Shown: piece after piece, positions 1 to 64,000 of the stretch | Layout: the number at the start of each line of letters is the position of its first letter | Position numbering within the stretch: the stretch's first letter is position 1 | Source: Fervidobacterium pennivorans DSM 9078 | GTDB lineage: Bacteria; Thermotogota; Thermotogae; Thermotogales; Fervidobacteriaceae | NCBI RefSeq assembly: GCF_000235405.2 | Contig: NC_017095.1 | Coordinates: 1,203,501-1,267,500, forward strand | DNA length: 64,000 bases | Direction: 5' to 3' | Made by a program: the position numbers and the translations under genes | Notes under the pieces: model-generated | Databases searched by the model: none | What the model saw: the letters and a program-made list of their open reading frames with translations, nothing else | What the model was told of the DNA's origin: nothing

Positions 1-283
1 TCCATTTTCCAAAGGCACTTGCGGCACCTGTTGCTTGCATCAGACCAACAAAAGCACCAAGGAGAGCACAGAACAATATGATTCTTATGTTCCACCCATC
101 GTTAAGCGAATTAGCGATACCGTCTGTAGCATCAATTAAAGCAGTAACAGGATTCCAGCCGTTGACTATAAGATACCCTACAAACACTCCTGTGAAGAGA
201 GAAAAGATAACCTCTTTAGTCAAAAGTGCTAACGCAACAGTAATAACTGGCGGTAACAAGCTCAGCCAACCATAGTGTTCCAT
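1..283 (-). CDS. Na+/H+ antiporter, NhaC-like family (N-terminal part, runs off the window)
   Basis: The gene enters from the left edge and only about 94 N-terminal residues are present. The start is an ATG at 283 preceded by an AGGGAGGAGG-type ribosome-binding site at 291-300. The protein opens with a short polar segment, then alternating hydrophobic helices (WLSLLPPVITVALALLTKEV, then a second helix near LFTGVFVGYLIV). This N-terminus is typical of NhaC-type sodium/proton antiporters, which are inner-membrane exchangers for Na+ and pH homeostasis. Substrate cannot be decided from the fragment. It is divergent from the rubrerythrin-like gene that follows. Confidence 0.7.
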   Translation of the reverse strand, partial: MEHYGWLSLLPPVITVALALLTKEVIFSLFTGVFVGYLIVNGWNPVTALIDATDGIANSLNDGWNIRIILFCALLGAFVGLMQATGAASAFGKW

Positions 284-399
284 GTTTTCCCCTCCTCCCT
301 ATAATGTTATTTTGCTAGATTATACCACTTTTCAGTTACAAAACAAAGCAGGAATTACAATTTTCTGTAAATATCTATCAACTTTGCTATTTACTGAGT

Positions 400-428
400 T
401 TGTAATTACCACCTTTTCGTGGTATAAT
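400..428 (+). promoter_or_regulatory. Sigma-70-type promoter for the rubrerythrin-like gene
   Basis: TTGTAA (400-405), a 17-base spacer and TATAAT (423-428), placed 46 bases before the ATG at 475. Confidence 0.7.
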
Positions 429-474
429 AAATTTAAAAATGTACTTGATTTAAGAAATTTAGGGAGGTGTGAAC

Positions 475-954
475 ATGACAGGGAGAGAACTTTTCAACAT
501 CGCTATCAAAGTAGAATCAGCGGGCTACGCTTACTACTCTAAACTATCCGAAAAGTCTACAGGGCAACTCAAAGAATTCTTCAAAGAACTTGCAGAGCAA
601 GAAAGAGAACATGCAAAAAGATTCGAGGAACTAATGAAAAAGTACCAAGAAGACCAATCACTGGCAACTTGGCAAAATGAAGAAGTGAGCGGTTATGCAG
701 AAACTTACGCAAAAGCTTTTATCTTCCCGGAAATTGAAAACGAAACGGTTCCGGAAACTATCTTTGGTGCTTTGAAAAAAGCTATAGAGGTCGAGAAAGA
801 TTCGATAATTTATTATAATGAAATCAAACAAATAGTTCCCGACCCAAAACCAATTGAGGAAATCATCAATGAAGAAAAGGAACATCTTAGAAAGTTGTCC
901 GAAAAACTTCAAAGCGAGGATTTATCAACGTACAGTGAAGGAAGCATGATTTAA
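475..954 (+). CDS. Rubrerythrin-like ferritin-family diiron protein
   Basis: A 159-residue four-helix protein with the diiron ligand pattern of the ferritin/rubrerythrin superfamily: Glu14 in helix 1, the ExxH motif EREH at 43-46, and a second half-repeat with an AIEVEKDS helix followed by EEKEH. The C-terminal rubredoxin domain of true rubrerythrin is absent; no CxxC pair is present. Such proteins usually reduce peroxide or store iron in the cytoplasm of anaerobes. The ATG at 475 is preferred over the in-frame GTG at 469 because GGGAGGTG (462-469) lies at the right spacing for it. It is a single-gene unit with its own promoter and terminator. Substrate is not shown by sequence. Confidence 0.82.
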   Translation: MTGRELFNIAIKVESAGYAYYSKLSEKSTGQLKEFFKELAEQEREHAKRFEELMKKYQEDQSLATWQNEEVSGYAETYAKAFIFPEIENETVPETIFGALKKAIEVEKDSIIYYNEIKQIVPDPKPIEEIINEEKEHLRKLSEKLQSEDLSTYSEGSMI

Positions 955-973
955 CGGACAAGTAATCGTAAAA

Positions 974-1000
974 AAGAACCCGGGAAACCGGGTTCTTATT
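974..1000 (+). terminator. Intrinsic terminator after the rubrerythrin-like gene
   Basis: Perfect 10-bp stem (974-983 with 988-997) closed by a GAAA tetraloop and followed by a short AT-rich tail. Confidence 0.75.
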
Positions 1001-1032
1001 AATACATTTGATTGTAAAGTTAGGAGGCCACT

Positions 1033-2205
1033 ATGGATTTATCAAATGCATATAAAATGGAGAAAGTTTACAAAGTCAGCTTTTGGGCAATCTTTCTTTA
1101 CATGAATCTTTTCGCCAGTTCTTTTTTATTTTCCATAGAGATAACATTTTCATTCGTTGGCGATGTTATGTTCCATATGCCTACTGTAAATTCCGCCTAT
1201 TCGAATGGAAAGTACCATTTTGAAAATATCTTTGAACACATTAAAAAATACATTGAAAAAAGTGATATTGCCTTTTGTAACCTTGAGACTACTCTTGGTG
1301 GCCAACCGCATACTGGCTACCCACGGTTCTCTTCACCTGATGAAGTGCTTGATGCATTGAAATATGCAGGGTTCGATATTATCAACGTGGCAAATAATCA
1401 CATGCTTGATAGAGGTGTCTTAGGATTGAAGAGAACGTTGGAACAAATAAAAAAACACGAATTAATATACGTAGGTGCTCGTTCCACTCCACTTGAGGAA
1501 CTGTACAAGATTATTGAAGTGAAAGGTCTTAGAATTTCATTTGTTTCATTCACTTATTCAACAAATGGTATTCCTATTGATGAAAAGTACAAATACATGT
1601 TCATGTATATCTCAAAACAAACACTTCTTTCGATTCTTAATGAAATGAAAAAGATATCAGATGTGCTCATAGTCTATTTTCACTATGGAAACGAATACGA
1701 AACAACCCCTACAAAAGAGCAAATAGAACTTGCATACCTTGCGTTGGACAACGGTGCAGATATGGTTATTGCAAGCCATCCCCATGTTCTTCAGCACATT
1801 GAGCTTGTAGAATACGGCCCGAAGACAAAACTTATAGCTTACTCACTTGGTAATTTTCTTTCAAACATGAAAGCCCCTGGTACAGATGAGGGCGTAATAC
1901 TAAACGTAACTTATCATCCTATAAAGGGCGTTGTTGATGTAACTCCTATTCTCACGTGGGTCCACTGTTACAAGTTAGCAGGTAAATCCTATTATAGAAT
2001 ATTACCTGCTGCAGATTTCACTCTATACCCCGATGAATTGCTAACAAAAACTGATACAAAAAGACTGGCACAAATAGCTCAGAAAAAATTGTCTGAACAG
2101 AAAGTAAAAAGACCGCTAATTTCGAAAACTTCTAGCAACCTTAATACTTCATTAAAGAATTATTTTTACAAACAACTTATGAACTCTCTTATACTTTTGC
2201 ACTAA
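1033..2205 (+). CDS. CapA-family (poly-gamma-glutamate synthesis-like) metallophosphatase-fold protein
   Basis: A 390-residue protein with a hydrophobic N-terminal segment (about residues 14-36) that may be a signal peptide or anchor, followed by a CapA/PgsA domain. The expected motifs occur in order: GDVMFH, NLETTL, NNHMLDRG, FHYGNEYE, ASHPHVLQHIE and AYSLGNF, which together form the metal-binding centre of calcineurin-like CapA proteins. The start is the ATG at 1033 behind AGGAGG. The family takes part in making or exporting capsular poly-gamma-glutamate, but no capB/C homologue is nearby and many thermophile CapA proteins have no known substrate, so the role here is open. The C-terminus after about residue 330 is polar and not recognised. 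Confidence 0.82.
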   Translation: MDLSNAYKMEKVYKVSFWAIFLYMNLFASSFLFSIEITFSFVGDVMFHMPTVNSAYSNGKYHFENIFEHIKKYIEKSDIAFCNLETTLGGQPHTGYPRFSSPDEVLDALKYAGFDIINVANNHMLDRGVLGLKRTLEQIKKHELIYVGARSTPLEELYKIIEVKGLRISFVSFTYSTNGIPIDEKYKYMFMYISKQTLLSILNEMKKISDVLIVYFHYGNEYETTPTKEQIELAYLALDNGADMVIASHPHVLQHIELVEYGPKTKLIAYSLGNFLSNMKAPGTDEGVILNVTYHPIKGVVDVTPILTWVHCYKLAGKSYYRILPAADFTLYPDELLTKTDTKRLAQIAQKKLSEQKVKRPLISKTSSNLNTSLKNYFYKQLMNSLILLH

Positions 2206-2287
2206 CGTTAAAACTTCGGATTGACACAAAGTTATTAGTGACATACTTATGTAGTAACCTTAGTAAAAAATTTGCCTTTGCTGATAA

Positions 2288-2320
2288 AAAAAGAGGACGA
2301 CTCTAAGTCGTCCTCTTTTT
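2288..2320. terminator. Bidirectional terminator between the capA-like gene and tRNA-Asn
   Basis: A 14-bp stem (2288-2301 with 2307-2320) with A-tract and T-tract on either side, so it can stop transcription from both directions. It directly abuts the CCA end of tRNA-Asn. Confidence 0.8.
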
Positions 2321-2395
2321 GGCTCCGGCGGAGGGACTCGAACCCCCAGCCTAGTGGTTAACAGCCACCCGCTCTGCCGGTTGAGCTACGCCGGA
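2320..2395 (-). tRNA. tRNA-Asn (anticodon GTT)
   Basis: The minus strand folds into a full cloverleaf: acceptor TCCGGCG/CGCCGGA, anticodon GTT in the loop CTGTTAA, T-loop GTTCGAGTC, and an encoded CCA end. Length 76 nt. Confidence 0.95.
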
Positions 2396-2587
2396 ACACT
2401 CTTTATATATCGATTTCTATTATACCACATTCGTAAAACTTGTCAAGACCTTACTTTCTTGAAGGTTCCTCTTTCGCTTGCGCGTTAAAATAATATTATG
2501 AAACCTTTTTCTTGTCAAGCCCCCTTTTTTAAGTAATTTAAGACTCCGATTAAATTGAGAATAAAACAGCATTTAACGTTAAAGATG

Positions 2588-2616
2588 TTGAATTTTCACA
2601 ACCTTGCCGGTATAAT
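2588..2616 (+). promoter_or_regulatory. Promoter for the FmdB-like gene
   Basis: TTGAAT (2588-2593), 17-base spacer, TATAAT (2611-2616); the ATG follows at 2667. Confidence 0.7.
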
Positions 2617-2666
2617 TATTTGCAGAACAAACAAAAAACAACATAGTTAGCATCGGAGGTGATAAC

Positions 2667-2873
2667 ATGCCAATGTACAGATACGTGTGTGAAAACTGCG
2701 GAAACGAAGAAGTTCACATGCATGGATTCAACGAATCTCCAACGATATCATGCTCTGCGTGTGGTGGCAGGATGACAAAAACGATAGGTAGAGTAGGAAT
2801 TGTATTCAAAGGTAGTGGCTTCTATATCACTGACAGCAGAAAATCAACAACATCAAAAAACGAAAACGAATAA
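2667..2873 (+). CDS. FmdB-family zinc ribbon protein
   Basis: A 68-residue protein starting MPMYRYVCENCG, with a second pair in SCSACGG, giving the four-cysteine zinc ribbon of the FmdB family. The C-terminal stretch GIVFKGSGFYITDSRK is the usual family ending. FmdB was named as a putative regulator of formamidase genes, but most members are small zinc proteins of unknown role. The start has an excellent Shine-Dalgarno (GGAGGTGA at 2655-2662). It is monocistronic with its own promoter and shares a bidirectional terminator with the convergent cold-shock gene. Confidence 0.85.
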   Translation: MPMYRYVCENCGNEEVHMHGFNESPTISCSACGGRMTKTIGRVGIVFKGSGFYITDSRKSTTSKNENE

Positions 2874-2883
2874 CCAAAATTAA

Positions 2884-2908
2884 AGCCCCCGAATTCGGGG
2901 GCTAATTT
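2884..2908. terminator. Bidirectional terminator between fmdB-like gene and first csp gene
   Basis: 8-bp GC-rich stem (2884-2891 with 2896-2903, loop AATT) with T-rich sequence on both strands. Confidence 0.75.
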
Positions 2909-2924
2909 TATCCTCTACAAAGGC

Positions 2925-3125
2925 TTACTTTATAATCTTTACGTTGGCTGCCTGAGGACCTTTTGCACCGTTCTGAACATCAAACTCGACTTTGTCGCCT
3001 TCTTTGAGTGTTTTGAATCCTTCAACTTGAATAGCACTGTAGTGAACGAAGATGTCTTCTCCGTCTTCTTTTGTGATGAAACCGTAACCTTTCTTTGCAT
3101 CAAACCACTTAACTGTACCTTTCAT
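2925..3125 (-). CDS. Cold-shock protein (CspA family), copy 1
   Basis: A 66-residue single-stranded nucleic-acid-binding OB-fold protein with RNP1 (KGYGFIT) and RNP2 (DIFVHY). It is nearly identical to the second copy at 3352-3552, differing at about five residues (for example Tyr29/Phe29 and the C-terminus VKIIK versus VRLSK). CspA-type proteins melt RNA secondary structure and can act in transcription antitermination. The start is supported by AGGAGGCG about eight bases upstream. It has its own consensus promoter and a hairpin leader, and its own terminator, so the two copies are independently transcribed tandem duplicates. Confidence 0.95.
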
Positions 3126-3155
3126 GTAACAACGCCTCCTAAAATCTTATTTACT

Positions 3156-3180
3156 AACCGCCGTCCTTATTGTGGCGGTT
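3156..3180 (-). other. Leader hairpin of csp copy 1
   Basis: AACCGCC (3156-3162) pairs with GGCGGTT (3174-3180) in the 5' untranslated region, between the -10 box and the ribosome-binding site. The second csp gene has a hairpin at the same place. Confidence 0.55.
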
Positions 3181-3185
3181 GATTA

Positions 3186-3214
3186 ATTATACACCAGTAG
3201 GTTTCAAAAGTCAA
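3186..3214 (-). promoter_or_regulatory. Promoter of csp copy 1
   Basis: On the minus strand TTGACT (3214-3209), 17-base spacer and TATAAT (3191-3186). Confidence 0.85.
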
Positions 3215-3308
3215 TAGACTTCTTGGTTATGTAAAAAGAAAAAGAATAAAATCTGATAGAAGAAAACTTATCTTAATCGTTATCAACAAAATTTTCCTGT
3301 TACGAGCA

Positions 3309-3332
3309 CAAAAAAGCCCCCGTTTGGGGGCT
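3309..3332 (-). terminator. Terminator of csp copy 2
   Basis: 7-bp stem AGCCCCC/GGGGGCT (3315-3321 with 3326-3332) followed on the minus strand by a run of T. Confidence 0.75.
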
Positions 3333-3351
3333 CATTTTCATCCTCTAAAGC

Positions 3352-3552
3352 TTACTTTGAAAGCCTTACGTTGGCTGCCTGAGGACCTTTTGCACCGTTC
3401 TGAACATCAAATTCTACTTTGTCGCCTTCCTTGAGTGTTTTAAACCCATCAACCTGAATAGCGCTGAAGTGAACAAAAATGTCTTCTCCGTCTTCTTTTG
3501 TGATGAAACCGTAGCCTTTCTTTGCATCAAACCACTTAACTGTACCTTTCAT
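3352..3552 (-). CDS. Cold-shock protein (CspA family), copy 2
   Basis: A 66-residue CspA-type protein, a tandem paralogue of the gene at 2925-3125. RNP1 (KGYGFIT) and RNP2 (DIFVHF) are intact, so it should bind single-stranded RNA or DNA. The ribosome-binding site AGGAGGCG precedes the ATG at 3552. Promoter, leader hairpin, coding region and terminator are all duplicated relative to copy 1, which indicates duplication of the whole unit. Leader sequences differ more than coding sequences, so expression of the two copies may have diverged. Confidence 0.95.
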
Positions 3553-3584
3553 GCGATAACGCCTCCTAAAATCTTTCTTTCTAA

Positions 3585-3606
3585 CCGCTGTTCCATTTTT
3601 CAGCGG
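3585..3606 (-). other. Leader hairpin of csp copy 2
   Basis: CCGCTG (3585-3590) pairs with CAGCGG (3601-3606). Stem sequence differs from copy 1 but position and pairing are kept. Confidence 0.5.
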
Positions 3607-3613
3607 ATGATTG

Positions 3614-3641
3614 ATTATACACCCCTGGCAAAAAAAGTCAA
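3614..3641 (-). promoter_or_regulatory. Promoter of csp copy 2
   Basis: TTGACT (3641-3636), 16-base spacer and TATAAT (3619-3614) on the minus strand. Confidence 0.85.
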
Positions 3642-3703
3642 TACCTTTTTAAAAATATCTTTCCTCAGAAAAGAAAAACCCTTCAAATCCTTACTGTTAA
3701 TGC

Positions 3704-3917
3704 TATAATTGATTAATGCATATCGTGAAAATGTTATAACTCAGTCAAAGAAATAAAGAAATATGGTAAATTAGTAGAACACGGTCTTGAAGGTCTTGTA
3801 GTAGACTTTGTCCTCTAAAACTTATTTTTGAACCACCAAAAGTCATTATGATGCAGTGTTTCAGAAGTCTTAAACCCTCTATATACTCCATATCAGACCA
3901 AGCAAGGGAGGAAAAAC
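3704..3917 (+). other. Intergenic stretch with possible promoter and a short coding-like scrap
   Basis: An extended -10 motif (TGCTATAAT ending at 3709) could drive the downstream gene. At 3744-3818 a 25-codon open stretch reads like protein (VKEIKKYGKLVEHGLEGL...) but has no start or partner, so it may be the relic of a lost gene. Nothing else recognisable is present. Confidence 0.3.
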
Positions 3918-5786
3918 ATGAGAAAAGACAAAAAAACAGAAAAAGAGTACCGAAAATTGAACAAGATTTATCAACTTAGCCGAAGCGGAAAGTTGATGAT
4001 AGAAAGAATCCGAAAAACGAAACTCAAAATTGGCATAGTTGCCTCATTGGTTTTTCTCATAACCTTTATCATATTCTTTACGTTGATATTTCCTGAAAAT
4101 GGTGTTATAAGCACAAAAAAATTGGAAAACTTAAACTTCTCTTCAAATAGTGCAGCAACTTATTTAGAGGCACCGCACTTAACGACCATAATGGATAGTG
4201 TCACTACATATAGCACTGATACATTTTTTTACATCAAGATATTTCCACCAACAACAAATGAACTCTCAGAAGCCAGTTTGGTCTTACTGAAACCACAATT
4301 GACCAATACCAATTTATCAAATGCAAACGTTGAGAATAACAATAGCCAATCAGAGCAAAACGAAGGACAATCAAGTGAAGAAAGCCAGAATTCCTTTAAC
4401 ACAGAACAAACTAACCAAAAAGGTACCCACGAGAGTAATGCTAAAGAAAACGAAGTAGAACCTATAAAGCAAAGCCAAGATGTGGACATTAAAACTGGCA
4501 TTACCGTTTCGCCCTCCAAATATCATTACGTTATTGCTTACAATATCAATGTTTTTGACTCCCCTGAAAACGGAAAGGTTATAGACAAGCTGAAATACGC
4601 TACGTATGTTGAAAAGCTAGATGAAGTTACGTACAACGAACTTAATTTCTCAAAAGTCAGATATAATACACCAAATGGATTTAAGGAAGGATGGGTCCGT
4701 TCAAGCTCGTTAAGCAACTCGTTAAAATCTATAACAGGTGAAGAATACGACGAACTCGTATTCGAACCCTTCAAAAAGATTAAGGCAAGAATCGATGATG
4801 TAAGAGGTATATACCTCACAAGAACATCAGTTAGTAACGTTCAAAAGATACAACAGTGGACAGAATTTGCAAAAGCAACAAATATAAACGCATTTGTTAT
4901 AGATGTTAAAGACGATGAAGGATTTATGCTTTTCGAAACAAATGCCGCAGCTGAAATTGTTCCTGAAGCAAATGCTAAGGCTTTCTATAAAAAAGAAGAA
5001 ATGAAGAAGATCGTAAAAGAACTTAAGGACCAAGGCTTATACTTAATCGCAAGAATTGTTTGTTTTAAGGATCCTTCTTATGCACGTGCTCACAAAGACA
5101 GGGCGATAGTATACAAAGACACTGGAGAACCTTACATGGGAATCTACAAAGTACCGTGGGCATCGGCATACGATAGACAGCTTTGGGAGTACAACGTTAG
5201 GGTCGCTATAGAAGCAGCCGAAGTTGGTTTCGACGAAATTCAATATGATTACGTCAGATTTCCAGAGCTCACCAAGGAAACTCGCCAGCGCGTAAATTTG
5301 AGACAGGTCGGAGATGAGTCCTTCGCAGAAGCTATTCAGAAGTTTTTAATTTACTCAAAAAGAAAGCTTGAACCTTACAACATTCCTTTGGCAGCGGATG
5401 TTTTCGGACTTGTATCAACTGCTGTTGATGACGTAGGTATCGGTCAATATTGGGAAGCTATTTCGAACGTTGTTGACTACATATGTCCGATGTTTTACCC
5501 GAGTCATTATGCACCAGGCTCTTTTGGGCTCAGTGTACCTGATGCGTACCCATATGAGACGATTTACAACGCTCTAAAAGACGGAATTAGGAGAAATCTG
5601 CATGTACCAACCCCTGCGAGAATAAGACCTTGGCTCCAGTCATTTACTGCAACGTGGATTAAAGGACATATCGTATACGACGAAGAGGCTATTCGAAAAC
5701 AAGTAAAAGCTGTTAAAGATTTAGGAATAAACGAATACATGTTATGGAACGCGTCAAACAATTATAAGAAAATGTGGTACGAATGA
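3918..5786 (+). CDS. Membrane-anchored DUF4015 putative glycoside hydrolase with SH3-like domain
   Basis: A 622-residue protein. A basic N-terminus (1-35) is followed by one transmembrane helix (about 38-58), a polar Asn/Ser/Gln/Glu-rich linker (about 115-185), an SH3-like domain (about 195-275), and a C-terminal TIM-barrel-like domain beginning near IDDVRGIYLTRTSV. The barrel carries VIDVKDDEGF, FDEIQYDYVRFPE and PMFYPSHYAPG, the signature stretches of DUF4015, a family placed near GH13-type glycosidases. The topology suggests an envelope enzyme acting on cell-wall or surface glycan, but substrate is unknown. Start ATG follows GGGAGG. It is well separated from its neighbours. Confidence 0.78.
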   Translation: MRKDKKTEKEYRKLNKIYQLSRSGKLMIERIRKTKLKIGIVASLVFLITFIIFFTLIFPENGVISTKKLENLNFSSNSAATYLEAPHLTTIMDSVTTYSTDTFFYIKIFPPTTNELSEASLVLLKPQLTNTNLSNANVENNNSQSEQNEGQSSEESQNSFNTEQTNQKGTHESNAKENEVEPIKQSQDVDIKTGITVSPSKYHYVIAYNINVFDSPENGKVIDKLKYATYVEKLDEVTYNELNFSKVRYNTPNGFKEGWVRSSSLSNSLKSITGEEYDELVFEPFKKIKARIDDVRGIYLTRTSVSNVQKIQQWTEFAKATNINAFVIDVKDDEGFMLFETNAAAEIVPEANAKAFYKKEEMKKIVKELKDQGLYLIARIVCFKDPSYARAHKDRAIVYKDTGEPYMGIYKVPWASAYDRQLWEYNVRVAIEAAEVGFDEIQYDYVRFPELTKETRQRVNLRQVGDESFAEAIQKFLIYSKRKLEPYNIPLAADVFGLVSTAVDDVGIGQYWEAISNVVDYICPMFYPSHYAPGSFGLSVPDAYPYETIYNALKDGIRRNLHVPTPARIRPWLQSFTATWIKGHIVYDEEAIRKQVKAVKDLGINEYMLWNASNNYKKMWYE

Positions 5787-5800
5787 TTTTTGTTCGTATC

Positions 5801-5829
5801 TCGAACTAAGTAATTTTTTGTGGTATAAT
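5801..5829 (+). promoter_or_regulatory. Probable promoter for the S4/GGDEF operon
   Basis: TCGAAC (5801-5806), 17-base spacer, TATAAT (5824-5829). The -35 match is weak; the -10 is perfect. Confidence 0.55.
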
Positions 5830-5873
5830 ATTTTACAAGGTGCTCAATACTCAAAAGTTCCGGTGGTGAGTAC

Positions 5874-6122
5874 ATGCGTTTGGATAAATTTCTTAAAACA
5901 AACCGAATAATAAAAAGAAGAACCGTAGCTCAAGAAGTTGCAAAGGCTGGACTTGTGAAAAAAGATGGAAGGATTCTAAAGCCATCCTACGAAGTCAAGC
6001 CCGGAGATATTTTGGAAGTTTCATACGGTAGACGTACTTTGAAAATTTTAGTTACCGATGATATGAAATACCAAATTCTTGAGGAAAGATTCCGAGGTGA
6101 CGAAGATGAGGAGTCTAATTGA
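5874..6122 (+). CDS. S4-domain RNA-binding protein (RqcP/HslR type)
   Basis: An 82-residue protein made almost entirely of an S4 RNA-binding domain: MRLDKFLKTNRIIKRRTVA, then AGLVKKDGRILKPSYEVKPGD. This matches the small YabO/RqcP and Hsp15 (HslR) class, which bind 23S rRNA or tRNA on obstructed 50S subunits and help ribosome quality control. The two subfamilies cannot be separated by eye. It ends 17 bases inside the next gene, so translation is probably coupled to the GGDEF protein downstream. Confidence 0.82.
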   Translation: MRLDKFLKTNRIIKRRTVAQEVAKAGLVKKDGRILKPSYEVKPGDILEVSYGRRTLKILVTDDMKYQILEERFRGDEDEESN

Positions 6123-8427
6123 AAATCATGTCGACGATTTTTTGGAAATACTTACCTACGAAAAGAGATTTTGGAAGGAATTCTGGACGAAGTTACCATT
6201 CAAACCTATTACTGAGAATTACGCAAAGCAATTTGAAAATTTCTACGAAAAATTGGCTAATCTTTCTCGCAATCAATTGACCGAATTCTCACATGTATAC
6301 GACGAGCACAAGGAAAAGATGAAAGAAGAACTTTCCATAAGGCTTCGAAAAAATGCCCGCGATTTGGAATTGTCGCGTGAGGATTTTGTTATTTACCTTA
6401 TAGTAGGGATTGGTGAAAAAGATTGGGTTGTTGTTGACGGCAAGCATGAGAAAGTAATTGTTTTCGACGTCTTTTCGCTTTGGAAAAAAGGGAAATTTTC
6501 GTCTCTTGCCGATGCTGTCTACCAAGCTGTTATACATTTCAGACACGGAGATCTGGAAGGAGATTACTATGACAAGTCCGAAATATTCTCAAAATTAAAG
6601 GATGAAATTACAAAACTTGACAACGCGAACATCTTGCAAAATATCTGTGAGCTTTTGGATAAACATGTTCCATATTATAACTGGACAGGATTCTATTTGA
6701 TGGACGAAAACGAAGAAGGTGTGCTTGTTTTAGGTCCATACGTTGGCGAACCAACAGAACACGTGCGAATACCTGTTGGAAGAGGTATTTGCGGACAAGC
6801 TGCTGCAACAAAATTAACGTTCGTGGTGCAAGATGTTAGTTTGGAAACCAATTACCTTTCCTGCAGCCCTCATGTGAAAAGTGAAATCGTTGTGCCTATA
6901 TTACGCAATGACGGTAGTGTTTTTGGAGAAATTGATATAGACAGTCACTTCAAAGCACCTTTCGATGAGAGAGACCAAGAATTCTTAGAATGGATAGCGA
7001 AGCAACTACTGGTGAGAGTAGTGCACTGGAAAGAATTCGAAAGAAGAATTAAGATAGCTTACTTGGATAGTTATATCTCCTATATTTTGAATGAAATAGT
7101 AAAGTTCAATATTCCTTTTGATGTGAGTCTTTACGTACACTACGATGCTGAAAAAGTTCCAGAGAATCTTTACAAACTCTGGAGAATTGCTCGAAAAATG
7201 CGCAATGCTAAACTCGATAAAATATTGGTAGTAGATAACGTTGAGGAGCAAAAAGCCGAACTAAGAACAAAGCTTGGTAATTTTGTATTAAACTACAACG
7301 ACTTACAACTACCTGTTCCAGAAATAGTAAGAAAGATGATTGTTGAAGGAACACAAGAAGCTTCAAAAATACTTTTCTCGATCCATCATACGGCAACAAA
7401 ATTAGCGCAAAGCTTCGTGAACACAAGGCTTATAACAGAATATGCGTTGCAACCGGAGAGTAATGTCAATACGATTTTGTACGCTTTTTTAACAGGTATA
7501 ACCGCAGGCTATTCAGGTTCTTTTAACAGAGCCATGTTTTTCTACCACACTGACGGTCAGTTTGTCTTTCAGAAAGCTCTAGGTCCTAGGACTGAAGAAG
7601 AAGCTCACAGAATCTGGGAAGCCATTGAAGACATAGAACTGAATATGTCAGATTTCTTGGAAACGGTCTCTAAAGATTTTAATTCGGCCTTAGAATTGCT
7701 ATACGAGGGAAAAGCTATAAGCGAGGAGCAAATAACCAGATACCTTGATGGCGAACCTCATATAGTAAAAAAACAAGATTTACCAGAAATCGCTGAAGAG
7801 TTTGATATTGTTAACGAGTTCGCTATCATGACTCTTAAGAGTGGGAACAAACTTGTTGGTTTGCTATTAGCAGATAACAATTTTGACCGCAAACCTATAT
7901 CCGAGTACCAACTCGCTGTCTTAAAAGATTTAGGACACCAAATGGTTCTAATTTTGGAAAATAGAAGATTCATCGAAACAATGAAAGAAAAAGCCGAGGT
8001 TGATGCATTAACTGGCTTAAGAACTCGCAGGGCTTTGGAAGAATTCATGTCCAGTCCTCCATTGAAACAATTCTCAGTCGTCTTCATGGATTTGAACAAA
8101 TTTAAGCTTGTAAACGACATGTATGGCCACGAAAAAGGTGACGAAGTGCTTAAGAAATTAGGTAAGTGTATAAACTTGAATGTAAGAAAAGATGACTTAG
8201 CATTCAGGTACGGTGGCGATGAGGTAGTACTCATCATCGACTCAGTCGACAAAAACGTCGTTCGAAAAGTTGTGGAAAGAATCTCCGAGTGCTTTGCAAA
8301 GTCTACTGAAATGTCCTTCTCAACCGGTGTAGCATTTTACCCAGAAGAAGGCGACATCAATAAAGTGTTGAAACTTGCCGACGAACGATGTTACAAATCC
8401 AAATCTACAGGAAAGGTTGAGTTCTAA
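6106..8427 (+). CDS. GAF-GAF-GGDEF diguanylate cyclase with an fRMsr-like first GAF domain
   Basis: A 773-residue cytoplasmic signalling protein. An uncharacterised N-terminal region (1-160) is followed by GAF1 (about 165-310), a linker, a second GAF-like region (about 410-615) and a C-terminal GGDEF domain (about 630-773) with GGDEV and an RxxD inhibitory-site motif (RKDD) five residues before it. It should make cyclic di-GMP. GAF1 is unusual: it has Cys229 in GICGQA, Cys253 in LSCSPHVKSEIVVPI, and an IDIDS strand, the layout of free-methionine-(R)-sulfoxide reductase. The ATG at 6106 is chosen over an upstream in-frame start because GAGGTGA precedes it; it overlaps the S4 gene. Redox or methionine sulfoxide sensing is an inference. 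Confidence 0.85.
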   Translation: MRSLIENHVDDFLEILTYEKRFWKEFWTKLPFKPITENYAKQFENFYEKLANLSRNQLTEFSHVYDEHKEKMKEELSIRLRKNARDLELSREDFVIYLIVGIGEKDWVVVDGKHEKVIVFDVFSLWKKGKFSSLADAVYQAVIHFRHGDLEGDYYDKSEIFSKLKDEITKLDNANILQNICELLDKHVPYYNWTGFYLMDENEEGVLVLGPYVGEPTEHVRIPVGRGICGQAAATKLTFVVQDVSLETNYLSCSPHVKSEIVVPILRNDGSVFGEIDIDSHFKAPFDERDQEFLEWIAKQLLVRVVHWKEFERRIKIAYLDSYISYILNEIVKFNIPFDVSLYVHYDAEKVPENLYKLWRIARKMRNAKLDKILVVDNVEEQKAELRTKLGNFVLNYNDLQLPVPEIVRKMIVEGTQEASKILFSIHHTATKLAQSFVNTRLITEYALQPESNVNTILYAFLTGITAGYSGSFNRAMFFYHTDGQFVFQKALGPRTEEEAHRIWEAIEDIELNMSDFLETVSKDFNSALELLYEGKAISEEQITRYLDGEPHIVKKQDLPEIAEEFDIVNEFAIMTLKSGNKLVGLLLADNNFDRKPISEYQLAVLKDLGHQMVLILENRRFIETMKEKAEVDALTGLRTRRALEEFMSSPPLKQFSVVFMDLNKFKLVNDMYGHEKGDEVLKKLGKCINLNVRKDDLAFRYGGDEVVLIIDSVDKNVVRKVVERISECFAKSTEMSFSTGVAFYPEEGDINKVLKLADERCYKSKSTGKVEF

Positions 8428-8463
8428 GGTATTGAAGAACTTATGCTACGGGGAGTGGGTTTT

Positions 8464-10254
8464 GTGAAAAACGAGGAAAATATAAAGAAAGAAGGTAAGA
8501 AAAAAGCTGGTGTATTTTTCAGACTATTAAAATATGCTCTACCGTATTGGCACCTTTTAGCTTTGGCTATCGTAGTTGTGCTTGTCCTTACATATTTAGC
8601 ACTCTTACCACCGCAAATTGTGAGGAAAGCTATAAACACATATATACTTTCAGAGTCTTTGCAGACAGCCGAAAAGCTTTCGGGAATATCAAAACAGTCC
8701 CTTCTGTTCCTTATCGTCTCAGGAGGGATTTTCCTTTTTGAGTACCTTTCGATACTTGTTACTACATACATCGGTGGTCGAGTTGTTTACGACTTACGAC
8801 GGCAACTATATGACCATGTATTAAAGCTCCCTATGTCTTTCTTCGATAGACATCCTAGTGGACAAATAACAACAAGGATAACAAGCGACACACAAAATGT
8901 CCAAGAGTTCTTCACATCAGTTATAACCAGTATTGTCAACGATGTCTTCCTACTTGCAGGTGTAATCATAATGATGTGGAGAATTAGTTCAAGACTTTTC
9001 CTTGATATCATTTATATCTTCCCCGTAATTATCGTAGCAATGATTGTTTTCAGGTATTTTGATATCAGGGCATACCGAGCTGTTAGGTCAAACATTGCAC
9101 GTATCAATGCATACATCGCTGAAAACTTGGCTGGAATGCCTGTGATTAAATTATTCAACGCCGAAGATTACAAAAGGAAAGAATTCGACCAAATAAACAG
9201 GGAGCTTTATAAAGCTAGAATGAATCAACTCTACGTTTTCGGTATCTTTCGACCTTTGATTAACTTCTTATATTACCTCACTTTATCGCTTATTATCTGG
9301 TTCGGGTCTAAGTATATCTTAGGCAAAGTGCTGAACTTTGGGGACCTTTACGCTTTTGTTTCTTACATTGATACGTTCATGAGACCTATCGAGGATTTAT
9401 CGGAAAAGTACGATATAATCCAAAACACTATTGCCAGCGGCGAGAAAATCTTTGCGCTTTTGGATGAACCACAAGAAGAACAAGGCAATTCTAACGGGAA
9501 AAAGAGCATAGAAAAAGGAGTCATAGAATTCAAAGATGTGTGGTTTAGTTATGACAACAAACGTTGGGTTTTGCAGGGTGTAAATCTTTCGTTTTCTCCA
9601 GGAGAGTTAGTCGCTATTGTTGGCGAAACCGGTGCAGGTAAAACAACGATAATGAACCTTATAAATGGAATGTACAGACCACAAAAAGGTGTTATTCTAA
9701 TAGATAATGTACCACTGGAAGAATACGACATCCATGCTTTGAGAAAAGAAGTATCAGCCGTTCCTCAGGATGTGGTGTTATTCAGTGGAACGTTATTAGA
9801 CAACATCAGGCTTTTCCACGATGAAATACCCGAAGAAGAAGTTTACAAAGCTCTTGAAAAAGTCGAAGCATTAGAAATCATACAAAGATTACCGAAAGGG
9901 ATATATACTGAGATAGTTGAAAGAGGAAAAGGTATCTCTGCAGGTGAAAGGCAATTGATAGCATTGGCAAGGTCTGTGTTATTCGGTGCTAAAATATTCA
10001 TACTCGACGAAGCAACGAGCAATATTGATGTAGAAACAGAGCACAAAATCCAGAAAGCAGTTAGAGAATTGTCGAAAGAAAATACCGTCATAATGATAGC
10101 ACACAGGCTTTCTACAGTTGTAAACGCTGATAGAATAATCGTTGTCGCTGATGGGAAAATTGCTGAAGAAGGTAAACACTTTGAGCTATTGAAAAAGAAA
10201 GGTGCTTATTACAAACTTTACGAAATACAATTCGCCAAAGAGGAGACTGCCTGA
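8464..10254 (+). CDS. ABC transporter, fused permease/ATPase (exporter type)
   Basis: A 596-residue half-transporter: six transmembrane helices (about residues 20-320) followed by a nucleotide-binding domain with Walker A GETGAGKT, Q-loop VPQDVV, signature ISAGERQ and Walker B IFILDEATSNID, and an H-loop in IAHRLST. Homodimers of this type export lipids, peptides or drugs. The GTG at 8464 is chosen because GGGGAGTGG lies just upstream; an ATG at 8443 in the same frame is an alternative. Only one half-transporter is present here, so it probably acts as a homodimer. The radical SAM gene follows two bases after its stop, suggesting co-expression and possibly export of a radical-SAM-dependent product. 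Confidence 0.9.
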   Translation: MKNEENIKKEGKKKAGVFFRLLKYALPYWHLLALAIVVVLVLTYLALLPPQIVRKAINTYILSESLQTAEKLSGISKQSLLFLIVSGGIFLFEYLSILVTTYIGGRVVYDLRRQLYDHVLKLPMSFFDRHPSGQITTRITSDTQNVQEFFTSVITSIVNDVFLLAGVIIMMWRISSRLFLDIIYIFPVIIVAMIVFRYFDIRAYRAVRSNIARINAYIAENLAGMPVIKLFNAEDYKRKEFDQINRELYKARMNQLYVFGIFRPLINFLYYLTLSLIIWFGSKYILGKVLNFGDLYAFVSYIDTFMRPIEDLSEKYDIIQNTIASGEKIFALLDEPQEEQGNSNGKKSIEKGVIEFKDVWFSYDNKRWVLQGVNLSFSPGELVAIVGETGAGKTTIMNLINGMYRPQKGVILIDNVPLEEYDIHALRKEVSAVPQDVVLFSGTLLDNIRLFHDEIPEEEVYKALEKVEALEIIQRLPKGIYTEIVERGKGISAGERQLIALARSVLFGAKIFILDEATSNIDVETEHKIQKAVRELSKENTVIMIAHRLSTVVNADRIIVVADGKIAEEGKHFELLKKKGAYYKLYEIQFAKEETA

Positions 10255-10256
10255 AT

Positions 10257-11153
10257 ATGGTTCTGAGAGCTTCCTACTGGACCTGGAAATTGCTTAATGG
10301 AGAATCTATTCCAGATGAGATGCCCACTGCTTACCTTATGCTTGATGGGGAATGTATGTATAACTGTGCTTACTGCACACATGCAAGAGATTCAGAAAGT
10401 GATAATTCATATTTGTCTAGAGTAGTTTGGAAATTAATAGAACTTAAAGATTTGAATTCGATAAGCTTAAAGTTCAAGCGTGTTTGCATTCAGACTGTTA
10501 ATTACAAAGGATACTTTGAAGATATACTTAACGTTGTTGAACGTCTGAGAGTTCTTGACACCAACAATAAATTACTCATTTCTGTTTCCACACGTATGAA
10601 AAACGAAAAAGAAATCGATATACTAATGAATTCAGGAGTTAACGACTTAGGTATTGCTATCGACGTAGTTTCTGAAAATCTTCACAGATTGTATCGTTCT
10701 TGGCCCTTAGAATATACCCTCTCATTGATACGTTACGGAGCAGAGAAGTATCCAGGAAGAATTACAACGCATGTTATCGTTGGACTTGGAGAAACGGACA
10801 GAGAACTCTATGAAATATTCAAGCTAATGAAAACTTACAACGTCAAAGTCGCACTCTTTGCTTTTACTCCAGTACGGGGAACAAGACTCGCGCATTTAAC
10901 ACCACCATCTCTTGAACGATACAGAAAAATCCAAATACTCAGGTTCTTGATGTTCGAAACAAACGAATCACCGGAAGTAGATTTTGATGAATATGGCAAT
11001 CTAAAGATATTAAAGTACGATAGCTCTATAGACATCTCAAAAGCCTTCCTTACATCCGGATGTACACATTGTACAAGACCTTACTACAACGACAGTCCGA
11101 GAAATAAAGTGTTGTATAATTATCACACAACCATGGAGACGCAAAAGAAATGA
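10257..11153 (+). CDS. Radical SAM protein with C-terminal Cys cluster
   Basis: A 298-residue radical SAM enzyme. The 4Fe-4S-binding CxxxCxxC is Cys33, Cys37, Cys40 (CMYNCAYC), and the C-terminus carries a second group, GCTHCTRPYYN, near residues 273-283. The biotin-synthase-like length and the C-terminal pattern recall the BioB/LipS-related group, but I cannot assign a substrate. The gene begins two bases after the ABC exporter, so the two are likely one transcript. Expression may continue into the flagellar genes 50 bases further on, although they have their own ribosome-binding site. Confidence 0.75.
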   Translation: MVLRASYWTWKLLNGESIPDEMPTAYLMLDGECMYNCAYCTHARDSESDNSYLSRVVWKLIELKDLNSISLKFKRVCIQTVNYKGYFEDILNVVERLRVLDTNNKLLISVSTRMKNEKEIDILMNSGVNDLGIAIDVVSENLHRLYRSWPLEYTLSLIRYGAEKYPGRITTHVIVGLGETDRELYEIFKLMKTYNVKVALFAFTPVRGTRLAHLTPPSLERYRKIQILRFLMFETNESPEVDFDEYGNLKILKYDSSIDISKAFLTSGCTHCTRPYYNDSPRNKVLYNYHTTMETQKK

Positions 11154-11204
11154 TTCTGTAGACCTTGACCTTTTGAAAGCTTTCACCTAACAAGTGAGGC
11201 GATT

Positions 11205-11987
11205 TTGTTGAACATGAATCAGTTCTACGACTTGCTTCAAAGGTATGCATTAAGTTACGGATTAATTCTTACACGTCTAACAGGAATGATGGTAATAGCA
11301 CCGCTATTTGCAGGGTTTTCATTACCATTGGAGATAATGGTTATACTACTTCTAGCACTTGGATATGTCACACTGCCTAATGTTGTTATTCCTGTTTCTT
11401 TGCCTCTGCCGATAATCACAATCGTTGGCTCGGCATTGTACAATTTTTTCATAGGTTTCATTATAGGATTGATAGGATACACCATTGTTAGCGCAGTCTA
11501 TGTTGGAAGCGAAATTTTTGGTATCCAGTCGGGATTCAATGTAAGTGGTTCGTTAGACCCAACAATGGAAGAATCCCCCTTAACAAGTGAATTTATCTAC
11601 TTGGTATCGGTTTACATATTTGTCTCTTTAAAAGGTCATCTAATTCTTTACAAAGCTGTCGTTGAGTCTTTTCAAAAATATCCGATTCTTATCTCCGAAA
11701 TTTCATTCAAAGACATTAGTGGACAATATGTAAGAATTTTTACCGATGCGTTTTTGTTCTCCTTGCAAATAGCGTTACCTATAATAGGTCTTATGTTCTT
11801 AATAAACGTGCTTTTTGGAATTCTCTCTCGACTTGTTCCTCAAATGAACGTTTTCATGGTTGCTATGCCTGCTTCTACACTGATACTTTTCGCTGTGCTT
11901 GTGGGGATGATTCCTGTATGGGTAGAACTGATATCACGGATGGTTTACAGGTTGGAACCATATCTCAATCAGTTACTATCAAAATAG
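11205..11987 (+). CDS. fliR: Flagellar export apparatus protein FliR
   Basis: A 260-residue membrane protein with about six helices; the N-terminal LTRLTGMMVIAPLFAG and the middle segment IGLIGYTIVSAVYVGSEIFG are typical of FliR, a core component of the type III flagellar export gate. The start is a TTG at 11205 or the adjacent TTG at 11208, behind AGTGAGG (11193-11199); an ATG at 11214 is further away. It is immediately followed by flhB with overlapping reading frames, the usual fliR-flhB order. No other flagellar gene lies in the window. Confidence 0.93.
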   Translation: MLNMNQFYDLLQRYALSYGLILTRLTGMMVIAPLFAGFSLPLEIMVILLLALGYVTLPNVVIPVSLPLPIITIVGSALYNFFIGFIIGLIGYTIVSAVYVGSEIFGIQSGFNVSGSLDPTMEESPLTSEFIYLVSVYIFVSLKGHLILYKAVVESFQKYPILISEISFKDISGQYVRIFTDAFLFSLQIALPIIGLMFLINVLFGILSRLVPQMNVFMVAMPASTLILFAVLVGMIPVWVELISRMVYRLEPYLNQLLSK

Positions 11988-13075
11988 CCAAGATAAATCT
12001 GCAACTATTCGCGGATCCTGATAAAACAGAAAAGGCAACACCACGTAAAAGACAAAAGGCAAGAGAAGAAGGTCAAGTTCCTGTATCGCGTGAATTCATC
12101 TCCGGCCTTGGCTTTCTATTTGTATCAACTCTTTTTTTATTTACTGGTAAGCAGCTCTTAAATGCATTAATGAACGGAACGATATCCACCTTCGAGATAT
12201 CAGATGTCGAGATAAGAACTTTCGAGGACTTTCTAATATATGGTGTCAAGCCTTTCACACCCGCTTTTCTGTCCCTTTCTTTTCTGGTGCTCAGTGCTGC
12301 ACTTTTTTCCCTCATAATTGGATTACTGCAAACCAGGTTCCTTTTCACACTCAAGCCTTTGAAATTCGACTTCAACCGTCTCAACCCAATAAGTGGGCTC
12401 AAAAGGATGTTTTCGCTTAGGTCTCTTTTCGAATTAGCGAAAGCTATTGCAAAACTCTTAATCGTGGGTTTCGTTGGCTACAGTGTGATTAAAGGTAATT
12501 TCCAAAAGATAATGATAACCGCTGATTCCAGTTTAATTGACGGTGCTTTACTTATCTGGGGCACCTTTACAGAGCTTATAATCAAATGTTCGATAGCCCT
12601 ATTAGTTGTTTCAATAGGTGATTACTATTTTTCACGCTATGAATACGAACAAAGTATCAAGATGACAAAGCAGGAGGTAAAGGAAGAATTTAAAGAAATA
12701 GAGGGAAACCCTGAGATTAAGAGGCGTCAAAGGCAGATAATGATGCAATACGCTATGCACAGAATGATGCAGGAAGTTCCGGAAGCAAGCGTGGTTATAA
12801 CCAACCCAACACACTTCGCGTGTGCATTACGTTATGACCCAGAAAAAGACTTTGCCCCAGTATTGGTTGCAAAAGGGGTTGACAGGGTTGCATTGAGAAT
12901 AATAGACATAGCAAGGGAAAACGACGTTCCAATCGTCAGAAACCCAAAACTTGCAAGGGAGATATACTACACCACCGAACTTGGAGATGTGATACCAGAA
13001 AAACTTTACAAAGCAGTTGCAGAAGTTCTTGCTTACGTTTTTACACTTAGGGAGAAGAGAGAAACTCTAAAGTAA
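11918..13075 (+). CDS. flhB: Flagellar export switch protein FlhB
   Basis: A 385-residue protein (if the ATG at 11918 is used) with the family opening INLQLFADPDKTEKATPRKR, four transmembrane helices (about 55-235) and a C-terminal cytoplasmic domain containing the autocleavage motif NPTH (in VVITNPTHFACALRY). FlhB controls the switch from rod/hook to filament export. The canonical N-terminus begins about 24 residues after this ATG, and no ATG, GTG or TTG is available nearer, so either the extended form overlapping fliR by 70 bases is made or a rare ATA/ATC start is used. It is translationally linked to fliR. Confidence 0.92.
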   Translation: MGRTDITDGLQVGTISQSVTIKIAKINLQLFADPDKTEKATPRKRQKAREEGQVPVSREFISGLGFLFVSTLFLFTGKQLLNALMNGTISTFEISDVEIRTFEDFLIYGVKPFTPAFLSLSFLVLSAALFSLIIGLLQTRFLFTLKPLKFDFNRLNPISGLKRMFSLRSLFELAKAIAKLLIVGFVGYSVIKGNFQKIMITADSSLIDGALLIWGTFTELIIKCSIALLVVSIGDYYFSRYEYEQSIKMTKQEVKEEFKEIEGNPEIKRRQRQIMMQYAMHRMMQEVPEASVVITNPTHFACALRYDPEKDFAPVLVAKGVDRVALRIIDIARENDVPIVRNPKLAREIYYTTELGDVIPEKLYKAVAEVLAYVFTLREKRETLK

Positions 13076-13114
13076 TTGCCCTGCCGAAGATTCGCTTTTC
13101 AAGGGGGGAAGCTT

Positions 13115-13906
13115 TTGAAAATCTACCATGACCCAAATTTCGCTTTGCAAGAACTTCTGGATTATTATGCTCCTTCAATCTTGGAGATAAATGGCGAAAA
13201 ATTTATAGACTTGCATTCACTAAATATTGTGAATTTTTTGGGCCTGCAACCAATTAATCGGTACCATGAGGAAATCAATGAATGTTTTTTTAACGTCAAC
13301 GAATATGAAACCAACGAAATTCTACCTCTCGAAAACCTTTTACCGTTCAACAGCGAAAATTTTGAAAAATTTAAAATCTCAAATACGTTATCTTTTGAAT
13401 ATCTTAAGTATAATGAAGTTTACAATAACTTGTTTCTTAAAGTGGAAAATACACTTAACAACCTTGAATGCGTAATATCACTAAATAACAACTTCCTTAC
13501 CCAGCATTTTGAGGCTTTTGCAGACGTAGGTTTTGAATTCCTACTTGAGCTAAATGTCATTCTAACCATTAAAAACTTGGTATGTAAGTACTCTTTCGGT
13601 TCTCGATTTAATCATCCATTTGCCTTTCGAATAGAGCTTTCCAACGCTTCTTATAACCAGGTCTATGAATTTTTGCAGGAATTTAGAGACTTTAATACAA
13701 AAATTTCTAAACGAATACCAGCCCTCTATAGCCGATTCAAGCAACTTCCAAAATCAGATGAACTCGAACGCATCTTAAAGAATAGCACGATAGATAGTTT
13801 TAGCAAAACAATATATAATTACGGCAGTGTAGAGTTGTTCATTACTGACCTGAGAAAATTGGTTGAATTATTGGCCTTGTTTTCTGAGAATTCAACGTTA
13901 GATTAA
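13115..13906 (+). CDS. Hypothetical protein downstream of flhB
   Basis: A 263-residue soluble protein of unknown family, rich in Asn, Phe, Leu and Glu, with no signal peptide or membrane helix and no motif I recognise. A TTG at 13115 is chosen because GGGGGG (13103-13108) lies seven bases upstream; a TTG at 13076 in frame has no such site. The 39-base gap after flhB and the shared strand suggest it belongs to the fliR-flhB transcript, but that alone does not make it a flagellar protein. It converges on the YhhN remnant, overlapping it by four bases. Confidence 0.6.
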   Translation: MKIYHDPNFALQELLDYYAPSILEINGEKFIDLHSLNIVNFLGLQPINRYHEEINECFFNVNEYETNEILPLENLLPFNSENFEKFKISNTLSFEYLKYNEVYNNLFLKVENTLNNLECVISLNNNFLTQHFEAFADVGFEFLLELNVILTIKNLVCKYSFGSRFNHPFAFRIELSNASYNQVYEFLQEFRDFNTKISKRIPALYSRFKQLPKSDELERILKNSTIDSFSKTIYNYGSVELFITDLRKLVELLALFSENSTLD

Positions 13907-14130
13907 AGAACTGCACTTATCGTGATAAGTAATTGCCCAGCAAAATACGACGTTAGAACTAACACATCTCTGTTTGGAATTTTTCTAACATATTTATCAT
14001 ATGAAAGGAGCAAGTCCGATAAAAAGAAAAGAATTGCACCAGAGAAGGTCACAGCACTTAAAGAAGAAAATGCAACCGTCGTGCTTATTGCTAACACGTA
14101 TAAAAAATCGCAAGTTTTTCTTTGCTTAAG
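13903..14130 (-). pseudogene. Truncated YhhN/TMEM86-like membrane protein
   Basis: The minus strand encodes about 75 residues ending in a stop that resemble the C-terminal part of the YhhN family (lysoplasmalogenase-like): a helix, then SGAILFFLSDLLLSYDKYVR, then LVLTSYFAGQLLITISAV. Full-length members are roughly 200 residues with about eight helices. The frame is closed upstream by a TAG near 14131 and no N-terminal part is found, so the gene is decayed. The flanking 14131-14325 is AT-rich with nothing recognisable. Confidence 0.6.
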
Positions 14131-14325
14131 AATCTAAGAAAAAGAAAATAGCTAGTACAAATCAACAAGAATATAAATACGATACTAAATTATGTAATTC
14201 CTTCGATTTTGTAAAACACAAGGACATAAAAATATAATAAAGAATGTTCCCATACCATGAATGTACCATGAATGAAAAATTTATCGATTCTAAGAACCCG
14301 CCTAACGCTCCAGATAAATTCTTTG

Positions 14326-15744
14326 TCACCGCTTGACTGCACGTTCTCTTATTATCTCCAATGCTTTGTTCAACATTACATCCTCTATACTTTTCACATA
14401 GTTAATCCTTTCTTCTGTAGTTAACTCTATTTCATAATCCGGTTTTAACACTGCATCATGTTGAATAGGTTCATTTATCACAGCACTCGGGAAGATAAAA
14501 CTCGTCTTAGCCGAATCATCGAATTTATAATCCACTTCGGTTGTATGGTTTATCTTCATCAACGTTGGCTCGCCTATGGTTCTATCTTCACGGAGCTTTT
14601 TGAATGTATATATAAAATCCAGAGCCGCATTTGATGTGTATCTGTCAAATAGAACCCAAACATCTGCTTTAATAAATGGTTCTCTTGGCTCAAATGTGTG
14701 GAAAAATTTTATTCTGAGCAACTCGTTTGTCGTTTTTTCAAAGTCTACACCGTACTTATTAAGCACGCTCATATTGTAGGCAGTGTTAACTATGGAAATC
14801 CATCTCTCAACCGATGTTTTCTTATCCACAAAATGTTCGAACAATTCTTTGAAGATTGTAAAATCCCTGCTAGCAACCCCACGCAGGTCTACTAAAACTA
14901 CTTTCATATCGTTATTTTGAACCAGTGTGTTCGTTACAAAATCTCTGTAACTGTTATAAATCGTTCCGGAGAGGGTGAAAGTTCCAAACTTAAACACTCC
15001 AATATCGCCTTCCTTATAGAACTCGAAAGGTCTTCTCGTTGGAAGGGCTGGAAACTGGGCACTTTCACGTGGATAACTCATAGCAGTCATCGTTTTCACA
15101 ACAACGGTTTTCTCTACACCATCGCTCTTGACTTTTATATTATACTCCCTTTGCCTATAAAAAATGCCAATTTTATCTTTATTTTTATCAACTAACTCAG
15201 GAATCAGTTGTATTAACGATGATAATTGCTGCTCGCGAATAGAGTAATTTTCGCCAGATGTATATGGCAACAACTGGTTTATTAATTCTGAAATCTTTCT
15301 CCCATTGATTTCTAGTAATTCATCACCGGCTTTTATATCTTCCACCGCACTTGAGGATACAATGGCCCTACCATCAACCACTATTACTGTAAACGGCAAA
15401 ACACTATAAACAGGTTCTATGGGAGGATAAAGCCTAAAATTCTGGTCATTAACAACAGAAAGTGCGGGTTGGATAACCTTAAAGACATCGATAGGAAGCA
15501 TTTTCTTTCTGTTTGGCTTATACTTATGATATTCATCCAAGACCCTTCTTGCAATTTCTTCTCTATCTTCTGAGGGATAGGTTTCTTTAATCGTTCGCAC
15601 AGCACTATCAAATAATCTCTCTACTCTATCCAATGGCACTAAACGTTTTTGGTACTTGTAAAACTCGATAATCCAAGACAAAGAAAAAGTCACCACGATA
15701 CCACTTATCATGAATATCACGAACAACCTTATTCCCGTCTTCAA
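14326..15744 (-). CDS. Membrane-anchored S41-family (C-terminal processing-like) peptidase
   Basis: A 472-residue protein with an N-terminal transmembrane anchor (about 7-27), a helical region, a PDZ-like segment (VEDIKAGDELLEINGRKIS near 135-155) and a C-terminal S41/tail-specific protease-like domain. The strand-and-loop GDIGVFKFGTF, VVLVDLRG and VWVLFDRYTSNAALDFI correspond to S41 core elements, with the serine in TSNAALD at the position of the catalytic Ser. The downstream GEPT also fits. The catalytic lysine is not confidently located, so activity is unproven. It is a single gene on the minus strand between a converging hypothetical and the divergent Bcd-Etf operon. Confidence 0.7.
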   Translation of the reverse strand: MKTGIRLFVIFMISGIVVTFSLSWIIEFYKYQKRLVPLDRVERLFDSAVRTIKETYPSEDREEIARRVLDEYHKYKPNRKKMLPIDVFKVIQPALSVVNDQNFRLYPPIEPVYSVLPFTVIVVDGRAIVSSSAVEDIKAGDELLEINGRKISELINQLLPYTSGENYSIREQQLSSLIQLIPELVDKNKDKIGIFYRQREYNIKVKSDGVEKTVVVKTMTAMSYPRESAQFPALPTRRPFEFYKEGDIGVFKFGTFTLSGTIYNSYRDFVTNTLVQNNDMKVVLVDLRGVASRDFTIFKELFEHFVDKKTSVERWISIVNTAYNMSVLNKYGVDFEKTTNELLRIKFFHTFEPREPFIKADVWVLFDRYTSNAALDFIYTFKKLREDRTIGEPTLMKINHTTEVDYKFDDSAKTSFIFPSAVINEPIQHDAVLKPDYEIELTTEERINYVKSIEDVMLNKALEIIRERAVKR

Positions 15745-15950
15745 AATAATCCCCTCCGTTCCAGATGTCTCTAATCACTCTCTTAGATATTATAACATCC
15801 AAGCTAAACCGTTTAAAAAGTAGGTTTCTTACCTAAAAACGCTTTCTGCCCAAAAGACAAAGCAAATCAGATAGCTTAACCCAGAAAACAAGCGTATACT
15901 CAAGTTTCTTGCATTATGCGGTTGAAAATTCATAAGTTATCGAATTTTTT

Positions 15951-15968
15951 ACGTGATATTATTCACAA
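15951..15968. promoter_or_regulatory. Rex-like operator, upstream copy
   Basis: ACGTGATATTATTCACAA matches the Rex consensus TTGTGAA-N4-TTCACAA at 11 of 14 fixed positions, with the right half-site perfect. It ends seven bases before the -35 box. Confidence 0.6.
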
Positions 15969-15974
15969 CTGTGC

Positions 15975-16002
15975 TTAACATTTTCCAAACAAGTGATATA
16001 AT
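15975..16002 (+). promoter_or_regulatory. Promoter of the acyl-CoA dehydrogenase/etf operon
   Basis: TTAACA (15975-15980), 16-base spacer, TATAAT (15997-16002). It is bracketed by two Rex-like sites whose outer arms form a perfect 13-bp inverted repeat (15958-15970 and 16010-16022). Confidence 0.75.
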
Positions 16003-16011
16003 GAAATTGAG

Positions 16012-16029
16012 TTGTGAATAATTTCACAC
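16012..16029. promoter_or_regulatory. Rex-like operator, downstream copy
   Basis: TTGTGAATAATTTCACAC matches the Rex consensus at 13 of 14 fixed positions and covers roughly +4 to +21 of the expected transcript, where a bound repressor would block RNA polymerase. Confidence 0.7.
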
Positions 16030-16084
16030 TAAAATACTTTGAATAAACTATAGAAAAACTACAATTGAACTGGGGGTATAAGTG

Positions 16085-17224
16085 ATGGACTATTTGTTGA
16101 CGAAAGAGCAATTATTGGCAAGAGAACTATTTCGTGAATTCGCTGAGAAAGAGGTTAAACCTTTAGCACAAAAGGTTGACGAGGACGAATATTTTCCAAC
16201 CGAGACGGTAGAAAAAATGGCAGAAATAGGTATGATGGGCATACCTTTCCCAAAAGAAGTTGGTGGTGCAGGTGGAGATTACCTAACTTACATAATCGCC
16301 GTCGAAGAAATAGCGAAATACTGTGCAACAACTGCGATAATCCTGTCTGCACATACATCTTTGTGCTGCTATCCAATATACATGTGGGGCACAGAACACC
16401 AAAAAGAAAAATACCTTAGACCTCTTCTTAGAGGAGAATATCTTGGCGCGTTTGCATTAACCGAACCAAACGCTGGTAGTGATGCCGGAAACCAACAAAC
16501 AACGGCGAAACTCGTTGGTGATTACTACGTACTTAACGGTTCTAAGGTATTTATAACTAACGGTGGAAAAGCTGATGTCTTTATTGTTTTTGCAATGACA
16601 GATAAATCGAAAGGGACAAAAGGTATCAGTGCATTTATTGTGGAAAAGGGCTTCGAGGGTTTTAAAATAGGAAAACCCGAGAGAAAACTTGGTATTAGAG
16701 GTTCCTCAACAACCGAGTTAATTTTTGAGGACTGTAAAGTCCCTAAGGAAAACCTCCTTGGAAGCGAAGGAATGGGGTTCAAAATTGCTTTGCAGACCCT
16801 CGATGGAGGACGCATCGGTGTTGGTGCACAAGCTCTTGGAATTGCGGAAGGAGCCATTGCAGAGGTGTTGAAATATGTTAAGGAAAGAAAACAATTCTCA
16901 AAGCCTATAGGCTCATTCCAAGGAATTCAATGGTACATCGCGGATATGATAACAAAAACGGAAGCTGCTAAATTGCTGGTCTATAACGCAGCATTAAAAA
17001 AAGACAGAGGAATTTTGACAAGTGCAGACGCCGCGATGGCTAAAAAGTTCGCATCCGACGTTGCAATGGAGGTTACAACTCAAGCTGTTCAAATATTTGG
17101 AGGTTACGGATACACAAAAGACTATCCTGTAGAACGCATGATGAGGGATGCAAAGATTACCCAGATATACGAGGGAACAAACGAGGTTCAAAAAATGGTT
17201 ATAGCATCACACTATATAAAGTGA
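16085..17224 (+). CDS. Acyl-CoA dehydrogenase (butyryl-CoA dehydrogenase type)
   Basis: A 379-residue flavoprotein with the complete acyl-CoA dehydrogenase fold: helical N-terminal domain, FAD-binding stretch FALTEPNAGSDAG, the ITNGG loop, and the C-terminal IFGGYGYTKDYPVERMMRDAK. The catalytic glutamate is expected in the IYEGTNEVQ motif near the end. It interconverts short-chain acyl-CoA and enoyl-CoA, passing electrons to ETF. The ATG at 16085 is preferred over the GTG at 16082 given GGGGGT at 16072-16077. It heads an operon with etfB and etfA, and its promoter carries two Rex-like operators, which suggests that it is repressed when NADH is low. Confidence 0.93.
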   Translation: MDYLLTKEQLLARELFREFAEKEVKPLAQKVDEDEYFPTETVEKMAEIGMMGIPFPKEVGGAGGDYLTYIIAVEEIAKYCATTAIILSAHTSLCCYPIYMWGTEHQKEKYLRPLLRGEYLGAFALTEPNAGSDAGNQQTTAKLVGDYYVLNGSKVFITNGGKADVFIVFAMTDKSKGTKGISAFIVEKGFEGFKIGKPERKLGIRGSSTTELIFEDCKVPKENLLGSEGMGFKIALQTLDGGRIGVGAQALGIAEGAIAEVLKYVKERKQFSKPIGSFQGIQWYIADMITKTEAAKLLVYNAALKKDRGILTSADAAMAKKFASDVAMEVTTQAVQIFGGYGYTKDYPVERMMRDAKITQIYEGTNEVQKMVIASHYIK

Positions 17225-17234
17225 GGTGTGAATG

Positions 17235-18029
17235 ATGAGTTTTAGAATTATAGTATTTGCAAAACAGGTTCCAGATACAACAGAGGTTAGAGTTGACCCG
17301 ATAAAAGGCACACTTATAAGAGATGGCGTCAAGTCAATAATGAACCCTGAAGATAAGAATGCGCTTGAAGTCGCACTACAACTCAAAGATAAATACGGAG
17401 CAAAGGTCACTGTAATAACGATGGGACCTCCTTCGGCTGAAGCTATCCTTAGAGAAAGCTACGCAATGGGAGCTGATGAAGCAGTGTTAATAACTGACCC
17501 TCTCTACGCAGGCTCGGACACCTGGGTTACCAGTATGATATTAGCAAAAGCGGCTCAAATGATGGGTTTTGATTTAATATTAACCGGTCGTCAGGCAATA
17601 GATGGAGACACAGCGCAAGTAGGTATTGAAATTGCGGAGCACTTGAAGATACCAGTGATAGCCTACGCTGTTGATTTGAAAATTGAAGGAGAACGAGTAA
17701 TTGTCACTCGAGAATTGGATAACACATACGAAGTAGTTTCAACCAGAATTCCTTGCTTAGTGACGTGTACAAAAGAGCTCAATAAACCAAGGTATATGAG
17801 AGTCGAAAATATCTTTGGATGCTTTGATAGACCTATCAGCATCTTTAACAATTCAGTTTTAAAATTTGACAAGAACGAAGTAGGTTTGGTAGGTTCACCT
17901 ACAAAAGTTAGAAGAACGTTCACAAAAGGTCCAAAAGAACAAGGAACGATTTTCAACGGCACTGCCGATGAAGCTGCTGAACTGATTCTTTCAAAATTAA
18001 AGGCTGAAAAGTTAATAAGTGAACAATAG
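17235..18029 (+). CDS. etfB: Electron transfer flavoprotein subunit beta
   Basis: A 264-residue EtfB. It has the AMP/FAD-binding motifs typical of the family: FAKQVPDTTEVRVDP at the N-terminus, DKNALEVALQLKD, and LTGRQAIDGDTAQVG in the middle. It forms the heterodimeric electron carrier with EtfA, coupling acyl-CoA dehydrogenase to another redox partner; in anaerobes such ETFs can bifurcate electrons between NADH, ferredoxin and crotonyl-CoA. Two adjacent ATGs (17232, 17235) are possible; the second has better spacing from GAGGTG. It starts ten bases after the dehydrogenase stop. Confidence 0.94.
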   Translation: MSFRIIVFAKQVPDTTEVRVDPIKGTLIRDGVKSIMNPEDKNALEVALQLKDKYGAKVTVITMGPPSAEAILRESYAMGADEAVLITDPLYAGSDTWVTSMILAKAAQMMGFDLILTGRQAIDGDTAQVGIEIAEHLKIPVIAYAVDLKIEGERVIVTRELDNTYEVVSTRIPCLVTCTKELNKPRYMRVENIFGCFDRPISIFNNSVLKFDKNEVGLVGSPTKVRRTFTKGPKEQGTIFNGTADEAAELILSKLKAEKLISEQ

Positions 18030-18054
18030 ACATGTTTAAAAGGGGCGTGACATT

Positions 18055-19059
18055 ATGATTATGGTCTACTGTGAACAAAGGAATGGTGAACTACTGAATG
18101 TTGGCTTAGAACTTATTGGGAAAGCGGTCGAATTATCAAAAGACTTAGACGGCGAAGTAACTGCAGTAGTTTGCGGAAATAAGATAACCCAGCTGTCTGA
18201 TAAAATCTCCCAATACGGAGCGACAAGGATTATAATAGTAGAACATCCGCTTTTAGAAAAATACACAGTCGATGCTTACACAGAGGCGCTTTATCAAGTT
18301 ATCACTTCGGAAAATCCCGACATCCTTCTTCTCGGAGCCACTCTCACCGGACGCGAGCTCGGTCCACGACTTGCAGCAAGACTAAGAACAGGACTCACAG
18401 CGGATTGCACAAACTTAGAGATAGATCCTGAATCAAAGTTATTACTCATGACCCGTCCTGCGTTCGGTGGCAATCTTATGGCAACAATAATTTGTCCAGA
18501 ACGAAGACCTCAAATGGCAACGATAAGACCTGGAGTTTTTCCTCTGCCAAAACCTGATACCCAGAGAGAAGTCGAAGCATACGTCTTTACTCCCAAACTG
18601 AGTGAAGAGGATATAAAAGTCAAAGTTCAACAAATTATCGCAAAGGTACGCAAACATAAAGATATAACCGCTGAAAAGATAATAGTTGCTGGTGGAAGGG
18701 GTGTTGGTTCCAAAGAAAATTTTGAATTACTAGAAGAATTAGCAGAATTACTCGGCGGTGGTATCGCTGGTTCAAGGGCTGCTGTTGATGAAGGATGGTT
18801 GCCAAAAGACCTGCAAGTAGGTCAGACTGGCAAAGTCGTCAGACCAAAACTCTACATTGCAATCGGAATAAGCGGTGCTATACAACACCTTGCAGGTATG
18901 CAGGAAAGTGAGTACATTATAGCCATAAACAAAGACCCTGAAGCTCCTATAATGAAAATTGCAGATTTGGCTATTGTTGGAGATTGGAAACCTATAGTTA
19001 GAAGACTCATACAACAACTGAAGCAGACAATGAATATACAAGAAGAAAAGATCTCTTGA
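18055..19059 (+). CDS. etfA: Electron transfer flavoprotein subunit alpha
   Basis: A 334-residue EtfA with a variable N-terminal domain and the conserved FAD domain: AGGRGVGSKENFELLEELAE, GSRAAVDEGWLP, QVGQTGKVVRPKLYIAIGIS, GAIQHLAGM and INKDPEAPI. It binds the main FAD of the ETF heterodimer. It closes the bcd-like-etfB-etfA operon and is followed by a terminator. The set without an adjacent thiolase or crotonase means the physiological acyl-CoA substrate cannot be fixed from context. RBS AAAAGGGG precedes the ATG. Confidence 0.95.
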   Translation: MIMVYCEQRNGELLNVGLELIGKAVELSKDLDGEVTAVVCGNKITQLSDKISQYGATRIIIVEHPLLEKYTVDAYTEALYQVITSENPDILLLGATLTGRELGPRLAARLRTGLTADCTNLEIDPESKLLLMTRPAFGGNLMATIICPERRPQMATIRPGVFPLPKPDTQREVEAYVFTPKLSEEDIKVKVQQIIAKVRKHKDITAEKIIVAGGRGVGSKENFELLEELAELLGGGIAGSRAAVDEGWLPKDLQVGQTGKVVRPKLYIAIGISGAIQHLAGMQESEYIIAINKDPEAPIMKIADLAIVGDWKPIVRRLIQQLKQTMNIQEEKIS

Positions 19060-19076
19060 GATAAATTAAATAGTTA

Positions 19077-19104
19077 AAAACAGGTTCAATATGGACCTGT
19101 TTTA
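19077..19104. terminator. Terminator after etfA
   Basis: A 9-bp stem AAAACAGGT/ACCTGTTTT around 19077-19103 with a short loop and T-rich flanks on both strands. Confidence 0.65.
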
Positions 19105-19161
19105 TATATAATTTATAATTATTGTTAAAATGCCTCAGCTACCCTTTTGGAAGCAAAGTAA

Positions 19162-19772
19162 CTATATCTTTGGAAGAAACAAGAAAAGAAAAATTAATCC
19201 ACCAATTAAGACTAAAATACCTTCAGTCAAACCAGGAAAAGACGGTCAAAGATACTGTATATTACGGCAACTCCTACCAACGGACTGAGTATCCTCATTA
19301 TACTATCAACCGAATTGAATATTCCAAGTGTTTCGCAAGGTTTATCACGTTCAACGAATTTTGTAACCAGTGAACTAAGCGCTACACCAGTTAACGCGGA
19401 AGATACCGAAATTAGTTCGTTGAATGCAAATGAAACTTTCTTTGAACCTTTCGCCGGCTTTGAATCAGGTAAGAAGAAGATTATATTCAAAAGATTAATA
19501 AAAGAAAGCCCAACGGCAAAAAACGCTGGAATTGAAAATCCCCATCTGCTCAAAAATTCACCAAAAGCAGGCCCCAATATGAATCCCAATCCAAATGCCG
19601 CCCCAATGAGCCCTAAACTCTTAGCCCTGTTCTTCTCATCTGTTAAATCTCCTATGTAGGACTGCACAACTGTTATATTTCCACCTGTTAAACTGTCTAC
19701 CAATTTTGAAAGAAATATAACAAAGATTGAACGCGCAAATACAAGTGTCAGTAAAGACAGAAATGTTCCGCA
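19162..19772 (-). pseudogene. Decayed MFS transporter (TetA-like)
   Basis: The minus strand encodes recognisable MFS segments: a truncated TM2-TM3 region ending LVDSLTGGN, then RAKSLGLIGAAFGLGFILGP (TM4-5), then FAVGLSFINLLNIIFFLPDS (TM6). It then jumps directly to the C-terminal half-motif LGIFNSVDSIMRILSPLVG, so several helices are missing. Around 19227-19230 the frame shifts: the last helix, LTEGILVLIGGLIFLFLFLP, is in another frame and ends at a TAG at 19162-19164. A stop at 19773-19775 closes the 5' side. Truncation, internal deletion and frameshift together show that this is a pseudogene. Intact members export small molecules with about 12 helices and 400 residues. Confidence 0.75.
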
Positions 19773-19903
19773 TTATACGTAATCACCCCAAACTTATTTT
19801 ATGATTAGTTAAGGTAATTACAGCTGTGATGAAAGCACTGTTAGGGTGATATAATTGATTTGAAACGCATTAAATGAATTTTTATTTTTGGGGAGGAATT
19901 TTG

Positions 19904-21466
19904 ATGAGCATTCTTGCCATCGATTGTGGTACGCAAAGTTTAAGAGCAATCATTTTTTCAGAAAAAGGCGAAGTTTTAGCAGCTGAAAAAGTTGACTTTG
20001 AACCATACTATTCACGCAATATCGGCTGGGCAGAGCAATCTCCCGAAGTTTATTGGGAAAGCTTAGCGAAAGCTACGAAACAACTAAAAGAAAAATTTCG
20101 GAATATATTTAATTCAATAGAGGCTGTGACACTAACTACGCAAAGAGCGACAATAGTTGTTGTTGACCAAGATGGTAATCCTTTAAGAGATGCTTTCATT
20201 TGGCTTGATGAACGGGAAGCTGTAGGAAAACCAAAACTTTATTTTCATGAGAAGTTAGCTTTTTGGCTTATCAAAAAACTTCCCACAGCTGAAATGGCAT
20301 ACAGAAGAAGCAAGGCCAATTGGATAAAACAATTCGAACCTCAGATTTGGAGTAAAATCCACAAATATCTACTGCTTTCCGGATATCTAACTTACAAACT
20401 TGTGGGTAAATACATAGACTCAACGGCTTCTCAAGTTGGATACATTCCATTCGATTACAAATACAAATGTTGGATTAAAAGTCCATATCACTATAAGTGG
20501 AGACTTTTTGGTGTAGAAAGAGAAAAACTCCCCAACCTTGTTAATCCAGGCGAAATCTTAGGTTATATCACAAAAACTGCGGCACAATTCACGGGATTGA
20601 AAGAAGGAATACCGGTCATTGCTGCAGGCTCGGATAAGCAATGTGAGACTCTTGGAGTTGGTTGTCTTTCACCAAACGTTGAAAGTATAAGTCTAGGAAC
20701 AACGGCAACAATTCAAACAACTACAACAAAATACGTTGAAGTAATACCGTTTATTCCACCATACCCATCTATACTACCAAATGCCTATAACCCAGAAATC
20801 GGAATATCCAGAGGCTTTTGGTTGGTTACCTGGTTCAAAAAAGAATTTGCACACAGTGAAATCAGAGAAGCCGAGGAGCTTAATACATTCCCGGAGAAAA
20901 TACTTGACAAATACCTGCGCGAGATTCCTGATGGAAGCGACGGATTAATTATACAGCCCACGTGGACAGCAGGACCCGAACGCCCCTTTTCAAGAGGAGC
21001 GATTATAGGATTTTCAGACAGACATACTCGGTTGCATGTCTATAAAGCGATTATCGAAGGTATCGCTTACGCTTTGCTTGAAGGGAAAAAGAACATAGAA
21101 AGAAAAACCGGTGTTCGAATGGAAAAAATAGGTCTTTCAGGTGGAGGTTCAAAAAGTGACGAGGTATGTCAAATAACTACTAATATCCTAGGTGTTCCAA
21201 CATATAAAGTACAGACGAACGAAACAGCATCACTTGGTGCCGCTATAGTGGGATACGTTGGTATAGGAAAATACAAAACTTTTGAGGAAGCTGTTCAAAA
21301 CATGGTTAGAATCGAAAAAATCTTCTATCCAGATGTTCATAAAAACAAACTCTACATGGAATACTTCGACAGGGTGTATTCTAAAATCTGGAAACGCATG
21401 GAAAAATTATATCATGAGCTTGGGAAAATAACTGTCAAAACATCTTCTGCACAACCAGAACTTTGA
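19904..21466 (+). CDS. FGGY-family carbohydrate kinase
   Basis: A 520-residue sugar kinase of the FGGY family, with the phosphate-binding DCGTQSLRAIIF at the N-terminus, EQSPEVYWE, the GSDKQCETLGVGC loop, SLGTTATIQT and the C-terminal ATP-site GLSGGGSKSDEVCQI followed by ETASLGAAIVG. It phosphorylates a sugar or polyol; the family includes xylulokinase and glycerol kinase, and substrate cannot be chosen by eye. The ATG at 19904 is used because GGGGAGG lies eight bases upstream; a 10-residue upstream extension is less likely. It is monocistronic with no transporter or isomerase next to it. Confidence 0.87.
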   Translation: MSILAIDCGTQSLRAIIFSEKGEVLAAEKVDFEPYYSRNIGWAEQSPEVYWESLAKATKQLKEKFRNIFNSIEAVTLTTQRATIVVVDQDGNPLRDAFIWLDEREAVGKPKLYFHEKLAFWLIKKLPTAEMAYRRSKANWIKQFEPQIWSKIHKYLLLSGYLTYKLVGKYIDSTASQVGYIPFDYKYKCWIKSPYHYKWRLFGVEREKLPNLVNPGEILGYITKTAAQFTGLKEGIPVIAAGSDKQCETLGVGCLSPNVESISLGTTATIQTTTTKYVEVIPFIPPYPSILPNAYNPEIGISRGFWLVTWFKKEFAHSEIREAEELNTFPEKILDKYLREIPDGSDGLIIQPTWTAGPERPFSRGAIIGFSDRHTRLHVYKAIIEGIAYALLEGKKNIERKTGVRMEKIGLSGGGSKSDEVCQITTNILGVPTYKVQTNETASLGAAIVGYVGIGKYKTFEEAVQNMVRIEKIFYPDVHKNKLYMEYFDRVYSKIWKRMEKLYHELGKITVKTSSAQPEL

Positions 21467-21527
21467 AATCAGCATTTTCTTTGGTAAGTTTTTATTATTT
21501 TTTTATCAAAAACCACAGACTTTTTTC

Positions 21528-21557
21528 TTGACAATGGCACCTTAAATTTTGTATAAT
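21528..21557 (+). promoter_or_regulatory. Promoter of the subtilase gene
   Basis: Perfect TTGACA (21528-21533) and TATAAT (21552-21557) with an 18-base spacer. Confidence 0.85.
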
Positions 21558-21607
21558 TCAATCATCCATTTAACAATTCCACACTTTCGGATAGGAGGGG
21601 GCGTAGC

Positions 21608-22927
21608 ATGAAGAAGTTTGTTTTACTTACAGCAGTTTTCGCACTTTTGCTGGTAACATTCAGCTGTACCAACTCATTAGAGCCAAGATTTGAACCACGC
21701 GCACAAGGTGAGTTTGAGGTTTCAGAGAAACTTGGCGTATCCGGAACAGAAGAAGATTACGTTCCTGGAGAATATGTTGTCCAGTTCGAGCCAAGAGAAG
21801 ATGCGGTTAAAGCATTATCAAGTGTTGGTGCAGAAGTAGTCAGAGCATATTCATTCAGCGATGTTCAAATCGTAACAGTAAGAACGGAAAAACCAGAACT
21901 TCTTAATTCTCTTCCAGGTGTCAAGTCAGTTGATAAGAACTACATTTACAGAGCACTCGCAACACCAAACGACACATACTACCGATACCAGTGGCACTAC
22001 AACAATATCAAACTGCCACAGGCATGGGATATCATGAAATCTGCTAATATCGTTGTAGCAGTTATTGATACAGGAGTTAGCTTTACACATCCAGACCTGC
22101 AAGGCATATTCGTTCAAGGCTATGACTTTGTCGATGGAGATTACGATCCGACAGACCCGGCACAGGATGTGAGCCATGGAACACATTGTATAGGAACAAT
22201 AGCCGCTGTTACAAACAACAGCCTTGGTGTTGCCGGAGTTAATTGGGGAGGATATGGAATAAAGATAATGCCTATCAGGGTTCTTGGCGCAGACGGTTCC
22301 GGAACACTCGATAATGTCGCAGCTGGTATCAGATGGGCAGTTGACAACGGTGCAAAAATAGTGAGTATGAGTCTTGGTGGTAGCGGTGCACAAGTTCTTA
22401 TGGATGCCGTTAAATATGCTTACAGCAGAAATGTAACACTTATCTGCGCAGCAGGAAATGAGAGTAGACCTTCGCTATCCTATCCAGCAGCATATGTTGA
22501 AACGATCGCAGTAGGTGCAACAAGATACGACAACACACGCGCTCGGTATTCTAACTACAATTACACAAGATACTACGATCCTTACAGAAAAGCGTATGTA
22601 TACCATTACCTTGACGTTGTTGCTCCTGGTGGAGATACAAGTGTTGACCAAAACGGTGATGGATACGCAGATGGTGTGCTCAGCACAACCTGGACACCGA
22701 CATACGGAAATACATATATGTTCTTGCAAGGTACATCGATGGCAACACCACATGTTGCAGCGCTTGCAGCTATGCTTTACGCAAAAGGTTACACAACACC
22801 AGAGGCGATTAGAAGCAGACTTATCAAAACAGCTTATAAGATTCCTGGATACACATATAATTCGAGCGGATGGAACAAATACGTTGGCTACGGTTTAATT
22901 GATGCTTACAAGGCATTGACATACTAA
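21608..22927 (+). CDS. Subtilisin-like serine protease (S8), probable lipoprotein, fervidolysin-like
   Basis: A 439-residue secreted protease. A signal peptide ends in a lipobox (VTFSC, Cys near residue 20), followed by an I9-like propeptide (about 45-115) and a subtilase domain. The catalytic triad is Asp154 (VIDTG), His190 (SHGTHC) and Ser377 (GTSMATPH), with oxyanion Asn284 (AAGNES). This resembles fervidolysin, the keratin-degrading protease of Fervidobacterium, but it is shorter and lacks the long C-terminal beta domains. The lipobox suggests tethering to the outside of the inner membrane before or instead of release. Strong promoter and terminator and a GGAGGGGG ribosome-binding site point to high expression. 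Confidence 0.92.
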   Translation: MKKFVLLTAVFALLLVTFSCTNSLEPRFEPRAQGEFEVSEKLGVSGTEEDYVPGEYVVQFEPREDAVKALSSVGAEVVRAYSFSDVQIVTVRTEKPELLNSLPGVKSVDKNYIYRALATPNDTYYRYQWHYNNIKLPQAWDIMKSANIVVAVIDTGVSFTHPDLQGIFVQGYDFVDGDYDPTDPAQDVSHGTHCIGTIAAVTNNSLGVAGVNWGGYGIKIMPIRVLGADGSGTLDNVAAGIRWAVDNGAKIVSMSLGGSGAQVLMDAVKYAYSRNVTLICAAGNESRPSLSYPAAYVETIAVGATRYDNTRARYSNYNYTRYYDPYRKAYVYHYLDVVAPGGDTSVDQNGDGYADGVLSTTWTPTYGNTYMFLQGTSMATPHVAALAAMLYAKGYTTPEAIRSRLIKTAYKIPGYTYNSSGWNKYVGYGLIDAYKALTY

Positions 22928-22936
22928 TCTTCAGCA

Positions 22937-22969
22937 AAAGAGGGAGGATTCAGACCTCCCTCTTTTTTT
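22937..22969 (+). terminator. Terminator of the subtilase gene
   Basis: 9-bp stem AGAGGGAGG/CCTCCCTCT (22939-22947 with 22955-22963) followed by seven T. Confidence 0.85.
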
Positions 22970-22986
22970 ACACGTTTTGTTTATCC

Positions 22987-23223
22987 TTATTCACCTTTCT
23001 TTCCTTCCTGCTGTTTTATCTGTCGCATCCTTTTAAATTCTTCATGTTCTTGCTTTAGTTCATTGATTAAGTCCTCCACTTTCCAAGTTAGGCTTGTTGG
23101 AGTAGTGCTTGCAAAGATAATATCTTCCCCTTGGAAATTTTCCTTGATAATTTTCATTGCTTTAAGAATTTCTGCCTTGTTAAATCCATGGAGAATAATA
23201 ACTTTTTGTTCTTTTTCTTGCAT
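22987..23223 (-). CDS. DUF3783 family protein
   Basis: A 78-residue protein beginning MQEKEQKVIILHGF with an ASTTPTSLTWKVEDLINEL core, characteristic of the DUF3783 family of small cytoplasmic proteins of unknown function. It has no cysteine, membrane helix or catalytic motif, and the C-terminus is highly charged (Lys/Glu/Arg). The ATG at 23223 is chosen because AGGAGGAGG is just upstream; the longer open frame upstream is not needed. It is convergent with the subtilase. No regulatory signal is obvious beyond the ribosome-binding site. Confidence 0.7.
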   Translation of the reverse strand: MQEKEQKVIILHGFNKAEILKAMKIIKENFQGEDIIFASTTPTSLTWKVEDLINELKQEHEEFKRMRQIKQQEGKKGE

Positions 23224-23300
23224 GTTAATCCTCCTCCTTATCAAAAAAAGAGTTTTCTCCATTTTACTTAGTCTAATTGTATATAAATTTTCATTTAAGG

Positions 23301-23368
23301 TCAAGACTTTATGGTATAATTGAAGTTAGCAAAATCAAGACTTTATGCTATAATTAAAGTTAGCAAAA
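23301..23368 (+). repeat. Tandem 34-bp repeat (two copies) containing a -10 box
   Basis: Copies 23301-23334 and 23335-23368 differ at two positions. Each carries a TATAAT (23315-23320 and 23349-23354); the second has TTAGCA 17 bases upstream. This looks like a duplicated promoter segment. Confidence 0.75.
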
Positions 23369-23514
23369 TAAAGCAACGTTAGAAAGACCGCTTTGTTAAG
23401 ATTTTAAAAGAGGTTTGATTTTGAGAGACATAAGTTTTCTTATATTCTTGGTAATTTCTGCACCGTATTACTACTACTCATAAATCGGGTTCTTTGTTCT
23501 AAAAACAACCTGTC

Positions 23515-23800
23515 CACAGGGCATTTTTTCTACGCACCATCGAAAGAGAGACTTGGGGAAATCAACAGGTCTTGGCTAAAGAAAATACCAATGCTTGAAA
23601 AAAATGTACGAAACTTTAGAAAGTTCCGTTGTTAGCTGGTCTTTTGAAGGACAAATTCCAGTACCATCAGGAATGTTCAGTTTGAAGAGCGCTATAAAAA
23701 CTCCAATAGGTAACATTTACAAAGCAGGAAGTGGGCTTACGCCCCTGTTGGTGTACTAACGGCTATCATTACCGGGAAGCTCGCAATGGATATAAGTTAA
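23515..23800 (+). pseudogene. Remnant of an FAD-dependent (phytoene desaturase/amine oxidase-like) oxidoreductase
   Basis: Three protein-like pieces follow each other in different frames: FFYAPSKERLGEINRSWL, then VSWSFEGQIPVPSGMFSLKS with KTPIGNIYKAGSG, then YAPVGVLTAIITGKLAMD before a TAA at 23798. Together they match the C-terminal end of phytoene-dehydrogenase-like flavoproteins (the KTP...YKAGS...GVLTAI pattern). At least two frameshifts interrupt it and the N-terminal Rossmann part is missing, so it is a pseudogene. The doubled promoter segment at 23301-23368 lies upstream and may be its old regulatory region. Confidence 0.6.
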
Positions 23801-23827
23801 CAACTTTTAGAAAAAGGGGTGAGAGAG

Positions 23828-24655
23828 ATGGTTGACATTTTCACGATTATCTTCCAAATTTTCTGGATGGTTTTGATTTTCTCGTCATTTGCACCACTTT
23901 TCAAAAACTTTTCCATTCACTCTGCACGGGAAGCTATTATACGGCAGATCGAACAAAAAAGAAAAAGCAGGGTTATAACGTTGATTCACAGACAAGAGTC
24001 GTTTAGCTTTTTCGGATTCGGGATAAGAAAGTTCATAGATATTGAAGATTCTGAAGAAGTACTCAGAGCTATTAAAATGACCCCAGATGATATGCCGATA
24101 GACTTCATTATTCACACGCCTGGTGGTCTGGTCTTGGCAGCAGAGCAGATAGCAAACGCTCTTAGAAAGCACAAAGGCAAAGTAACCGTTTTTGTACCGC
24201 ACTATGCAATGTCAGGTGGCACACTGATTGCTCTTGCTGCTGATGAAATTGTAATGGACGAAAATGCTGTCTTGGGACCCGTTGACCCGCAACTTGGACA
24301 ATATCCTGCGGCTTCAATTCTTTCGGTTGTAGAAAAAAAGAATATCAACGATATAGACGACCAGACACTGATTCTGGCAGATATCGCCCAAAAAGCAATG
24401 AAGCAGATGAAAGAATACGTGACAGAACTTCTAAAAGAAAAGTATCCAGACAAAGCTGAAAAACTTGCAGAAGACCTGGTTAGTGGAAAATGGACCCACG
24501 ATTACCCTATCACCGTGGAAAAAGCGCGAGAGCTTGGTATCAAGATATCAACAGACATGCCAAAAGAAATCTACGCGTTGATGAGTCTTTACAAAAATCC
24601 GAACTCCGGCAGACCTTCTGTTAACTACGTTCCAATTAACTATAAAGAAGACTAA
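23828..24655 (+). CDS. ClpP-fold membrane serine protease, SDH/SppA-like family
   Basis: A 275-residue protein with one N-terminal transmembrane helix (about 3-26) and a crotonase/ClpP-fold domain. The motifs are IDFIIHTPGGLVLAAEQIA, then HYAMSGGTLIALAADEI with the likely nucleophilic serine, then LGPVDPQLGQYPAASI; a lysine near GKWTHDYPI is a candidate general base, as in Ser/Lys proteases of the SppA type. This is the serine dehydrogenase proteinase (SDH) family, thought to process membrane or signal peptides. The ATG at 23828 is chosen over the GTG at 23819 because AGGGGTGA precedes it. Confidence 0.85.
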   Translation: MVDIFTIIFQIFWMVLIFSSFAPLFKNFSIHSAREAIIRQIEQKRKSRVITLIHRQESFSFFGFGIRKFIDIEDSEEVLRAIKMTPDDMPIDFIIHTPGGLVLAAEQIANALRKHKGKVTVFVPHYAMSGGTLIALAADEIVMDENAVLGPVDPQLGQYPAASILSVVEKKNINDIDDQTLILADIAQKAMKQMKEYVTELLKEKYPDKAEKLAEDLVSGKWTHDYPITVEKARELGIKISTDMPKEIYALMSLYKNPNSGRPSVNYVPINYKED

Positions 24656-24660
24656 AAACG

Positions 24661-24689
24661 AAAAAGCGGCTCGAAAGAGCCGCTTTTTT
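24661..24689. terminator. Bidirectional terminator, identical inverted copy at 32692
   Basis: 12-bp stem AAAAAGCGGCTC/GAGCCGCTTTTT with GAAA loop (24661-24672, 24677-24688). It serves the SDH gene and, on the minus strand, the large envelope protein gene. Its reverse complement recurs almost exactly at 32692-32718. Confidence 0.85.
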
Positions 24690-24715
24690 GATTTAAAAGA
24701 ATAGAAGAGTTTAGA

Positions 24716-27346
24716 TTAATAACCTTCAGTCTGTAGGCTTAGCGAAAACAAAGACAAAGGAAGACCATGTGGTGATGAATTGAGACCTATGTAAAACAAG
24801 AATTCCTGATTTTCCCCTACAGGTTTAGTCAATTCTGAGAACGGCGCAAATATACCTACAGAAGGATAAAGTTTCAATCCTTGCATGTACATTTCCACAA
24901 AGAAGTGAGTGTATATACCGTGTTGGAGTATAGTCTCGACCGATGGATTCGTAACACCGAGCGTAATTCCGCTATTTCTCAGATAAATAGCGTTCCTAAA
25001 AAGAAACGCATTATCTGTGAATAGAGTAGAGGCTATTGACATATCATAGCTTGCCTTCTCTGGCTGGTTTAAGTTGAGAGCAACTTTACCTTCAAATGTT
25101 GTAGACTTTGTAAGTGCGATATCCACTAATCCTGCGATAAAGAAATTAGACTTTATCTTCTCTGGGTCAAAGAGGTCCTCAAGCTTGTCATTGCTTAACA
25201 ACCCAAAAACCTGAACATTATATGGCATTCCAAAAGCATATGATGAAACCAAAAGTCCAAATCCAATATTGTTCAGATAAACTACTGGGACATTTGCAGT
25301 GAACAAACTAAAAACAGAATCAAACAAACCTATGTCCTTGGTCTTGAAACTAAACGTCAGATAACCGTAAACATCTGTTATTGGACTCAACGCGAACCCG
25401 CCAAGTCTGAGCATGCCGGTAAGACTGTAATCGTTCGTTGGATAGTAGTAGCTTGCAGATAGCTGGTAATTATCCTTCATCGTAAGCCAGCTCATATACT
25501 GAGAATAGGTCATATCAAACAACGTATCGGTCAGTATGAAATCAAACACTGGCGTTAAGACCAAAAACGTGTCATTTTCAATATTAGCAAATGTGAATAT
25601 AATATAACCTCTGTGTATATCGTTTTCAATATCATATTCGTAAATAGGTATCCAAGTGAGTGGTTTCGTCATTTTCTGAATTCTAAACGAAATTTCAGAA
25701 CCATACTGATATTTCTTGTCTTGGAACTTGAATACTGGTTCGTATCTGACCAAACTCACTTCTTCTTTCTGTGCCCTTATTTTATAAACCCCCGTTCCTG
25801 TGTTTACCGAGTATGGAATGTAGCTTACGTAATATAACTCGTCTTTGTCGATTACAAAATCGTATACGAGGAGATTCTCACCTAGTTTGTAAAGCTTTCC
25901 CTCGGCTAAATCGTAATAGTAAGGATTTACATACTTCCCATCTACTCTTGTAAAGAGCAAGCCATTTCCCCAAAGTCTCACATAAGGACCTTTCATGGCA
26001 TCGTCTTCTAAGACAACCGTGTTTTTAGTTACCAAGTCGTACACTATTATTTCATAATCAGAAGTAAGCATTGCCAACTTGCCATTATCTACATCCATGT
26101 AAGTAATGTATTTCTCTATGGACAGTTCCAAACCTTGCCCAGAAACTCTCGTTTTCATTTTCTTAGCATCGTATTGTGCAATATATAGATACCCATCATC
26201 TACATCAAATGCAGAAATATTGCCCTTAGCTATCAGCTTATTCGAAGTAATCTCCCAAATTTGGTTTTCATATTTTCCAAAATTTTCAGCCTTTGTGAGA
26301 ACATAAGTTTTGTCTTTATCGTATTTGATATCTAACGCAATTACTGTTTTGCTTCCTTGTTCTTTACCATCTTTACTTAAGAAAACAAGCCTTGGATTGA
26401 CACTACCAATATAAGATGTTGCTGGACCAAATTCTACACAATACACCCCTAACTTCTCACCCAAAAGGTCTAACTTATATATCTTCGCGTTTGGCGCCTT
26501 GTATATCAAATCTCCTTCCGAGTAATTCAACTTCATCAACGACCTTATCCAATCTGTGTAGAGTTCGTCAAATGGTTTACCAAAAACCTTCTCAAAAATA
26601 TCTTTGTACTTTAACCCTATTTCAACATCTGGAAGAATTGTGGACGTTAACGCTATATATCTCTTCATCTTCTCAATACCGTAAGAGTCAACCAAGTATT
26701 TATAGAAACCTGCCGTGAAGTTATAGTAAAGTTGCCCTCCTCTAAAGTCATCAGGCGGCATGATTTCCTTGTAGGTAAAAGATGGAAAGTTTTGTATGGT
26801 ATAGTAATATAACCCATCAGAAACATACGGATTGTTCAACCTTCCAGAATTCTTTGAAAACGCACTTTCAGCAAATACCGTTGTTCCTTCTCCAAATGGT
26901 CCGTTCATCTGAGGCAAATACGGAAATCCCATTAAAATACTCACAAGCTGCGTAAACTCATCTTGATATGTAAGATGCACCATATGTGTGAATTCGTGGA
27001 TAATCAAATACGTATACCAGTCCTCAAGAGGAAGTTCGAAACTTATCCAGCTTTCAGGTGGCCACATGTACAATGTTATCGTTCTGTGAAATAGAGGATT
27101 TGTAAAACCATTACTAACGGTTCCTTTGTCTTGTAAAATTATCGTGATCCTTCCAGGGTCGTTGCCAATCAGTTCAATAACCTGTTGCCTAACGTTTTCA
27201 AATATCTTACCTACAAGTTTTGCAGTCTCTTCATATCCTTCTGGAAATAAAACATCACAGTGCTCAAATTGCAAAATCCAGGAAAACATATAATTTGATA
27301 AAAACACAATCATAAAAAACAAGCCCAAGGCAATCCATCTTTTCAA
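24716..27346 (-). CDS. Large envelope protein: HExxH peptidase, propeller-like middle, beta-rich C-terminus (paralogue A)
   Basis: An 876-residue exported protein. The signal peptide (1-22) is followed by a gluzincin-like peptidase domain with HEFTH at 117-121 and a downstream glutamate in FGEGTTVFAES (Glu153 or Glu160) as the likely third zinc ligand. Residues about 280-540 form short beta repeats that look like a propeller (PSVYLSKDGKE-like and YDLVTKNTVVLEDDA motifs). The last 300 residues are strands with alternating polarity (YYYPTNDYSLTGMLRLGGF) and the protein ends in Tyr, as in outer-membrane or toga-associated barrels. A TTG start at 27346 follows GGAGG. Residues 42-457 are almost identical in DNA to paralogue B. 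Catalysis is inferred from the motif. Confidence 0.75.
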   Translation of the reverse strand: MKRWIALGLFFMIVFLSNYMFSWILQFEHCDVLFPEGYEETAKLVGKIFENVRQQVIELIGNDPGRITIILQDKGTVSNGFTNPLFHRTITLYMWPPESWISFELPLEDWYTYLIIHEFTHMVHLTYQDEFTQLVSILMGFPYLPQMNGPFGEGTTVFAESAFSKNSGRLNNPYVSDGLYYYTIQNFPSFTYKEIMPPDDFRGGQLYYNFTAGFYKYLVDSYGIEKMKRYIALTSTILPDVEIGLKYKDIFEKVFGKPFDELYTDWIRSLMKLNYSEGDLIYKAPNAKIYKLDLLGEKLGVYCVEFGPATSYIGSVNPRLVFLSKDGKEQGSKTVIALDIKYDKDKTYVLTKAENFGKYENQIWEITSNKLIAKGNISAFDVDDGYLYIAQYDAKKMKTRVSGQGLELSIEKYITYMDVDNGKLAMLTSDYEIIVYDLVTKNTVVLEDDAMKGPYVRLWGNGLLFTRVDGKYVNPYYYDLAEGKLYKLGENLLVYDFVIDKDELYYVSYIPYSVNTGTGVYKIRAQKEEVSLVRYEPVFKFQDKKYQYGSEISFRIQKMTKPLTWIPIYEYDIENDIHRGYIIFTFANIENDTFLVLTPVFDFILTDTLFDMTYSQYMSWLTMKDNYQLSASYYYPTNDYSLTGMLRLGGFALSPITDVYGYLTFSFKTKDIGLFDSVFSLFTANVPVVYLNNIGFGLLVSSYAFGMPYNVQVFGLLSNDKLEDLFDPEKIKSNFFIAGLVDIALTKSTTFEGKVALNLNQPEKASYDMSIASTLFTDNAFLFRNAIYLRNSGITLGVTNPSVETILQHGIYTHFFVEMYMQGLKLYPSVGIFAPFSELTKPVGENQEFLFYIGLNSSPHGLPLSLFSLSLQTEGY
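25976..27223 (-). repeat. Near-identical 1.25-kb block shared with 31206-32453
   Basis: The partner of the block at 31206-32453. Only about five base differences were found by eye over 1,248 bases, while flanking coding sequence is clearly diverged. Confidence 0.9.
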
Positions 27347-27690
27347 TGTTCATACCTCCGTATTTACTTAGCTTAATTTTAAAGTGTTCTACTATAAAAT
27401 TGGCTATCAAAAGTCTTTTTGCCACAAAAGATTATATCATAAACTAATGTACGCAATCAATTGTACGCAATCAATCTCAATTAACATAAACCTTCACAAA
27501 AAATCTGGTAATATCATAAAATCTAATTTGCGTTGCACAATTATTGGCTCCCAATTCCTTACAATCAAATTTTTCTATTCTACTAACTATCCTCATTCTT
27601 GTTCGCATTACCCAAAGTTCAGTTGATATAACACAAAAGTAGGTTGTGTTTATTAATCAAGCCTGTTTCAATTACTTACTCACATGTAGT
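27347..27690. other. Gene-free AT-rich stretch with a short tandem repeat
   Basis: No coding region is supported. It holds two adjacent copies of TGTACGCAATCAAT (27448-27461, 27462-27475). The 5' leader and promoter of the envelope protein at 24716-27346 must lie in its left part, but no consensus boxes stand out. Confidence 0.5.
27448..27475. repeat. Tandem 14-bp repeat
   Basis: Two exact adjacent copies of TGTACGCAATCAAT in an AT-rich gene-free stretch. Confidence 0.8.
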
Positions 27691-27691
27691 A

Positions 27692-27733
27692 CAAAAAACC
27701 TCCTTTGGGAAGAGTGAGAATTCCCAAAGGAGG
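27692..27733 (-). terminator. Terminator of the C39-like lipoprotein gene
   Basis: Perfect 13-bp stem CCTCCTTTGGGAA/TTCCCAAAGGAGG (27699-27711 with 27721-27733), followed on the minus strand by six T. Confidence 0.85.
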
Positions 27734-27772
27734 TGCGAAGACTTTGCAATTAACTTTTATAGTTATATAGAA

Positions 27773-29203
27773 TTATCTGAAATAATGGTACAAAATCAAA
27801 CCATCTCCATCATCAGTAGATGCCCACTCAAAATTATCCTTGGAATATTTTACAAATTTTCCACTTCCACCAAGGTATCCACCATATTTAACTTGGTTCC
27901 AAACACCGGCAGGGTCGTTACAAATGTAATTTGTACCATCAAAGGCTAAAACTACCATCACATGACCCGAGCGTGTATACCAACCTTGAATAATTACAGG
28001 ACCTCTTTGTAACTCCGCTCTCAAATCTGCAGCAGTACCAAGCTTTGTATACATCCTAACACTAGAACCTTTTTCTCTGGCAATTGTGTTAAATACATAA
28101 TCTAACCCTGCAGCATCGTAAACTGGTCCTCCGAACCTGCTAATAAGATAATCTGGGGTCCTTGACCAGCCACCTGTATTCACCCCTGGCTTTGTGATTC
28201 CAAAATAATCCAACATCATTGCTACAGAGGTTAAATTACACGTACTACCAGGATAGGCATAATTACTGTACTGATTATAATACGGAACGTTCGGGATTAT
28301 GCTTTGATTTTCGACATTGTCAGCATTCTTTCCTGTTCTTTCTGCTAATAATATACCTCCTTTTCTGTCGTAGACCCTTATCCTTGTGTAGATAGAACCT
28401 GGTTGATTGAAAACTATGTTGAAAGTTACCCTTTGCGATGTCTGACCACTTCCAAGTGTTACATTACCCTCGGCTACTTTCCATGAACCATAGCTTCTAT
28501 CTATGTACACTTCCACAAAATATGGTCTATTTACCTTCACGTAGTTGGTTTCGCTAAGTAATACCTCTAACTGTTCCGTTTCATTGACTCTCAACGGATA
28601 ACTTGTGTACAAAATTGAGCTTATTTGAGGTGTTGGAGAGGAAATATAATCTTCATACATTCCAATTCTTTGGACAAGCAAAGTTCCACCAGGTCTATCA
28701 TACACCTTTACCCTTGTGTACAAAGCACCTGGAGTGCTAAACCTAACCGAGAAACCAACATAGCCACCTATGGAATCTTTTGGAATTGTTATATACCCTT
28801 CCGCTATTTTGAATTCAGCGTTATTTAAAGCGGGACGAATAGCAAAAACCTCTACAAAGTAAGTTCGTGAAGTATTTGTTTGTGTGGTTTCTTCAATGAA
28901 TATTCTTACATTTTCCTGTTCGCCTACTTTTAATGGTAAAGTGGTGTATTCTATCCTTTTAATAGCAGGAACTGGTAAAGAAGCCAAAACTGACTTATCC
29001 GAAGTTAATTCCATTTCGGTTAAACAGTTTTCTGCGACCTCTTTAATATCTATATCTTGTTTTGTAGTTAGGTCAAAACTTACAACTTCTTCTCCATGTT
29101 CATCTGAAGTTTCTAACGCACTCTTCGTACAACCGGTAAGAACGAAAAACACCAAAACAACCGTTATGAAAAAAATCGAGAGCACAAGTTTTCGACCTTT
29201 CAT
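27773..29203 (-). CDS. Lipoprotein with two Ig-like repeats and a C39/papain-like peptidase domain
   Basis: A 476-residue lipoprotein (ATG at 29203; 29206 also possible). The signal peptide ends with lipobox LTGC. Two repeats of about 100 residues each follow, recognisable by IEYTTLPLKVGE with YTRVKVYDRPGGTLL, and ILYTSYPLRVNE with YTRIRVYDRKGGILL. The C-terminal 150 residues form a papain-fold domain like peptidase C39: VPYYNQYSN, the likely nucleophile Cys in GSTCNLTSVAMMLDYFG, the catalytic His in GHVMVVLAFDG, and NDPAG. It lies between two envelope metallopeptidase paralogues on the same strand. Substrate unknown; peptidase or amidase activity is possible. Confidence 0.8.
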   Translation of the reverse strand: MKGRKLVLSIFFITVVLVFFVLTGCTKSALETSDEHGEEVVSFDLTTKQDIDIKEVAENCLTEMELTSDKSVLASLPVPAIKRIEYTTLPLKVGEQENVRIFIEETTQTNTSRTYFVEVFAIRPALNNAEFKIAEGYITIPKDSIGGYVGFSVRFSTPGALYTRVKVYDRPGGTLLVQRIGMYEDYISSPTPQISSILYTSYPLRVNETEQLEVLLSETNYVKVNRPYFVEVYIDRSYGSWKVAEGNVTLGSGQTSQRVTFNIVFNQPGSIYTRIRVYDRKGGILLAERTGKNADNVENQSIIPNVPYYNQYSNYAYPGSTCNLTSVAMMLDYFGITKPGVNTGGWSRTPDYLISRFGGPVYDAAGLDYVFNTIAREKGSSVRMYTKLGTAADLRAELQRGPVIIQGWYTRSGHVMVVLAFDGTNYICNDPAGVWNQVKYGGYLGGSGKFVKYSKDNFEWASTDDGDGLILYHYFR

Positions 29204-29349
29204 CATATCAACCTCCCTTGTTCAAAGGCGTTTTTAAAATGAACAGATTAAAAAGCGCTTTCCGAAAAATTATTAATAACACCTGTTAGCTCACAGTTAA
29301 AATCTACCGCTTCTCAGTACGTATGATCAATCAAGTTAGCTTGCACTTC

Positions 29350-29448
29350 TTATTGTGGCTCGTAAACCACTTTTTGTGTACAGGCCGTAGAAATCAAAGA
29401 AACTAATACCGCTGCCAGCAAAATAACATAGATAAGAACTTTCTTCAT
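29350..29448 (-). CDS. Small 32-residue lipoprotein
   Basis: This ORF is below the usual length cut-off. It encodes 32 residues with a basic start (MKKVLIY), a hydrophobic core and a lipobox STAC near residue 23, leaving only about ten residues after the lipidated cysteine. AAGGTGGG lies at the right distance before the ATG at 29448, and a candidate promoter (TTGGTT, 17 bases, TATATT) is about 55-85 bases further upstream on the minus strand. The combination of ribosome-binding site, signal and stop position makes it a credible gene, perhaps a lysis- or entericidin-like lipopeptide. Function unknown. Confidence 0.55.
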   Translation of the reverse strand: MKKVLIYVILLAAVLVSLISTACTQKVVYEPQ

Positions 29449-29834
29449 GCTTCCCACCTTCAACTATGAGAAGTTAGCACCATTACTCTGAATATACCGC
29501 AGGAAACAGAATAAACCAATATTATCTTTTCGGTAACGTTACCAATCAATTTTTCCAACAAAAGTATGAAACAATTTACATGAATTATTATATTAATAAA
29601 AACAGGACTTAGAAAAGAAAAAGAATAAAATTTCTATAAAACTATCTTGTATGAGCTTTTAATACGAAAATCTTATTTAGCTGTAAGTTATTGAAATTTA
29701 TTCGCACCATCGCTCTTAGAGAACTTTGAACCGAAGTTTTTGGACACTGGAGCTGCCATTATTGCGTGTTCCAAAGTGTTGTTTACTCTGTTTGACCATT
29801 CGGAACTCATAACAACTTTTGTCCCTTCATAGTC
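29449..29834 (-). other. Gene-free stretch with a coding relic
   Basis: Between the small lipoprotein and the terminator at 29835 no intact gene is visible. On the minus strand 29688-29834 stays open for 48 codons and reads like the C-terminus of a protein (GTKVVMSSEWSNRVNNTLEH, stop at 29688), without any usable start outside the hairpin region. It is best treated as a relic of an unidentified gene. Confidence 0.35.
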
Positions 29835-29887
29835 AAAAAAACCCCCGTTGATGGTTTTACTATACCATTTCGGGGGTGTTTTTTTGG
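29835..29887. terminator. Terminator after envelope paralogue B
   Basis: Long hairpin with outer stem ACCCCCG/CGGGGGT and inner ATGGT/ACCAT, flanked by A7 and T7, so it can work in both directions. Confidence 0.8.
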
Positions 29888-29948
29888 TCCACGTTTTAGT
29901 CTAGTATGAAACACTTTTTCTAATAATAAGAAATCAAGTTGGTTGCTT

Positions 29949-32573
29949 TTATTCTACAGTAGTACCAAAAATCATTTGGGGTAATCCATGTGGTGATGTA
30001 TTTATTCCTATGTAAAACAAATATTTAAGCGTATTATCTTCACTAAATAACTCACTAAACGGTACAAATAAACCAACTGACGGATAAACTTTTAGACCTT
30101 GCACGTAACTTTCAACAAATAAATGTCCATAAATCCCATGTAAAATCGTCCCAGTATTACCATCTAAAACAAGCGGATTGGCAACACCAAGAGTTAACCC
30201 ACTATTTCGCACTAAAATCATGTTTCCAAATAAGAATGCATTATCTGTAAAGAGTGTTTTTGCTATCGAAACATCGTATGAAGCTAAGTCGAGTGAGTCA
30301 ACTTTTATTGTTGTTTGTGCTTCAAACGTAGTATCTCTCCCAAGTGCCATACCTAAGTAACAATATGTAAAAAGATTGGAAAGCAATTTATCAGTACTGA
30401 ACAACTCTTGGATTTTATCATTGCTCAAAAGCATGAAAACTTGTGCTTTATAAGGTATTTCAAATAAGTACGATGTAGCCAAAACCCCTGCCCCTATGTT
30501 ATTCTTATAGACCCCTGGAACACTTAAGCCAAACAGGTTAAATGCTGAATCAAGAAGTCCTATGTCTTTACTTTTGAAGCCAAAAGTAAAATATCCGTAC
30601 AAATCAGTTATTGGGCTCAAACTAAATCCGCCAATCTTCAGCATTCCACTGAGATTGTAATCGCTCGTTGGATAATAATAGCTTACTAATAGTTCGTACG
30701 TGTCTTTCATTGTAAACCAACTTACATACTGAGAGTATGTTAAATTAAAATCAGTGTCTGTAAGCTTCAAATCAAATATCGGCGTAACTATCAAAAATGT
30801 ATCATTTTCGATATTCCCAAATGTGAATATCATATATCCTCTGTGCTCGTCGCTGTCAATATTGTATTCATACATGGGTATCCAAGTAAGAGGTTTTATC
30901 ATCTTTTCGATTCTAAACGATAATTCAGAACCGGACTTAAACTCTTTATCGATAAATTCATACTTGTACTCGTATTTTACTAAGTTACTTTCTGTTTTTA
31001 CAATTTTAGATTTGTAAACACCTGTTCCCGTATTGAGTGAGTATGGTATATAACTCACATAGTAAATATCTTCACCTTCAATTGCGAAATCATATACTAA
31101 CATGTCTTCACCAAGTTTGTAAAGTCTCATCTCAGTTAAATCGTAGTAGTAAGGATTTACATATTTTCCGTCCACTCTTGTAAACAGCAAGCCATTTCCC
31201 CAAAATCTCACATAAGGACCTTTCATGGCATCGTCTTCTAAGACAACCGTGTTTTTAGTTACCAAGTCGTACACTATTATTTCATAATCAGAAGTAAGCA
31301 TTGCCAACTTGCCATTATTTACATCCATGTAAGCAACGTATTTCTCTATGGACAGTTCCAAACCTTGCCCAGAAACTCTCGTTTTCATTTTCTTAGCATC
31401 GTATTGTGCAATATATAGATACCCATCATCTACATCAAATGCAGAAATATTGCCCTTAGCTATCAGCTTATTCGAAGTAATCTCCCAAATTTGGTTTTCA
31501 TATTTTCCAAAATTTTCAGCCTTTGTGAGAACATAAGTTTTGTCTTTATCGTATTTGATATCTAACGCAATTACTGTTTTGCTTCCTTGTTCTTTACCAT
31601 CTTTACTTAAGAAAACAAGCCTTGGATTGACACTACCAATATAAGATGTTGCTGGACCAAATTCTACACAATACACCCCTAACTTCTCACCCAAAAGGTC
31701 TAACTTATATATCTTCGCGTTTGGCGCCTTGTATATCAAATCTCCTTCCGAGTAATTCAACTTCATCAACGACCTTATCCAATCTGTGTAGAGTTCGTCA
31801 AATGGTTTACCAAAAACCTTCTCAAAAATATCTCTGTACTTTAACCCTATTTCAACATCTGGAAGAATTGTGGACGTTAACGCTATATATCTCTTCATCT
31901 TCTCAATACCGTAAGAGTCAACCAAGTATTTATAGAACCCTGCCGTGAAGTTATAGTAAAGTTGCCCTCCTCTAAAGTCATCAGGCGGCATGATTTCCTT
32001 GTAGGTAAAAGATGGAAAGTTTTGTATGGTATAGTAATATAACCCATCAGAAACATACGGATTGTTCAACCTTCCAGAATTCTTTGAAAACGCACTTTCA
32101 GCAAATACCGTTGTTCCTTCTCCAAATGGTCCGTTCATCTGAGGCAAATACGGAAATCCCATTAAAATACTCACAAGCTGCGTAAACTCATCTTGATATG
32201 TAAGATGCACCATATGTGTGAATTCGTGGATAATCAAATACGTATACCAGTCCTCAAGAGGAAGTTCGAAACTTATCCAGCTTTCAGGTGGCCACATGTA
32301 CAATGTTATCGTTCTGTGAAATAGAGGATTTGTAAAACCATTACTAACGGTTCCTTTGTCTTGTAAAATTATCGTGATCCTTCCAGGGTCGTTGCCAATC
32401 AGTTCAATAACCTGTTGCCTAACGTTTTCAAATATCTTACCTACAAGTTTTGCGTTTTCCTCGTATCCTTCTGGATAAACTATGTCGGCGTGTTCAAAGT
32501 GGAGAACTCCAGACAAAGCAACAGCAGAAACAAATGTCAAGAAAAATGCCAAAACCAAAAAGCTCTTTTTCAC
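29949..32573 (-). CDS. Large envelope protein: HExxH peptidase, propeller-like middle, beta-rich C-terminus (paralogue B)
   Basis: An 874-residue paralogue of the protein at 24716-27346. The GTG at 32573 is chosen because GGGGGTGAAG precedes it and it produces a clean signal peptide (KKSFLVLAFFLTFVSAVA); the in-frame ATG at 32627 would put 18 extra residues before it. The HEFTH zinc motif and downstream FGEG are kept. DNA 31206-32453 is nearly identical to 25976-27223 in paralogue A (about five differences by eye), while both the signal region and the C-terminal beta-rich 400 residues have diverged. It is likely an envelope metalloprotease or surface protein; activity is inferred. Confidence 0.75.
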   Translation of the reverse strand: MKKSFLVLAFFLTFVSAVALSGVLHFEHADIVYPEGYEENAKLVGKIFENVRQQVIELIGNDPGRITIILQDKGTVSNGFTNPLFHRTITLYMWPPESWISFELPLEDWYTYLIIHEFTHMVHLTYQDEFTQLVSILMGFPYLPQMNGPFGEGTTVFAESAFSKNSGRLNNPYVSDGLYYYTIQNFPSFTYKEIMPPDDFRGGQLYYNFTAGFYKYLVDSYGIEKMKRYIALTSTILPDVEIGLKYRDIFEKVFGKPFDELYTDWIRSLMKLNYSEGDLIYKAPNAKIYKLDLLGEKLGVYCVEFGPATSYIGSVNPRLVFLSKDGKEQGSKTVIALDIKYDKDKTYVLTKAENFGKYENQIWEITSNKLIAKGNISAFDVDDGYLYIAQYDAKKMKTRVSGQGLELSIEKYVAYMDVNNGKLAMLTSDYEIIVYDLVTKNTVVLEDDAMKGPYVRFWGNGLLFTRVDGKYVNPYYYDLTEMRLYKLGEDMLVYDFAIEGEDIYYVSYIPYSLNTGTGVYKSKIVKTESNLVKYEYKYEFIDKEFKSGSELSFRIEKMIKPLTWIPMYEYNIDSDEHRGYMIFTFGNIENDTFLIVTPIFDLKLTDTDFNLTYSQYVSWFTMKDTYELLVSYYYPTSDYNLSGMLKIGGFSLSPITDLYGYFTFGFKSKDIGLLDSAFNLFGLSVPGVYKNNIGAGVLATSYLFEIPYKAQVFMLLSNDKIQELFSTDKLLSNLFTYCYLGMALGRDTTFEAQTTIKVDSLDLASYDVSIAKTLFTDNAFLFGNMILVRNSGLTLGVANPLVLDGNTGTILHGIYGHLFVESYVQGLKVYPSVGLFVPFSELFSEDNTLKYLFYIGINTSPHGLPQMIFGTTVE
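31206..32453 (-). repeat. Near-identical 1.25-kb block shared with 25976-27223
   Basis: Aligned with a constant offset of 5230 bases, the two blocks differ at only about five positions, with sharp falls in identity at both ends. The block codes for the peptidase and first propeller-like part of both paralogues. Confidence 0.9.
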
Positions 32574-32691
32574 AAGCTTCACCCCCAATATATATAAACC
32601 ATATTTCATATTTTCCTCCATAAACATTTTATCACATTATCATTTTTCTGCATCTGGCCAAAGTAAACAACAAGTGATACATAGAAACAAC

Positions 32692-32718
32692 AAAAAAGCG
32701 GCTCTTTCGAGCCGCTTT
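32692..32718 (-). terminator. Terminator of the rplK-rplA operon
   Basis: 10-bp stem AAAGCGGCTC/GAGCCGCTTT (32695-32704 with 32709-32718) with six T on the minus strand. It repeats, in inverted orientation, the terminator at 24661-24689. Confidence 0.85.
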
Positions 32719-32736
32719 CGTTTGCTATTTTTACTA

Positions 32737-33444
32737 TTATTTCCTACCCTCTGCAAGAGTGTTGAGATCAAGTTTTATTCCAGGTCCCATTGTGGAAGCA
32801 ATAACTGCTTTCTTTATAAAGTTACCCTTCACACCTGCCGGTCTGAGAGCAAGAATCTGTTCGTAAGCAGATTTTATGTTTTCTTTGAGTTTTTCTGAGT
32901 CAAATGAAGCTTTTCCAACTGGTATGTGTATATTTCCTGTCTTATCTGTTCTAACCTCGACTTTACCCTTTTTGAACTCAGAGACCGCAGATGCAACATC
33001 ATCTGTAACTGTTCCTGTTTTTGGATTCGGCATTAATCCTCTTGGACCAAGGACCTTACCGAGCTTACCAATAACCTTCATCATATCTGGAGTTGCGATT
33101 GCAACATCGAAATCAAAGAATCCTTCGTTAGCAATTTTGTCAGCAAGTTCTTCTGCTCCAACGTAATCTGCACCTGCTTGTTTTGCTTCCTCTGCCTTGT
33201 CTCCCTTTGCAAAAACCAAAACTCTTACAGTCTTACCTGTTCCGTGTGGAAGGCTAATTGTACTTCTTATATTCTGCTCACTTTTTCTGTAGTCAATGTT
33301 CGTCTTTACGTGAAGTTCCACCGTTTCATCGAACTTTGCCGTCGCTGTCTTTTTTACAAGCTCTACTGCTTCGTCAAGTGGATAAGATTTTTCTCTATCT
33401 ACGAGTTTTCTTACTTCATTGTACCTCTTGGAGTGTTTAGGCAT
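32737..33444 (-). CDS. rplA: 50S ribosomal protein L1
   Basis: A 235-residue L1 with the standard opening [16 protein letters not shown], the central [17 protein letters not shown] and a C-terminal [21 protein letters not shown]1 binds 23S rRNA at the stalk that releases tRNA, and in many bacteria represses its own operon. It follows rplK by 23 bases. Unusually, the operon ends here: a strong terminator follows and the next gene is an envelope protein, whereas rplJ-rplL-rpoB-rpoC normally come next. Confidence 0.97.
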
Positions 33445-33467
33445 GTGTGAGCCTCCTCCTTTCCGCT

Positions 33468-33893
33468 TCAGTCTACAACTTCCAGACCCATGCTGCGAGC
33501 TGTTCCTTCGATTATTCTCATCGCAGCTTCAATGTCGTTTGCATTGAGGTCTGGCATCTTGAGTTCAGCAATTTCTCTGATTTGTTGCCTTGTCACTTTT
33601 CCAACAATCTTCCTCTTCGGTTCCGGCGAACCTGAGTTGATTTTCGCTGCCCTCTTCAGTAAGAAGCTGGCAGGAGGAGTCTTCGTGACGAACGTAAATG
33701 ACCTGTCATCGTAAACAGTAACGATGACTGGTATTAGCAATCCAGCCTTATCAGCCGTGACTGCGTTGAACTTCTTACAGAATTCCATCAAGTTAACTCC
33801 TCTTTGACCCAATGCAGGACCTACTGGAGGAGCTGGCGTTGCTTTTCCGGCTTCGAGCACAAGCCTAACCTGTGCTACTACTTTCTTTGCCAT
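33468..33893 (-). CDS. rplK: 50S ribosomal protein L11
   Basis: A 141-residue L11 with the family hallmarks [40 protein letters not shown] and the C-terminal rRNA-binding domain with [14 protein letters not shown]. It forms the GTPase-associated centre with 23S rRNA. It is located between nusG and rplA in the usual secE-nusG-rplK-rplA order and shares a transcript with them. The ribosome-binding site is GGGAGGT. Confidence 0.97.
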
Positions 33894-33982
33894 ACAACTT
33901 ACCTCCCTTTTTGTGGTATTTTCGGGCTCTTTGCCCTCCCACTGCGCACAATGCGCGCAAATTATCTTTTATTTTTTACCCT

Positions 33983-35050
33983 TTATATCTTCTCTACTTC
34001 ACTCACATGAACAGTAACTGGTGTTTCTCTACCAAATATCGTAATATTCACCTTAAGCTCTTGTTTCTCTTCATCGACTTCTTTTACTACACCTACAAAA
34101 CCTTCGAACGGACCAGTTATAATCTTTACAGAATCGCCAGGTTGTATTTCCAGCTCTACCTTTGTAACCTGTGCTTTTGCTTCGTGTCGTATTTCCTCAA
34201 GACCTGCTAATCTCTTAATGTAATGTACTTCTTGTGGTTTCAACGGGAGTGGTCTTCCACCCGCCGAGACAAATCCCATCACAAATGGTGTGCTTCTGAC
34301 AAATTCCCATGTATGGTCGTTCATTATCATCTCAACAAAAAGATAACCTGGATAGAGTTTTCTTTTCTTTGTCTTTTGGATAATTATCTCTTTTCTCGTT
34401 GGATATTCTACAATTGCAACCCTTCCAGTGCTCTTTGCGTATATCTTTCTTCCCTCAGCTAAAACTTGACCAGCCTTAACTACAACACCCTTTTTACAAA
34501 CATTCGGATTAAACACATCAACGTGAATTACATAAACATCCTCGTCACCAAGAATGGTTCTAACAACTACCCTTTTGACTTTTTCATTTATCGCCACTTT
34601 ACCATCTATATCACAGATATATTCATCCGAAGCTGCCAAAAACGTTCCCTGGAATACATTTGCCCCTACGCGAAGTCCGGAAATCGGTTTGGCAGATTCC
34701 GGGATTACGTAAGTCTTTGAAAATTTCTTATCTGTAGTTTCGATAACTATCCTTCTGGCGTTTGTAACATCAACTATCGTTCCATCTCTTCTAACCTTAA
34801 CAGCAGGTTCTTCGGCTATCAAGTCACCTTTTTCTACATCCATTCCGTTACTAACGTGCAATTTAGCATCATGACTCACAATATGTCTTTCAAGAGACTT
34901 ACTGGAAGTGTCTATAACGGTCTCTTCTAAAACAACAACGTTTGGGATAATATTTTCATATCCCTGTGCTTTTATTTTAGCTTCAAGGTTTTCTTTTACC
35001 TTATTTTCATACCCGGTGATGGTATGAATTATGTACCATTCTTTTTTCAT
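33983..35050 (-). CDS. nusG: Transcription antitermination factor NusG with large internal insertion
   Basis: A 355-residue NusG, about twice the usual length of 180. The N-terminal NGN domain (WYIIHTITGYENKVKENLEA) is split by an insertion of roughly 170-190 residues starting near residue 43, then resumes with KLYPGYLFVEMIMNDHTWEF and ends in a KOW domain (GDSVKIITGPFEGFVG). This architecture is known from Thermotoga maritima NusG, where the extra domain has its own fold. The inserted part contains repeated short beta motifs (ISHDAKLHVS-like, ARRIVIETTDKKFSKTY). NusG binds RNA polymerase and Rho or S10. It lies 12 bases after secE. Confidence 0.95.
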   Translation of the reverse strand: MKKEWYIIHTITGYENKVKENLEAKIKAQGYENIIPNVVVLEETVIDTSSKSLERHIVSHDAKLHVSNGMDVEKGDLIAEEPAVKVRRDGTIVDVTNARRIVIETTDKKFSKTYVIPESAKPISGLRVGANVFQGTFLAASDEYICDIDGKVAINEKVKRVVVRTILGDEDVYVIHVDVFNPNVCKKGVVVKAGQVLAEGRKIYAKSTGRVAIVEYPTRKEIIIQKTKKRKLYPGYLFVEMIMNDHTWEFVRSTPFVMGFVSAGGRPLPLKPQEVHYIKRLAGLEEIRHEAKAQVTKVELEIQPGDSVKIITGPFEGFVGVVKEVDEEKQELKVNITIFGRETPVTVHVSEVEKI

Positions 35051-35062
35051 TAGTTATTCACC

Positions 35063-35251
35063 TCAGAATTTCTTAAGCAGCGCGCCAAGTGTTCCAGAGA
35101 AGAGAAGGTCAACTAAGAAAAGATAAATTGACGAGACGGCTAAAATAAATAAAACTACTCCTGTAGATGCCAGGAGTTCTTCTCTGTTAGGCCACGTTGT
35201 CTTTTTCGCTTCTGCGATAACCTCTCTAAAGAATTTCTTCAACTTTTCCAT
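35063..35251 (-). CDS. secE: Preprotein translocase subunit SecE
   Basis: A 62-residue single-helix SecE: MEKLKKFFREVIAEAKKTTW, PNREELLAST, then one transmembrane helix (VVLFILAVSSIYLFLVDLLF). It is the clamp subunit of the SecYEG channel. Position between tRNA-Trp and nusG is the classic arrangement. The start has a GGGGGAGATAAC-type ribosome-binding site. Confidence 0.95.
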   Translation of the reverse strand: MEKLKKFFREVIAEAKKTTWPNREELLASTGVVLFILAVSSIYLFLVDLLFSGTLGALLKKF

Positions 35252-35320
35252 CGTTATCTCCCCCGATAGCCTTTATATTTAGGTACGGATAGTGTTGTAT
35301 GTTCAATATATTATAAAATT

Positions 35321-35396
35321 TGGCAGGGGCGGCAGGACTTGAACCCGCAACACCCGATTTTGGAGACCGGTGCTCTGCCAGTTGAGCTACGCCCCT
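35321..35396 (-). tRNA. tRNA-Trp (anticodon CCA)
   Basis: Minus-strand cloverleaf AGGGGCG/CGCCCCT with anticodon CCA in TCTCCAAAA, T-loop TTCAAGT and encoded CCA. It lies between rpmG and secE. Confidence 0.95.
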
Positions 35397-35426
35397 GCAA
35401 AAATAATCATAACTAAATATTAGCTA

Positions 35427-35576
35427 TTAAACCTTTGTTTCTGTATGGAATGTGTGTTTGTTGCACTTTGGACAGTATTTTCTGAGTCTGAGTTTATCTT
35501 TCTTACTTTTTTCTTTTGTCGTGTAATAATTTCTTGTGCCACACTCTTCACACTTGAGCCCTATTTGAACTCTCAT
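35427..35576 (-). CDS. rpmG: 50S ribosomal protein L33
   Basis: A 49-residue L33 with two CxxC pairs (CEEC and CPKC), the zinc-binding form, and the family pattern [20 protein letters not shown]. The ATG at 35576 has GGAGG ahead of it; the longer open frame upstream runs through tRNA sequence and is not real. It sits between tRNA-Tyr and tRNA-Trp in one transcript with secE and nusG. Confidence 0.95.
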
Positions 35577-35610
35577 CGTCGTCCAGCCTCCTATACTATA
35601 AAAAAATATT

Positions 35611-35697
35611 TGGTGGTGAGGGAAGGATTTGAACCTTCGAAGGCATTCTGCCAGCGGATTTACAGTCCGCCCCCTTTGGCCACTCGGGCACCTCACC
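35611..35697 (-). tRNA. tRNA-Tyr (anticodon GTA)
   Basis: 87-nt type II tRNA with a long variable arm, acceptor GGTGAGG/CCTCACC, anticodon GTA in CTGTAAA, and encoded CCA. Confidence 0.95.
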
Positions 35698-35711
35698 ACA
35701 CATTCAGTGGC

Positions 35712-35788
35712 TGGAGCCAACGGAGGGACTTGAACCCTCAACCTGCTGATTACAAGTCAGCCGCTCTAGCCGGTTGAGCTACGTTGGC
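35712..35788 (-). tRNA. tRNA-Thr (anticodon TGT)
   Basis: Cloverleaf with acceptor GCCAACG/CGTTGGC, anticodon TGT in CTTGTAA, and encoded CCA. It is the first gene after the promoter at 35806-35834. Confidence 0.95.
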
Positions 35789-35805
35789 TCGCTTATGCGT
35801 TAGTT

Positions 35806-35834
35806 ATTATACCTGAGAGGGGCAAATTTGTCAA
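35806..35834 (-). promoter_or_regulatory. Promoter of the tRNA/rpmG/secE/nusG/rplKA operon
   Basis: Perfect TTGACA (35834-35829) and TATAAT (35811-35806) on the minus strand with a 17-base spacer. Confidence 0.92.
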
Positions 35835-35974
35835 CGTTTCATCTGCGTTTAAGTATGTTACATTTTTTCAAAGACGCTCACAAACTGCCAGTGAATATAA
35901 TACCATATTCTCTCGGAATTTCAAGGGAGAATTTGATTTTTGATTGTCGCATAACTTAGAGTATTGTATAAGCT

Positions 35975-36400
35975 TCAATTATTACTGATATCTAGTATAT
36001 TCCCTGTATCCCTCAAATTTCCTCCGAACTTCGACCAAGAACTTTCAGCTAAGCCTGAAGATTTGGTTTGAACGGCATAAATCTTCCAATTTTCGCCACC
36101 AAAATAGATAGTTCCACCCTTACTCAATGTTGGAGGCGACCATATCTTGCAACCTATATTCACACGCCACTTTTCTGTTCCATTTGAAGGGTCATTTTAA
36201 TCACATCTTTTACAGCATACAATGTTTTAATCCCAGCCACTCACATAGACCGTTTCGTCTGGTCCAAGTACTGGTGATGCATTGACATGCCACGTAAAGT
36301 TCAACCTTGACAATACCACTTACATTCGTTGCCTTAACAATAACAGTAATAATTCCAAAAACAAATGTGTTGTGTTCTGAGTAAATTATTTTGACTTGCG
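35975..36400 (-). pseudogene. Decayed surface protein with Ig-like and PQQ-propeller modules
   Basis: Minus-strand fragments in several frames reassemble into a PQQ-like beta-propeller: NASPVLGPDETVYVSGWD, then KTLYAVKD, DPSNGTEKWRV, then IWSPPTLSKGGTIYFGGENW and KIYAVQTKSSGLAESSWSKF near the end. Upstream, ATNVSGIVKVELYV resembles the edge of an Ig-like module. Stops and frameshifts near 36175-36300 break the reading frame, so this is a pseudogene and only the last two or three blades remain. Intact relatives are usually secreted proteins. Confidence 0.65.
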
Positions 36401-36440
36401 GATTTGACCTACGAAATTTCAAAATCGTTCGGTAAGTAAT

Positions 36441-36467
36441 AAAAAAGCCATCCCTCAAAGGATGGCT
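36441..36467 (-). terminator. Terminator of the OsmC-like gene
   Basis: 8-bp stem AGCCATCC/GGATGGCT (36446-36453 with 36460-36467) followed by a T-run on the minus strand. Confidence 0.8.
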
Positions 36468-36491
36468 CAAGGCAGAAATCTAAGTTTTACT

Positions 36492-36917
36492 TTACTCGTA
36501 TATAATCTCCCAAGTGAATTCTGGCACTGCCTTTTTCAACATTGCGGAAACACCACAGTATTTGTCTTGAGAAAGCGTGACAGCCTTTTCCACTTGTTCC
36601 TTTGGTGGTTCACCGTTGAATTTGAAATGGTATTTTAGATGAATCTTTGTGTAAACTTTTGGATGTTCCTGTGATTGCTCGTACTCTACCTCCATCCAAA
36701 AGCTTTCCATTTTGTCAATCACTTTCATTTTCCTGAGCAAGGACACAACATCCATACCTGTACATCCCATGAGTGAATAAAGCATTAATTCTTTAGGTCT
36801 TGGTCCTGCATCCCGACCACCAACCGAGGGGTCCGCATCGATAACTAAATCATGACCAGACAATGTCTTCGAATAAAAAAGCATTCCTGAATAAAAATCC
36901 ATACGTGCTGTTGCCAT
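36492..36917 (-). CDS. OsmC-family peroxiredoxin
   Basis: A 141-residue OsmC/Ohr-fold protein. The two redox cysteines are in [14 protein letters not shown] and [13 protein letters not shown], the expected active-site positions. It would reduce organic hydroperoxides or handle reactive sulfur, taking electrons from a thiol system. It ends a minus-strand run of thiol-redox genes (CcdA, thioredoxin-fold, glutaredoxin, thioredoxin reductase, disulfide oxidoreductase), so reductants are encoded next to it. The start is the ATG at 36917 behind AGGAGGT. Confidence 0.87.
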
Positions 36918-36942
36918 GGTCTAACCTCCTAAAATAAACTTT

Positions 36943-37590
36943 TTAAACCTTCATTTTTCCAAGCAATATGAGAAGTCCCAGGATTATCATAAACGCTCCA
37001 CCGATATATTTGACCCACATTTCCCATTTTGGTTTTCCAAAGCCGACAGTGAGAGCTTTTGAAAGTGCTGCGCCTATTGTCAAAAATGGGATTGAGATAC
37101 CAAGAGAATATACGAACAGCAACAAGATCCCTTTTAATACACTCTTTTGAGCTGCAATGAGCAATATAGAAGCAAGAACTGGACTACTGCAAGGAATCCA
37201 AACAAACCCAATTGCACCACCAAGGATAAGTCCACCAACAAAACCAACATTCTTGAATTTCCAAACGTTTGCATTCTTGCCTTTAAATATTTGGACTTCC
37301 AACATGTATAATATTCCCAGAGTTATTATACTAATTCCAATAACCTTTTCCAAAATGCCACCGTATTTGGACAAAAATGTGCCAAGAAGCGAGGAAAAAC
37401 CTCCGAGAAGGCTGAATATTACAGAAAAGCCTATGAAAAACCCGGCAAGTCTTTGAAACCTTTTTTGTCCGCCAAGAACTATCCCTATGAATCCCGGGAT
37501 TAGGGGCAAAACACAAGGACTAAAGAATGAAAGTAACCCATGGATAAGCGCAACCCAAATACTCACATCTGTTTGAACAAGTGAGACCAT
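36943..37590 (-). CDS. CcdA-type thiol:disulfide transport membrane protein
   Basis: A 215-residue membrane protein with six helices. Each half carries a conserved cysteine in a proline context: SFFSPCVLPLIPGFIG and WIPCSSPVLASILL, the transmembrane cysteines of CcdA/DsbD-beta that carry electrons from cytoplasmic thioredoxin to an exported acceptor. The ATG at 37590 is chosen because GGTGAG precedes it; TTG 37602 and GTG 37599 are in frame but lack a site. It is 31 bases downstream of a thioredoxin-fold protein with a signal peptide, its probable extracytoplasmic partner. Confidence 0.9.
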   Translation of the reverse strand: MVSLVQTDVSIWVALIHGLLSFFSPCVLPLIPGFIGIVLGGQKRFQRLAGFFIGFSVIFSLLGGFSSLLGTFLSKYGGILEKVIGISIITLGILYMLEVQIFKGKNANVWKFKNVGFVGGLILGGAIGFVWIPCSSPVLASILLIAAQKSVLKGILLLFVYSLGISIPFLTIGAALSKALTVGFGKPKWEMWVKYIGGAFMIILGLLILLGKMKV

Positions 37591-37621
37591 CTTTCTCACC
37601 AACTTTCAAGAAATCACTTAT

Positions 37622-38329
37622 TCAATTGTTTTCAACAAGCAAAACCCTTAATACGCCCATTTCCTTAAGCTTGTTGGCAACCTGTACATTTGATGTCACG
37701 TAAACCGTATTTATGTCAACATTACTTGGAACACTCTCAACTTGCTTGGCGTTCTTATCATATTTCAAAACGTATTGTGCATCGTTTTGTTTAACCTTTA
37801 CAATCGTTGGTTTTCCTTTGTAGTCGTCTTTCTTTTTCGAATACGCTTCGAAACTTTCTTTGTAGTTTTCTTCAACAACTTTTACTAGAAACCTAAGGGC
37901 TTTGAGAAAATCATCTGCCGGCATATAACCAGGCACCTGTGTTATTTGGGTTTTATCTTTCAAAAAGACAAAAGTCGGAGTACCTCGAACACCAAAGGCT
38001 CCAAAAAGTTCTGTGTTGGTGTAGGTTTTCCCCAGGAACGTGGTTTTATAGTTTCCAGGTTCTATCCTAACAAAGATATAGTTACCCCTTAGAAAATCTT
38101 GGATTTGTTTGTTTGTAAGTACTTCTTTATTAAAAAGTTTACAATAATAACAGGATTCGGATGTAAAGGCTATCAAAACCATTTTTCCCTCAATATTCGC
38201 TACTTTGTGTGCAGTGCCAAGGTCTCTAAATTCGTACTCGTAAGCTTGCACCGTAGTGGCAAAAACTGAAAGAGTAAAAAATGCAACCAATACTAGAAAC
38301 CTTCCAAAACGGTTAAGCATATATATCAC
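37622..38329 (-). CDS. Exported thioredoxin-fold protein (CxxC)
   Basis: A 235-residue exported protein. The N-terminal hydrophobic segment (about 8-30) is a signal peptide or anchor, followed by a thioredoxin fold with the active-site motif SESCYYCKLF and the cis-proline stretch GVRGTPTFVFL. A second small domain (about 175-235) is unrecognised. It likely accepts electrons from the adjacent CcdA and reduces proteins outside the membrane. The start is ambiguous: a GTG at 38329 overlaps the stop of a 29-codon upstream ORF as GTGA, and an ATG at 38320 follows AAGTGA. Confidence 0.83.
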   Translation of the reverse strand: MIYMLNRFGRFLVLVAFFTLSVFATTVQAYEYEFRDLGTAHKVANIEGKMVLIAFTSESCYYCKLFNKEVLTNKQIQDFLRGNYIFVRIEPGNYKTTFLGKTYTNTELFGAFGVRGTPTFVFLKDKTQITQVPGYMPADDFLKALRFLVKVVEENYKESFEAYSKKKDDYKGKPTIVKVKQNDAQYVLKYDKNAKQVESVPSNVDINTVYVTSNVQVANKLKEMGVLRVLLVENN

Positions 38330-38415
38330 TTCCCTTTAATTACTGTGGTTTTAACTTTGAATTTCTTCATAAAAAATCTTGATAAAAAACGCAGTAACGG
38401 ACAGCTGAACTTCAT
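38326..38415 (-). CDS. Short ORF upstream of the thioredoxin-fold gene
   Basis: 29 codons beginning at an ATG (38415) with GGGAGGT placed seven bases upstream. The peptide is basic (MKFSCPLLRFLSRFFMKKFK...), with one cysteine. Its TGA overlaps the alternative GTG start of the next gene (GTGA), the arrangement expected for translational coupling. It could be a leader peptide or simply a coupling device; I do not recognise it. The site may be chance, but the ribosome-binding site is strong and otherwise unexplained. Confidence 0.35.
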   Translation of the reverse strand: MKFSCPLLRFLSRFFMKKFKVKTTVIKGK

Positions 38416-38463
38416 TCTATTAACCTCCCTTTTGTAAAGAAAGAACAGTTGAAGAAAGAGAAT

Positions 38464-38493
38464 GTAGGGAAGGCTCTTGATAACCTTCCCTAC
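38464..38493 (-). terminator. Hairpin downstream of the glutaredoxin-like gene
   Basis: Perfect 10-bp stem GTAGGGAAGG/CCTTCCCTAC (38464-38473 with 38484-38493); the minus-strand tail is T/C-rich rather than pure T, so termination may be partial. Confidence 0.6.
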
Positions 38494-38504
38494 GTTCTTT
38501 GTTC

Positions 38505-38747
38505 TTAGCTTATTCCAAGAATTCTATCAATTCTTGCTTTATCAAAACCAACGATTATTTGGTTGCCTATTTCGATAACAGGAACACCCATCTGTCCAGA
38601 TTTTCTTATCATTTCTTCCGCACCTTTTCTATCTTTGGAAACGTCCACTTCGGTGAATGGAATCCCAAGCTGCCTGAAATATTCTTTCGCTCTTCTACAC
38701 CATGGACAAGTTGGTGTTGTATAAATCTTTACTTTAACATGTGCCAT
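38505..38747 (-). CDS. Glutaredoxin-like protein (YruB/NrdH type)
   Basis: An 80-residue glutaredoxin fold with active site TPTCPWCRRAKEYF, cis-proline GVPVIEIG and the C-terminal glycine-containing stretch VGFDKARI. Such small proteins act as thiol reductants for peroxiredoxins or ribonucleotide reductase, or as glutathione-independent thioredoxin-like carriers. The ATG at 38747 is chosen for GGGAGGTGAG just upstream; in-frame upstream residues are unlikely. It is immediately downstream of thioredoxin reductase, its probable electron donor. Confidence 0.9.
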   Translation of the reverse strand: MAHVKVKIYTTPTCPWCRRAKEYFRQLGIPFTEVDVSKDRKGAEEMIRKSGQMGVPVIEIGNQIIVGFDKARIDRILGIS

Positions 38748-38796
38748 AGTCTCACCTCCCAAGATTTATTTTTTAAATTAGAAGTATTTCTTTAAA

Positions 38797-39753
38797 TTAG
38801 AAGTATTTCTTCGCAGCATGTTCCACAGCTATTGCACCGTCTGCTGCTGCGGTAACTATCTGTCTTAGATTTTTGACCCTGATATCACCAACTGCGTATA
38901 TACCTGGAACGTTTGTTTCCATGTTCTCATCTGTAATTATGTAACCATAATCATTCATGTTAACAAGACCTTTGAATATTTCGGTTTGTGGGACAAGTCC
39001 AACGTAGATAAACACTCCGTCAGCTTTTATAACCTGTTCTTCTTTTGTTTCGTTGTTTACAATAACAACTTCTTCAACTTTGTTTGTACCTCTAATTTCC
39101 TTCACGACATGGTTTGTTATTACCCTAATCTTTGGATTGTTCAAAACTCTCTCTTGCAACACCTTTGCAGCTGTCAGGTATGGCAAGTTCTGTACCATTG
39201 TAATGCTCTTTACAATCTTTGATAGAAAATGGGATTCGTCACATGCACTGTCTCCACCGCCGACTACAACAACATCTTTATCTTTGAACAGGTATCCATC
39301 ACAAGCAGCACAGTAGGTAACTCCTCTACCTCTGAATTCCGCTTCACCAGGAACTCCGAGTTTCCTTGGTTCCGTTCCCGTTGCCAAAATAACAACTCGA
39401 CCTTTTACTTTGTTGCCATCATCAAGTTCTACAACTTTGTAATCCCCATCCACGTAAACTTTCTGTGCGAATGCATAATGGAATTCTGCTCCAAAATGTT
39501 TTGCATGGTCCGCAAATTTTTGACCTAACGCTTGACCTTCGATGCTTATTTCACCAGGCCAGTTTTCAACTACGTGCGTTTGTGTTACTGCTCCACCTTC
39601 AATCGCTTTTTCTATGACAAGTGCAGTTAAACCTGCTCTTCTTGCGTATATAGCAGCAGTGAGACCAGCAGGACCTCCACCGATTATGACAATATCGTAG
39701 TAATCTTTTAAATTCGAACCAAAACTACCAACTTCGAACTCAAATCCACTCAT
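38797..39753 (-). CDS. trxB: Thioredoxin reductase
   Basis: A 318-residue flavoprotein with the FAD motif IVIIGGGPAGLTAAIYARRAG, the redox pair CAAC in GVTYCAACDGYLF, the NAD(P)-binding VVVVGGGDSACDE and the C-terminal GIYAVGDIRVKNLRQIVTAAADGA. It reduces thioredoxin or glutaredoxin-type partners. The ATG at 39753 has GGAGGAGGG ahead. An N-terminal tail of about 16 residues precedes the FAD domain. It forms the reducing hub of the redox cluster, with a glutaredoxin downstream and a two-site disulfide oxidoreductase upstream. Confidence 0.95.
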   Translation of the reverse strand: MSGFEFEVGSFGSNLKDYYDIVIIGGGPAGLTAAIYARRAGLTALVIEKAIEGGAVTQTHVVENWPGEISIEGQALGQKFADHAKHFGAEFHYAFAQKVYVDGDYKVVELDDGNKVKGRVVILATGTEPRKLGVPGEAEFRGRGVTYCAACDGYLFKDKDVVVVGGGDSACDESHFLSKIVKSITMVQNLPYLTAAKVLQERVLNNPKIRVITNHVVKEIRGTNKVEEVVIVNNETKEEQVIKADGVFIYVGLVPQTEIFKGLVNMNDYGYIITDENMETNVPGIYAVGDIRVKNLRQIVTAAADGAIAVEHAAKKYF

Positions 39754-39799
39754 CTTAATCCCTCCTCCTTTAATACTCTTTCTTGTATCATTTCTTTCT

Positions 39800-39830
39800 A
39801 AAAATTCAGGGCACAAGTGCTTGTGCCCTG
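39800..39830 (-). terminator. Terminator of the disulfide oxidoreductase gene
   Basis: 13-bp palindromic stem (39805-39817 with 39820-39832) followed by TTTTT on the minus strand. Confidence 0.75.
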
Positions 39831-39874
39831 AACGGTTTAACTACTTTAAAAATGTCTCTTTTTCCTAATCCTTA

Positions 39875-40525
39875 TTACTCTGCCAAATCGAGAACTTGCT
39901 GCAAGAACTGTGGTTCGGGATAAGCACCTATAAAGAACTTGTCTGGATTCCTGTTGATCGCTATGTGAGGAACGGAAGAAACACCAAACTGTTCGCTTAA
40001 ATCAAAGAATTCATTTGCTTCAATGACTTCCGCTGTTACCATGTCACTTGCAAGAGCCATGTTGTGTGCTGTGAGTGCTGCCCTTGGACAGTACGGACAT
40101 GTTGGTGTAACAAAGACACTTATTTTCACAGGTTTATCAAGTGATTGAAGTTTGGCTATAGTTTCAGGTGAAAGTTGTGGTTTTGCACCATTTCCAAATG
40201 TAATAATGTCTTGAATAAGTGTTCCGAACTCATGTCCTGAAGGAATACCGTAGAATCTGACTCCTCTATCTTTTCCATCTTCGAGCGTGAGAATCAATGC
40301 AGGTGCAAACTCTACATTGTATTCCTTACCTTTTTCGCTGTCTTTGTGATACTTTTCAACAATGATTTTATCGGAAAGTTCCTGTACTTCATCGAGCAAT
40401 TGGCTCTCTAAATCACAGTATTCACAGTCTTCCCCATGAAAGAAAATCAACTTCACGTTGTTTTTAAGTTCCTTTGCGAACAAATCTTGTAAGTACTTCC
40501 TATCCTTTTCTTGTAATAAACCCAT
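39875..40525 (-). CDS. Protein disulfide oxidoreductase with two thioredoxin folds (PDO type)
   Basis: A 216-residue protein made of two thioredoxin/glutaredoxin units, each with a CxxC: FHGEDCEYCDLESQ in the first and TPTCPYCPRAALTA in the second. This is the PDO family typical of hyperthermophiles, which makes or rearranges intracellular disulfides, usually with thioredoxin reductase as donor. The second unit has the cis-proline SSVPHIAINRNP. The ATG at 40525 follows GGAGGTG. A terminator separates it from trxB, so it has its own transcript. Confidence 0.92.
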   Translation of the reverse strand: MGLLQEKDRKYLQDLFAKELKNNVKLIFFHGEDCEYCDLESQLLDEVQELSDKIIVEKYHKDSEKGKEYNVEFAPALILTLEDGKDRGVRFYGIPSGHEFGTLIQDIITFGNGAKPQLSPETIAKLQSLDKPVKISVFVTPTCPYCPRAALTAHNMALASDMVTAEVIEANEFFDLSEQFGVSSVPHIAINRNPDKFFIGAYPEPQFLQQVLDLAE

Positions 40526-40658
40526 ATAAAACACCTCCAGTTTCGTTTTTACACAACCATTATACTCCTAAAGTCTTCAATTAGGGTTAACTAATTGTAA
40601 AAATTAGACTAAATTTGTCTATTTTTCTCCTATCGGATAAACAAACGATTTCATTCAA

Positions 40659-41420
40659 TTACTTGTCTAAAAACCACTCGATCACGGCTTTAGTAACCTC
40701 TTCTTTTTCCACATCGTTACTGAGCACGTGCCCTGATTTTTCGAAGACTAACATTTTGCGCTTCTCAGAGCTAATGTTTTTATATATGAACTCAGCTGCT
40801 GAAAGCGGAACTGTGTTATCGTTTCTTGCTGCAACGACGAGAGTATCACTCGTTATCATGGGAACCTTTTTTCTTGCTTCCTTCATGAGTTTATACAATT
40901 CTGCCGCTTGTTTGGGCCAGTTGTATGACCAATATTCATTCTTGAGATATTGCAAATCTGGGTCATCGTACTGTTCATCATTTTGTCTGACCATCTTCTC
41001 TTTGAAGAGTGCCAACAACGGGGCCAAGGCTATTCGTTTATCAAACACATGCGTTGCTGCTGCGAGTGTTACCAGTTTTTTGGGTTTCAAATCGGCTGCC
41101 ATAATAAGTGCTATGACCCCACCCATTGAAAGTCCTGCTATATAAACTTCTTTACAGATGCCTTGGAGGTCATAATAGGCATCGTATGCTCTTCTCAACC
41201 AATCGTGACGCGTTGTAGTTAAAAAGTCCTTCCCACATGTTCCATGCCCTGGTAGTCGTGGTACTGAAACCGTGAGACCTGCTTTGTTCAATTCGTTTGC
41301 CATGTATTCAAAATCATGCGGTGAGCCAGTAAAACCGTGAACTAAAAGAACTCCCGTATCCCCTCCACGCAAAAATATTGGTAAAGACCTCTTCACTGTT
41401 CGACAATTCGCAAACTGCAT
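40659..41420 (-). CDS. Alpha/beta hydrolase, carboxylesterase type
   Basis: A 253-residue serine hydrolase with oxyanion motif LLVHGFTGSPHDF, nucleophile in GLSMGG, acid in AARNDNTVPL and His in KSGHVLSND, the triad order of bacterial carboxylesterases such as Est30. No signal peptide, so cytoplasmic. The ATG at 41420 follows GGGGGGT. It is 67 bases downstream of the zinc permease and might be co-transcribed, although it has no obvious link to metal uptake. Substrate unknown. Confidence 0.88.
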   Translation of the reverse strand: MQFANCRTVKRSLPIFLRGGDTGVLLVHGFTGSPHDFEYMANELNKAGLTVSVPRLPGHGTCGKDFLTTTRHDWLRRAYDAYYDLQGICKEVYIAGLSMGGVIALIMAADLKPKKLVTLAAATHVFDKRIALAPLLALFKEKMVRQNDEQYDDPDLQYLKNEYWSYNWPKQAAELYKLMKEARKKVPMITSDTLVVAARNDNTVPLSAAEFIYKNISSEKRKMLVFEKSGHVLSNDVEKEEVTKAVIEWFLDK

Positions 41421-41487
41421 AGTTACCCCCCTGTTCTTTAAAATTCGCTGTTAACTCTCTCAATTATACCATACACTATCGTGTTCT

Positions 41488-42297
41488 TTACTTTTTACTT
41501 GTAAACATCGTAGAAACAAGGAAAGCAGTGAATAAGAAAAGCACAATCGTTGGGCCTGGTGGTAAATCAAAATAATAAGCAGATAAGAAACCAAAGAAGG
41601 AAAATACGGAGTTGAATACCATAGATTGAATAACTGCAGAAATAAGCGACCTTGCACGCCCCTTAGAAAAAGCTCCAGGAAGGACCAAAAAGGCACCCAT
41701 AACAATTACGCCTGCAAGTTTTAAAGCGGATACGACAACCGTTGAAACAAGCACGAGTACTAAAAGTCTAATTATGTGCGTTTTTATACCATAAAATTTT
41801 GCCATTGTTTCGTCAGCAAGCCAGTAAGCGATTTCATAATGTTTCAAGCTTAGCACAGCTATAGTAAGCGCAAGAACAAAAACCATAAAATAGATATCAT
41901 GGTTAGAAATAAGTAAGATATTTCCAAATAGATAAGACGTTACATCCACTGTGTAACGAGGGGATTTAGAAAAGAGTACAACACCAATGGACATAAATAC
42001 AGGTAATAACATCCCTATGGCCGTGCTTTCCGCAATCTTTGAGTCGTTACTTAATACATATACAAGGTATGCGAAAAACAATGTTGCCAGGACTGAACCA
42101 AGCAAAACGTTAAAATTAAATATAACAGCAAACGCCACACCAGCAAATATTGCGTGCGCCAGCCCATCGCCTATAAACTCCAATCTTTTGTAAACAATAA
42201 TAGGTGAAACCATACCTGTCACAAACGAGATTAACACATTTGCAATCAATGCATTTCTCAAGAATTCGTAATTCATCAAGTCAGTGATGAAAGTCAT
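41488..42297 (-). CDS. znuB: Metal ABC transporter permease (ZnuB/MntB type)
   Basis: A 269-residue membrane protein with eight or nine helices of the ABC-3 family: GMVSPIIVYKRLEFIGDGLAHA, the central AESTAIGMLLPVF and KLAGVIVMGAFLVLPGA. It transports Zn2+ or Mn2+ across the inner membrane together with the ATPase and binding protein encoded upstream. It starts 11 bases after the ATPase gene. Specificity is inferred from the histidine-rich binding protein and the Fur-family gene. Confidence 0.9.
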   Translation of the reverse strand: MTFITDLMNYEFLRNALIANVLISFVTGMVSPIIVYKRLEFIGDGLAHAIFAGVAFAVIFNFNVLLGSVLATLFFAYLVYVLSNDSKIAESTAIGMLLPVFMSIGVVLFSKSPRYTVDVTSYLFGNILLISNHDIYFMVFVLALTIAVLSLKHYEIAYWLADETMAKFYGIKTHIIRLLVLVLVSTVVVSALKLAGVIVMGAFLVLPGAFSKGRARSLISAVIQSMVFNSVFSFFGFLSAYYFDLPPGPTIVLFLFTAFLVSTMFTSKK

Positions 42298-42308
42298 CGT
42301 ATCACACC

Positions 42309-43070
42309 CTATTTATTTTCTTTGAGATTTGAGAGATCAGGATTTTCATGCGCGTGTTCTACTTCATAGTGTGAATGAGCCCTAATCCATATATCAAACT
42401 CACCAAATAACTTTTTAATATCTTCTGGACTAATTTCTCTTGTTGGTCCGTGACAGTGCAATGTCTTATTGAGACACATTACAGTTTTACATTTTTCGAA
42501 AACCATTCCAATATCGTGGCTCACCATTAATATCGTAATTCCCAGGTCTTCATTAAGTTCATAGAGAAGGTCGTAAAATCGTGCTTTTCCCATTTCATCC
42601 ACTCCAGATTCTGGTTCGTCGAGTATCACAATATCAGGTTTACCCACAATTGCCCTTGCCAATGATGCTCTTTGATACTGACCACCAGAGAGTGTTCCAA
42701 CAAGCCTTTTTCCGAAGCCTTCAAGTCCTACCTTGGTTAACACCTCGTCAACAATCGCTTTCCAATTTTTCTCTTTTCTAACAGGTAACCTCACGAAATC
42801 GTAGACGCTGATTGGAAACTCTCGGTTAAACGAAGAAAGTTGAGGAACATACCCTACTTTTCCCTTCAGTATAACTTCTCCTTCGTAGGGTATCATCCCA
42901 AGAATAGATCTAATAAGCGTAGACTTTCCGGCACCATTGGGTCCAATTATTCCCACAAAATCTTTTTTGTAGACTTTGAAATTTATATCCTTTAAAACCT
43001 CTATCTCACCGAACTTAACAGAAAGATTCTTTACAATTACCACAGGTTCGTCATTTAAACTACTTGCCAT
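42309..43070 (-). CDS. znuC: Metal ABC transporter ATPase (ZnuC/MntA type)
   Basis: A 253-residue ATPase with Walker A GPNGAGKST, signature LSGGQYQRASLARA, Walker B IVILDEPESGVD and H-loop MVSHDIGMV. The C-terminal HSHYEVEHAHENPD is histidine-rich, which may bind metal. The ATG at 43070 (behind GGAGGCAG) overlaps the binding-protein gene by 11 bases, so the two are translationally coupled. It powers uptake by the permease downstream. Confidence 0.92.
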   Translation of the reverse strand: MASSLNDEPVVIVKNLSVKFGEIEVLKDINFKVYKKDFVGIIGPNGAGKSTLIRSILGMIPYEGEVILKGKVGYVPQLSSFNREFPISVYDFVRLPVRKEKNWKAIVDEVLTKVGLEGFGKRLVGTLSGGQYQRASLARAIVGKPDIVILDEPESGVDEMGKARFYDLLYELNEDLGITILMVSHDIGMVFEKCKTVMCLNKTLHCHGPTREISPEDIKKLFGEFDIWIRAHSHYEVEHAHENPDLSNLKENK

Positions 43071-43908
43071 AAACTGCCTCCTTGATTGAGTTATAAGCAT
43101 TTTCAAACAAATCGGCTATGGTTTTTGCTTCTCTCCCAAGTGGGTCAAGAATCTTGTATTGCCTTTTCAATTCGCTTGAAACAACCTTTATCGCCTCAGT
43201 TCTGAACTGCGGACCTACAAATACTCCTATCAAATTACTCTTCTTTGCCAGTTCGATTATATTCTTTAAATGTCCTGCCGAAGGTTCTTTCCCATGTCCC
43301 TCTTGCAAAGCAAGGACTTGTATACCATATTTTTTAAACAAGTATACGTAAGAAGGATGCTCTAATATAACAACTGCACCTTTCTTATCCTTGAGGAGCT
43401 GATCAAATTTTTTAGAGACTTCCTTTAATGAGTTTATAATCATTTTCGCATTCTCTTCATAAACTTTTGCGTTTTGTCTATCCATTCTCACCAACTCGTC
43501 CCTTATCGCAGGAATGATGTAATTGGTCAAAAAGTCGATAGAAAGCCATACATGTGGATTATAAGTACCTTCTTCATGCTCATCCTCTTCTTCCAGCTCG
43601 ACCAAATACTTTGATGGTATTTTTTCACCAACAAAAAGCACTTTCTTATAATTCTTTAAATACGCATTATCAAGCCCCAGCCCATTCGCAACAATTAAGT
43701 CAGCCTTCGAGAGTGCTTTGACATCACTAATGGTTGGATTAAAAGTGTGAGGGTCACTCCCCGGTTTTATTAGCAAACTCACGGTTACTTTCTCACCTAC
43801 AATCTGTTTAACTATAAGGTAATACGGATTGATAGTAGTAACAATGTTCAGTCCAAACATCCAAGTAATGAATATGGAAACAATACTCACAGCTAACATC
43901 TTCCTCAT
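43060..43908 (-). CDS. znuA: Zinc/manganese ABC transporter substrate-binding protein (ZnuA type)
   Basis: A 282-residue cluster A-I solute-binding protein with an N-terminal signal (about 1-24), metal-ligand histidines in GSDPHTFNP and EGTYNPHVWLS, and an acidic/histidine loop EEEDEHEEG that is typical of zinc-binding ZnuA proteins. The C-terminal half includes ALQEGHGKEPSAGHLKN. It delivers metal to the permease. It starts 41 bases after the Fur-family gene and is transcribed with it. Confidence 0.92.
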   Translation of the reverse strand: MRKMLAVSIVSIFITWMFGLNIVTTINPYYLIVKQIVGEKVTVSLLIKPGSDPHTFNPTISDVKALSKADLIVANGLGLDNAYLKNYKKVLFVGEKIPSKYLVELEEEDEHEEGTYNPHVWLSIDFLTNYIIPAIRDELVRMDRQNAKVYEENAKMIINSLKEVSKKFDQLLKDKKGAVVILEHPSYVYLFKKYGIQVLALQEGHGKEPSAGHLKNIIELAKKSNLIGVFVGPQFRTEAIKVVSSELKRQYKILDPLGREAKTIADLFENAYNSIKEAVYGK

Positions 43909-43949
43909 TCTAACACCTCCACCTTAGATTACCTTTCCGATACTTTGAG

Positions 43950-44318
43950 TTACGATTTTTTCTTATGACAGTCTTCGCACAATCCACTAAATAAAACAAA
44001 ATGTTCTTGGATTTTGAATTTGAAGTGCTCGGAGAGATATTTTTCGTAATCATGCATATGACATTCATCAATTGGAAACAGTCTTCCACATTCGACACAC
44101 CTGAAAAAATGTCTGTGGACAGAAGATGAGTAATAGTATGTATAGTTGTCAAGTGAAAAACGTTTCAGATAACCAGTCTGATACAAATACTCAAGTGCGC
44201 GATATACTGTAGTCAAGCTCATATCTTTAAGTCGTTTGCTTACTTCATACGCGGTCAACGGTACCGGAGAATTTATTATCTCTTTATAAACCTGTTCTCT
44301 GTTTCTTGTCATGCGCAT
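43950..44318 (-). CDS. Fur-family metal regulator (probably Zur)
   Basis: A 122-residue Fur-superfamily repressor: a winged helix with LTAYEVSKRLKDMSLTTVYR, a dimerisation domain with the metal-binding HRHFFRCVECG and a second CxxC (CEDCHKKKS). The structural zinc site is complete. Its position as the first gene of a znuA-znuC-znuB operon suggests that it senses zinc, although Fur and Mur-type specificity cannot be excluded. The ATG at 44318 is preceded by GGAGGTATG. A palindrome at 44364-44378 just after the promoter is a likely self-binding site. Confidence 0.88.
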   Translation of the reverse strand: MRMTRNREQVYKEIINSPVPLTAYEVSKRLKDMSLTTVYRALEYLYQTGYLKRFSLDNYTYYYSSSVHRHFFRCVECGRLFPIDECHMHDYEKYLSEHFKFKIQEHFVLFSGLCEDCHKKKS

Positions 44319-44363
44319 CTGGCATACCTCCGATGACTTTTTGCAAGCCGTTGCATAATTTGC

Positions 44364-44378
44364 AAATGATTTTCATTT
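44364..44378. promoter_or_regulatory. Fur/Zur-type operator
   Basis: AAATGAT-T-TTCATTT: a 7-1-7 inverted repeat with one mismatch, resembling Fur/Zur boxes. It lies a few bases downstream of the -10 box, overlapping the likely start of transcription. A second palindrome TTGCATAATTTGCAA is at 44351-44365. Confidence 0.6.
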
Positions 44379-44386
44379 TCATCTAC

Positions 44387-44414
44387 AGTATATCACTCTT
44401 ACCAAGTCTGTCAA
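44387..44414 (-). promoter_or_regulatory. Promoter of the fur/znu operon
   Basis: TTGACA (44414-44409), 16-base spacer, TATACT (44392-44387) on the minus strand. Confidence 0.75.
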
Positions 44415-44521
44415 GTCTAATTCAACTTCAGCAGACCTATTTATTATGCCATGTGTTAATGCGTAGTTTCCTCATAAATAAATTGTTTTAGCACACATTT
44501 AAAAAATTACCGTCAAACCAC

Positions 44522-44550
44522 TTGACACTTAAAAACCCTTGTGGTATTAT
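44522..44550 (+). promoter_or_regulatory. Promoter of the tRNA-Lys-Leu-Gly cluster
   Basis: TTGACA (44522-44527), 17-base spacer, TATTAT (44545-44550). Confidence 0.85.
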
Positions 44551-44587
44551 GTTTATCGGCACGTCAAGTCAACGCTGCCGAAGAGGT

Positions 44588-44663
44588 GACCTGGTAGCTC
44601 AGCAGGTAGAGCACCTGACTTTTAATCAGGGGGTCGCGGGTTCGAATCCCGCCCGGGTCACCA
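44588..44663 (+). tRNA. tRNA-Lys (anticodon TTT)
   Basis: Cloverleaf with acceptor GACCTGG/CCGGGTC (one G-T pair), anticodon TTT in ACTTTTAAT, T-loop TTCGAAT and encoded CCA. Confidence 0.95.
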
Positions 44664-44672
44664 GAGAGAGGT

Positions 44673-44762
<90 letters not shown>

Positions 44763-44777
44763 GGGAAAGGTTACCGA

Positions 44778-44852
44778 GCGGGTGTAGCTCAGCGGTAGAG
44801 CACTTGCTTGCCAAGCAAGGGGTCGCGGGTTCGAAACCCGTCACCCGCTCCA
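44778..44852 (+). tRNA. tRNA-Gly (anticodon GCC)
   Basis: 75-nt tRNA with acceptor GCGGGTG/CACCCGC, anticodon GCC in TTGCCAA, encoded CCA. Confidence 0.95.
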
Positions 44853-44866
44853 GAACTCGATAGGTG

Positions 44867-44890
44867 CGAGCGCACAAGCGCTCGTTTTTT
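44867..44890 (+). terminator. Terminator of the tRNA-Lys-Leu-Gly cluster
   Basis: 7-bp stem CGAGCGC/GCGCTCG (44867-44873 with 44878-44884), ACAA loop, six T. Confidence 0.85.
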
Positions 44891-44946
44891 ATCGGAAAAA
44901 TCGATGCCTGACTGTTTGACTTGTAAGTAAAAAACAAGAAGGGTTC

Positions 44947-44975
44947 TTGACGAAAGTTGGCTTGTGTGGTATAAT
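44947..44975 (+). promoter_or_regulatory. Promoter of tRNA-Leu(GAG)
   Basis: TTGACG (44947-44952), 17-base spacer, TATAAT (44970-44975). Confidence 0.85.
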
Positions 44976-45005
44976 ATATAGCGAAAATAACAAAGAAAAG
45001 TTTAT

Positions 45006-45093
45006 GCCGAGGTGGCGGAATTGGCAGACGCACATGGTTGAGGGCCATGCGGTCATTGGGACCGTGCGGGTTCAAATCCCGCCCTCGGCACCA
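45006..45093 (+). tRNA. tRNA-Leu (anticodon GAG)
   Basis: 88-nt type II tRNA with acceptor GCCGAGG/CCTCGGC, anticodon GAG in TTGAGGG, encoded CCA. Confidence 0.95.
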
Positions 45094-45106
45094 AAAAATG
45101 ATGAAA

Positions 45107-45132
45107 GCGCCCTTTAAAGGGCGTTGTTTTTT
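45107..45132 (+). terminator. Terminator after tRNA-Leu(GAG)
   Basis: Palindromic CGCCCTTTAAAGGGCG (45108-45123) followed by TTGTTTTTT. Confidence 0.75.
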
Positions 45133-45220
45133 CGATAGTGCAAAATCAAATAATTTTGAACGAAATTGAAACAAGGTAAGTCTAAATATATGGAAAATAA
45201 AGGATTGTTCTGAAAACAAA

Positions 45221-45580
45221 GGGGGCGAACGGTCTCGACGGGGGTAAGCCCTCTTTGGAAGCGAGCCGAGGTTGCCTGCCGTCCTCGTAAAAAAACGGCA
45301 GGGAAAAGATAAGTGCCAACGAATACGTTCCTCTCGCTGCCTAATTAACAGGTAGCCGTCCTCTACGAGGTTTGGCCAGCGCCTCGTAGTTGGGCGTGAC
45401 CCAGCTGGCCAGGTAGCTCAGATGCGCCTCACGTCTGAAGCTACCTTACTTAGTGAGGCTGGTCAGTCAGTAGCCTGTCTGTGGGCGACTGACTGACGAG
45501 AACCAAAACACAGACTGCGCTCGGAGATGCCAAAGAGGGTTTACTTTCGGACGCGGGTTCGATTCCCGCCGCCTCCACCA
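45221..45580 (+). ncRNA. ssrA: Transfer-messenger RNA (tmRNA)
   Basis: The 5' end GGGGGCGAACGGTCTCGACG and the 3' end with TTCGATTCCCGCC and CCTCCACCA pair to form the tRNA-like domain. The tag reading frame begins at GCC 45315 and encodes ANEYVPLAA before TAA at 45342-45344, followed by pseudoknot-like GC-rich repeats. It rescues stalled ribosomes and marks incomplete proteins for degradation. The encoded tag is of normal length and ends in the usual Ala-Ala. A clear promoter was not found in 45133-45220. Confidence 0.95.
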
Positions 45581-45601
45581 GATGTAAATATATACAATAT
45601 A

Positions 45602-45634
45602 CAAAAAAGCCCTGAGGAAAATCAGGGCTTTTTT
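45602..45634. terminator. Bidirectional terminator after tmRNA
   Basis: Stem AAAAGCCCTGA/TCAGGGCTTTT with A and T runs on either side. It also serves the convergent aldo/keto reductase gene. Confidence 0.85.
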
Positions 45635-45654
45635 AAATGCATTTGAAAATTTCT

Positions 45655-46584
45655 CTACCATGGTAAGTTGAGAGGTTTGATTTCCTCTTCATACAATCTT
45701 TCTAATTCTCGCTTCAGTTCATCGCTTAGTTCAAATTCAGAAGCTTTGATATTGGATTCAAGTTGTTCAAGATTTTTAACACCGGTTATAACAGTCGTTA
45801 CAGCATCAAAGCTTAGGATAAACCCGATAGCGTATTTAACTAAGTCCTCATCTTTAACAATAGTTTTTATTTTGTCAACTATCATTGCTCTCTTTAAAAT
45901 CACATCTTGACTCCAGCGTGCACGTATACCTTCGAATTTACTGTTTGCGTTGTATTTGCCTGTCAACCAACCAGAATCCAAAGGCACTTTGATTGCTAAG
46001 AGAATTCCTCTTTCCTTGACTTTGTCGAAGAGATATTTCGGTGATTGGTGAATTATATTGAAAAGAATTTCAATAACATCAACATCCCAGTTGTTCAAAA
46101 CTAACTCAAGTTCTTCAAGAGTGTCTATACTCACTCCGTAACCGCGTATTTTTCCCATGCGTTTAATCTTTTTAAATTCTTCTTCGTGATTTGTTTTTCC
46201 TTCCAGGATTTCTCGAGGTGGATTGTGAAGAATCACACTATCGATATATGTTGTCTGGAGTCTTTTCAAACTCTCGTTTATCGACCTTTCTATCGCCTCT
46301 TCACTAAAATCTGTTTCACCCAAGTGATTGTGACCGAATTTTGTGTTGATGAACACATTCTCCCGAACATCTTTTAAAGCTTCACCTATGATTCTTTCGC
46401 TTAAGCCATTGGAGTAACCTGGCGCTGTATCAAAAAAGTTGATACCCATTTCATATGCTGCTCTGACGAGTTTAACGCCCTCCTCGTAGGTCATAGCCCC
46501 CCAAAGGGGATTAGCTAACTGCCAGCCACCAAATCCTATTTCACTTATATAAACATTGAACCTTTTTACGTATCTTTTGTTCAT
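45655..46584 (-). CDS. Aldo/keto reductase
   Basis: A 309-residue TIM-barrel oxidoreductase with the AKR catalytic tetrad: Asp52 and Tyr57 (NFFDTAPGYSNG), Lys82 (INTKFG) and His120 (SVILHNPP). It uses NAD(P)H to reduce aldehydes or ketones; the substrate is not identifiable. It has its own promoter with a small palindrome lying over the -10 region, so it may be regulated. It is convergent with tmRNA and divergent from the radical SAM gene. Confidence 0.9.
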   Translation of the reverse strand: MNKRYVKRFNVYISEIGFGGWQLANPLWGAMTYEEGVKLVRAAYEMGINFFDTAPGYSNGLSERIIGEALKDVRENVFINTKFGHNHLGETDFSEEAIERSINESLKRLQTTYIDSVILHNPPREILEGKTNHEEEFKKIKRMGKIRGYGVSIDTLEELELVLNNWDVDVIEILFNIIHQSPKYLFDKVKERGILLAIKVPLDSGWLTGKYNANSKFEGIRARWSQDVILKRAMIVDKIKTIVKDEDLVKYAIGFILSFDAVTTVITGVKNLEQLESNIKASEFELSDELKRELERLYEEEIKPLNLPW

Positions 46585-46622
46585 AAACTAACACCTCCGT
46601 AATAGAACTTTGTTATTCATAT

Positions 46623-46651
46623 ATGATATCGCCATATCAACTCTCTGTCAA
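46623..46651 (-). promoter_or_regulatory. Promoter of the aldo/keto reductase with overlapping palindrome
   Basis: TTGACA (46651-46646), 17-base spacer, TATCAT (46628-46623). TGATAT-CGCC-ATATCA (46624-46639) lies across the -10 box and could be a repressor site. Confidence 0.65.
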
Positions 46652-46745
46652 TGAATTGTAATCATAATTAGCTTGTTGAAAATTGTCTGATTTGCTAAAA
46701 TGGGATTTAGAGAGTCAATAAAATCTTTCCGAAAGGGGGCTCTAT

Positions 46746-47690
46746 ATGACTCGAGAAAGGCCACACAACATAGAATTTGAAATTACAACAGCCTGTAATT
46801 ATCAATGTATCCACTGCTATTGCAACGCTGGTCCAAAGTCAAAGAATGAACTTTCGACAGAGCGGGTAAAGAGCGTTATAGACCAGCTTGTTGAAGCTAA
46901 TACAGAACTACTTGATATTGTTGGTGGGGAACCACTTGTTCGTTCGGATATCTACGAAATACTTTCATATGGCTGTGAAAAAGGGTTACAAATGATGATG
47001 AACACCAACGCTTCGCTGGTAACAAAACAAGTAGCAAGAAAGCTTAAAGAAGCTTGTCCAAACTTGCTAATCGGTGTCTCACTCGATGGTCCAACACCAG
47101 AAATCCATGAAAAAATTCGTGGAAGGGGAACTTTTGACAAGACGATGAATGGAATGGTAAATTTGCTCAACGAAGGTTTTGATGTTACTATTCTCTTCGT
47201 TGTAAATGCCTTGAACTATAAATACATCGATGACATGCTCAAACTTGCAGAAAGCCTGGGAACACACTTATACGTTGACCGCTTCGTCCCTGTTGGGAGA
47301 GGACTTTTGCACAAAGATTTGTTGATGCCAACAAAGGAACAAATTCAATATGTTGCCAAAAAGCTGGAAGAATATAACGGAGGTGTACAGTTATTTGTCG
47401 AGGAGAATATCTTTGGTGGAGAATGCTCTGCAGGAAAAACACATGCGTCTATCTTAGTTGATGGAACCGTTGTCCCATGTGGTCATTTTAGATACAGCCC
47501 AGAATTCTATATGGGGAACATAAATGAAAAACCATTTAAAGAGATTTGGTACAGCTATGACCAACAAAGTATTGTTCCAAAACAGTGCTCAACCTGTCCA
47601 CTCTACAAAGTAAGCTGTCATGGAGGCTGTTTTGCATATTCGCATTTAATCTATCAAACCAGTGATTTGCTTGTTTGTAAAGTATTGTGA
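46746..47690 (+). CDS. Radical SAM protein with SPASM-like C-terminus
   Basis: A 314-residue radical SAM enzyme. The SAM cluster is Cys17, Cys21 and Cys24 (ACNYQCIHCYC). Near the C-terminus, VPCGHF, the CSTCPLYKVSCHGGC pattern and a last Cys give the auxiliary-cluster cysteines of a SPASM/twitch domain. Such proteins often modify peptides or make cofactors (for example haem d1 or PQQ-type pathways). The short distance to the ClC gene (31 bases) suggests co-transcription. No precursor peptide was identified nearby, so a substrate cannot be proposed. Start ATG has GAAAGGGGG upstream. Confidence 0.8.
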   Translation: MTRERPHNIEFEITTACNYQCIHCYCNAGPKSKNELSTERVKSVIDQLVEANTELLDIVGGEPLVRSDIYEILSYGCEKGLQMMMNTNASLVTKQVARKLKEACPNLLIGVSLDGPTPEIHEKIRGRGTFDKTMNGMVNLLNEGFDVTILFVVNALNYKYIDDMLKLAESLGTHLYVDRFVPVGRGLLHKDLLMPTKEQIQYVAKKLEEYNGGVQLFVEENIFGGECSAGKTHASILVDGTVVPCGHFRYSPEFYMGNINEKPFKEIWYSYDQQSIVPKQCSTCPLYKVSCHGGCFAYSHLIYQTSDLLVCKVL

Positions 47691-47721
47691 ATTATCCCGA
47701 AAGCAAGGGTGATTAGAACTT

Positions 47722-49338
47722 ATGGATAACCACAATAAAGGACTAAAACCTCACAGAGAATCTATAACAGAAGTGTTTCTTGGACTTAGTTTAACGAAAA
47801 ATAAACTTGTCTTTAAAGGTGCAATTGTTGGATTTCTTAGCGGACTGGTCGTAATATCTTACAGACTAGGAATACATAATGCTGATATTTTACGAGAAAA
47901 TATCCGTAAATTGGCGTTATACGAACCGAAGTTTTTGATTTTAATCTTTGGAATCTTCATTGTTAACTCTTTCGTCATCACTAAACTTGTGAAATCAGAG
48001 CCAATGATCAGTGGCAGTGGTATCCCTCAAATAAGGGGAAAAATACTAAGACAATTTGACTATAACCCTTTTAGCGTGCTTTTTAAAAAGTTTTTAGGTG
48101 GAATCTTAGCTATATTGAATGGTTTTTCATTAGGTCGAGAGGGTCCATCTATACAACTAGGTGGAACGATAGGATTGGCAGTTAGTAAACTATGGAAAGC
48201 AAACAAAATAGAAGAAAAGTACTTAATAACTGCGGGTGCAAGTGCAGGATTAGCTGCTGCTTTCAATGCACCATTAGCTGGAGTTGTATTTGCACTAGAA
48301 GAGTTACATAAGAGCTTTTCTTCATCTGTTTTAATAGTTTCTATGGTTGCTGCAATTGTTGCAGACTTTGTTTCAAAAATCATATTTGGACTGAATCCTG
48401 CTCTTTCATTTACATTAATCCAACCAATTGAGCTTAGGCACTACTTACTATTACTGTTACTCGGCGCGTTGACAGGTATATTCGGAGTCATTTTCAATCG
48501 AACACTTCTCAAATTTTCCGCCTTGTTTGATACTATTAGATTGAAAGTGTTCCTTGTTTCACTGTTATGTATTTTTCTGCTTTTTTGGTTTCCGGAAGTA
48601 TTAAGTGGTGGACATGAACTCATTTTAGAAATATATTATGAAAGAAAAACGATAGGAATGTTATTGGTTCTACTGATTTTTAAATTCCTACTTACAGTAC
48701 TAAGCTATGCTACTTCGGCACCTGGTGGTATTTTTCTTCCAATCTTGGCAATTGGGGCACTTTTTGGAGATATGGTTTATAACATGTTAACTGCTATTTC
48801 ATCACTACCGGGGTATAAAGCAAATTTTATAGTCCTTGGTATGGTTGGATACTTTACTTCAGTTGTAAGGGCACCTATTACAGGTATAGTATTAATAACG
48901 GAAATGGTTGGCTCTTTTAACCATATTTTGGAGCTGTCTGTTGTAGCATTTAGTTCGTATTTCACAGCTGAATTAATGCGTGAGGAACCAATATACGAAT
49001 CACTGTTGAAAAGAATGCTAATGAAAAAGGCAAAGACAGAAAAACATGAAGAATCTCCAGAACATGATTACTATTTAGACGAGAAAACTTTGATAGAAAT
49101 ACCCATAAACACGGGTTCTGAACTGGATGGCGTTATGATTAAAGACTTTCCCTGGCCTAAGGGTTGCTTGGTAGTGTTAGTAAAGAGAGGAAGTGCAGAA
49201 ATCATTCCTAACGGCAAACTAATACTGCAAGGCGGTGACATATTAACAGTCCTCTGCTCTAAAAAACAGGCTGTAGAATGCAAAATGTATCTTATTTCAA
49301 AAGCAACAAATGAAAGGTCGTTCAATAAACCAAATTGA
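47722..49338 (+). CDS. ClC-family chloride channel/antiporter with TrkA-C domain
   Basis: A 538-residue membrane protein with about ten helices and the ClC filter motifs GSGIPQI, GREGPSIQ (with the gating glutamate) and GGIFLPILAIGALFG. The C-terminal 90 residues form a TrkA-C-like domain (IPINTGSELDGVMIKDFPWP with GGDILTVLC), which usually binds a small ligand and regulates the channel. ClC proteins move Cl- or exchange it for protons. The start ATG follows AAGGGTGAT. It shares a bidirectional terminator with the convergent por operon. Confidence 0.92.
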   Translation: MDNHNKGLKPHRESITEVFLGLSLTKNKLVFKGAIVGFLSGLVVISYRLGIHNADILRENIRKLALYEPKFLILIFGIFIVNSFVITKLVKSEPMISGSGIPQIRGKILRQFDYNPFSVLFKKFLGGILAILNGFSLGREGPSIQLGGTIGLAVSKLWKANKIEEKYLITAGASAGLAAAFNAPLAGVVFALEELHKSFSSSVLIVSMVAAIVADFVSKIIFGLNPALSFTLIQPIELRHYLLLLLLGALTGIFGVIFNRTLLKFSALFDTIRLKVFLVSLLCIFLLFWFPEVLSGGHELILEIYYERKTIGMLLVLLIFKFLLTVLSYATSAPGGIFLPILAIGALFGDMVYNMLTAISSLPGYKANFIVLGMVGYFTSVVRAPITGIVLITEMVGSFNHILELSVVAFSSYFTAELMREEPIYESLLKRMLMKKAKTEKHEESPEHDYYLDEKTLIEIPINTGSELDGVMIKDFPWPKGCLVVLVKRGSAEIIPNGKLILQGGDILTVLCSKKQAVECKMYLISKATNERSFNKPN

Positions 49339-49367
49339 ATACGCTGAATATATAGATAATTAAATGC

Positions 49368-49396
49368 AAAGGCTCCGGAAAATCCGGAGCCTTTTT
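49368..49396. terminator. Bidirectional terminator between ClC gene and por operon
   Basis: 12-bp stem AAAGGCTCCGGA/TCCGGAGCCTTT (49368-49379 with 49383-49394), AAA loop, T-run. Confidence 0.85.
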
Positions 49397-49400
49397 GTTA

Positions 49401-50375
49401 TTATCTGATTGGTTTGTCTTTCGTTGCCTCTTCTAGTGTCAGGAGTCTTTCGTACCTTCTATTTACGTATTCTTGTAACTCATCTATTATCTCTTGTGCA
49501 TCTGGTCTTGAAAGTAGAGGTTTGAACCTTCCCTGAGCTTTTATGTATTCTGCTATTGGTTTTGGATTTGTGATTTTCTTTGTTACACGATAGACTCCTC
49601 TTTCAACTTCGTAAAGTGGCCAGTATAGTGTTTCTATTGCTAGTTTGCTAATTTCAACTGACTTATCATCGCTAACTCTCCAAAACCTAACACACGGTGA
49701 GTATGCAGCTATGAACGATGGTCCATCAAATTCAAGTGCTTTTTCTATTTTCTTCATGAAATCCATCGGTTCTGCTATGGAAACTGTCGCAACATAGACA
49801 TTCTCGTGTGCTGCCATTATCTCAACAAGGTTCTTTTTGAGTTGTACTTTTCCAGGGAGTTTTTTTCCAACGGGAGCTGTTGTTGTGTCTGAACCTGGGG
49901 GTGTTGCACCTGACCTCTGATTACCTGTATTCATGTATCCTTCGTTATCGTAGACGATGTATATGAATTTGTGACCTCGTTCAATTGCTCCAGAGAGTGA
50001 TTGCAATCCTATATCGTATGTTCCACCGTCTCCACCGAATGCAAAGAATGCATATTTCTTATCTTTATCAATTTCTCCCTTTTTCACAAGCGCTCTGTAA
50101 GCCGTTTCTACTCCGCTTATTGTTGCAGCAACGTTTTCAAATGCGTTGTGAATGTATGGAACATTCCAAGATGTGTAAGGATAAATGGTTGTAGAAACTT
50201 CCAAACAGCCAGTTGCAAGGCCAACAACGGGTTCGTATCCTTTAGCTATTGCTGTCATAAGGGCAAATCTCACAACGTTTGGAGCCGCACATCCCGGACA
50301 CATTCTGTGTCCCTGTGTCATCCCAGGATTTTTATCGTGGAACAACTTTGCGAGTTCTATAGCGTTAAGTGGCAT
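49401..50375 (-). CDS. porB: Pyruvate:ferredoxin oxidoreductase beta subunit
   Basis: A 324-residue thiamine-diphosphate subunit with the cluster motif HRMCPGCAAPN and the TPP site GDGGTYDIGLQSLSGAIERG followed by NEGYMNTG. With porG, porD and porA it converts pyruvate and CoA to acetyl-CoA, CO2 and reduced ferredoxin. It is the last gene of the porG-D-A-B operon, 13 bases after porA. Length and motifs agree with Thermotoga PorB. Confidence 0.96.
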   Translation of the reverse strand: MPLNAIELAKLFHDKNPGMTQGHRMCPGCAAPNVVRFALMTAIAKGYEPVVGLATGCLEVSTTIYPYTSWNVPYIHNAFENVAATISGVETAYRALVKKGEIDKDKKYAFFAFGGDGGTYDIGLQSLSGAIERGHKFIYIVYDNEGYMNTGNQRSGATPPGSDTTTAPVGKKLPGKVQLKKNLVEIMAAHENVYVATVSIAEPMDFMKKIEKALEFDGPSFIAAYSPCVRFWRVSDDKSVEISKLAIETLYWPLYEVERGVYRVTKKITNPKPIAEYIKAQGRFKPLLSRPDAQEIIDELQEYVNRRYERLLTLEEATKDKPIR

Positions 50376-50388
50376 TTATTACACCTCC

Positions 50389-51558
50389 TTATTCTCTTAA
50401 TCCAAGGTATCTTTCTTCATCAGCAATCAAGTTGCCTTTGAAGGCATCTTCAAATGCCTGTCTGATGTGTTCTGGTGTTATGTCTCTTCCACCAAGACCG
50501 TAAACATAGCTACCAATCTGTGGTCTCACTGCAACTTCATAGAGCGCTGATTTTACTGCCTCGTAGAGTGGAGCTTCAGCACCAAAAGATGCAGACCTGT
50601 CAAGAACAACAACACCTTTTCTGGCGTTAAGCACTCTTTGGAATTCGGATTTTACAAAAGGTCTGAAGACCCATGGTTTTACGAGTCCGACCTTCTTACC
50701 TTCTGCTCTAAGCTCCTTTACTGTGTGCTTAATTGTTCCTGCTGTTGAACCAAGGGCAACCATTATATATTCAGCGTCGTCTACCATGAATTCGTCAAGA
50801 AGGTCGTATTTTCTCCCAGAAATCTTCGCAAATTCTTCCGCAACTTCTTTGAACACTCTTGGAACGTGCTTCATCGCTTCTATTTGCTGTCTCTTGTGTT
50901 CAAAGTAGTAATCGTAAAGGTCAAGTGGACCATACGTTACTGGTTTTGATGTATCAAGTAACGGATACATTTTGATGGGTTTCCCAACAAAGTTTTTGAC
51001 TACGTCATCATCAAGAGTTTCGACTACTTCAACACCGTGGGAGATTATAAATCCATCGAAATTGACCATAACAGGAAGTCTAACATCTGGATGTTCTGCT
51101 ATCCTGTATGCCATTACTGTAAAGTCGTATGCTTCCTGAGCATTTTCTGCCCAAAGTTGAATCCAGCCACTGTCTCTTTCTGCCATCGCATCGCTGTGGT
51201 CACAGTGGATGTTGATTGGACCAGAAAGCGCCCTGTTGGCAACTGCCATAACGATTGGAAGTCTCAAAGAAGCAGCAATAAATACGACTTCGTGCATAAG
51301 TGCAAGACCAACAGAAGCAGTTGCTGTGAATGCTCTTGCTCCTGCAGCTGCTGCACCAACAACCGCACTCATTGCTGAGTGTTCACTCTCAACAGGAATC
51401 ATTTCGGTATCAACGACACCATCAGCCACGTATTTGGCAAAGTACTCAACAACAGGTGTTTGTGGCGTAATTGGATATGCCGCAACAACATCTGGATTTA
51501 TCTGTTTCATTGCGTAAGCTATCGCTTCCGCTCCCGTAATTGCTTGTTTTAAAGGCAT
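50389..51558 (-). CDS. porA: Pyruvate:ferredoxin oxidoreductase alpha subunit
   Basis: A 389-residue subunit with the domain I pattern GAEAIAYAMKQINPDVVAAY, PITPQTPVVE, the EHSAMSAVVGAAAAGARAFT stretch and TASVGLALMHE, all typical of 2-oxoacid:ferredoxin oxidoreductase alpha chains. It contributes to pyruvate and CoA binding. It lies in the por operon between porD and porB with 13-base gaps. Confidence 0.96.
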   Translation of the reverse strand: MPLKQAITGAEAIAYAMKQINPDVVAAYPITPQTPVVEYFAKYVADGVVDTEMIPVESEHSAMSAVVGAAAAGARAFTATASVGLALMHEVVFIAASLRLPIVMAVANRALSGPINIHCDHSDAMAERDSGWIQLWAENAQEAYDFTVMAYRIAEHPDVRLPVMVNFDGFIISHGVEVVETLDDDVVKNFVGKPIKMYPLLDTSKPVTYGPLDLYDYYFEHKRQQIEAMKHVPRVFKEVAEEFAKISGRKYDLLDEFMVDDAEYIMVALGSTAGTIKHTVKELRAEGKKVGLVKPWVFRPFVKSEFQRVLNARKGVVVLDRSASFGAEAPLYEAVKSALYEVAVRPQIGSYVYGLGGRDITPEHIRQAFEDAFKGNLIADEERYLGLRE

Positions 51559-51570
51559 TTTCGCACCTCC

Positions 51571-51921
51571 TTACTCTTCAGCAAATTCTGTTTCTGGTTT
51601 CATGACTATAGCTCTCTTGTCTTCTGGAGCAGGCTGTTTTGTCCTTGGATCCGTACTTTTTGGACAGACATTTGCACAAAGGCCACAACCTTTACAGTAG
51701 TAGTAGTTGTAACCTTTCATCTTCGGTTTTCCATCAACAATTTCGACCACTATAGCCTGGTCCGGACAGTACAACCAGCACTGCATACAGTGGATACAGT
51801 TTTCTGGTTGGTAAACCGGTCTCATTACTCTCCAAGTCCCTGTTTTGTATTGTTTTGAATTTCCTGGTTCAACGATTAAACCACCAATTGGTATTTCCTT
51901 CCATCCTTTGAGTTCAGGCAC
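51571..51921 (-). CDS. porD: Pyruvate:ferredoxin oxidoreductase delta subunit (2[4Fe-4S] ferredoxin)
   Basis: A 116-residue ferredoxin-like subunit with two CxxCxxCxxxC motifs: CIHCMQCWLYCP and CKGCGLCANVCP, each ligating a 4Fe-4S cluster. It passes electrons from the TPP site to ferredoxin. The GTG at 51921 follows GAGGAGGTGA and overlaps porG by eight bases, so translation is coupled. Confidence 0.95.
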   Translation of the reverse strand: MPELKGWKEIPIGGLIVEPGNSKQYKTGTWRVMRPVYQPENCIHCMQCWLYCPDQAIVVEIVDGKPKMKGYNYYYCKGCGLCANVCPKSTDPRTKQPAPEDKRAIVMKPETEFAEE

Positions 51922-52489
51922 TGCAGGTCACCTCCTCATATCCTCTGTGAAGTGCCCTAATGTTCTTTTGAACAATTTCTTCACCGAATTTCTTAAGGAA
52001 CATGTCTCTAATCTTGTCTTCTACGTACTTGAGTTCAACAATACCAGTAACCCTCGCAATTGCGCCAAGAACAACCGTGTTTGGTGTACCTCTTCCAAGC
52101 TCTTCAAGCGCGATATCTGTTGCTTTTACAACACAAATTTTTCCTTGGAATCCTGTCTTTTGTCTTACCCATTCAATAGGCTTAACCGTGTTCACTATAA
52201 GTATCGTTTCGGGGGTTGTTCCCGCTAATATATCTGGGTTTCCTAAAAGTGTGTCATCAATAACAACAACAAGGCTGGGCTTTTCAACGGAACAGTGGAG
52301 TAGGATAGGTTCGTTCGAAATTCTGTTGAAGGCTTTCATCGGAGCTCCCGTTCTTTCCGCACCGTATTCTGGGAATGCTTGAACGTATTTACCCATGTCA
52401 AGTGCGGCTTCTGCAAGCATTTGGGATGCACTCTTTGCACCCTGACCAGCTCTTCCATGCCACCTGATTTCAAATATCTTCGCCGGCAC
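51914..52489 (-). CDS. porG: Pyruvate:ferredoxin oxidoreductase gamma subunit
   Basis: A 191-residue subunit with the gamma-chain opening IRWHGRAGQGAKSASQMLAE, AFPEYGAERTGAPMKAFNRI and a GNPDI region. The GTG at 52489 is chosen because AAAGGAGG is upstream; the upstream extension (in-frame ATG at 52597) lacks a site. First gene of the por operon. The leader region contains a Rex-like half-palindrome about 65 bases ahead of the start. Confidence 0.93.
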   Translation of the reverse strand: MPAKIFEIRWHGRAGQGAKSASQMLAEAALDMGKYVQAFPEYGAERTGAPMKAFNRISNEPILLHCSVEKPSLVVVIDDTLLGNPDILAGTTPETILIVNTVKPIEWVRQKTGFQGKICVVKATDIALEELGRGTPNTVVLGAIARVTGIVELKYVEDKIRDMFLKKFGEEIVQKNIRALHRGYEEVTCSA

Positions 52490-52553
52490 GTTTTTTACCT
52501 CCTTTCGAATTTGCAAGATTTTGGAACTTTTGTGAAATATGCTGTGATTCTGA

Positions 52554-52571
52554 TTGATAAAATTTTCACAT
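52554..52571. promoter_or_regulatory. Weak Rex-like site ahead of porG
   Basis: TTGATAA-AATT-TTCACAT matches the Rex consensus at 11 of 14 fixed positions. It is suggestive only, since one match of this quality can occur by chance. Confidence 0.35.
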
Positions 52572-52601
52572 TTATTGGTAAAATATTCTTTCAACACATA
52601 A

Positions 52602-52630
52602 CCCCCGAGATGAAAACACCACCTCGGGGG
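52602..52630 (-). terminator. Terminator of the DUF4912/GH57 operon
   Basis: 8-bp GC-rich stem CCCCCGAG/CTCGGGGG (52602-52609 with 52623-52630), 13-base loop; minus-strand tail only weakly T-rich. Confidence 0.6.
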
Positions 52631-52673
52631 AGATTATTTTTCCAGAGACTCGAAGCTTTAAATTGACACCAGT

Positions 52674-54275
52674 TTATATTTTTAAATACATCTTGTAATC
52701 AGCATCAGGGAAGATATCGTCGACATACTCGAGTCTCTGTAACTCCCCGATATCTATATTACCACTCTTTAGCATATCATACAAGTTTAAGAATCGTTTA
52801 ATATGCGTTTTGGTTCTGTTAACTGCGTATTCCACACTTGTTCTTGTGGTCATTATAAACGCCCAGTCACTCGATTGTGCGAGCAATAACTCCCTAACCA
52901 TCTGATTCAACACGCGAATCTTTAAAGGGTCGGTCTCATTCGCATGCTCTTTTGCAACTTCTGTCATTCTCTCAACCATTTCATGAAGGTGCGGATAAAT
53001 CCAATCGTTCGTTCCATTCAACCATACTTCGTTGTAACCGTTCGCACCCCAACTTGAAGCAGCAGGGGTAAGTATCTGGACTTTCTCTATCCAATCGACG
53101 AGATCACATGCTCTAACAACTCTGAGTTTTTGACTCTTAGCTGCTTCCCTCATAAAGTATTCCAGGAAGAACGGTCCTTCGTACCACCAATGACCAAATA
53201 ATTCTGCGTCAAATGGTGCAACAATTACTGGTTCAAGACCTTCGAAAAGATTTAATAAATAGTCTATCTGAGCTTCTTTCTTTCTTAGGAAGTCCTTAGC
53301 ATGTTCGTATGCAGTCGCTTTCGCTTCGTCGATATCATAGTAATCTTTTTTGTCAAGAGGTGTATCTTTCGAAGTGATTTTGTGGTATTTTATACCTGTG
53401 TTCATCCTAACCCCACTTGGATCTATATAGGGCCTTATATATTCGTATTCTCTGTCGAATCCAATATCTCTGTAGAATTCTCTGTACCTTGAGTCTCCCG
53501 GATACCCAATTTGTGCGCTCCACACCTGTTCAGAGCTTTCCGGGTCTCTTGCAAATGCAAAAACGTTATTTGGAGTAACAATGGGTCTATATACTCCGTA
53601 TCTTGGTCTTTCATCAGCATACCAGAATGCGTGTGAATCAACAAAGAAATACTCAAGCCCATATTCCGCCAAGTATCTATCAAGTCCTGGGAAGTAAGCG
53701 CATTCCGCCAACCATATACCGCGCGGTTTAACTCCTATATGCCTTTCGTATGTTTTGATAGCTTGTTCTAATTGCGCACGAATAGCCTGCGGATATTGTT
53801 CCATAAATGGTAAATATCCATGCGTTGCGTTGCATGTAATAATGTCCAGGTATCCTCTTGCCATGTATTCTTTGAAACCGTTAAGGATATTCTTCTTGTA
53901 TACTTCACGGAATATGTAAAGTGTATCTTCAAGATTTTGCAAGTAATACTGAGCCATTTTGTGTTTTCGTGGATGCTCGTTTACTGTTCTAACAACTTCT
54001 TTGCGAGCCAATTCTATAAGTTTTTCTAAATGTTTTTCGTATTTATTTTGAAGGTCTGGATTAGCGAGCATCTCCATTAAAGGAGGGGTTATCGACATTG
54101 TAAGTTTCACAGGAACTTTATCCTGCTCCAAATTTCTGAACATTCTCAACAATGGAATGTATGTTTCCGTAATAGTTTCAAACAACCAGTGCTCTTCCAA
54201 GAAAAACGGATACTCTGGGTGATGAACGTAAGGCAAGTGTGCGTGAAGAACAAACATCATCTGTCCTCGTGGCAT
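52674..54275 (-). CDS. GH57 glycoside hydrolase, AmyC/branching-enzyme type
   Basis: A 533-residue GH57 enzyme. The family motifs are HAHLPYV (11-17), the catalytic nucleophile Glu191 in IWLAECAYFPG, and the acid/base Asp356 in PFDAELFGHWW. The C-terminal helical domain holds SSWGANGYNEVWLN and the DWAFIMTTRTSVEYA segment. This is the AmyC or 1,4-alpha-glucan branching enzyme branch of GH57, acting on glycogen or starch-like glucan in the cytoplasm; there is no signal peptide. It begins two bases after the DUF4912 gene, in the same transcript. Discriminating branching from hydrolysis requires the loop sequences that I cannot align here. Confidence 0.9.
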   Translation of the reverse strand: MPRGQMMFVLHAHLPYVHHPEYPFFLEEHWLFETITETYIPLLRMFRNLEQDKVPVKLTMSITPPLMEMLANPDLQNKYEKHLEKLIELARKEVVRTVNEHPRKHKMAQYYLQNLEDTLYIFREVYKKNILNGFKEYMARGYLDIITCNATHGYLPFMEQYPQAIRAQLEQAIKTYERHIGVKPRGIWLAECAYFPGLDRYLAEYGLEYFFVDSHAFWYADERPRYGVYRPIVTPNNVFAFARDPESSEQVWSAQIGYPGDSRYREFYRDIGFDREYEYIRPYIDPSGVRMNTGIKYHKITSKDTPLDKKDYYDIDEAKATAYEHAKDFLRKKEAQIDYLLNLFEGLEPVIVAPFDAELFGHWWYEGPFFLEYFMREAAKSQKLRVVRACDLVDWIEKVQILTPAASSWGANGYNEVWLNGTNDWIYPHLHEMVERMTEVAKEHANETDPLKIRVLNQMVRELLLAQSSDWAFIMTTRTSVEYAVNRTKTHIKRFLNLYDMLKSGNIDIGELQRLEYVDDIFPDADYKMYLKI

Positions 54276-54277
54276 AC

Positions 54278-55066
54278 TTATATCCCCTTCCCACTAAGTC
54301 GAATAACACTGATGCTTCCAGCACTCGAAATCCGAAAAAGGTGCTCCAAACCTTGGACCGAGCCACTAATTCTTTCAACAATAGGTGTTAGCATACCTTC
54401 AGATGGCATAACTATTCTCCTTCTTTTTCTTAGATCCAGCCATCTTTCTCTCGTAGACTGACTTGGAGAGTTCACTGGAACCCGGCAGAGGTTAGATCTG
54501 AGCAAATATTTGTAATTGCCGTTTGAATCGTAGTAGCCAAGTTCAGCCAAGTAATGTGCTCCAGGCATCGGGACGTTTATATAGTAATTTTTCGTAGAGA
54601 GGATATCTATAGCAACTTCAAATGTTCTGTGCGCATTTGTCCCGTCAAACTCTATGAAGGTTACATCGTAAACCCTCAAAACAACTTTTTTCACTTCCTG
54701 AGATTTCAAAAATTCTCTGTTTGCATGACTAAGGTCCCAGTAAATGTGTATCCAAAATGGATTGACAGGCATCGCAACAAGTTTGTCTTTGTTGTAGGTG
54801 TCGGGAATTGATATATCTTCTTTGAGTGGTTGTGGCGTTGTCTGAATTTGACCTGTTGAGGAAGTAGACGAGGATGGTCTTGATTGCTCCGCTTCTTCAG
54901 GTTGGACAGCTTTTGTTCTTTCGATATACCTTTCGATGAGCTTCCGTACCTCGCTTTTTGTCATCTGCTTTTTAACGGCTAAACCAAGTTCTTTTGCTTT
55001 TGCCTTTAATTCTTGAATCGTTCGTTTCTGACTTAACCATTCTTCCAACTGTTTTACAATACTCAT
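54278..55066 (-). CDS. DUF4912 protein with Rho-N-like head
   Basis: A 262-residue protein. The N-terminus (about 1-48) resembles the Rho N-terminal helix-turn-helix (LKAKAKELGLAVKKQMTKSE), followed by a low-complexity linker of Ser/Thr/Pro/Gln (about 55-78) and the DUF4912 domain (about 88-200): KDKLVAMPVNPFWIHIYWDL and PGAHYLAELGYYDSNGNYKY. The ATG at 55066 follows GGGGGGTGA. Its stop is two bases from the GH57 start, so the pair is translated together. The domain has a beta-sandwich, carbohydrate-binding appearance and frequently accompanies GH57 genes, but its role is unknown. Confidence 0.8.
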   Translation of the reverse strand: MSIVKQLEEWLSQKRTIQELKAKAKELGLAVKKQMTKSEVRKLIERYIERTKAVQPEEAEQSRPSSSTSSTGQIQTTPQPLKEDISIPDTYNKDKLVAMPVNPFWIHIYWDLSHANREFLKSQEVKKVVLRVYDVTFIEFDGTNAHRTFEVAIDILSTKNYYINVPMPGAHYLAELGYYDSNGNYKYLLRSNLCRVPVNSPSQSTRERWLDLRKRRRIVMPSEGMLTPIVERISGSVQGLEHLFRISSAGSISVIRLSGKGI

Positions 55067-55285
55067 ACCAGATTCACCCCCCAGGCTTCTGTCGTAGTTT
55101 GACCTTTCATGTAAAATGTTACTACGGGGGCTCATAGTTGTAAAATGTTGTAAGAACATAAATTCTACATATATTGTTGTGTAATGTTTTATAATAGTCA
55201 TTATTCGTCTTCAAACAAATGATTACAACATACTTATATTAATTTAAGAATGTATTTCCATTCATAAAATTAAGGTTTCATCAAG

Positions 55286-55309
55286 AAAAAGGAGTCCAAA
55301 CGATGGACT
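55286..55309 (-). terminator. Terminator of the amino-acid ABC transporter operon
   Basis: 6-bp stem AGTCCA/TGGACT (55293-55298 with 55304-55309) followed by TCCTTTTT on the minus strand. Confidence 0.65.
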
Positions 55310-55354
55310 ACTGCAATACTAAACTTTAAAAAAGTTTAAAAAATACACTTCGAT

Positions 55355-56137
55355 CTACTCTAGTATTCTTCTTAGAAATTCTCTCGTTCTCGGCTTTTTT
55401 GGATTTCTCAAAATCTCTTCTGGTGGTCCTTCCTCTTCAACGACACCTTGAGAAATAAATACGATTCTATCAGCCACATCCCTGGCAAATCCCATTTCAT
55501 GCGTAACAACAAGCATGGTCATACCACTGCGTGCAAGGTCTTTCATGACGTCAAGAACCTCACCTACAAGTTCAGGGTCAAGGGCGGATGTAGGTTCATC
55601 AAAAAGCATGATTTCAGGGTCCATCATCAATGCCCTCGCAATCGCAACTCTTTGTTTTTGACCACCGGAAAGTTGTTCTGGGTAGGCATCTATTTTGTCA
55701 AGTAGACCAACTCTACTAAGTAATACTTTCGCCTTCTCAATTGCCTCTTCTCTTGGCATTTTTTTCACCTTAGTCGGAGCAAGAATTAGATTGTCTAATA
55801 CGTTCATATGAGGAAACAGATTGAATTGTTGGAAGACCATACCTATTCTTGTTCTGAGCTGATTTACATCGTATTCGTCGATATCCACGCCATCTAAGTA
55901 TATCTTGCCGCCTTGATATTCTTCGAGTTTGTTTATACATCTCAAAAGTGTGCTTTTTCCTCCACCACTGGGACCGATGATAACAATTGTTTCACCTCTT
56001 TTGACTTGTAGGTTTATTCCCTTCAGGACTTCCAGTTTTCCAAAACGTTTCACCAAGTTCTCTATCTTAATAATGATTTTTTCCGTGCCATCATTTAACT
56101 TGCTCATTTCACTAATTGCTTCATTGTTATTACTCAT
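55355..56137 (-). CDS. Polar amino-acid ABC transporter ATPase
   Basis: A 260-residue ATPase with Walker [10 protein letters not shown], signature [14 protein letters not shown], Walker [13 protein letters not shown] and the H-loop [11 protein letters not shown], which together are typical of GlnQ/HisP-type polar amino-acid importers. Its ATG overlaps the permease stop by four bases (ATGA), indicating translational coupling. It is the last gene of the operon SBP, permease, ATPase. Confidence 0.94.
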
Positions 56138-56784
56138 GCTGTAGCCATCCTCCTTTCAATATACCTAACTATGCGGGAGATGACGAATGTCATGACAAAA
56201 TATATGAACGCTATCCCAAAGTATATAGAGAATGTTTGAAATGTTCGAGATATTATAAATTGTCCACTTCTCATCAATTCAGAAACACCTATCACAGATG
56301 CAAGGGAACTATCTTTTGTTAGGGTTATGAATTCGTTACCAAGTGCTGGTAAAATGTTCCTAAAAGCCTGTGGAAGGATTATGTACCTCATCGCTTGCCA
56401 GTGAGTTAATCCCAATGAACGCGCAGCTTCGTACTGACCTCTTGGAATAGACTGAATACCCGCACGAACGATTTCCGCAATATATGCACCGCTGTTTAAT
56501 CCAAGTGCCGTTATTGCTGCTGGGTATGGTGCGAGTTGTATTCCAAGTTGTGGTAAACCAAAATAGATAATTGATATCTGAACGAGCAGTGGAGTTCCAC
56601 GCAAAAACTCTACATATGCAGTACAAGGATAATTTATTAGTTTTATCTTAGATAACCTTCCCATACCGATGAAAGTTCCTAAGATTAATCCTATACCAAC
56701 GGAAAAGGCTGTAAGTTTAAGCGTTTCCCATGCACCAACAAGAAGAAATGGAAAACTTTTTAGTAATTCTATCAACGCTTCCAC
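56134..56784 (-). CDS. Polar amino-acid ABC transporter permease
   Basis: A 216-residue membrane protein of the HisM/GlnP family with three to five helices, the EAA loop [24 protein letters not shown] and a second part with [16 protein letters not shown]. It forms the import channel with the ATPase encoded next. A terminator-like hairpin separates it from the binding-protein gene upstream, as is usual for these operons. Confidence 0.94.
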
Positions 56785-56851
56785 AACTTTCCCTCCCGAA
56801 TAGAGACTCTAAACTGTTCTTGTCTCCCATAAAAAGGTCAGAAAAACAAAG

Positions 56852-56885
56852 AAGCCCCCTTTATGTTTCAACACAAAGGGGGCTT
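56852..56885 (-). terminator. Hairpin between binding-protein and permease genes
   Basis: 11-bp stem AAGCCCCCTTT/AAAGGGGGCTT (56852-56862 with 56875-56885). It may attenuate read-through so that the binding protein is made in excess. Confidence 0.7.
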
Positions 56886-56893
56886 TTTACGAA

Positions 56894-57646
56894 TTATTCA
56901 AACCACTTCTGGATTAACTTGTTATACACGCCAGAGCCTTTCAAAATATCAAGTGTCTGATTTACGAAATTCAATAATTCTTTGTTCCCCTTCTTAACCG
57001 CTATTCCGTAAGTTTCGCCAGTATCTATGACAGCACTAATCAAGAACTTTGGAAATTTCTTTACGTAAGCTTTTGCTGGTGCTTCATCAAGTACTACCGC
57101 ATCAACACGGCCATTTTGCAATTCCAAAAACGCATCAGTGAATTTTTGGAACCTAACAACTTGTATTCCGTTGATCTCGCTGATAACTAAATCTCCCGTA
57201 GTTCCAAGCTGGACTGCCACCTTTTTACCAACAAGCTCTTCTAACTTCTTTGGTTCGAATCTCCCGTCCTTTCTTACAACTATCGCTTGGTTTGCCTCAA
57301 AATAAGGCTTCGAGAAATCAACAACCTTTGCCCTTTCTTCGGTAATAGTCATACCTGCGATGATTAAGTCGATCTTCCCTTGCAATAGAGCCGGAATCAA
57401 ACTATCAAATGGCAGGTTCACTATCTCGAGCTTAACACCTAGCCTTTTTGCCAGTTCGTTAGCGATGTCTATATCAAAACCAACAACTTGGTTTTTCTCG
57501 TCAACGAACTCAAATGGTGGAAACGTTGGTTCAGTGCCTACAATTAGTTTTCCTCTTTTCTTAATCTCTGTAAGGCTTTGTGCAAAACTCAGTGTTACAA
57601 CTATCACGATAGCAACAAGTAAAACTAGCACAGCGATCCTTTTCAT
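56894..57646 (-). CDS. Polar amino-acid ABC transporter substrate-binding protein
   Basis: A 250-residue periplasmic binding protein of cluster 3. A signal peptide (1-23, ending LSFAQ) precedes the classic KLIVGTEPTFPPFEFVDEKN, GFDIDIANELAKRLG and IIAGMTITEERAKVVDFSKP, the family ligand-binding stretches. The residues DQ.. cannot be used to fix the amino-acid specificity by eye. It heads the operon and is followed by a strong hairpin, so it is probably the most abundant product. Confidence 0.94.
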   Translation of the reverse strand: MKRIAVLVLLVAIVIVVTLSFAQSLTEIKKRGKLIVGTEPTFPPFEFVDEKNQVVGFDIDIANELAKRLGVKLEIVNLPFDSLIPALLQGKIDLIIAGMTITEERAKVVDFSKPYFEANQAIVVRKDGRFEPKKLEELVGKKVAVQLGTTGDLVISEINGIQVVRFQKFTDAFLELQNGRVDAVVLDEAPAKAYVKKFPKFLISAVIDTGETYGIAVKKGNKELLNFVNQTLDILKGSGVYNKLIQKWFE

Positions 57647-57703
57647 ACAACATCCCTCCTCGTGTTATAAAATCAAGAAAAGCTTAACAAAGCTTACTTA
57701 AAA

Positions 57704-58483
57704 TTACATCTGTGCAGAAACTATCCAAGTAACTTGACCAGTTTGCACATTGTACTTTCCAACTGCATTAAAGAAAGAATTTGCAATGCCTAACCCAAAT
57801 ACCCAGTCATTGTTACCCGGTTGTCCAACATATACGTAAATCATACTCACCGGCAATGCAAGTTCCCAGGTGTAGGTGAATGAACCTCCGAGAACATCCT
57901 TTAAACTCGGAACTGTGAATCTAAATAGGAAGTAACCGACATCGCAAGATTCAACTTTGAAATTAACAGTGGCATTTAACCAATCCAAAGAATCATTCAA
58001 AACAAACTGACCGTCTTGTTTTTTGAAAACTCCCCTGTTTTCAAACGAAAGTTCAAAGCGTGACCATGAAGCGAACAAGAAAGACGTCTTTTTGTAGCTC
58101 GCAATTCCAAACGCAACGGTTGGTGTTTCGTATGCACTCAAATCTGATATTTGCTCAAAATTCGGGACATTTGAACTAAGTGCAACGAATAATCCACTCG
58201 TAGAAATCCCCAAACCAACGTACACAGGTTGATTTAGCTCAAAGTTTGGATACTCAACGGTTGTACCAAGTGACAAGTTTAGTCCAAAAATGTCCAAATA
58301 TCCCTCAACACCTATAGTATAAACTCCTTCAGAACTTCCAGGAACAAGCGTAGCCCTGATGATGTAAGGCTGAGCAACCACACTTGAAGGTTTTGAAGCA
58401 TTCAATAACTGAGAGACATCAACTCCCTGAGCATAGGTAAGCACAAAGGTAATAATCAGAAAAATGAACGTAAGTTTTTTCAT
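57704..58483 (-). CDS. Exported beta-rich envelope protein, unknown family
   Basis: A 259-residue protein with a signal peptide (about 1-19, KKLTFIFLIITFVLTYAQG) and then amphipathic strands such as PVYVGLGISTSGLFVALSS and TVAFGIASYKKTSFLFAS. The pattern suggests an outer-membrane or toga-associated barrel, and it ends with WIVSAQM. No catalytic motif is visible. The ATG at 58483 is chosen because AGGAGTGG is upstream; upstream in-frame residues belong to the end of glyS. It follows glyS with 28 bases and is perhaps co-transcribed. Confidence 0.65.
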   Translation of the reverse strand: MKKLTFIFLIITFVLTYAQGVDVSQLLNASKPSSVVAQPYIIRATLVPGSSEGVYTIGVEGYLDIFGLNLSLGTTVEYPNFELNQPVYVGLGISTSGLFVALSSNVPNFEQISDLSAYETPTVAFGIASYKKTSFLFASWSRFELSFENRGVFKKQDGQFVLNDSLDWLNATVNFKVESCDVGYFLFRFTVPSLKDVLGGSFTYTWELALPVSMIYVYVGQPGNNDWVFGLGIANSFFNAVGKYNVQTGQVTWIVSAQM

Positions 58484-58511
58484 ATTTTCCACTCCTTTCA
58501 TCAAGATTTTT

Positions 58512-60524
58512 TCAAGCTCGGAGCTTTTTTTCAATCAAAGTGAGATCTCCAAATTCCGAGAATAGTTCATCGATTGTTTTTAGAAATCCAAGTCTGTTAA
58601 GCCTTATATCTTCTTCTTCAACCATCACAAATACTTTATCAAAGTACCTGTCTATAAATGGTCTGAGTTCTGTTATCTTTCTCAAAGCATCTTTGTAGTT
58701 GAGATGTTTGATGTAATCGAGAACCACTGGTTTTATTTCAAGATATTTTTCGAACAATTCTTTTTCTTCATTCTGAACGAATTTTGCGGAATCAAAATAA
58801 TCAGACTCATGCTTTTTGCTTATATTATGGACCCTCTCGAACCCAACCAAAAGATGTTCAAACTCATCGGTCCCGACTAATTCCATAATCGCCTGTGCCG
58901 AAAGAATACCTCTCAAAGGTTTGTTCCAAAGTTCTCTAACTGCACGCGCGATATCGTATCTCAAACGAGTGTTATAAAGTTCGAATCTGTTTTCAAAAAA
59001 ATCAAAAAGTCCTGTTGGCAATTCTTTATTTAGCTCTTCACATGCTGCAAATATGATTGGTTTCAAATCCAAATCCCAAGAGAACTTTTCCACGATTGAG
59101 TAAATATCATCGACCTTACTTCTTAATCCGTATGGATCTTTCGAACCGCTGGGTATATTACCAATCACGAAATTTCCAACAACCGTGTCTATCCTATCCG
59201 CAATACCCACAACTGCACCTTCGATGGTTGTTGGATTGTTAGAATAATGTTCTTCAATGCCCCATGCGACATCTTTTGGTTCACCATCTTTAATGGCATA
59301 AATTCTACCCATTATACCTTGTAGCTCCGGAAATTCGTATACAACATGTGAACCAATGTCTGCCTTACACAGTCTTGCTGTCCTTAATATTGTACCACTT
59401 TTCTTTTCCAATCCCAAAATCTCAATTATTTGTTGTGAGAGTTTTTCTATCCTTTGTACTTTATCGTACAACGTTCCAAGCTCCTTTTGAAACACCATTT
59501 CTTTGAGTTTCTCGTTGAAACTTTCAAGCGGGACTCTTATGTCTTTGTCGTAGTAGTATCTGGCATCTTCTAATCGGGCATTGATAACTCTCTCGTAACC
59601 TTTTCTTGCATTGCCTTTTACGTCTTCTGGCATGTCGATGAATGCCAGGAATAAATTGGTTATCTTTCCATTTTTCTTTACCGTGAAAGACCTTTGGTGA
59701 TGTTTAATCGTTGTTCTAATCAATTCTTCTGGAAGCTCTAAATATTTTTCTAAAAACTCACCTTGTATCATCTTCGGGTATTCTGTTAGTATTGCAACTT
59801 CCTCTATCAAAGACTCATCTTTGTCAACTTCGAACCCCAGTTTTTCAAACTCTTCAAGTTGCTTCAAAATAAATTCTCTTCGCTTTTCAATTTGTGGAAT
59901 GACATAATAACTGTTCATCTTCTCCAAGTAGTCCCTATAGGAATTTACTTCAAAGTAGTCATCTTTAACAAAACGATGTCCAACGGTTTTGTTCGATGAT
60001 TTCAACCCGAAAATTTCCATATCAAGAATTCTTCCGTCGTAAACAGCCAAAACATGATGAGGTATTCTTACAAATTCGTACTTTCCATCTCCCCATTTCA
60101 TAGGCTTTCTGAATTTCAAACCATAAATTATCTGAGGTACAACCTTCTTCAAGACGTCCTCTGTCTTTATACCTTTTTGTATTTTCGTTATGTAGACATA
60201 GTTCTCTACTATTTTGACATCTTCAAGCGTTGAACCGTTCGATTTCAAAAAACCAAGCAACGCCTTTGTAGGTTGTCCATCTTTATCATATGCCACGTTC
60301 ACCGCCGGACCTTTCTTTTCAAAAACTCTATCTGGAGTGGTGTCAGAAAGACCATCCAAGACGAATCCGAATCTTCTTGGAGCCACAAAGACTTCGAACT
60401 TTTCGAATTGAACTCCTTCATTCTTTAATGTATCTGGCACCTTCTCAGAAAGTTGTTGAATTATCACGGGCACTTCCGTTGTTGGGAGCTCTTCAACTCC
60501 TATTTCAAAAAGGAATTCACTCAT
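58512..60524 (-). CDS. glyS: Glycyl-tRNA synthetase beta subunit
   Basis: A 670-residue beta chain with the usual opening [20 protein letters not shown] and a long HD-like/DALR C-terminal half ([45 protein letters not shown]-like motifs). It binds the tRNA and, with the alpha chain, charges tRNA-Gly. The ATG at 60524 follows GGAGGG and overlaps glyQ by eight bases, so both chains are made from one message. This alpha2beta2 form is the common bacterial type. Confidence 0.96.
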
Positions 60525-61371
60525 TTTTACCACCCTCCGCTTCAACAAATGCCTTTGCACATTTACTTGCCATAGCTCTTATGTCTCTTATAAATGTCTG
60601 CCTTTGCGCAACACTTATTGCATTTCGTGCATCAAGCAAGTTGAATGTATGCGAACACTTAAGCAATTGTTCATACGCAGGGAAGAGCAAACCTTTTTCT
60701 ATTAATCTCTCAAACTCTTTTCTGTATATATCGTAAAGTGTAAATAGCGCATCAGTGTTGGCTTCTTCGAAGTTGTAGATAGAAAATTGCCTTTCGTTTT
60801 CTTTGAAAAGTTCTCCGTATCTAACATCTTTGTTCCACATTACATCATAAACGTTATCGACACCCTGTAGATACATGGCTATCCTTTCCACGCCATATGT
60901 GATTTCCAAAGGAATTTCTGATAACGAAATTCCTCCAACTTGTTGGAAGTAGGTAAATTGAGTAATCTCCATACCATCGAGCCAAACTTCCCATCCGATT
61001 CCCCATGCACCAAGCGTTGGCGATTCCCAGTTGTCTTCAACAAAGCGTATATCGTGCTCTTTTGGGTCTATTCCGAGTGCTTTTAACGACTCCAAATAAA
61101 GCTCTTGGGACCTTTCTGGATGTGGCTTGAGTATCACTTGGTATTGATAGAATCTTTGCATTCTATTTGGATTTTCCCCGTACCTACCATCAGTGGGTCT
61201 TCGGCTTGGTTGCACAAAAGCAACATTCCAAGGTCTTTTCCTCAATACACCAAAGAAGGTTGATGTATGGAATGTTCCAGCTCCCATTTCCATGTCGTAG
61301 GGTTGTTCAATAAAGCAACCTTGGCTTGCCCAAAATTCATCGAGGGTCTTTATCACGTCCTGCAAGTACAC
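60517..61371 (-). CDS. glyQ: Glycyl-tRNA synthetase alpha subunit
   Basis: A 284-residue alpha chain with class II motifs: [39 protein letters not shown] and [16 protein letters not shown]. It carries the aminoacylation site. A GTG at 61371 follows GGAGGAACCC. It is immediately upstream of glyS. No T-box or other leader element is seen upstream in the 44 bases before it. Confidence 0.96.
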
Positions 61372-61415
61372 ATCGGGTTCCTCCTTTCAAATTTATAATA
61401 TTCCACAATTAAAAC

Positions 61416-62300
61416 TCACCCAAAGATTTTCTCTATTACATACGCCCAAAATGGAAGTGTCACTAAAGAAAAGAGTGTTGTAAGTGCAACAGTCATTCCT
61501 GCCTTCGGAACAAGTTCCTTTTTAAAAGCACCTATAACCACAACACTGTTGACACCTATAGGCATGGCACATTCAAGGAGGAAGACTTTTGCTTCGAGTG
61601 GTTCAAAAAAGAACGCTATTGGTAGCAACATCAGAGGAATTAACAAAAGTCGTTCAACAATTACCAGGCTGTAACCCTTTATTTCCGAAGTCTCAAATTT
61701 GATTCTCGATATACCAAGTCCAACTTGTAATAGTAAAAACGGTATCGCCATTTCTTTGAGCCAGTTAAAGGCCGTAAGAACTCCTCCAGGAAGTTGTTTA
61801 TACGAAATTCCTGCTATTCCAAATCCCCAACCCAAAATGATAGCATAGAGGAAAGGAAGCTTCAAAATATTTCTTACCTCAAGCTTACCCCTGATAAGGG
61901 CTGGAAGTAAGGTGCTACCTACAAGTACATTTACGAATGAATAAACCACACCAAGCGCAAGAGCTTTTTCTCCCCAAAGTGCCATTAGTACTGGATAACC
62001 AAGGTATCCAGAGTTCACATACACATTTCCCGTGAAGAATATCTCCCTGTCTTCTTTATGTAACCTCGAAATCAAGAACGATATAGCAAACATCACGGAA
62101 AAGCCAATTCCATAACGCAAGAGCACACCAGCAGTAGGAATGTAGTCGTTCATGAAAGCAAAGGTTACAATAGGTGCCATTAACCAAGTAGCAATTTTAT
62201 TGAAAAGAGTGATATCTTCTTTGAACAGCTTACCATAGATATAACCGACAAACATCATTATAAAGGAAGGAACCACCGCATTAAATGCTTGCTTTATCAA
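61416..62300 (-). CDS. AEC-family (auxin efflux carrier-like) transporter
   Basis: A 294-residue membrane protein with about ten helices: PSFIMMFVGYIYGKLF, then GNVYVNSGYLGYPVLMALWG and the terminal CAMPIGVNSVVVIGAFKKE, the two half-motifs of the AEC family. Bacterial members move dicarboxylates or other organic acids, but substrate is unknown. A TTG at 62300 is chosen because AGTGAGGG lies seven bases upstream; it starts 29 bases after the end of the upstream envelope protein. The longer frame to 62357 lacks a ribosome-binding site. Confidence 0.83.
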   Translation of the reverse strand: MIKQAFNAVVPSFIMMFVGYIYGKLFKEDITLFNKIATWLMAPIVTFAFMNDYIPTAGVLLRYGIGFSVMFAISFLISRLHKEDREIFFTGNVYVNSGYLGYPVLMALWGEKALALGVVYSFVNVLVGSTLLPALIRGKLEVRNILKLPFLYAIILGWGFGIAGISYKQLPGGVLTAFNWLKEMAIPFLLLQVGLGISRIKFETSEIKGYSLVIVERLLLIPLMLLPIAFFFEPLEAKVFLLECAMPIGVNSVVVIGAFKKELVPKAGMTVALTTLFSLVTLPFWAYVIEKIFG

Positions 62301-62328
62301 AACTTTTCCCTCACTTTTAATTCTAATC

Positions 62329-63756
62329 TCAGAAAGATTTGCTGAAAGAAACCCCAAAGTTACCTGAGAAGAACGGCAAGTTGTTTCCTTCTTGGGGTCT
62401 TAAAAGTGGCTTTCTTACATTGTCACTACTAACTTCAACAAGTGTTGATGCATTCCAAATAAAGCCTGCGCTGACAGAAGCCCAGAATTTAAGATGTCTT
62501 GAAATGCTTTCGGAATAGGAAATCGTACCAATTGCCCTATATTCTTTTACCGGATCATCGAGCAGATGCGTTCCTGGTAAATACGTCGTTCTATCGTTCC
62601 AGGGGTTAACTGGTGACCTTTCGCCAAGAATAACGAATTCAAAATTTGCGTTAAAATTTGGAATAAAACTCGGTGCATAATTAACCATGAACGCTAAGTT
62701 GTTTTCTCCATATTTGTAACCTGCGTATAACAATTCAAACGGTAATACTACATTCTTTCCATCCCTAGTGTAAATAAAATAAGGATAATACGTATATCCA
62801 TAGAACATTTGGTTACCAGATTCTGCCGATGGTTGGAATGTATACTTAGTTGCTCCAGCATGATAAAAGCTAAAAGTTCCAATACTTGTTTTTTGAACCA
62901 AACCAATTGACCAAGCAATCTTGTCTGGGTTTTGGTAACTTTCTGGATAGATGAATCTATTCATGTTTATATCATCGACAAGAACTTGCGCATAGTAATA
63001 TCTGTCAATATCTGTGTAATCTAAAAAGAATCCGCTTATATAATTTGTTTCTCCGACACCTTCCGGATAGGGTCTCCCAGCATCGTTTACGTACTGAATG
63101 AAAAATGAAGGAATCGGATTTGCGAAATACTCAAAGTTAAAAGTTTGTCCAACATACACGGTAATGTCTTCGTATCCGAATCTGAGATTCCCAATTCTCA
63201 AAGCGTAGACTTTGTAGTTTGAACTTTTTAATTTTTCGCGTTCATCTGTTCCAAATTTGAGTTCACACAGCTGTGTCCACCTTGTTATGTATATGAACTT
63301 CCCATCATCGAATGAAACATCTACTGTATTTCTGGGGATATTGACTGATGAAATGAAAAGAGAGTATGGACTTGGAACAACATCCCCTAGGTGTGTTTTA
63401 CCTAACGTAACTGAAAAATTATCATTTCTAAGAGATATCGAACCTTCTTTAAAATCAAAATAAAACCCCGCGTAGTATGACTCAGAAAATGGATCGTTAA
63501 AAACACCGTCATTTTTTGCAACCATAGAAGCTTTGAATTCGAAAGCATCAGAGAGATGTAAGAGGCCAATATCAAAAGTCCAGAAAGATGAATTGTTTAT
63601 AACTTCCCTTTCGTTGTACATCAAAAAAAGTTTGCTACCAAAGTTATAGCTACTTGCCAAAGAAAATTCTAAGGCAAAGGCTGAAGTAATATATGATAAA
63701 CCAAACAAAAACAACAAAAAGAAAAGCTTTAGATTTCCTGCTCCTCCTTTTTCCAT
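62329..63756 (-). CDS. Exported beta-barrel-like envelope protein, unknown family
   Basis: A 475-residue protein with a signal peptide (about 9-28, LKLFFLLFLFGLSYITSAFA), followed by many alternating strands rich in Tyr, Phe and Asn (FSLASSYNFGSKLFLMYNE, NNLAFMVNYAPSFIPNFN). It ends in Phe (SFSKSF), the C-terminal aromatic of outer-membrane proteins recognised by BAM. It is likely an outer-membrane or toga protein. The ATG at 63756 follows GGAGGAAAGG. It overlaps the small protein upstream by 28 bases, so the two are probably coupled. Confidence 0.7.
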   Translation of the reverse strand: MEKGGAGNLKLFFLLFLFGLSYITSAFALEFSLASSYNFGSKLFLMYNEREVINNSSFWTFDIGLLHLSDAFEFKASMVAKNDGVFNDPFSESYYAGFYFDFKEGSISLRNDNFSVTLGKTHLGDVVPSPYSLFISSVNIPRNTVDVSFDDGKFIYITRWTQLCELKFGTDEREKLKSSNYKVYALRIGNLRFGYEDITVYVGQTFNFEYFANPIPSFFIQYVNDAGRPYPEGVGETNYISGFFLDYTDIDRYYYAQVLVDDINMNRFIYPESYQNPDKIAWSIGLVQKTSIGTFSFYHAGATKYTFQPSAESGNQMFYGYTYYPYFIYTRDGKNVVLPFELLYAGYKYGENNLAFMVNYAPSFIPNFNANFEFVILGERSPVNPWNDRTTYLPGTHLLDDPVKEYRAIGTISYSESISRHLKFWASVSAGFIWNASTLVEVSSDNVRKPLLRPQEGNNLPFFSGNFGVSFSKSF

Positions 63757-63965
63757 ACGACCTTTCCTCCGTGTGTAATAGAGTTTACTTCGGACGGTAT
63801 TGAAATCCCTTGATTAATAACTTCAAGTATCAAGTCAACAGGAAGCGAGGTTTCAAACCAAATCTCCTCAACCCTGATTTCTTCCCATCCTCTGTCCGCA
63901 AACCTTTGGATAACCTTTTCGACAGCTTTCTTGTATTTTTCAAAATCCATTTCATATTTGCCCAT
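63729..63965 (-). CDS. Hypothetical small protein
   Basis: A 78-residue acidic protein (MGKYEMDFEKYKKAVEKVIQ...) with one Trp-rich segment (RGWEEIRVEEIWFETSLP) and no recognised motif. The ATG at 63965 follows GGAGGTGG. It overlaps the next gene by 28 bases and may be its partner. No function can be proposed. Confidence 0.6.
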   Translation of the reverse strand: MGKYEMDFEKYKKAVEKVIQRFADRGWEEIRVEEIWFETSLPVDLILEVINQGISIPSEVNSITHGGKVVWKKEEQEI

Positions 63966-64000
63966 AACGCCACCTCCGGTTTATTTCTTGATGATAATTT

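What the first reader, a model, noticed from the sequence alone, without database searches (positions are those of the whole stretch)
25976..32453. Recent gene conversion between two large envelope metallopeptidase-like paralogues
Two 874-876-residue exported proteins share a 1.25-kb DNA block (25976-27223 and 31206-32453) with only about five differences, while the sequence before it (signal peptide) and after it (C-terminal beta-rich half) differs far more. Sharp borders at both ends argue for conversion or a partial recombination event, not a recent whole-gene duplication. It would keep the peptidase/propeller part uniform while letting the C-terminal surface part vary, like a constant module joined to variable surface parts.
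Basis: seen in the sequence. Interest (0 to 1): 0.75.

Follow-up and report, generated by a model that had tools for sequence, protein, structure and literature searches.

The report
Recombination insertion made two chimeric peptidases
In this Fervidobacterium genome a 5.2-kb piece of apparently foreign DNA recombined into a single-copy envelope peptidase-like gene and turned it into two reciprocal hybrids sharing a near-identical 1.25-kb middle, so the twin genes most likely come from one insertion event and not from gene conversion between two long-standing paralogues.

Summary
Blocks 25976-27223 and 31206-32453 differ at 5 of 1248 bases (99.6%), while the flanking parts of the two genes are about 56% (5' end) and 65% (3' half) identical.

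The interpretation changes once relatives are compared. The family is single-copy in every other Fervidobacterium genome that has it. In the nearest relative (G003) one gene sits between the same neighbours, an SDH-type protease gene and rplA. Against it, the 5' end of gene B and the 3' half of gene A are native (91% and 89% nt). The 5' end of A, the 3' half of B and everything between (a C39-type lipoprotein gene found in none of 102 other Thermotogota genomes, plus an IS-end relic) look foreign. The block is native in both copies (89% to G003).

So A and B are reciprocal chimeras. Most likely a segment carrying a species-level-divergent homologue and the C39 gene integrated by homologous recombination (ends-in or Campbell-type), duplicating the native block. 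The old-paralogue alternative needs a conversion plus losses in at least G003 and G002.

No evidence was found for a recurrent constant/variable surface system. This is a clear, recent event of a known kind. Mechanistic details and function remain inferred.

The parts
24716..27346 (-). Gene A: chimera with foreign 5' end, native block and native tail (876 aa, HEFTH motif intact)
   Evidence: ORF; segment-by-segment identity to G003; trees
24716..25975 (-). Native tail of A (3' half)
   Evidence: 89.3% nt to G003; sister to G003 in tree with 100/100 support
25976..27223 (-). Block, copy in A
   Evidence: 99.6% to copy in B, 88.8% to G003
27224..27346 (-). Foreign 5' end of A (signal-peptide region); GGAGGT and TTG start
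   Evidence: about 59% nt to G003 and 56% to B; native only from about 27232 inward
27347..27772 (.). Foreign spacer, with a terminator-like hairpin for the C39 gene (27699-27712, minus strand)
   Evidence: no substantial match in other Fervidobacterium genomes; terminator scan
27773..29206 (-). Cargo gene: 477-aa lipoprotein-like protein with C-terminal Peptidase_C39_2 domain
   Evidence: Pfam 40.7 bits against cut-off 24; no relative in 102 other Thermotogota genomes
29207..29948 (.). Foreign spacer
   Evidence: only short repeats match elsewhere
29814..29905 (-). Relic of the left end of an IS (hairpin plus first codons of OrfA)
   Evidence: 81-84% to three other places in the genome, two of them left ends of intact-looking IS copies with OrfA/OrfB
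29949..31205 (-). Foreign tail of B (3' half)
   Evidence: 66.3% nt to G003, 65.5% to tail A; A+B clade rejected, p-AU 3.6e-39
31206..32453 (-). Block, copy in B
   Evidence: 99.6% to copy in A, 88.7% to G003
32454..32627 (-). Native 5' end of B, with native upstream region toward rplA
   Evidence: 91% nt to G003 in the signal-peptide bin; intergenic region alignable with G003

Best explanation
The ancestor had one gene here (native 5' end, block, tail) between an SDH-type protease gene and rplA. A DNA segment carrying a divergent Fervidobacterium-type homologue together with a C39-type lipoprotein gene recombined into it by homology. In the incoming molecule the homologue's 3' half lay on one side of the C39 gene and its 5' end on the other, as in a circle or a tandem repeat. 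The two ends joined the native gene at points 1.25 kb apart, so the native stretch between them now stands on both sides of the insert. The geometry is that of ends-in (gap-repair) or Campbell-type integration, or of transformation-driven merodiploid formation. The products are B (native promoter, signal peptide and block, foreign tail) and A (foreign upstream region and signal peptide, native block and tail). Shown: single-copy state in relatives, reciprocal chimerism, native origin of both blocks, cargo gene unique in the phylum sample. Inferred: the direction (insertion here, not deletion elsewhere), one-step duplication of the block, transformation as the route, and expression of both chimeras.
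For: One gene between the same neighbours in G003, net excess about 5.2 kb equal to the repeat spacing. Segment identities to G003: 5' end of B 91%, block 89% in both, tail of A 89%; foreign parts 53-66%. Where A and B differ G003 sides with B at 43:6 sites in the 5' end and with A at 340:54 in the tail, p 3e-26. Conflicting, well-supported trees for block and tail. No other genome searched has two full copies. C39 gene absent from 102 other Thermotogota genomes. The five block differences split 2 in A and 3 in B relative to G003, as expected for later mutation. ComEC and DprA families present.
Against: No donor with the foreign 5' end and tail in one gene was found. The tail of B cannot be placed firmly relative to G002 and the G003/A group (p-AU 0.16-0.28), so an old duplication in the lineage is not excluded by the tree. 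The 5' segment is too short for strong tree support. A small cluster of sites near 27224-27230, where G003 sides with A, shows the 5' border is not perfectly simple. Competence of Fervidobacterium itself was not tested.
Confidence: 0.75

Rival explanations
1. Old tandem paralogues: a pair around the C39 gene existed in an ancestor, the block was recently converted in this genome, and G003's single gene is a fusion left by deletion between the paralogues (B's 5' end, A's tail).
For: A deletion between direct repeats would give exactly the G003 structure; tail B is as old as the split from G002.
Against: Needs conversion here plus loss in G003 and separately in G002, both single at the locus, and loss of the C39 gene everywhere else. 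No relic seen at the G003 locus, where both flanks align directly.
Confidence: 0.15
2. Two-step or mosaic-donor version: a simple single crossover integrated the segment, and the block was homogenised afterwards by conversion, or the donor was a conspecific strain whose gene already had this block between a different 5' end and tail.
For: Gives the same final structure; strains of one species are close enough for 99.6% identity (97.4% ANI between strain T and DSM 9078, PMC9861569).
Against: Needs one more event or an unseen mosaic donor. This is a variant of the best explanation and cannot be separated from it with the data here.
Confidence: 0.3
3. Assembly artefact from a repeated block.
For: Long near-identical repeats can be misassembled; reads were not available.
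Against: Copies differ at five sites, the insert holds 2.6 kb of unique sequence plus a unique tail, the genome is one contig and both outer flanks match G003.
Confidence: 0.02

Closest known systems
Ends-in (double-strand gap repair) and Campbell-type insertion-duplication (own knowledge)
   Same: Insert flanked by direct repeats of the target gene; each flanking copy a reciprocal recombinant; gap repair leaves native sequence in both copies
   Different: A natural event with no vector; donor form (circle, tandem or linear) unknown
Merodiploid formation by natural transformation in Streptococcus pneumoniae (PMC3784515)
   Same: Recombination of a donor fragment through alternative pairing yields a duplication of recipient DNA
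   Different: There the duplications are about 100-900 kb and arise through chromosomal repeats; here 1.25 kb of one gene is duplicated around foreign DNA, and transformation is only inferred
Gene conversion between paralogues
   Same: A near-identical tract between otherwise diverged genes
   Different: Relatives have a single gene, and the native ends belong to different copies

Membership tests
Insertion-duplication by homologous recombination | Single uninterrupted homologue at the same locus in a relative | tested here: met
   G003 (L012) has one gene between SDH-type protease and rplA
Insertion-duplication by homologous recombination | Flanking copies are reciprocal recombinants of native and foreign sequence | tested here: met
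Insertion-duplication by homologous recombination | Donor molecule with the foreign tail and 5' end in one gene | tested here: inconclusive
   No donor in genus, order, viral contigs or the genome collection; metagenomes could not be scanned
Gene conversion between resident paralogues | Two full paralogues present before the event, seen in relatives | tested here: not met
   Only one copy in every other Fervidobacterium genome with a match; close strains T and GSH not held
Recurrent constant/variable surface-antigen system | Several alternative tails or cassettes in the genome or population | tested here: not met
   Two copies only in this genome, one elsewhere; population data not available
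Exported HExxH metallopeptidase | HExxH zinc motif in the shared block | tested here: met
   HEFTH invariant in 8 homologues
Exported HExxH metallopeptidase | Significant match to a named peptidase family or solved structure | tested here: not met
   YgjP-like 13.8 bits against cut-off 26; no NCBIfam or PDB match
Peptidase_C39_2 (cargo gene) | Profile score over curated cut-off | tested here: met
   40.7 bits against 24

The most novel reading that the evidence does not exclude
Fervidobacterium strains repeatedly exchange the signal peptide and C-terminal half of this envelope peptidase-like protein by recombination through its conserved block, with accessory secreted-protease cargo riding along, making the locus a recombination-driven diversification site in a thermophile.
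Probability: 0.07. Interest if true: 0.6.

Novelty: new member of a known kind. Interest (0 to 1): 0.38.

Why it matters
It is a cleanly bounded natural example, in a thermophile, of how one homologous insertion can import a cargo gene and at the same time make two intact chimeric genes from a single-copy gene. It also shows that a near-identical block between paralogues need not mean conversion between residents: the single-copy state in a relative reverses the reading.

Tried and rejected
Whole-gene duplication: rejected by saturated synonymous divergence outside the block. Conversion between residents: see rivals. Transposon-borne insertion: no transposase in the insert, only an IS-end relic, and the borders lie inside conserved coding sequence. 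RNA feature: no Rfam match at E up to 0.5 in 24600-33500. Viral or plasmid donor: two viral-contig scans found no relative; plasmid and phage tblastn gave only about 30% C39-domain matches in cyanobacterial plasmids and phages. Structure: the AlphaFold model of A from a 5-sequence alignment has mean pLDDT 41.9, too poor for a fold search; it only suggests that the part after about residue 290 is mostly beta. The first genome-contig scan found nothing; the second gave two Fervidobacterium bins, one Thermotogota bin and a weak partial match in Bacteriovorax.

Full report
What is there. The window lies in a single-contig genome of 2,166,381 bp. That length fits Fervidobacterium pennivorans DSM 9078 (identification from memory; no tool named it). 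Two genes on the minus strand, A (24716-27346) and B (29949-32627), share a block of 1248 bp with five differences. Outside it they are about 56% identical (5' end) and 65% identical (3' half) at the DNA level.

Relatives change the reading. The protein family occurs once in each other Fervidobacterium genome with a match, and once (in two genomes as two partial matches) elsewhere in the order; only this genome has two full copies. In the nearest relative, G003, the single gene lies between orthologues of the same SDH-type protease gene (97% aa) and rplA (97% aa). DNA comparison shows the window matching that locus twice: 23604-27281 at 89% and 29980-33500 at 81%. The net excess is about 5.2 kb, the same as the 5230-bp spacing of the repeats.

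Reciprocal chimeras. Codon alignment with G003 shows that the 5' end of B is native (91% nt in the signal-peptide bin) and the 5' end of A is not (53%). The tail of A is native (89%), the tail of B is not (66%), and the block is native in both (88.8 and 88.7%). Where A and B differ, G003 agrees with B at 43 of 49 informative sites in the 5' end and with A at 340 of 394 in the tail (Fisher p 3e-26). Trees of the segments conflict as expected. For the tail, A+G003 has full support and A+B is rejected (p-AU 3.6e-39). For the block, A+B has full support, and A+G003 and B+G003 are rejected (p 0.006 and 0.002). For the 5' end, B groups with G003, but the segment is too short for strong support. Tail B is about as far from the native tail as the gene of another species, G002 (64% aa), and its placement relative to G002 is unresolved. 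Its G+C (33.9%) is lower than tail A's (38.0%), though within the range of the genus.

The insert. Between tail B and the 5' end of A lie a 742-bp spacer, a lipoprotein-like gene with a Peptidase_C39_2 domain (27773-29206) and a 426-bp spacer. The C39 gene has no relative at E up to 0.001 in any of the 102 other Thermotogota genomes searched. The spacer next to tail B holds about 90 bp matching the left end of IS copies found elsewhere in this genome (hairpin plus the first codons of OrfA). No transposase or integrase was seen in the insert.

Mechanism. One insertion through the ancestral gene, with the native block left on both sides, explains all segments. An incoming molecule in which the homologue's tail and 5' end flank the C39 gene, as in a circle or a tandem donor, joins the native gene at two points 1.25 kb apart. 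If the donor's own block is lost (a gap, or crossovers at the two borders), both copies start identical and native. The five differences then read as later mutations, two in A and three in B by comparison with G003. The borders lie in conserved coding stretches, as expected for homology-driven exchange. Merodiploid formation by transformation in pneumococcus is a precedent for alternative pairing on sister chromatids (PMC3784515). ComEC and DprA families occur in this genome, and natural transformation is reported for Thermotoga sp. RQ7 (PMC4029938). The route is inferred, not shown. A single crossover followed by conversion, or a mosaic conspecific donor, gives the same product and cannot be separated here.

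Alternatives. An old tandem pair with conversion in this genome and a fusion-deletion in G003 would produce the same G003 gene. It needs more events, including a loss in G002, and loss of the C39 gene everywhere else. It remains possible (about 0.15). The confidence values overlap on purpose: the two-step or mosaic-donor version is a variant inside the best explanation.

Function. The shared block carries an invariant HEFTH motif and a beta-rich part. No Pfam, NCBIfam or PDB relative reaches significance, and the structure model is poor (mean pLDDT 41.9). 'Exported metallopeptidase-like' is fair as a description and untested as a function. B keeps the native upstream region; A has a GGAGGT plus TTG start and would have to be expressed from the imported spacer. 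Both frames are intact.

Verdict. This is a real, well-bounded recombination event of a known kind, re-read as insertion with reciprocal chimerism. It is not evidence for a surface-variation system.

Noticed in passing
window 23305-23818: G003 and G002 carry about 7 kb of genes here (glycosyltransferase, acyltransferase, Rieske oxygenase, SDR, amine oxidase-like; an IS240-type transposase in G003) next to the SDH-type protease gene; the window has lost them, leaving a 78-bp relic (85%) of the amine oxidase-like gene at about 23513-23590.
   Followed up: partly
window 29388-29449: A 32-codon lipoprotein-like reading frame (MKKVLIYVILLAAVLVSLISTACTQKVVYEPQ) on the minus strand in the foreign spacer, perhaps the truncated start of another lipoprotein gene.
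   Followed up: no
window 24660-24690 and 32695-32719: The same terminator hairpin (AAAGCGGCTC...GAGCCGCTTT) stands at both outer ends of the locus, also in G003, so the region is bounded by near-identical terminators.
   Followed up: no
window 2908-3591: Two tandem cold-shock-protein-like genes on the minus strand give an 89% direct repeat with 427-bp spacing (identity of the genes read from sequence).
   Followed up: no
window 21608-22927: Subtilase with a fervidolysin-type prodomain beside the locus, with other peptidase genes (C39, SDH-type) within 8 kb.
   Followed up: no
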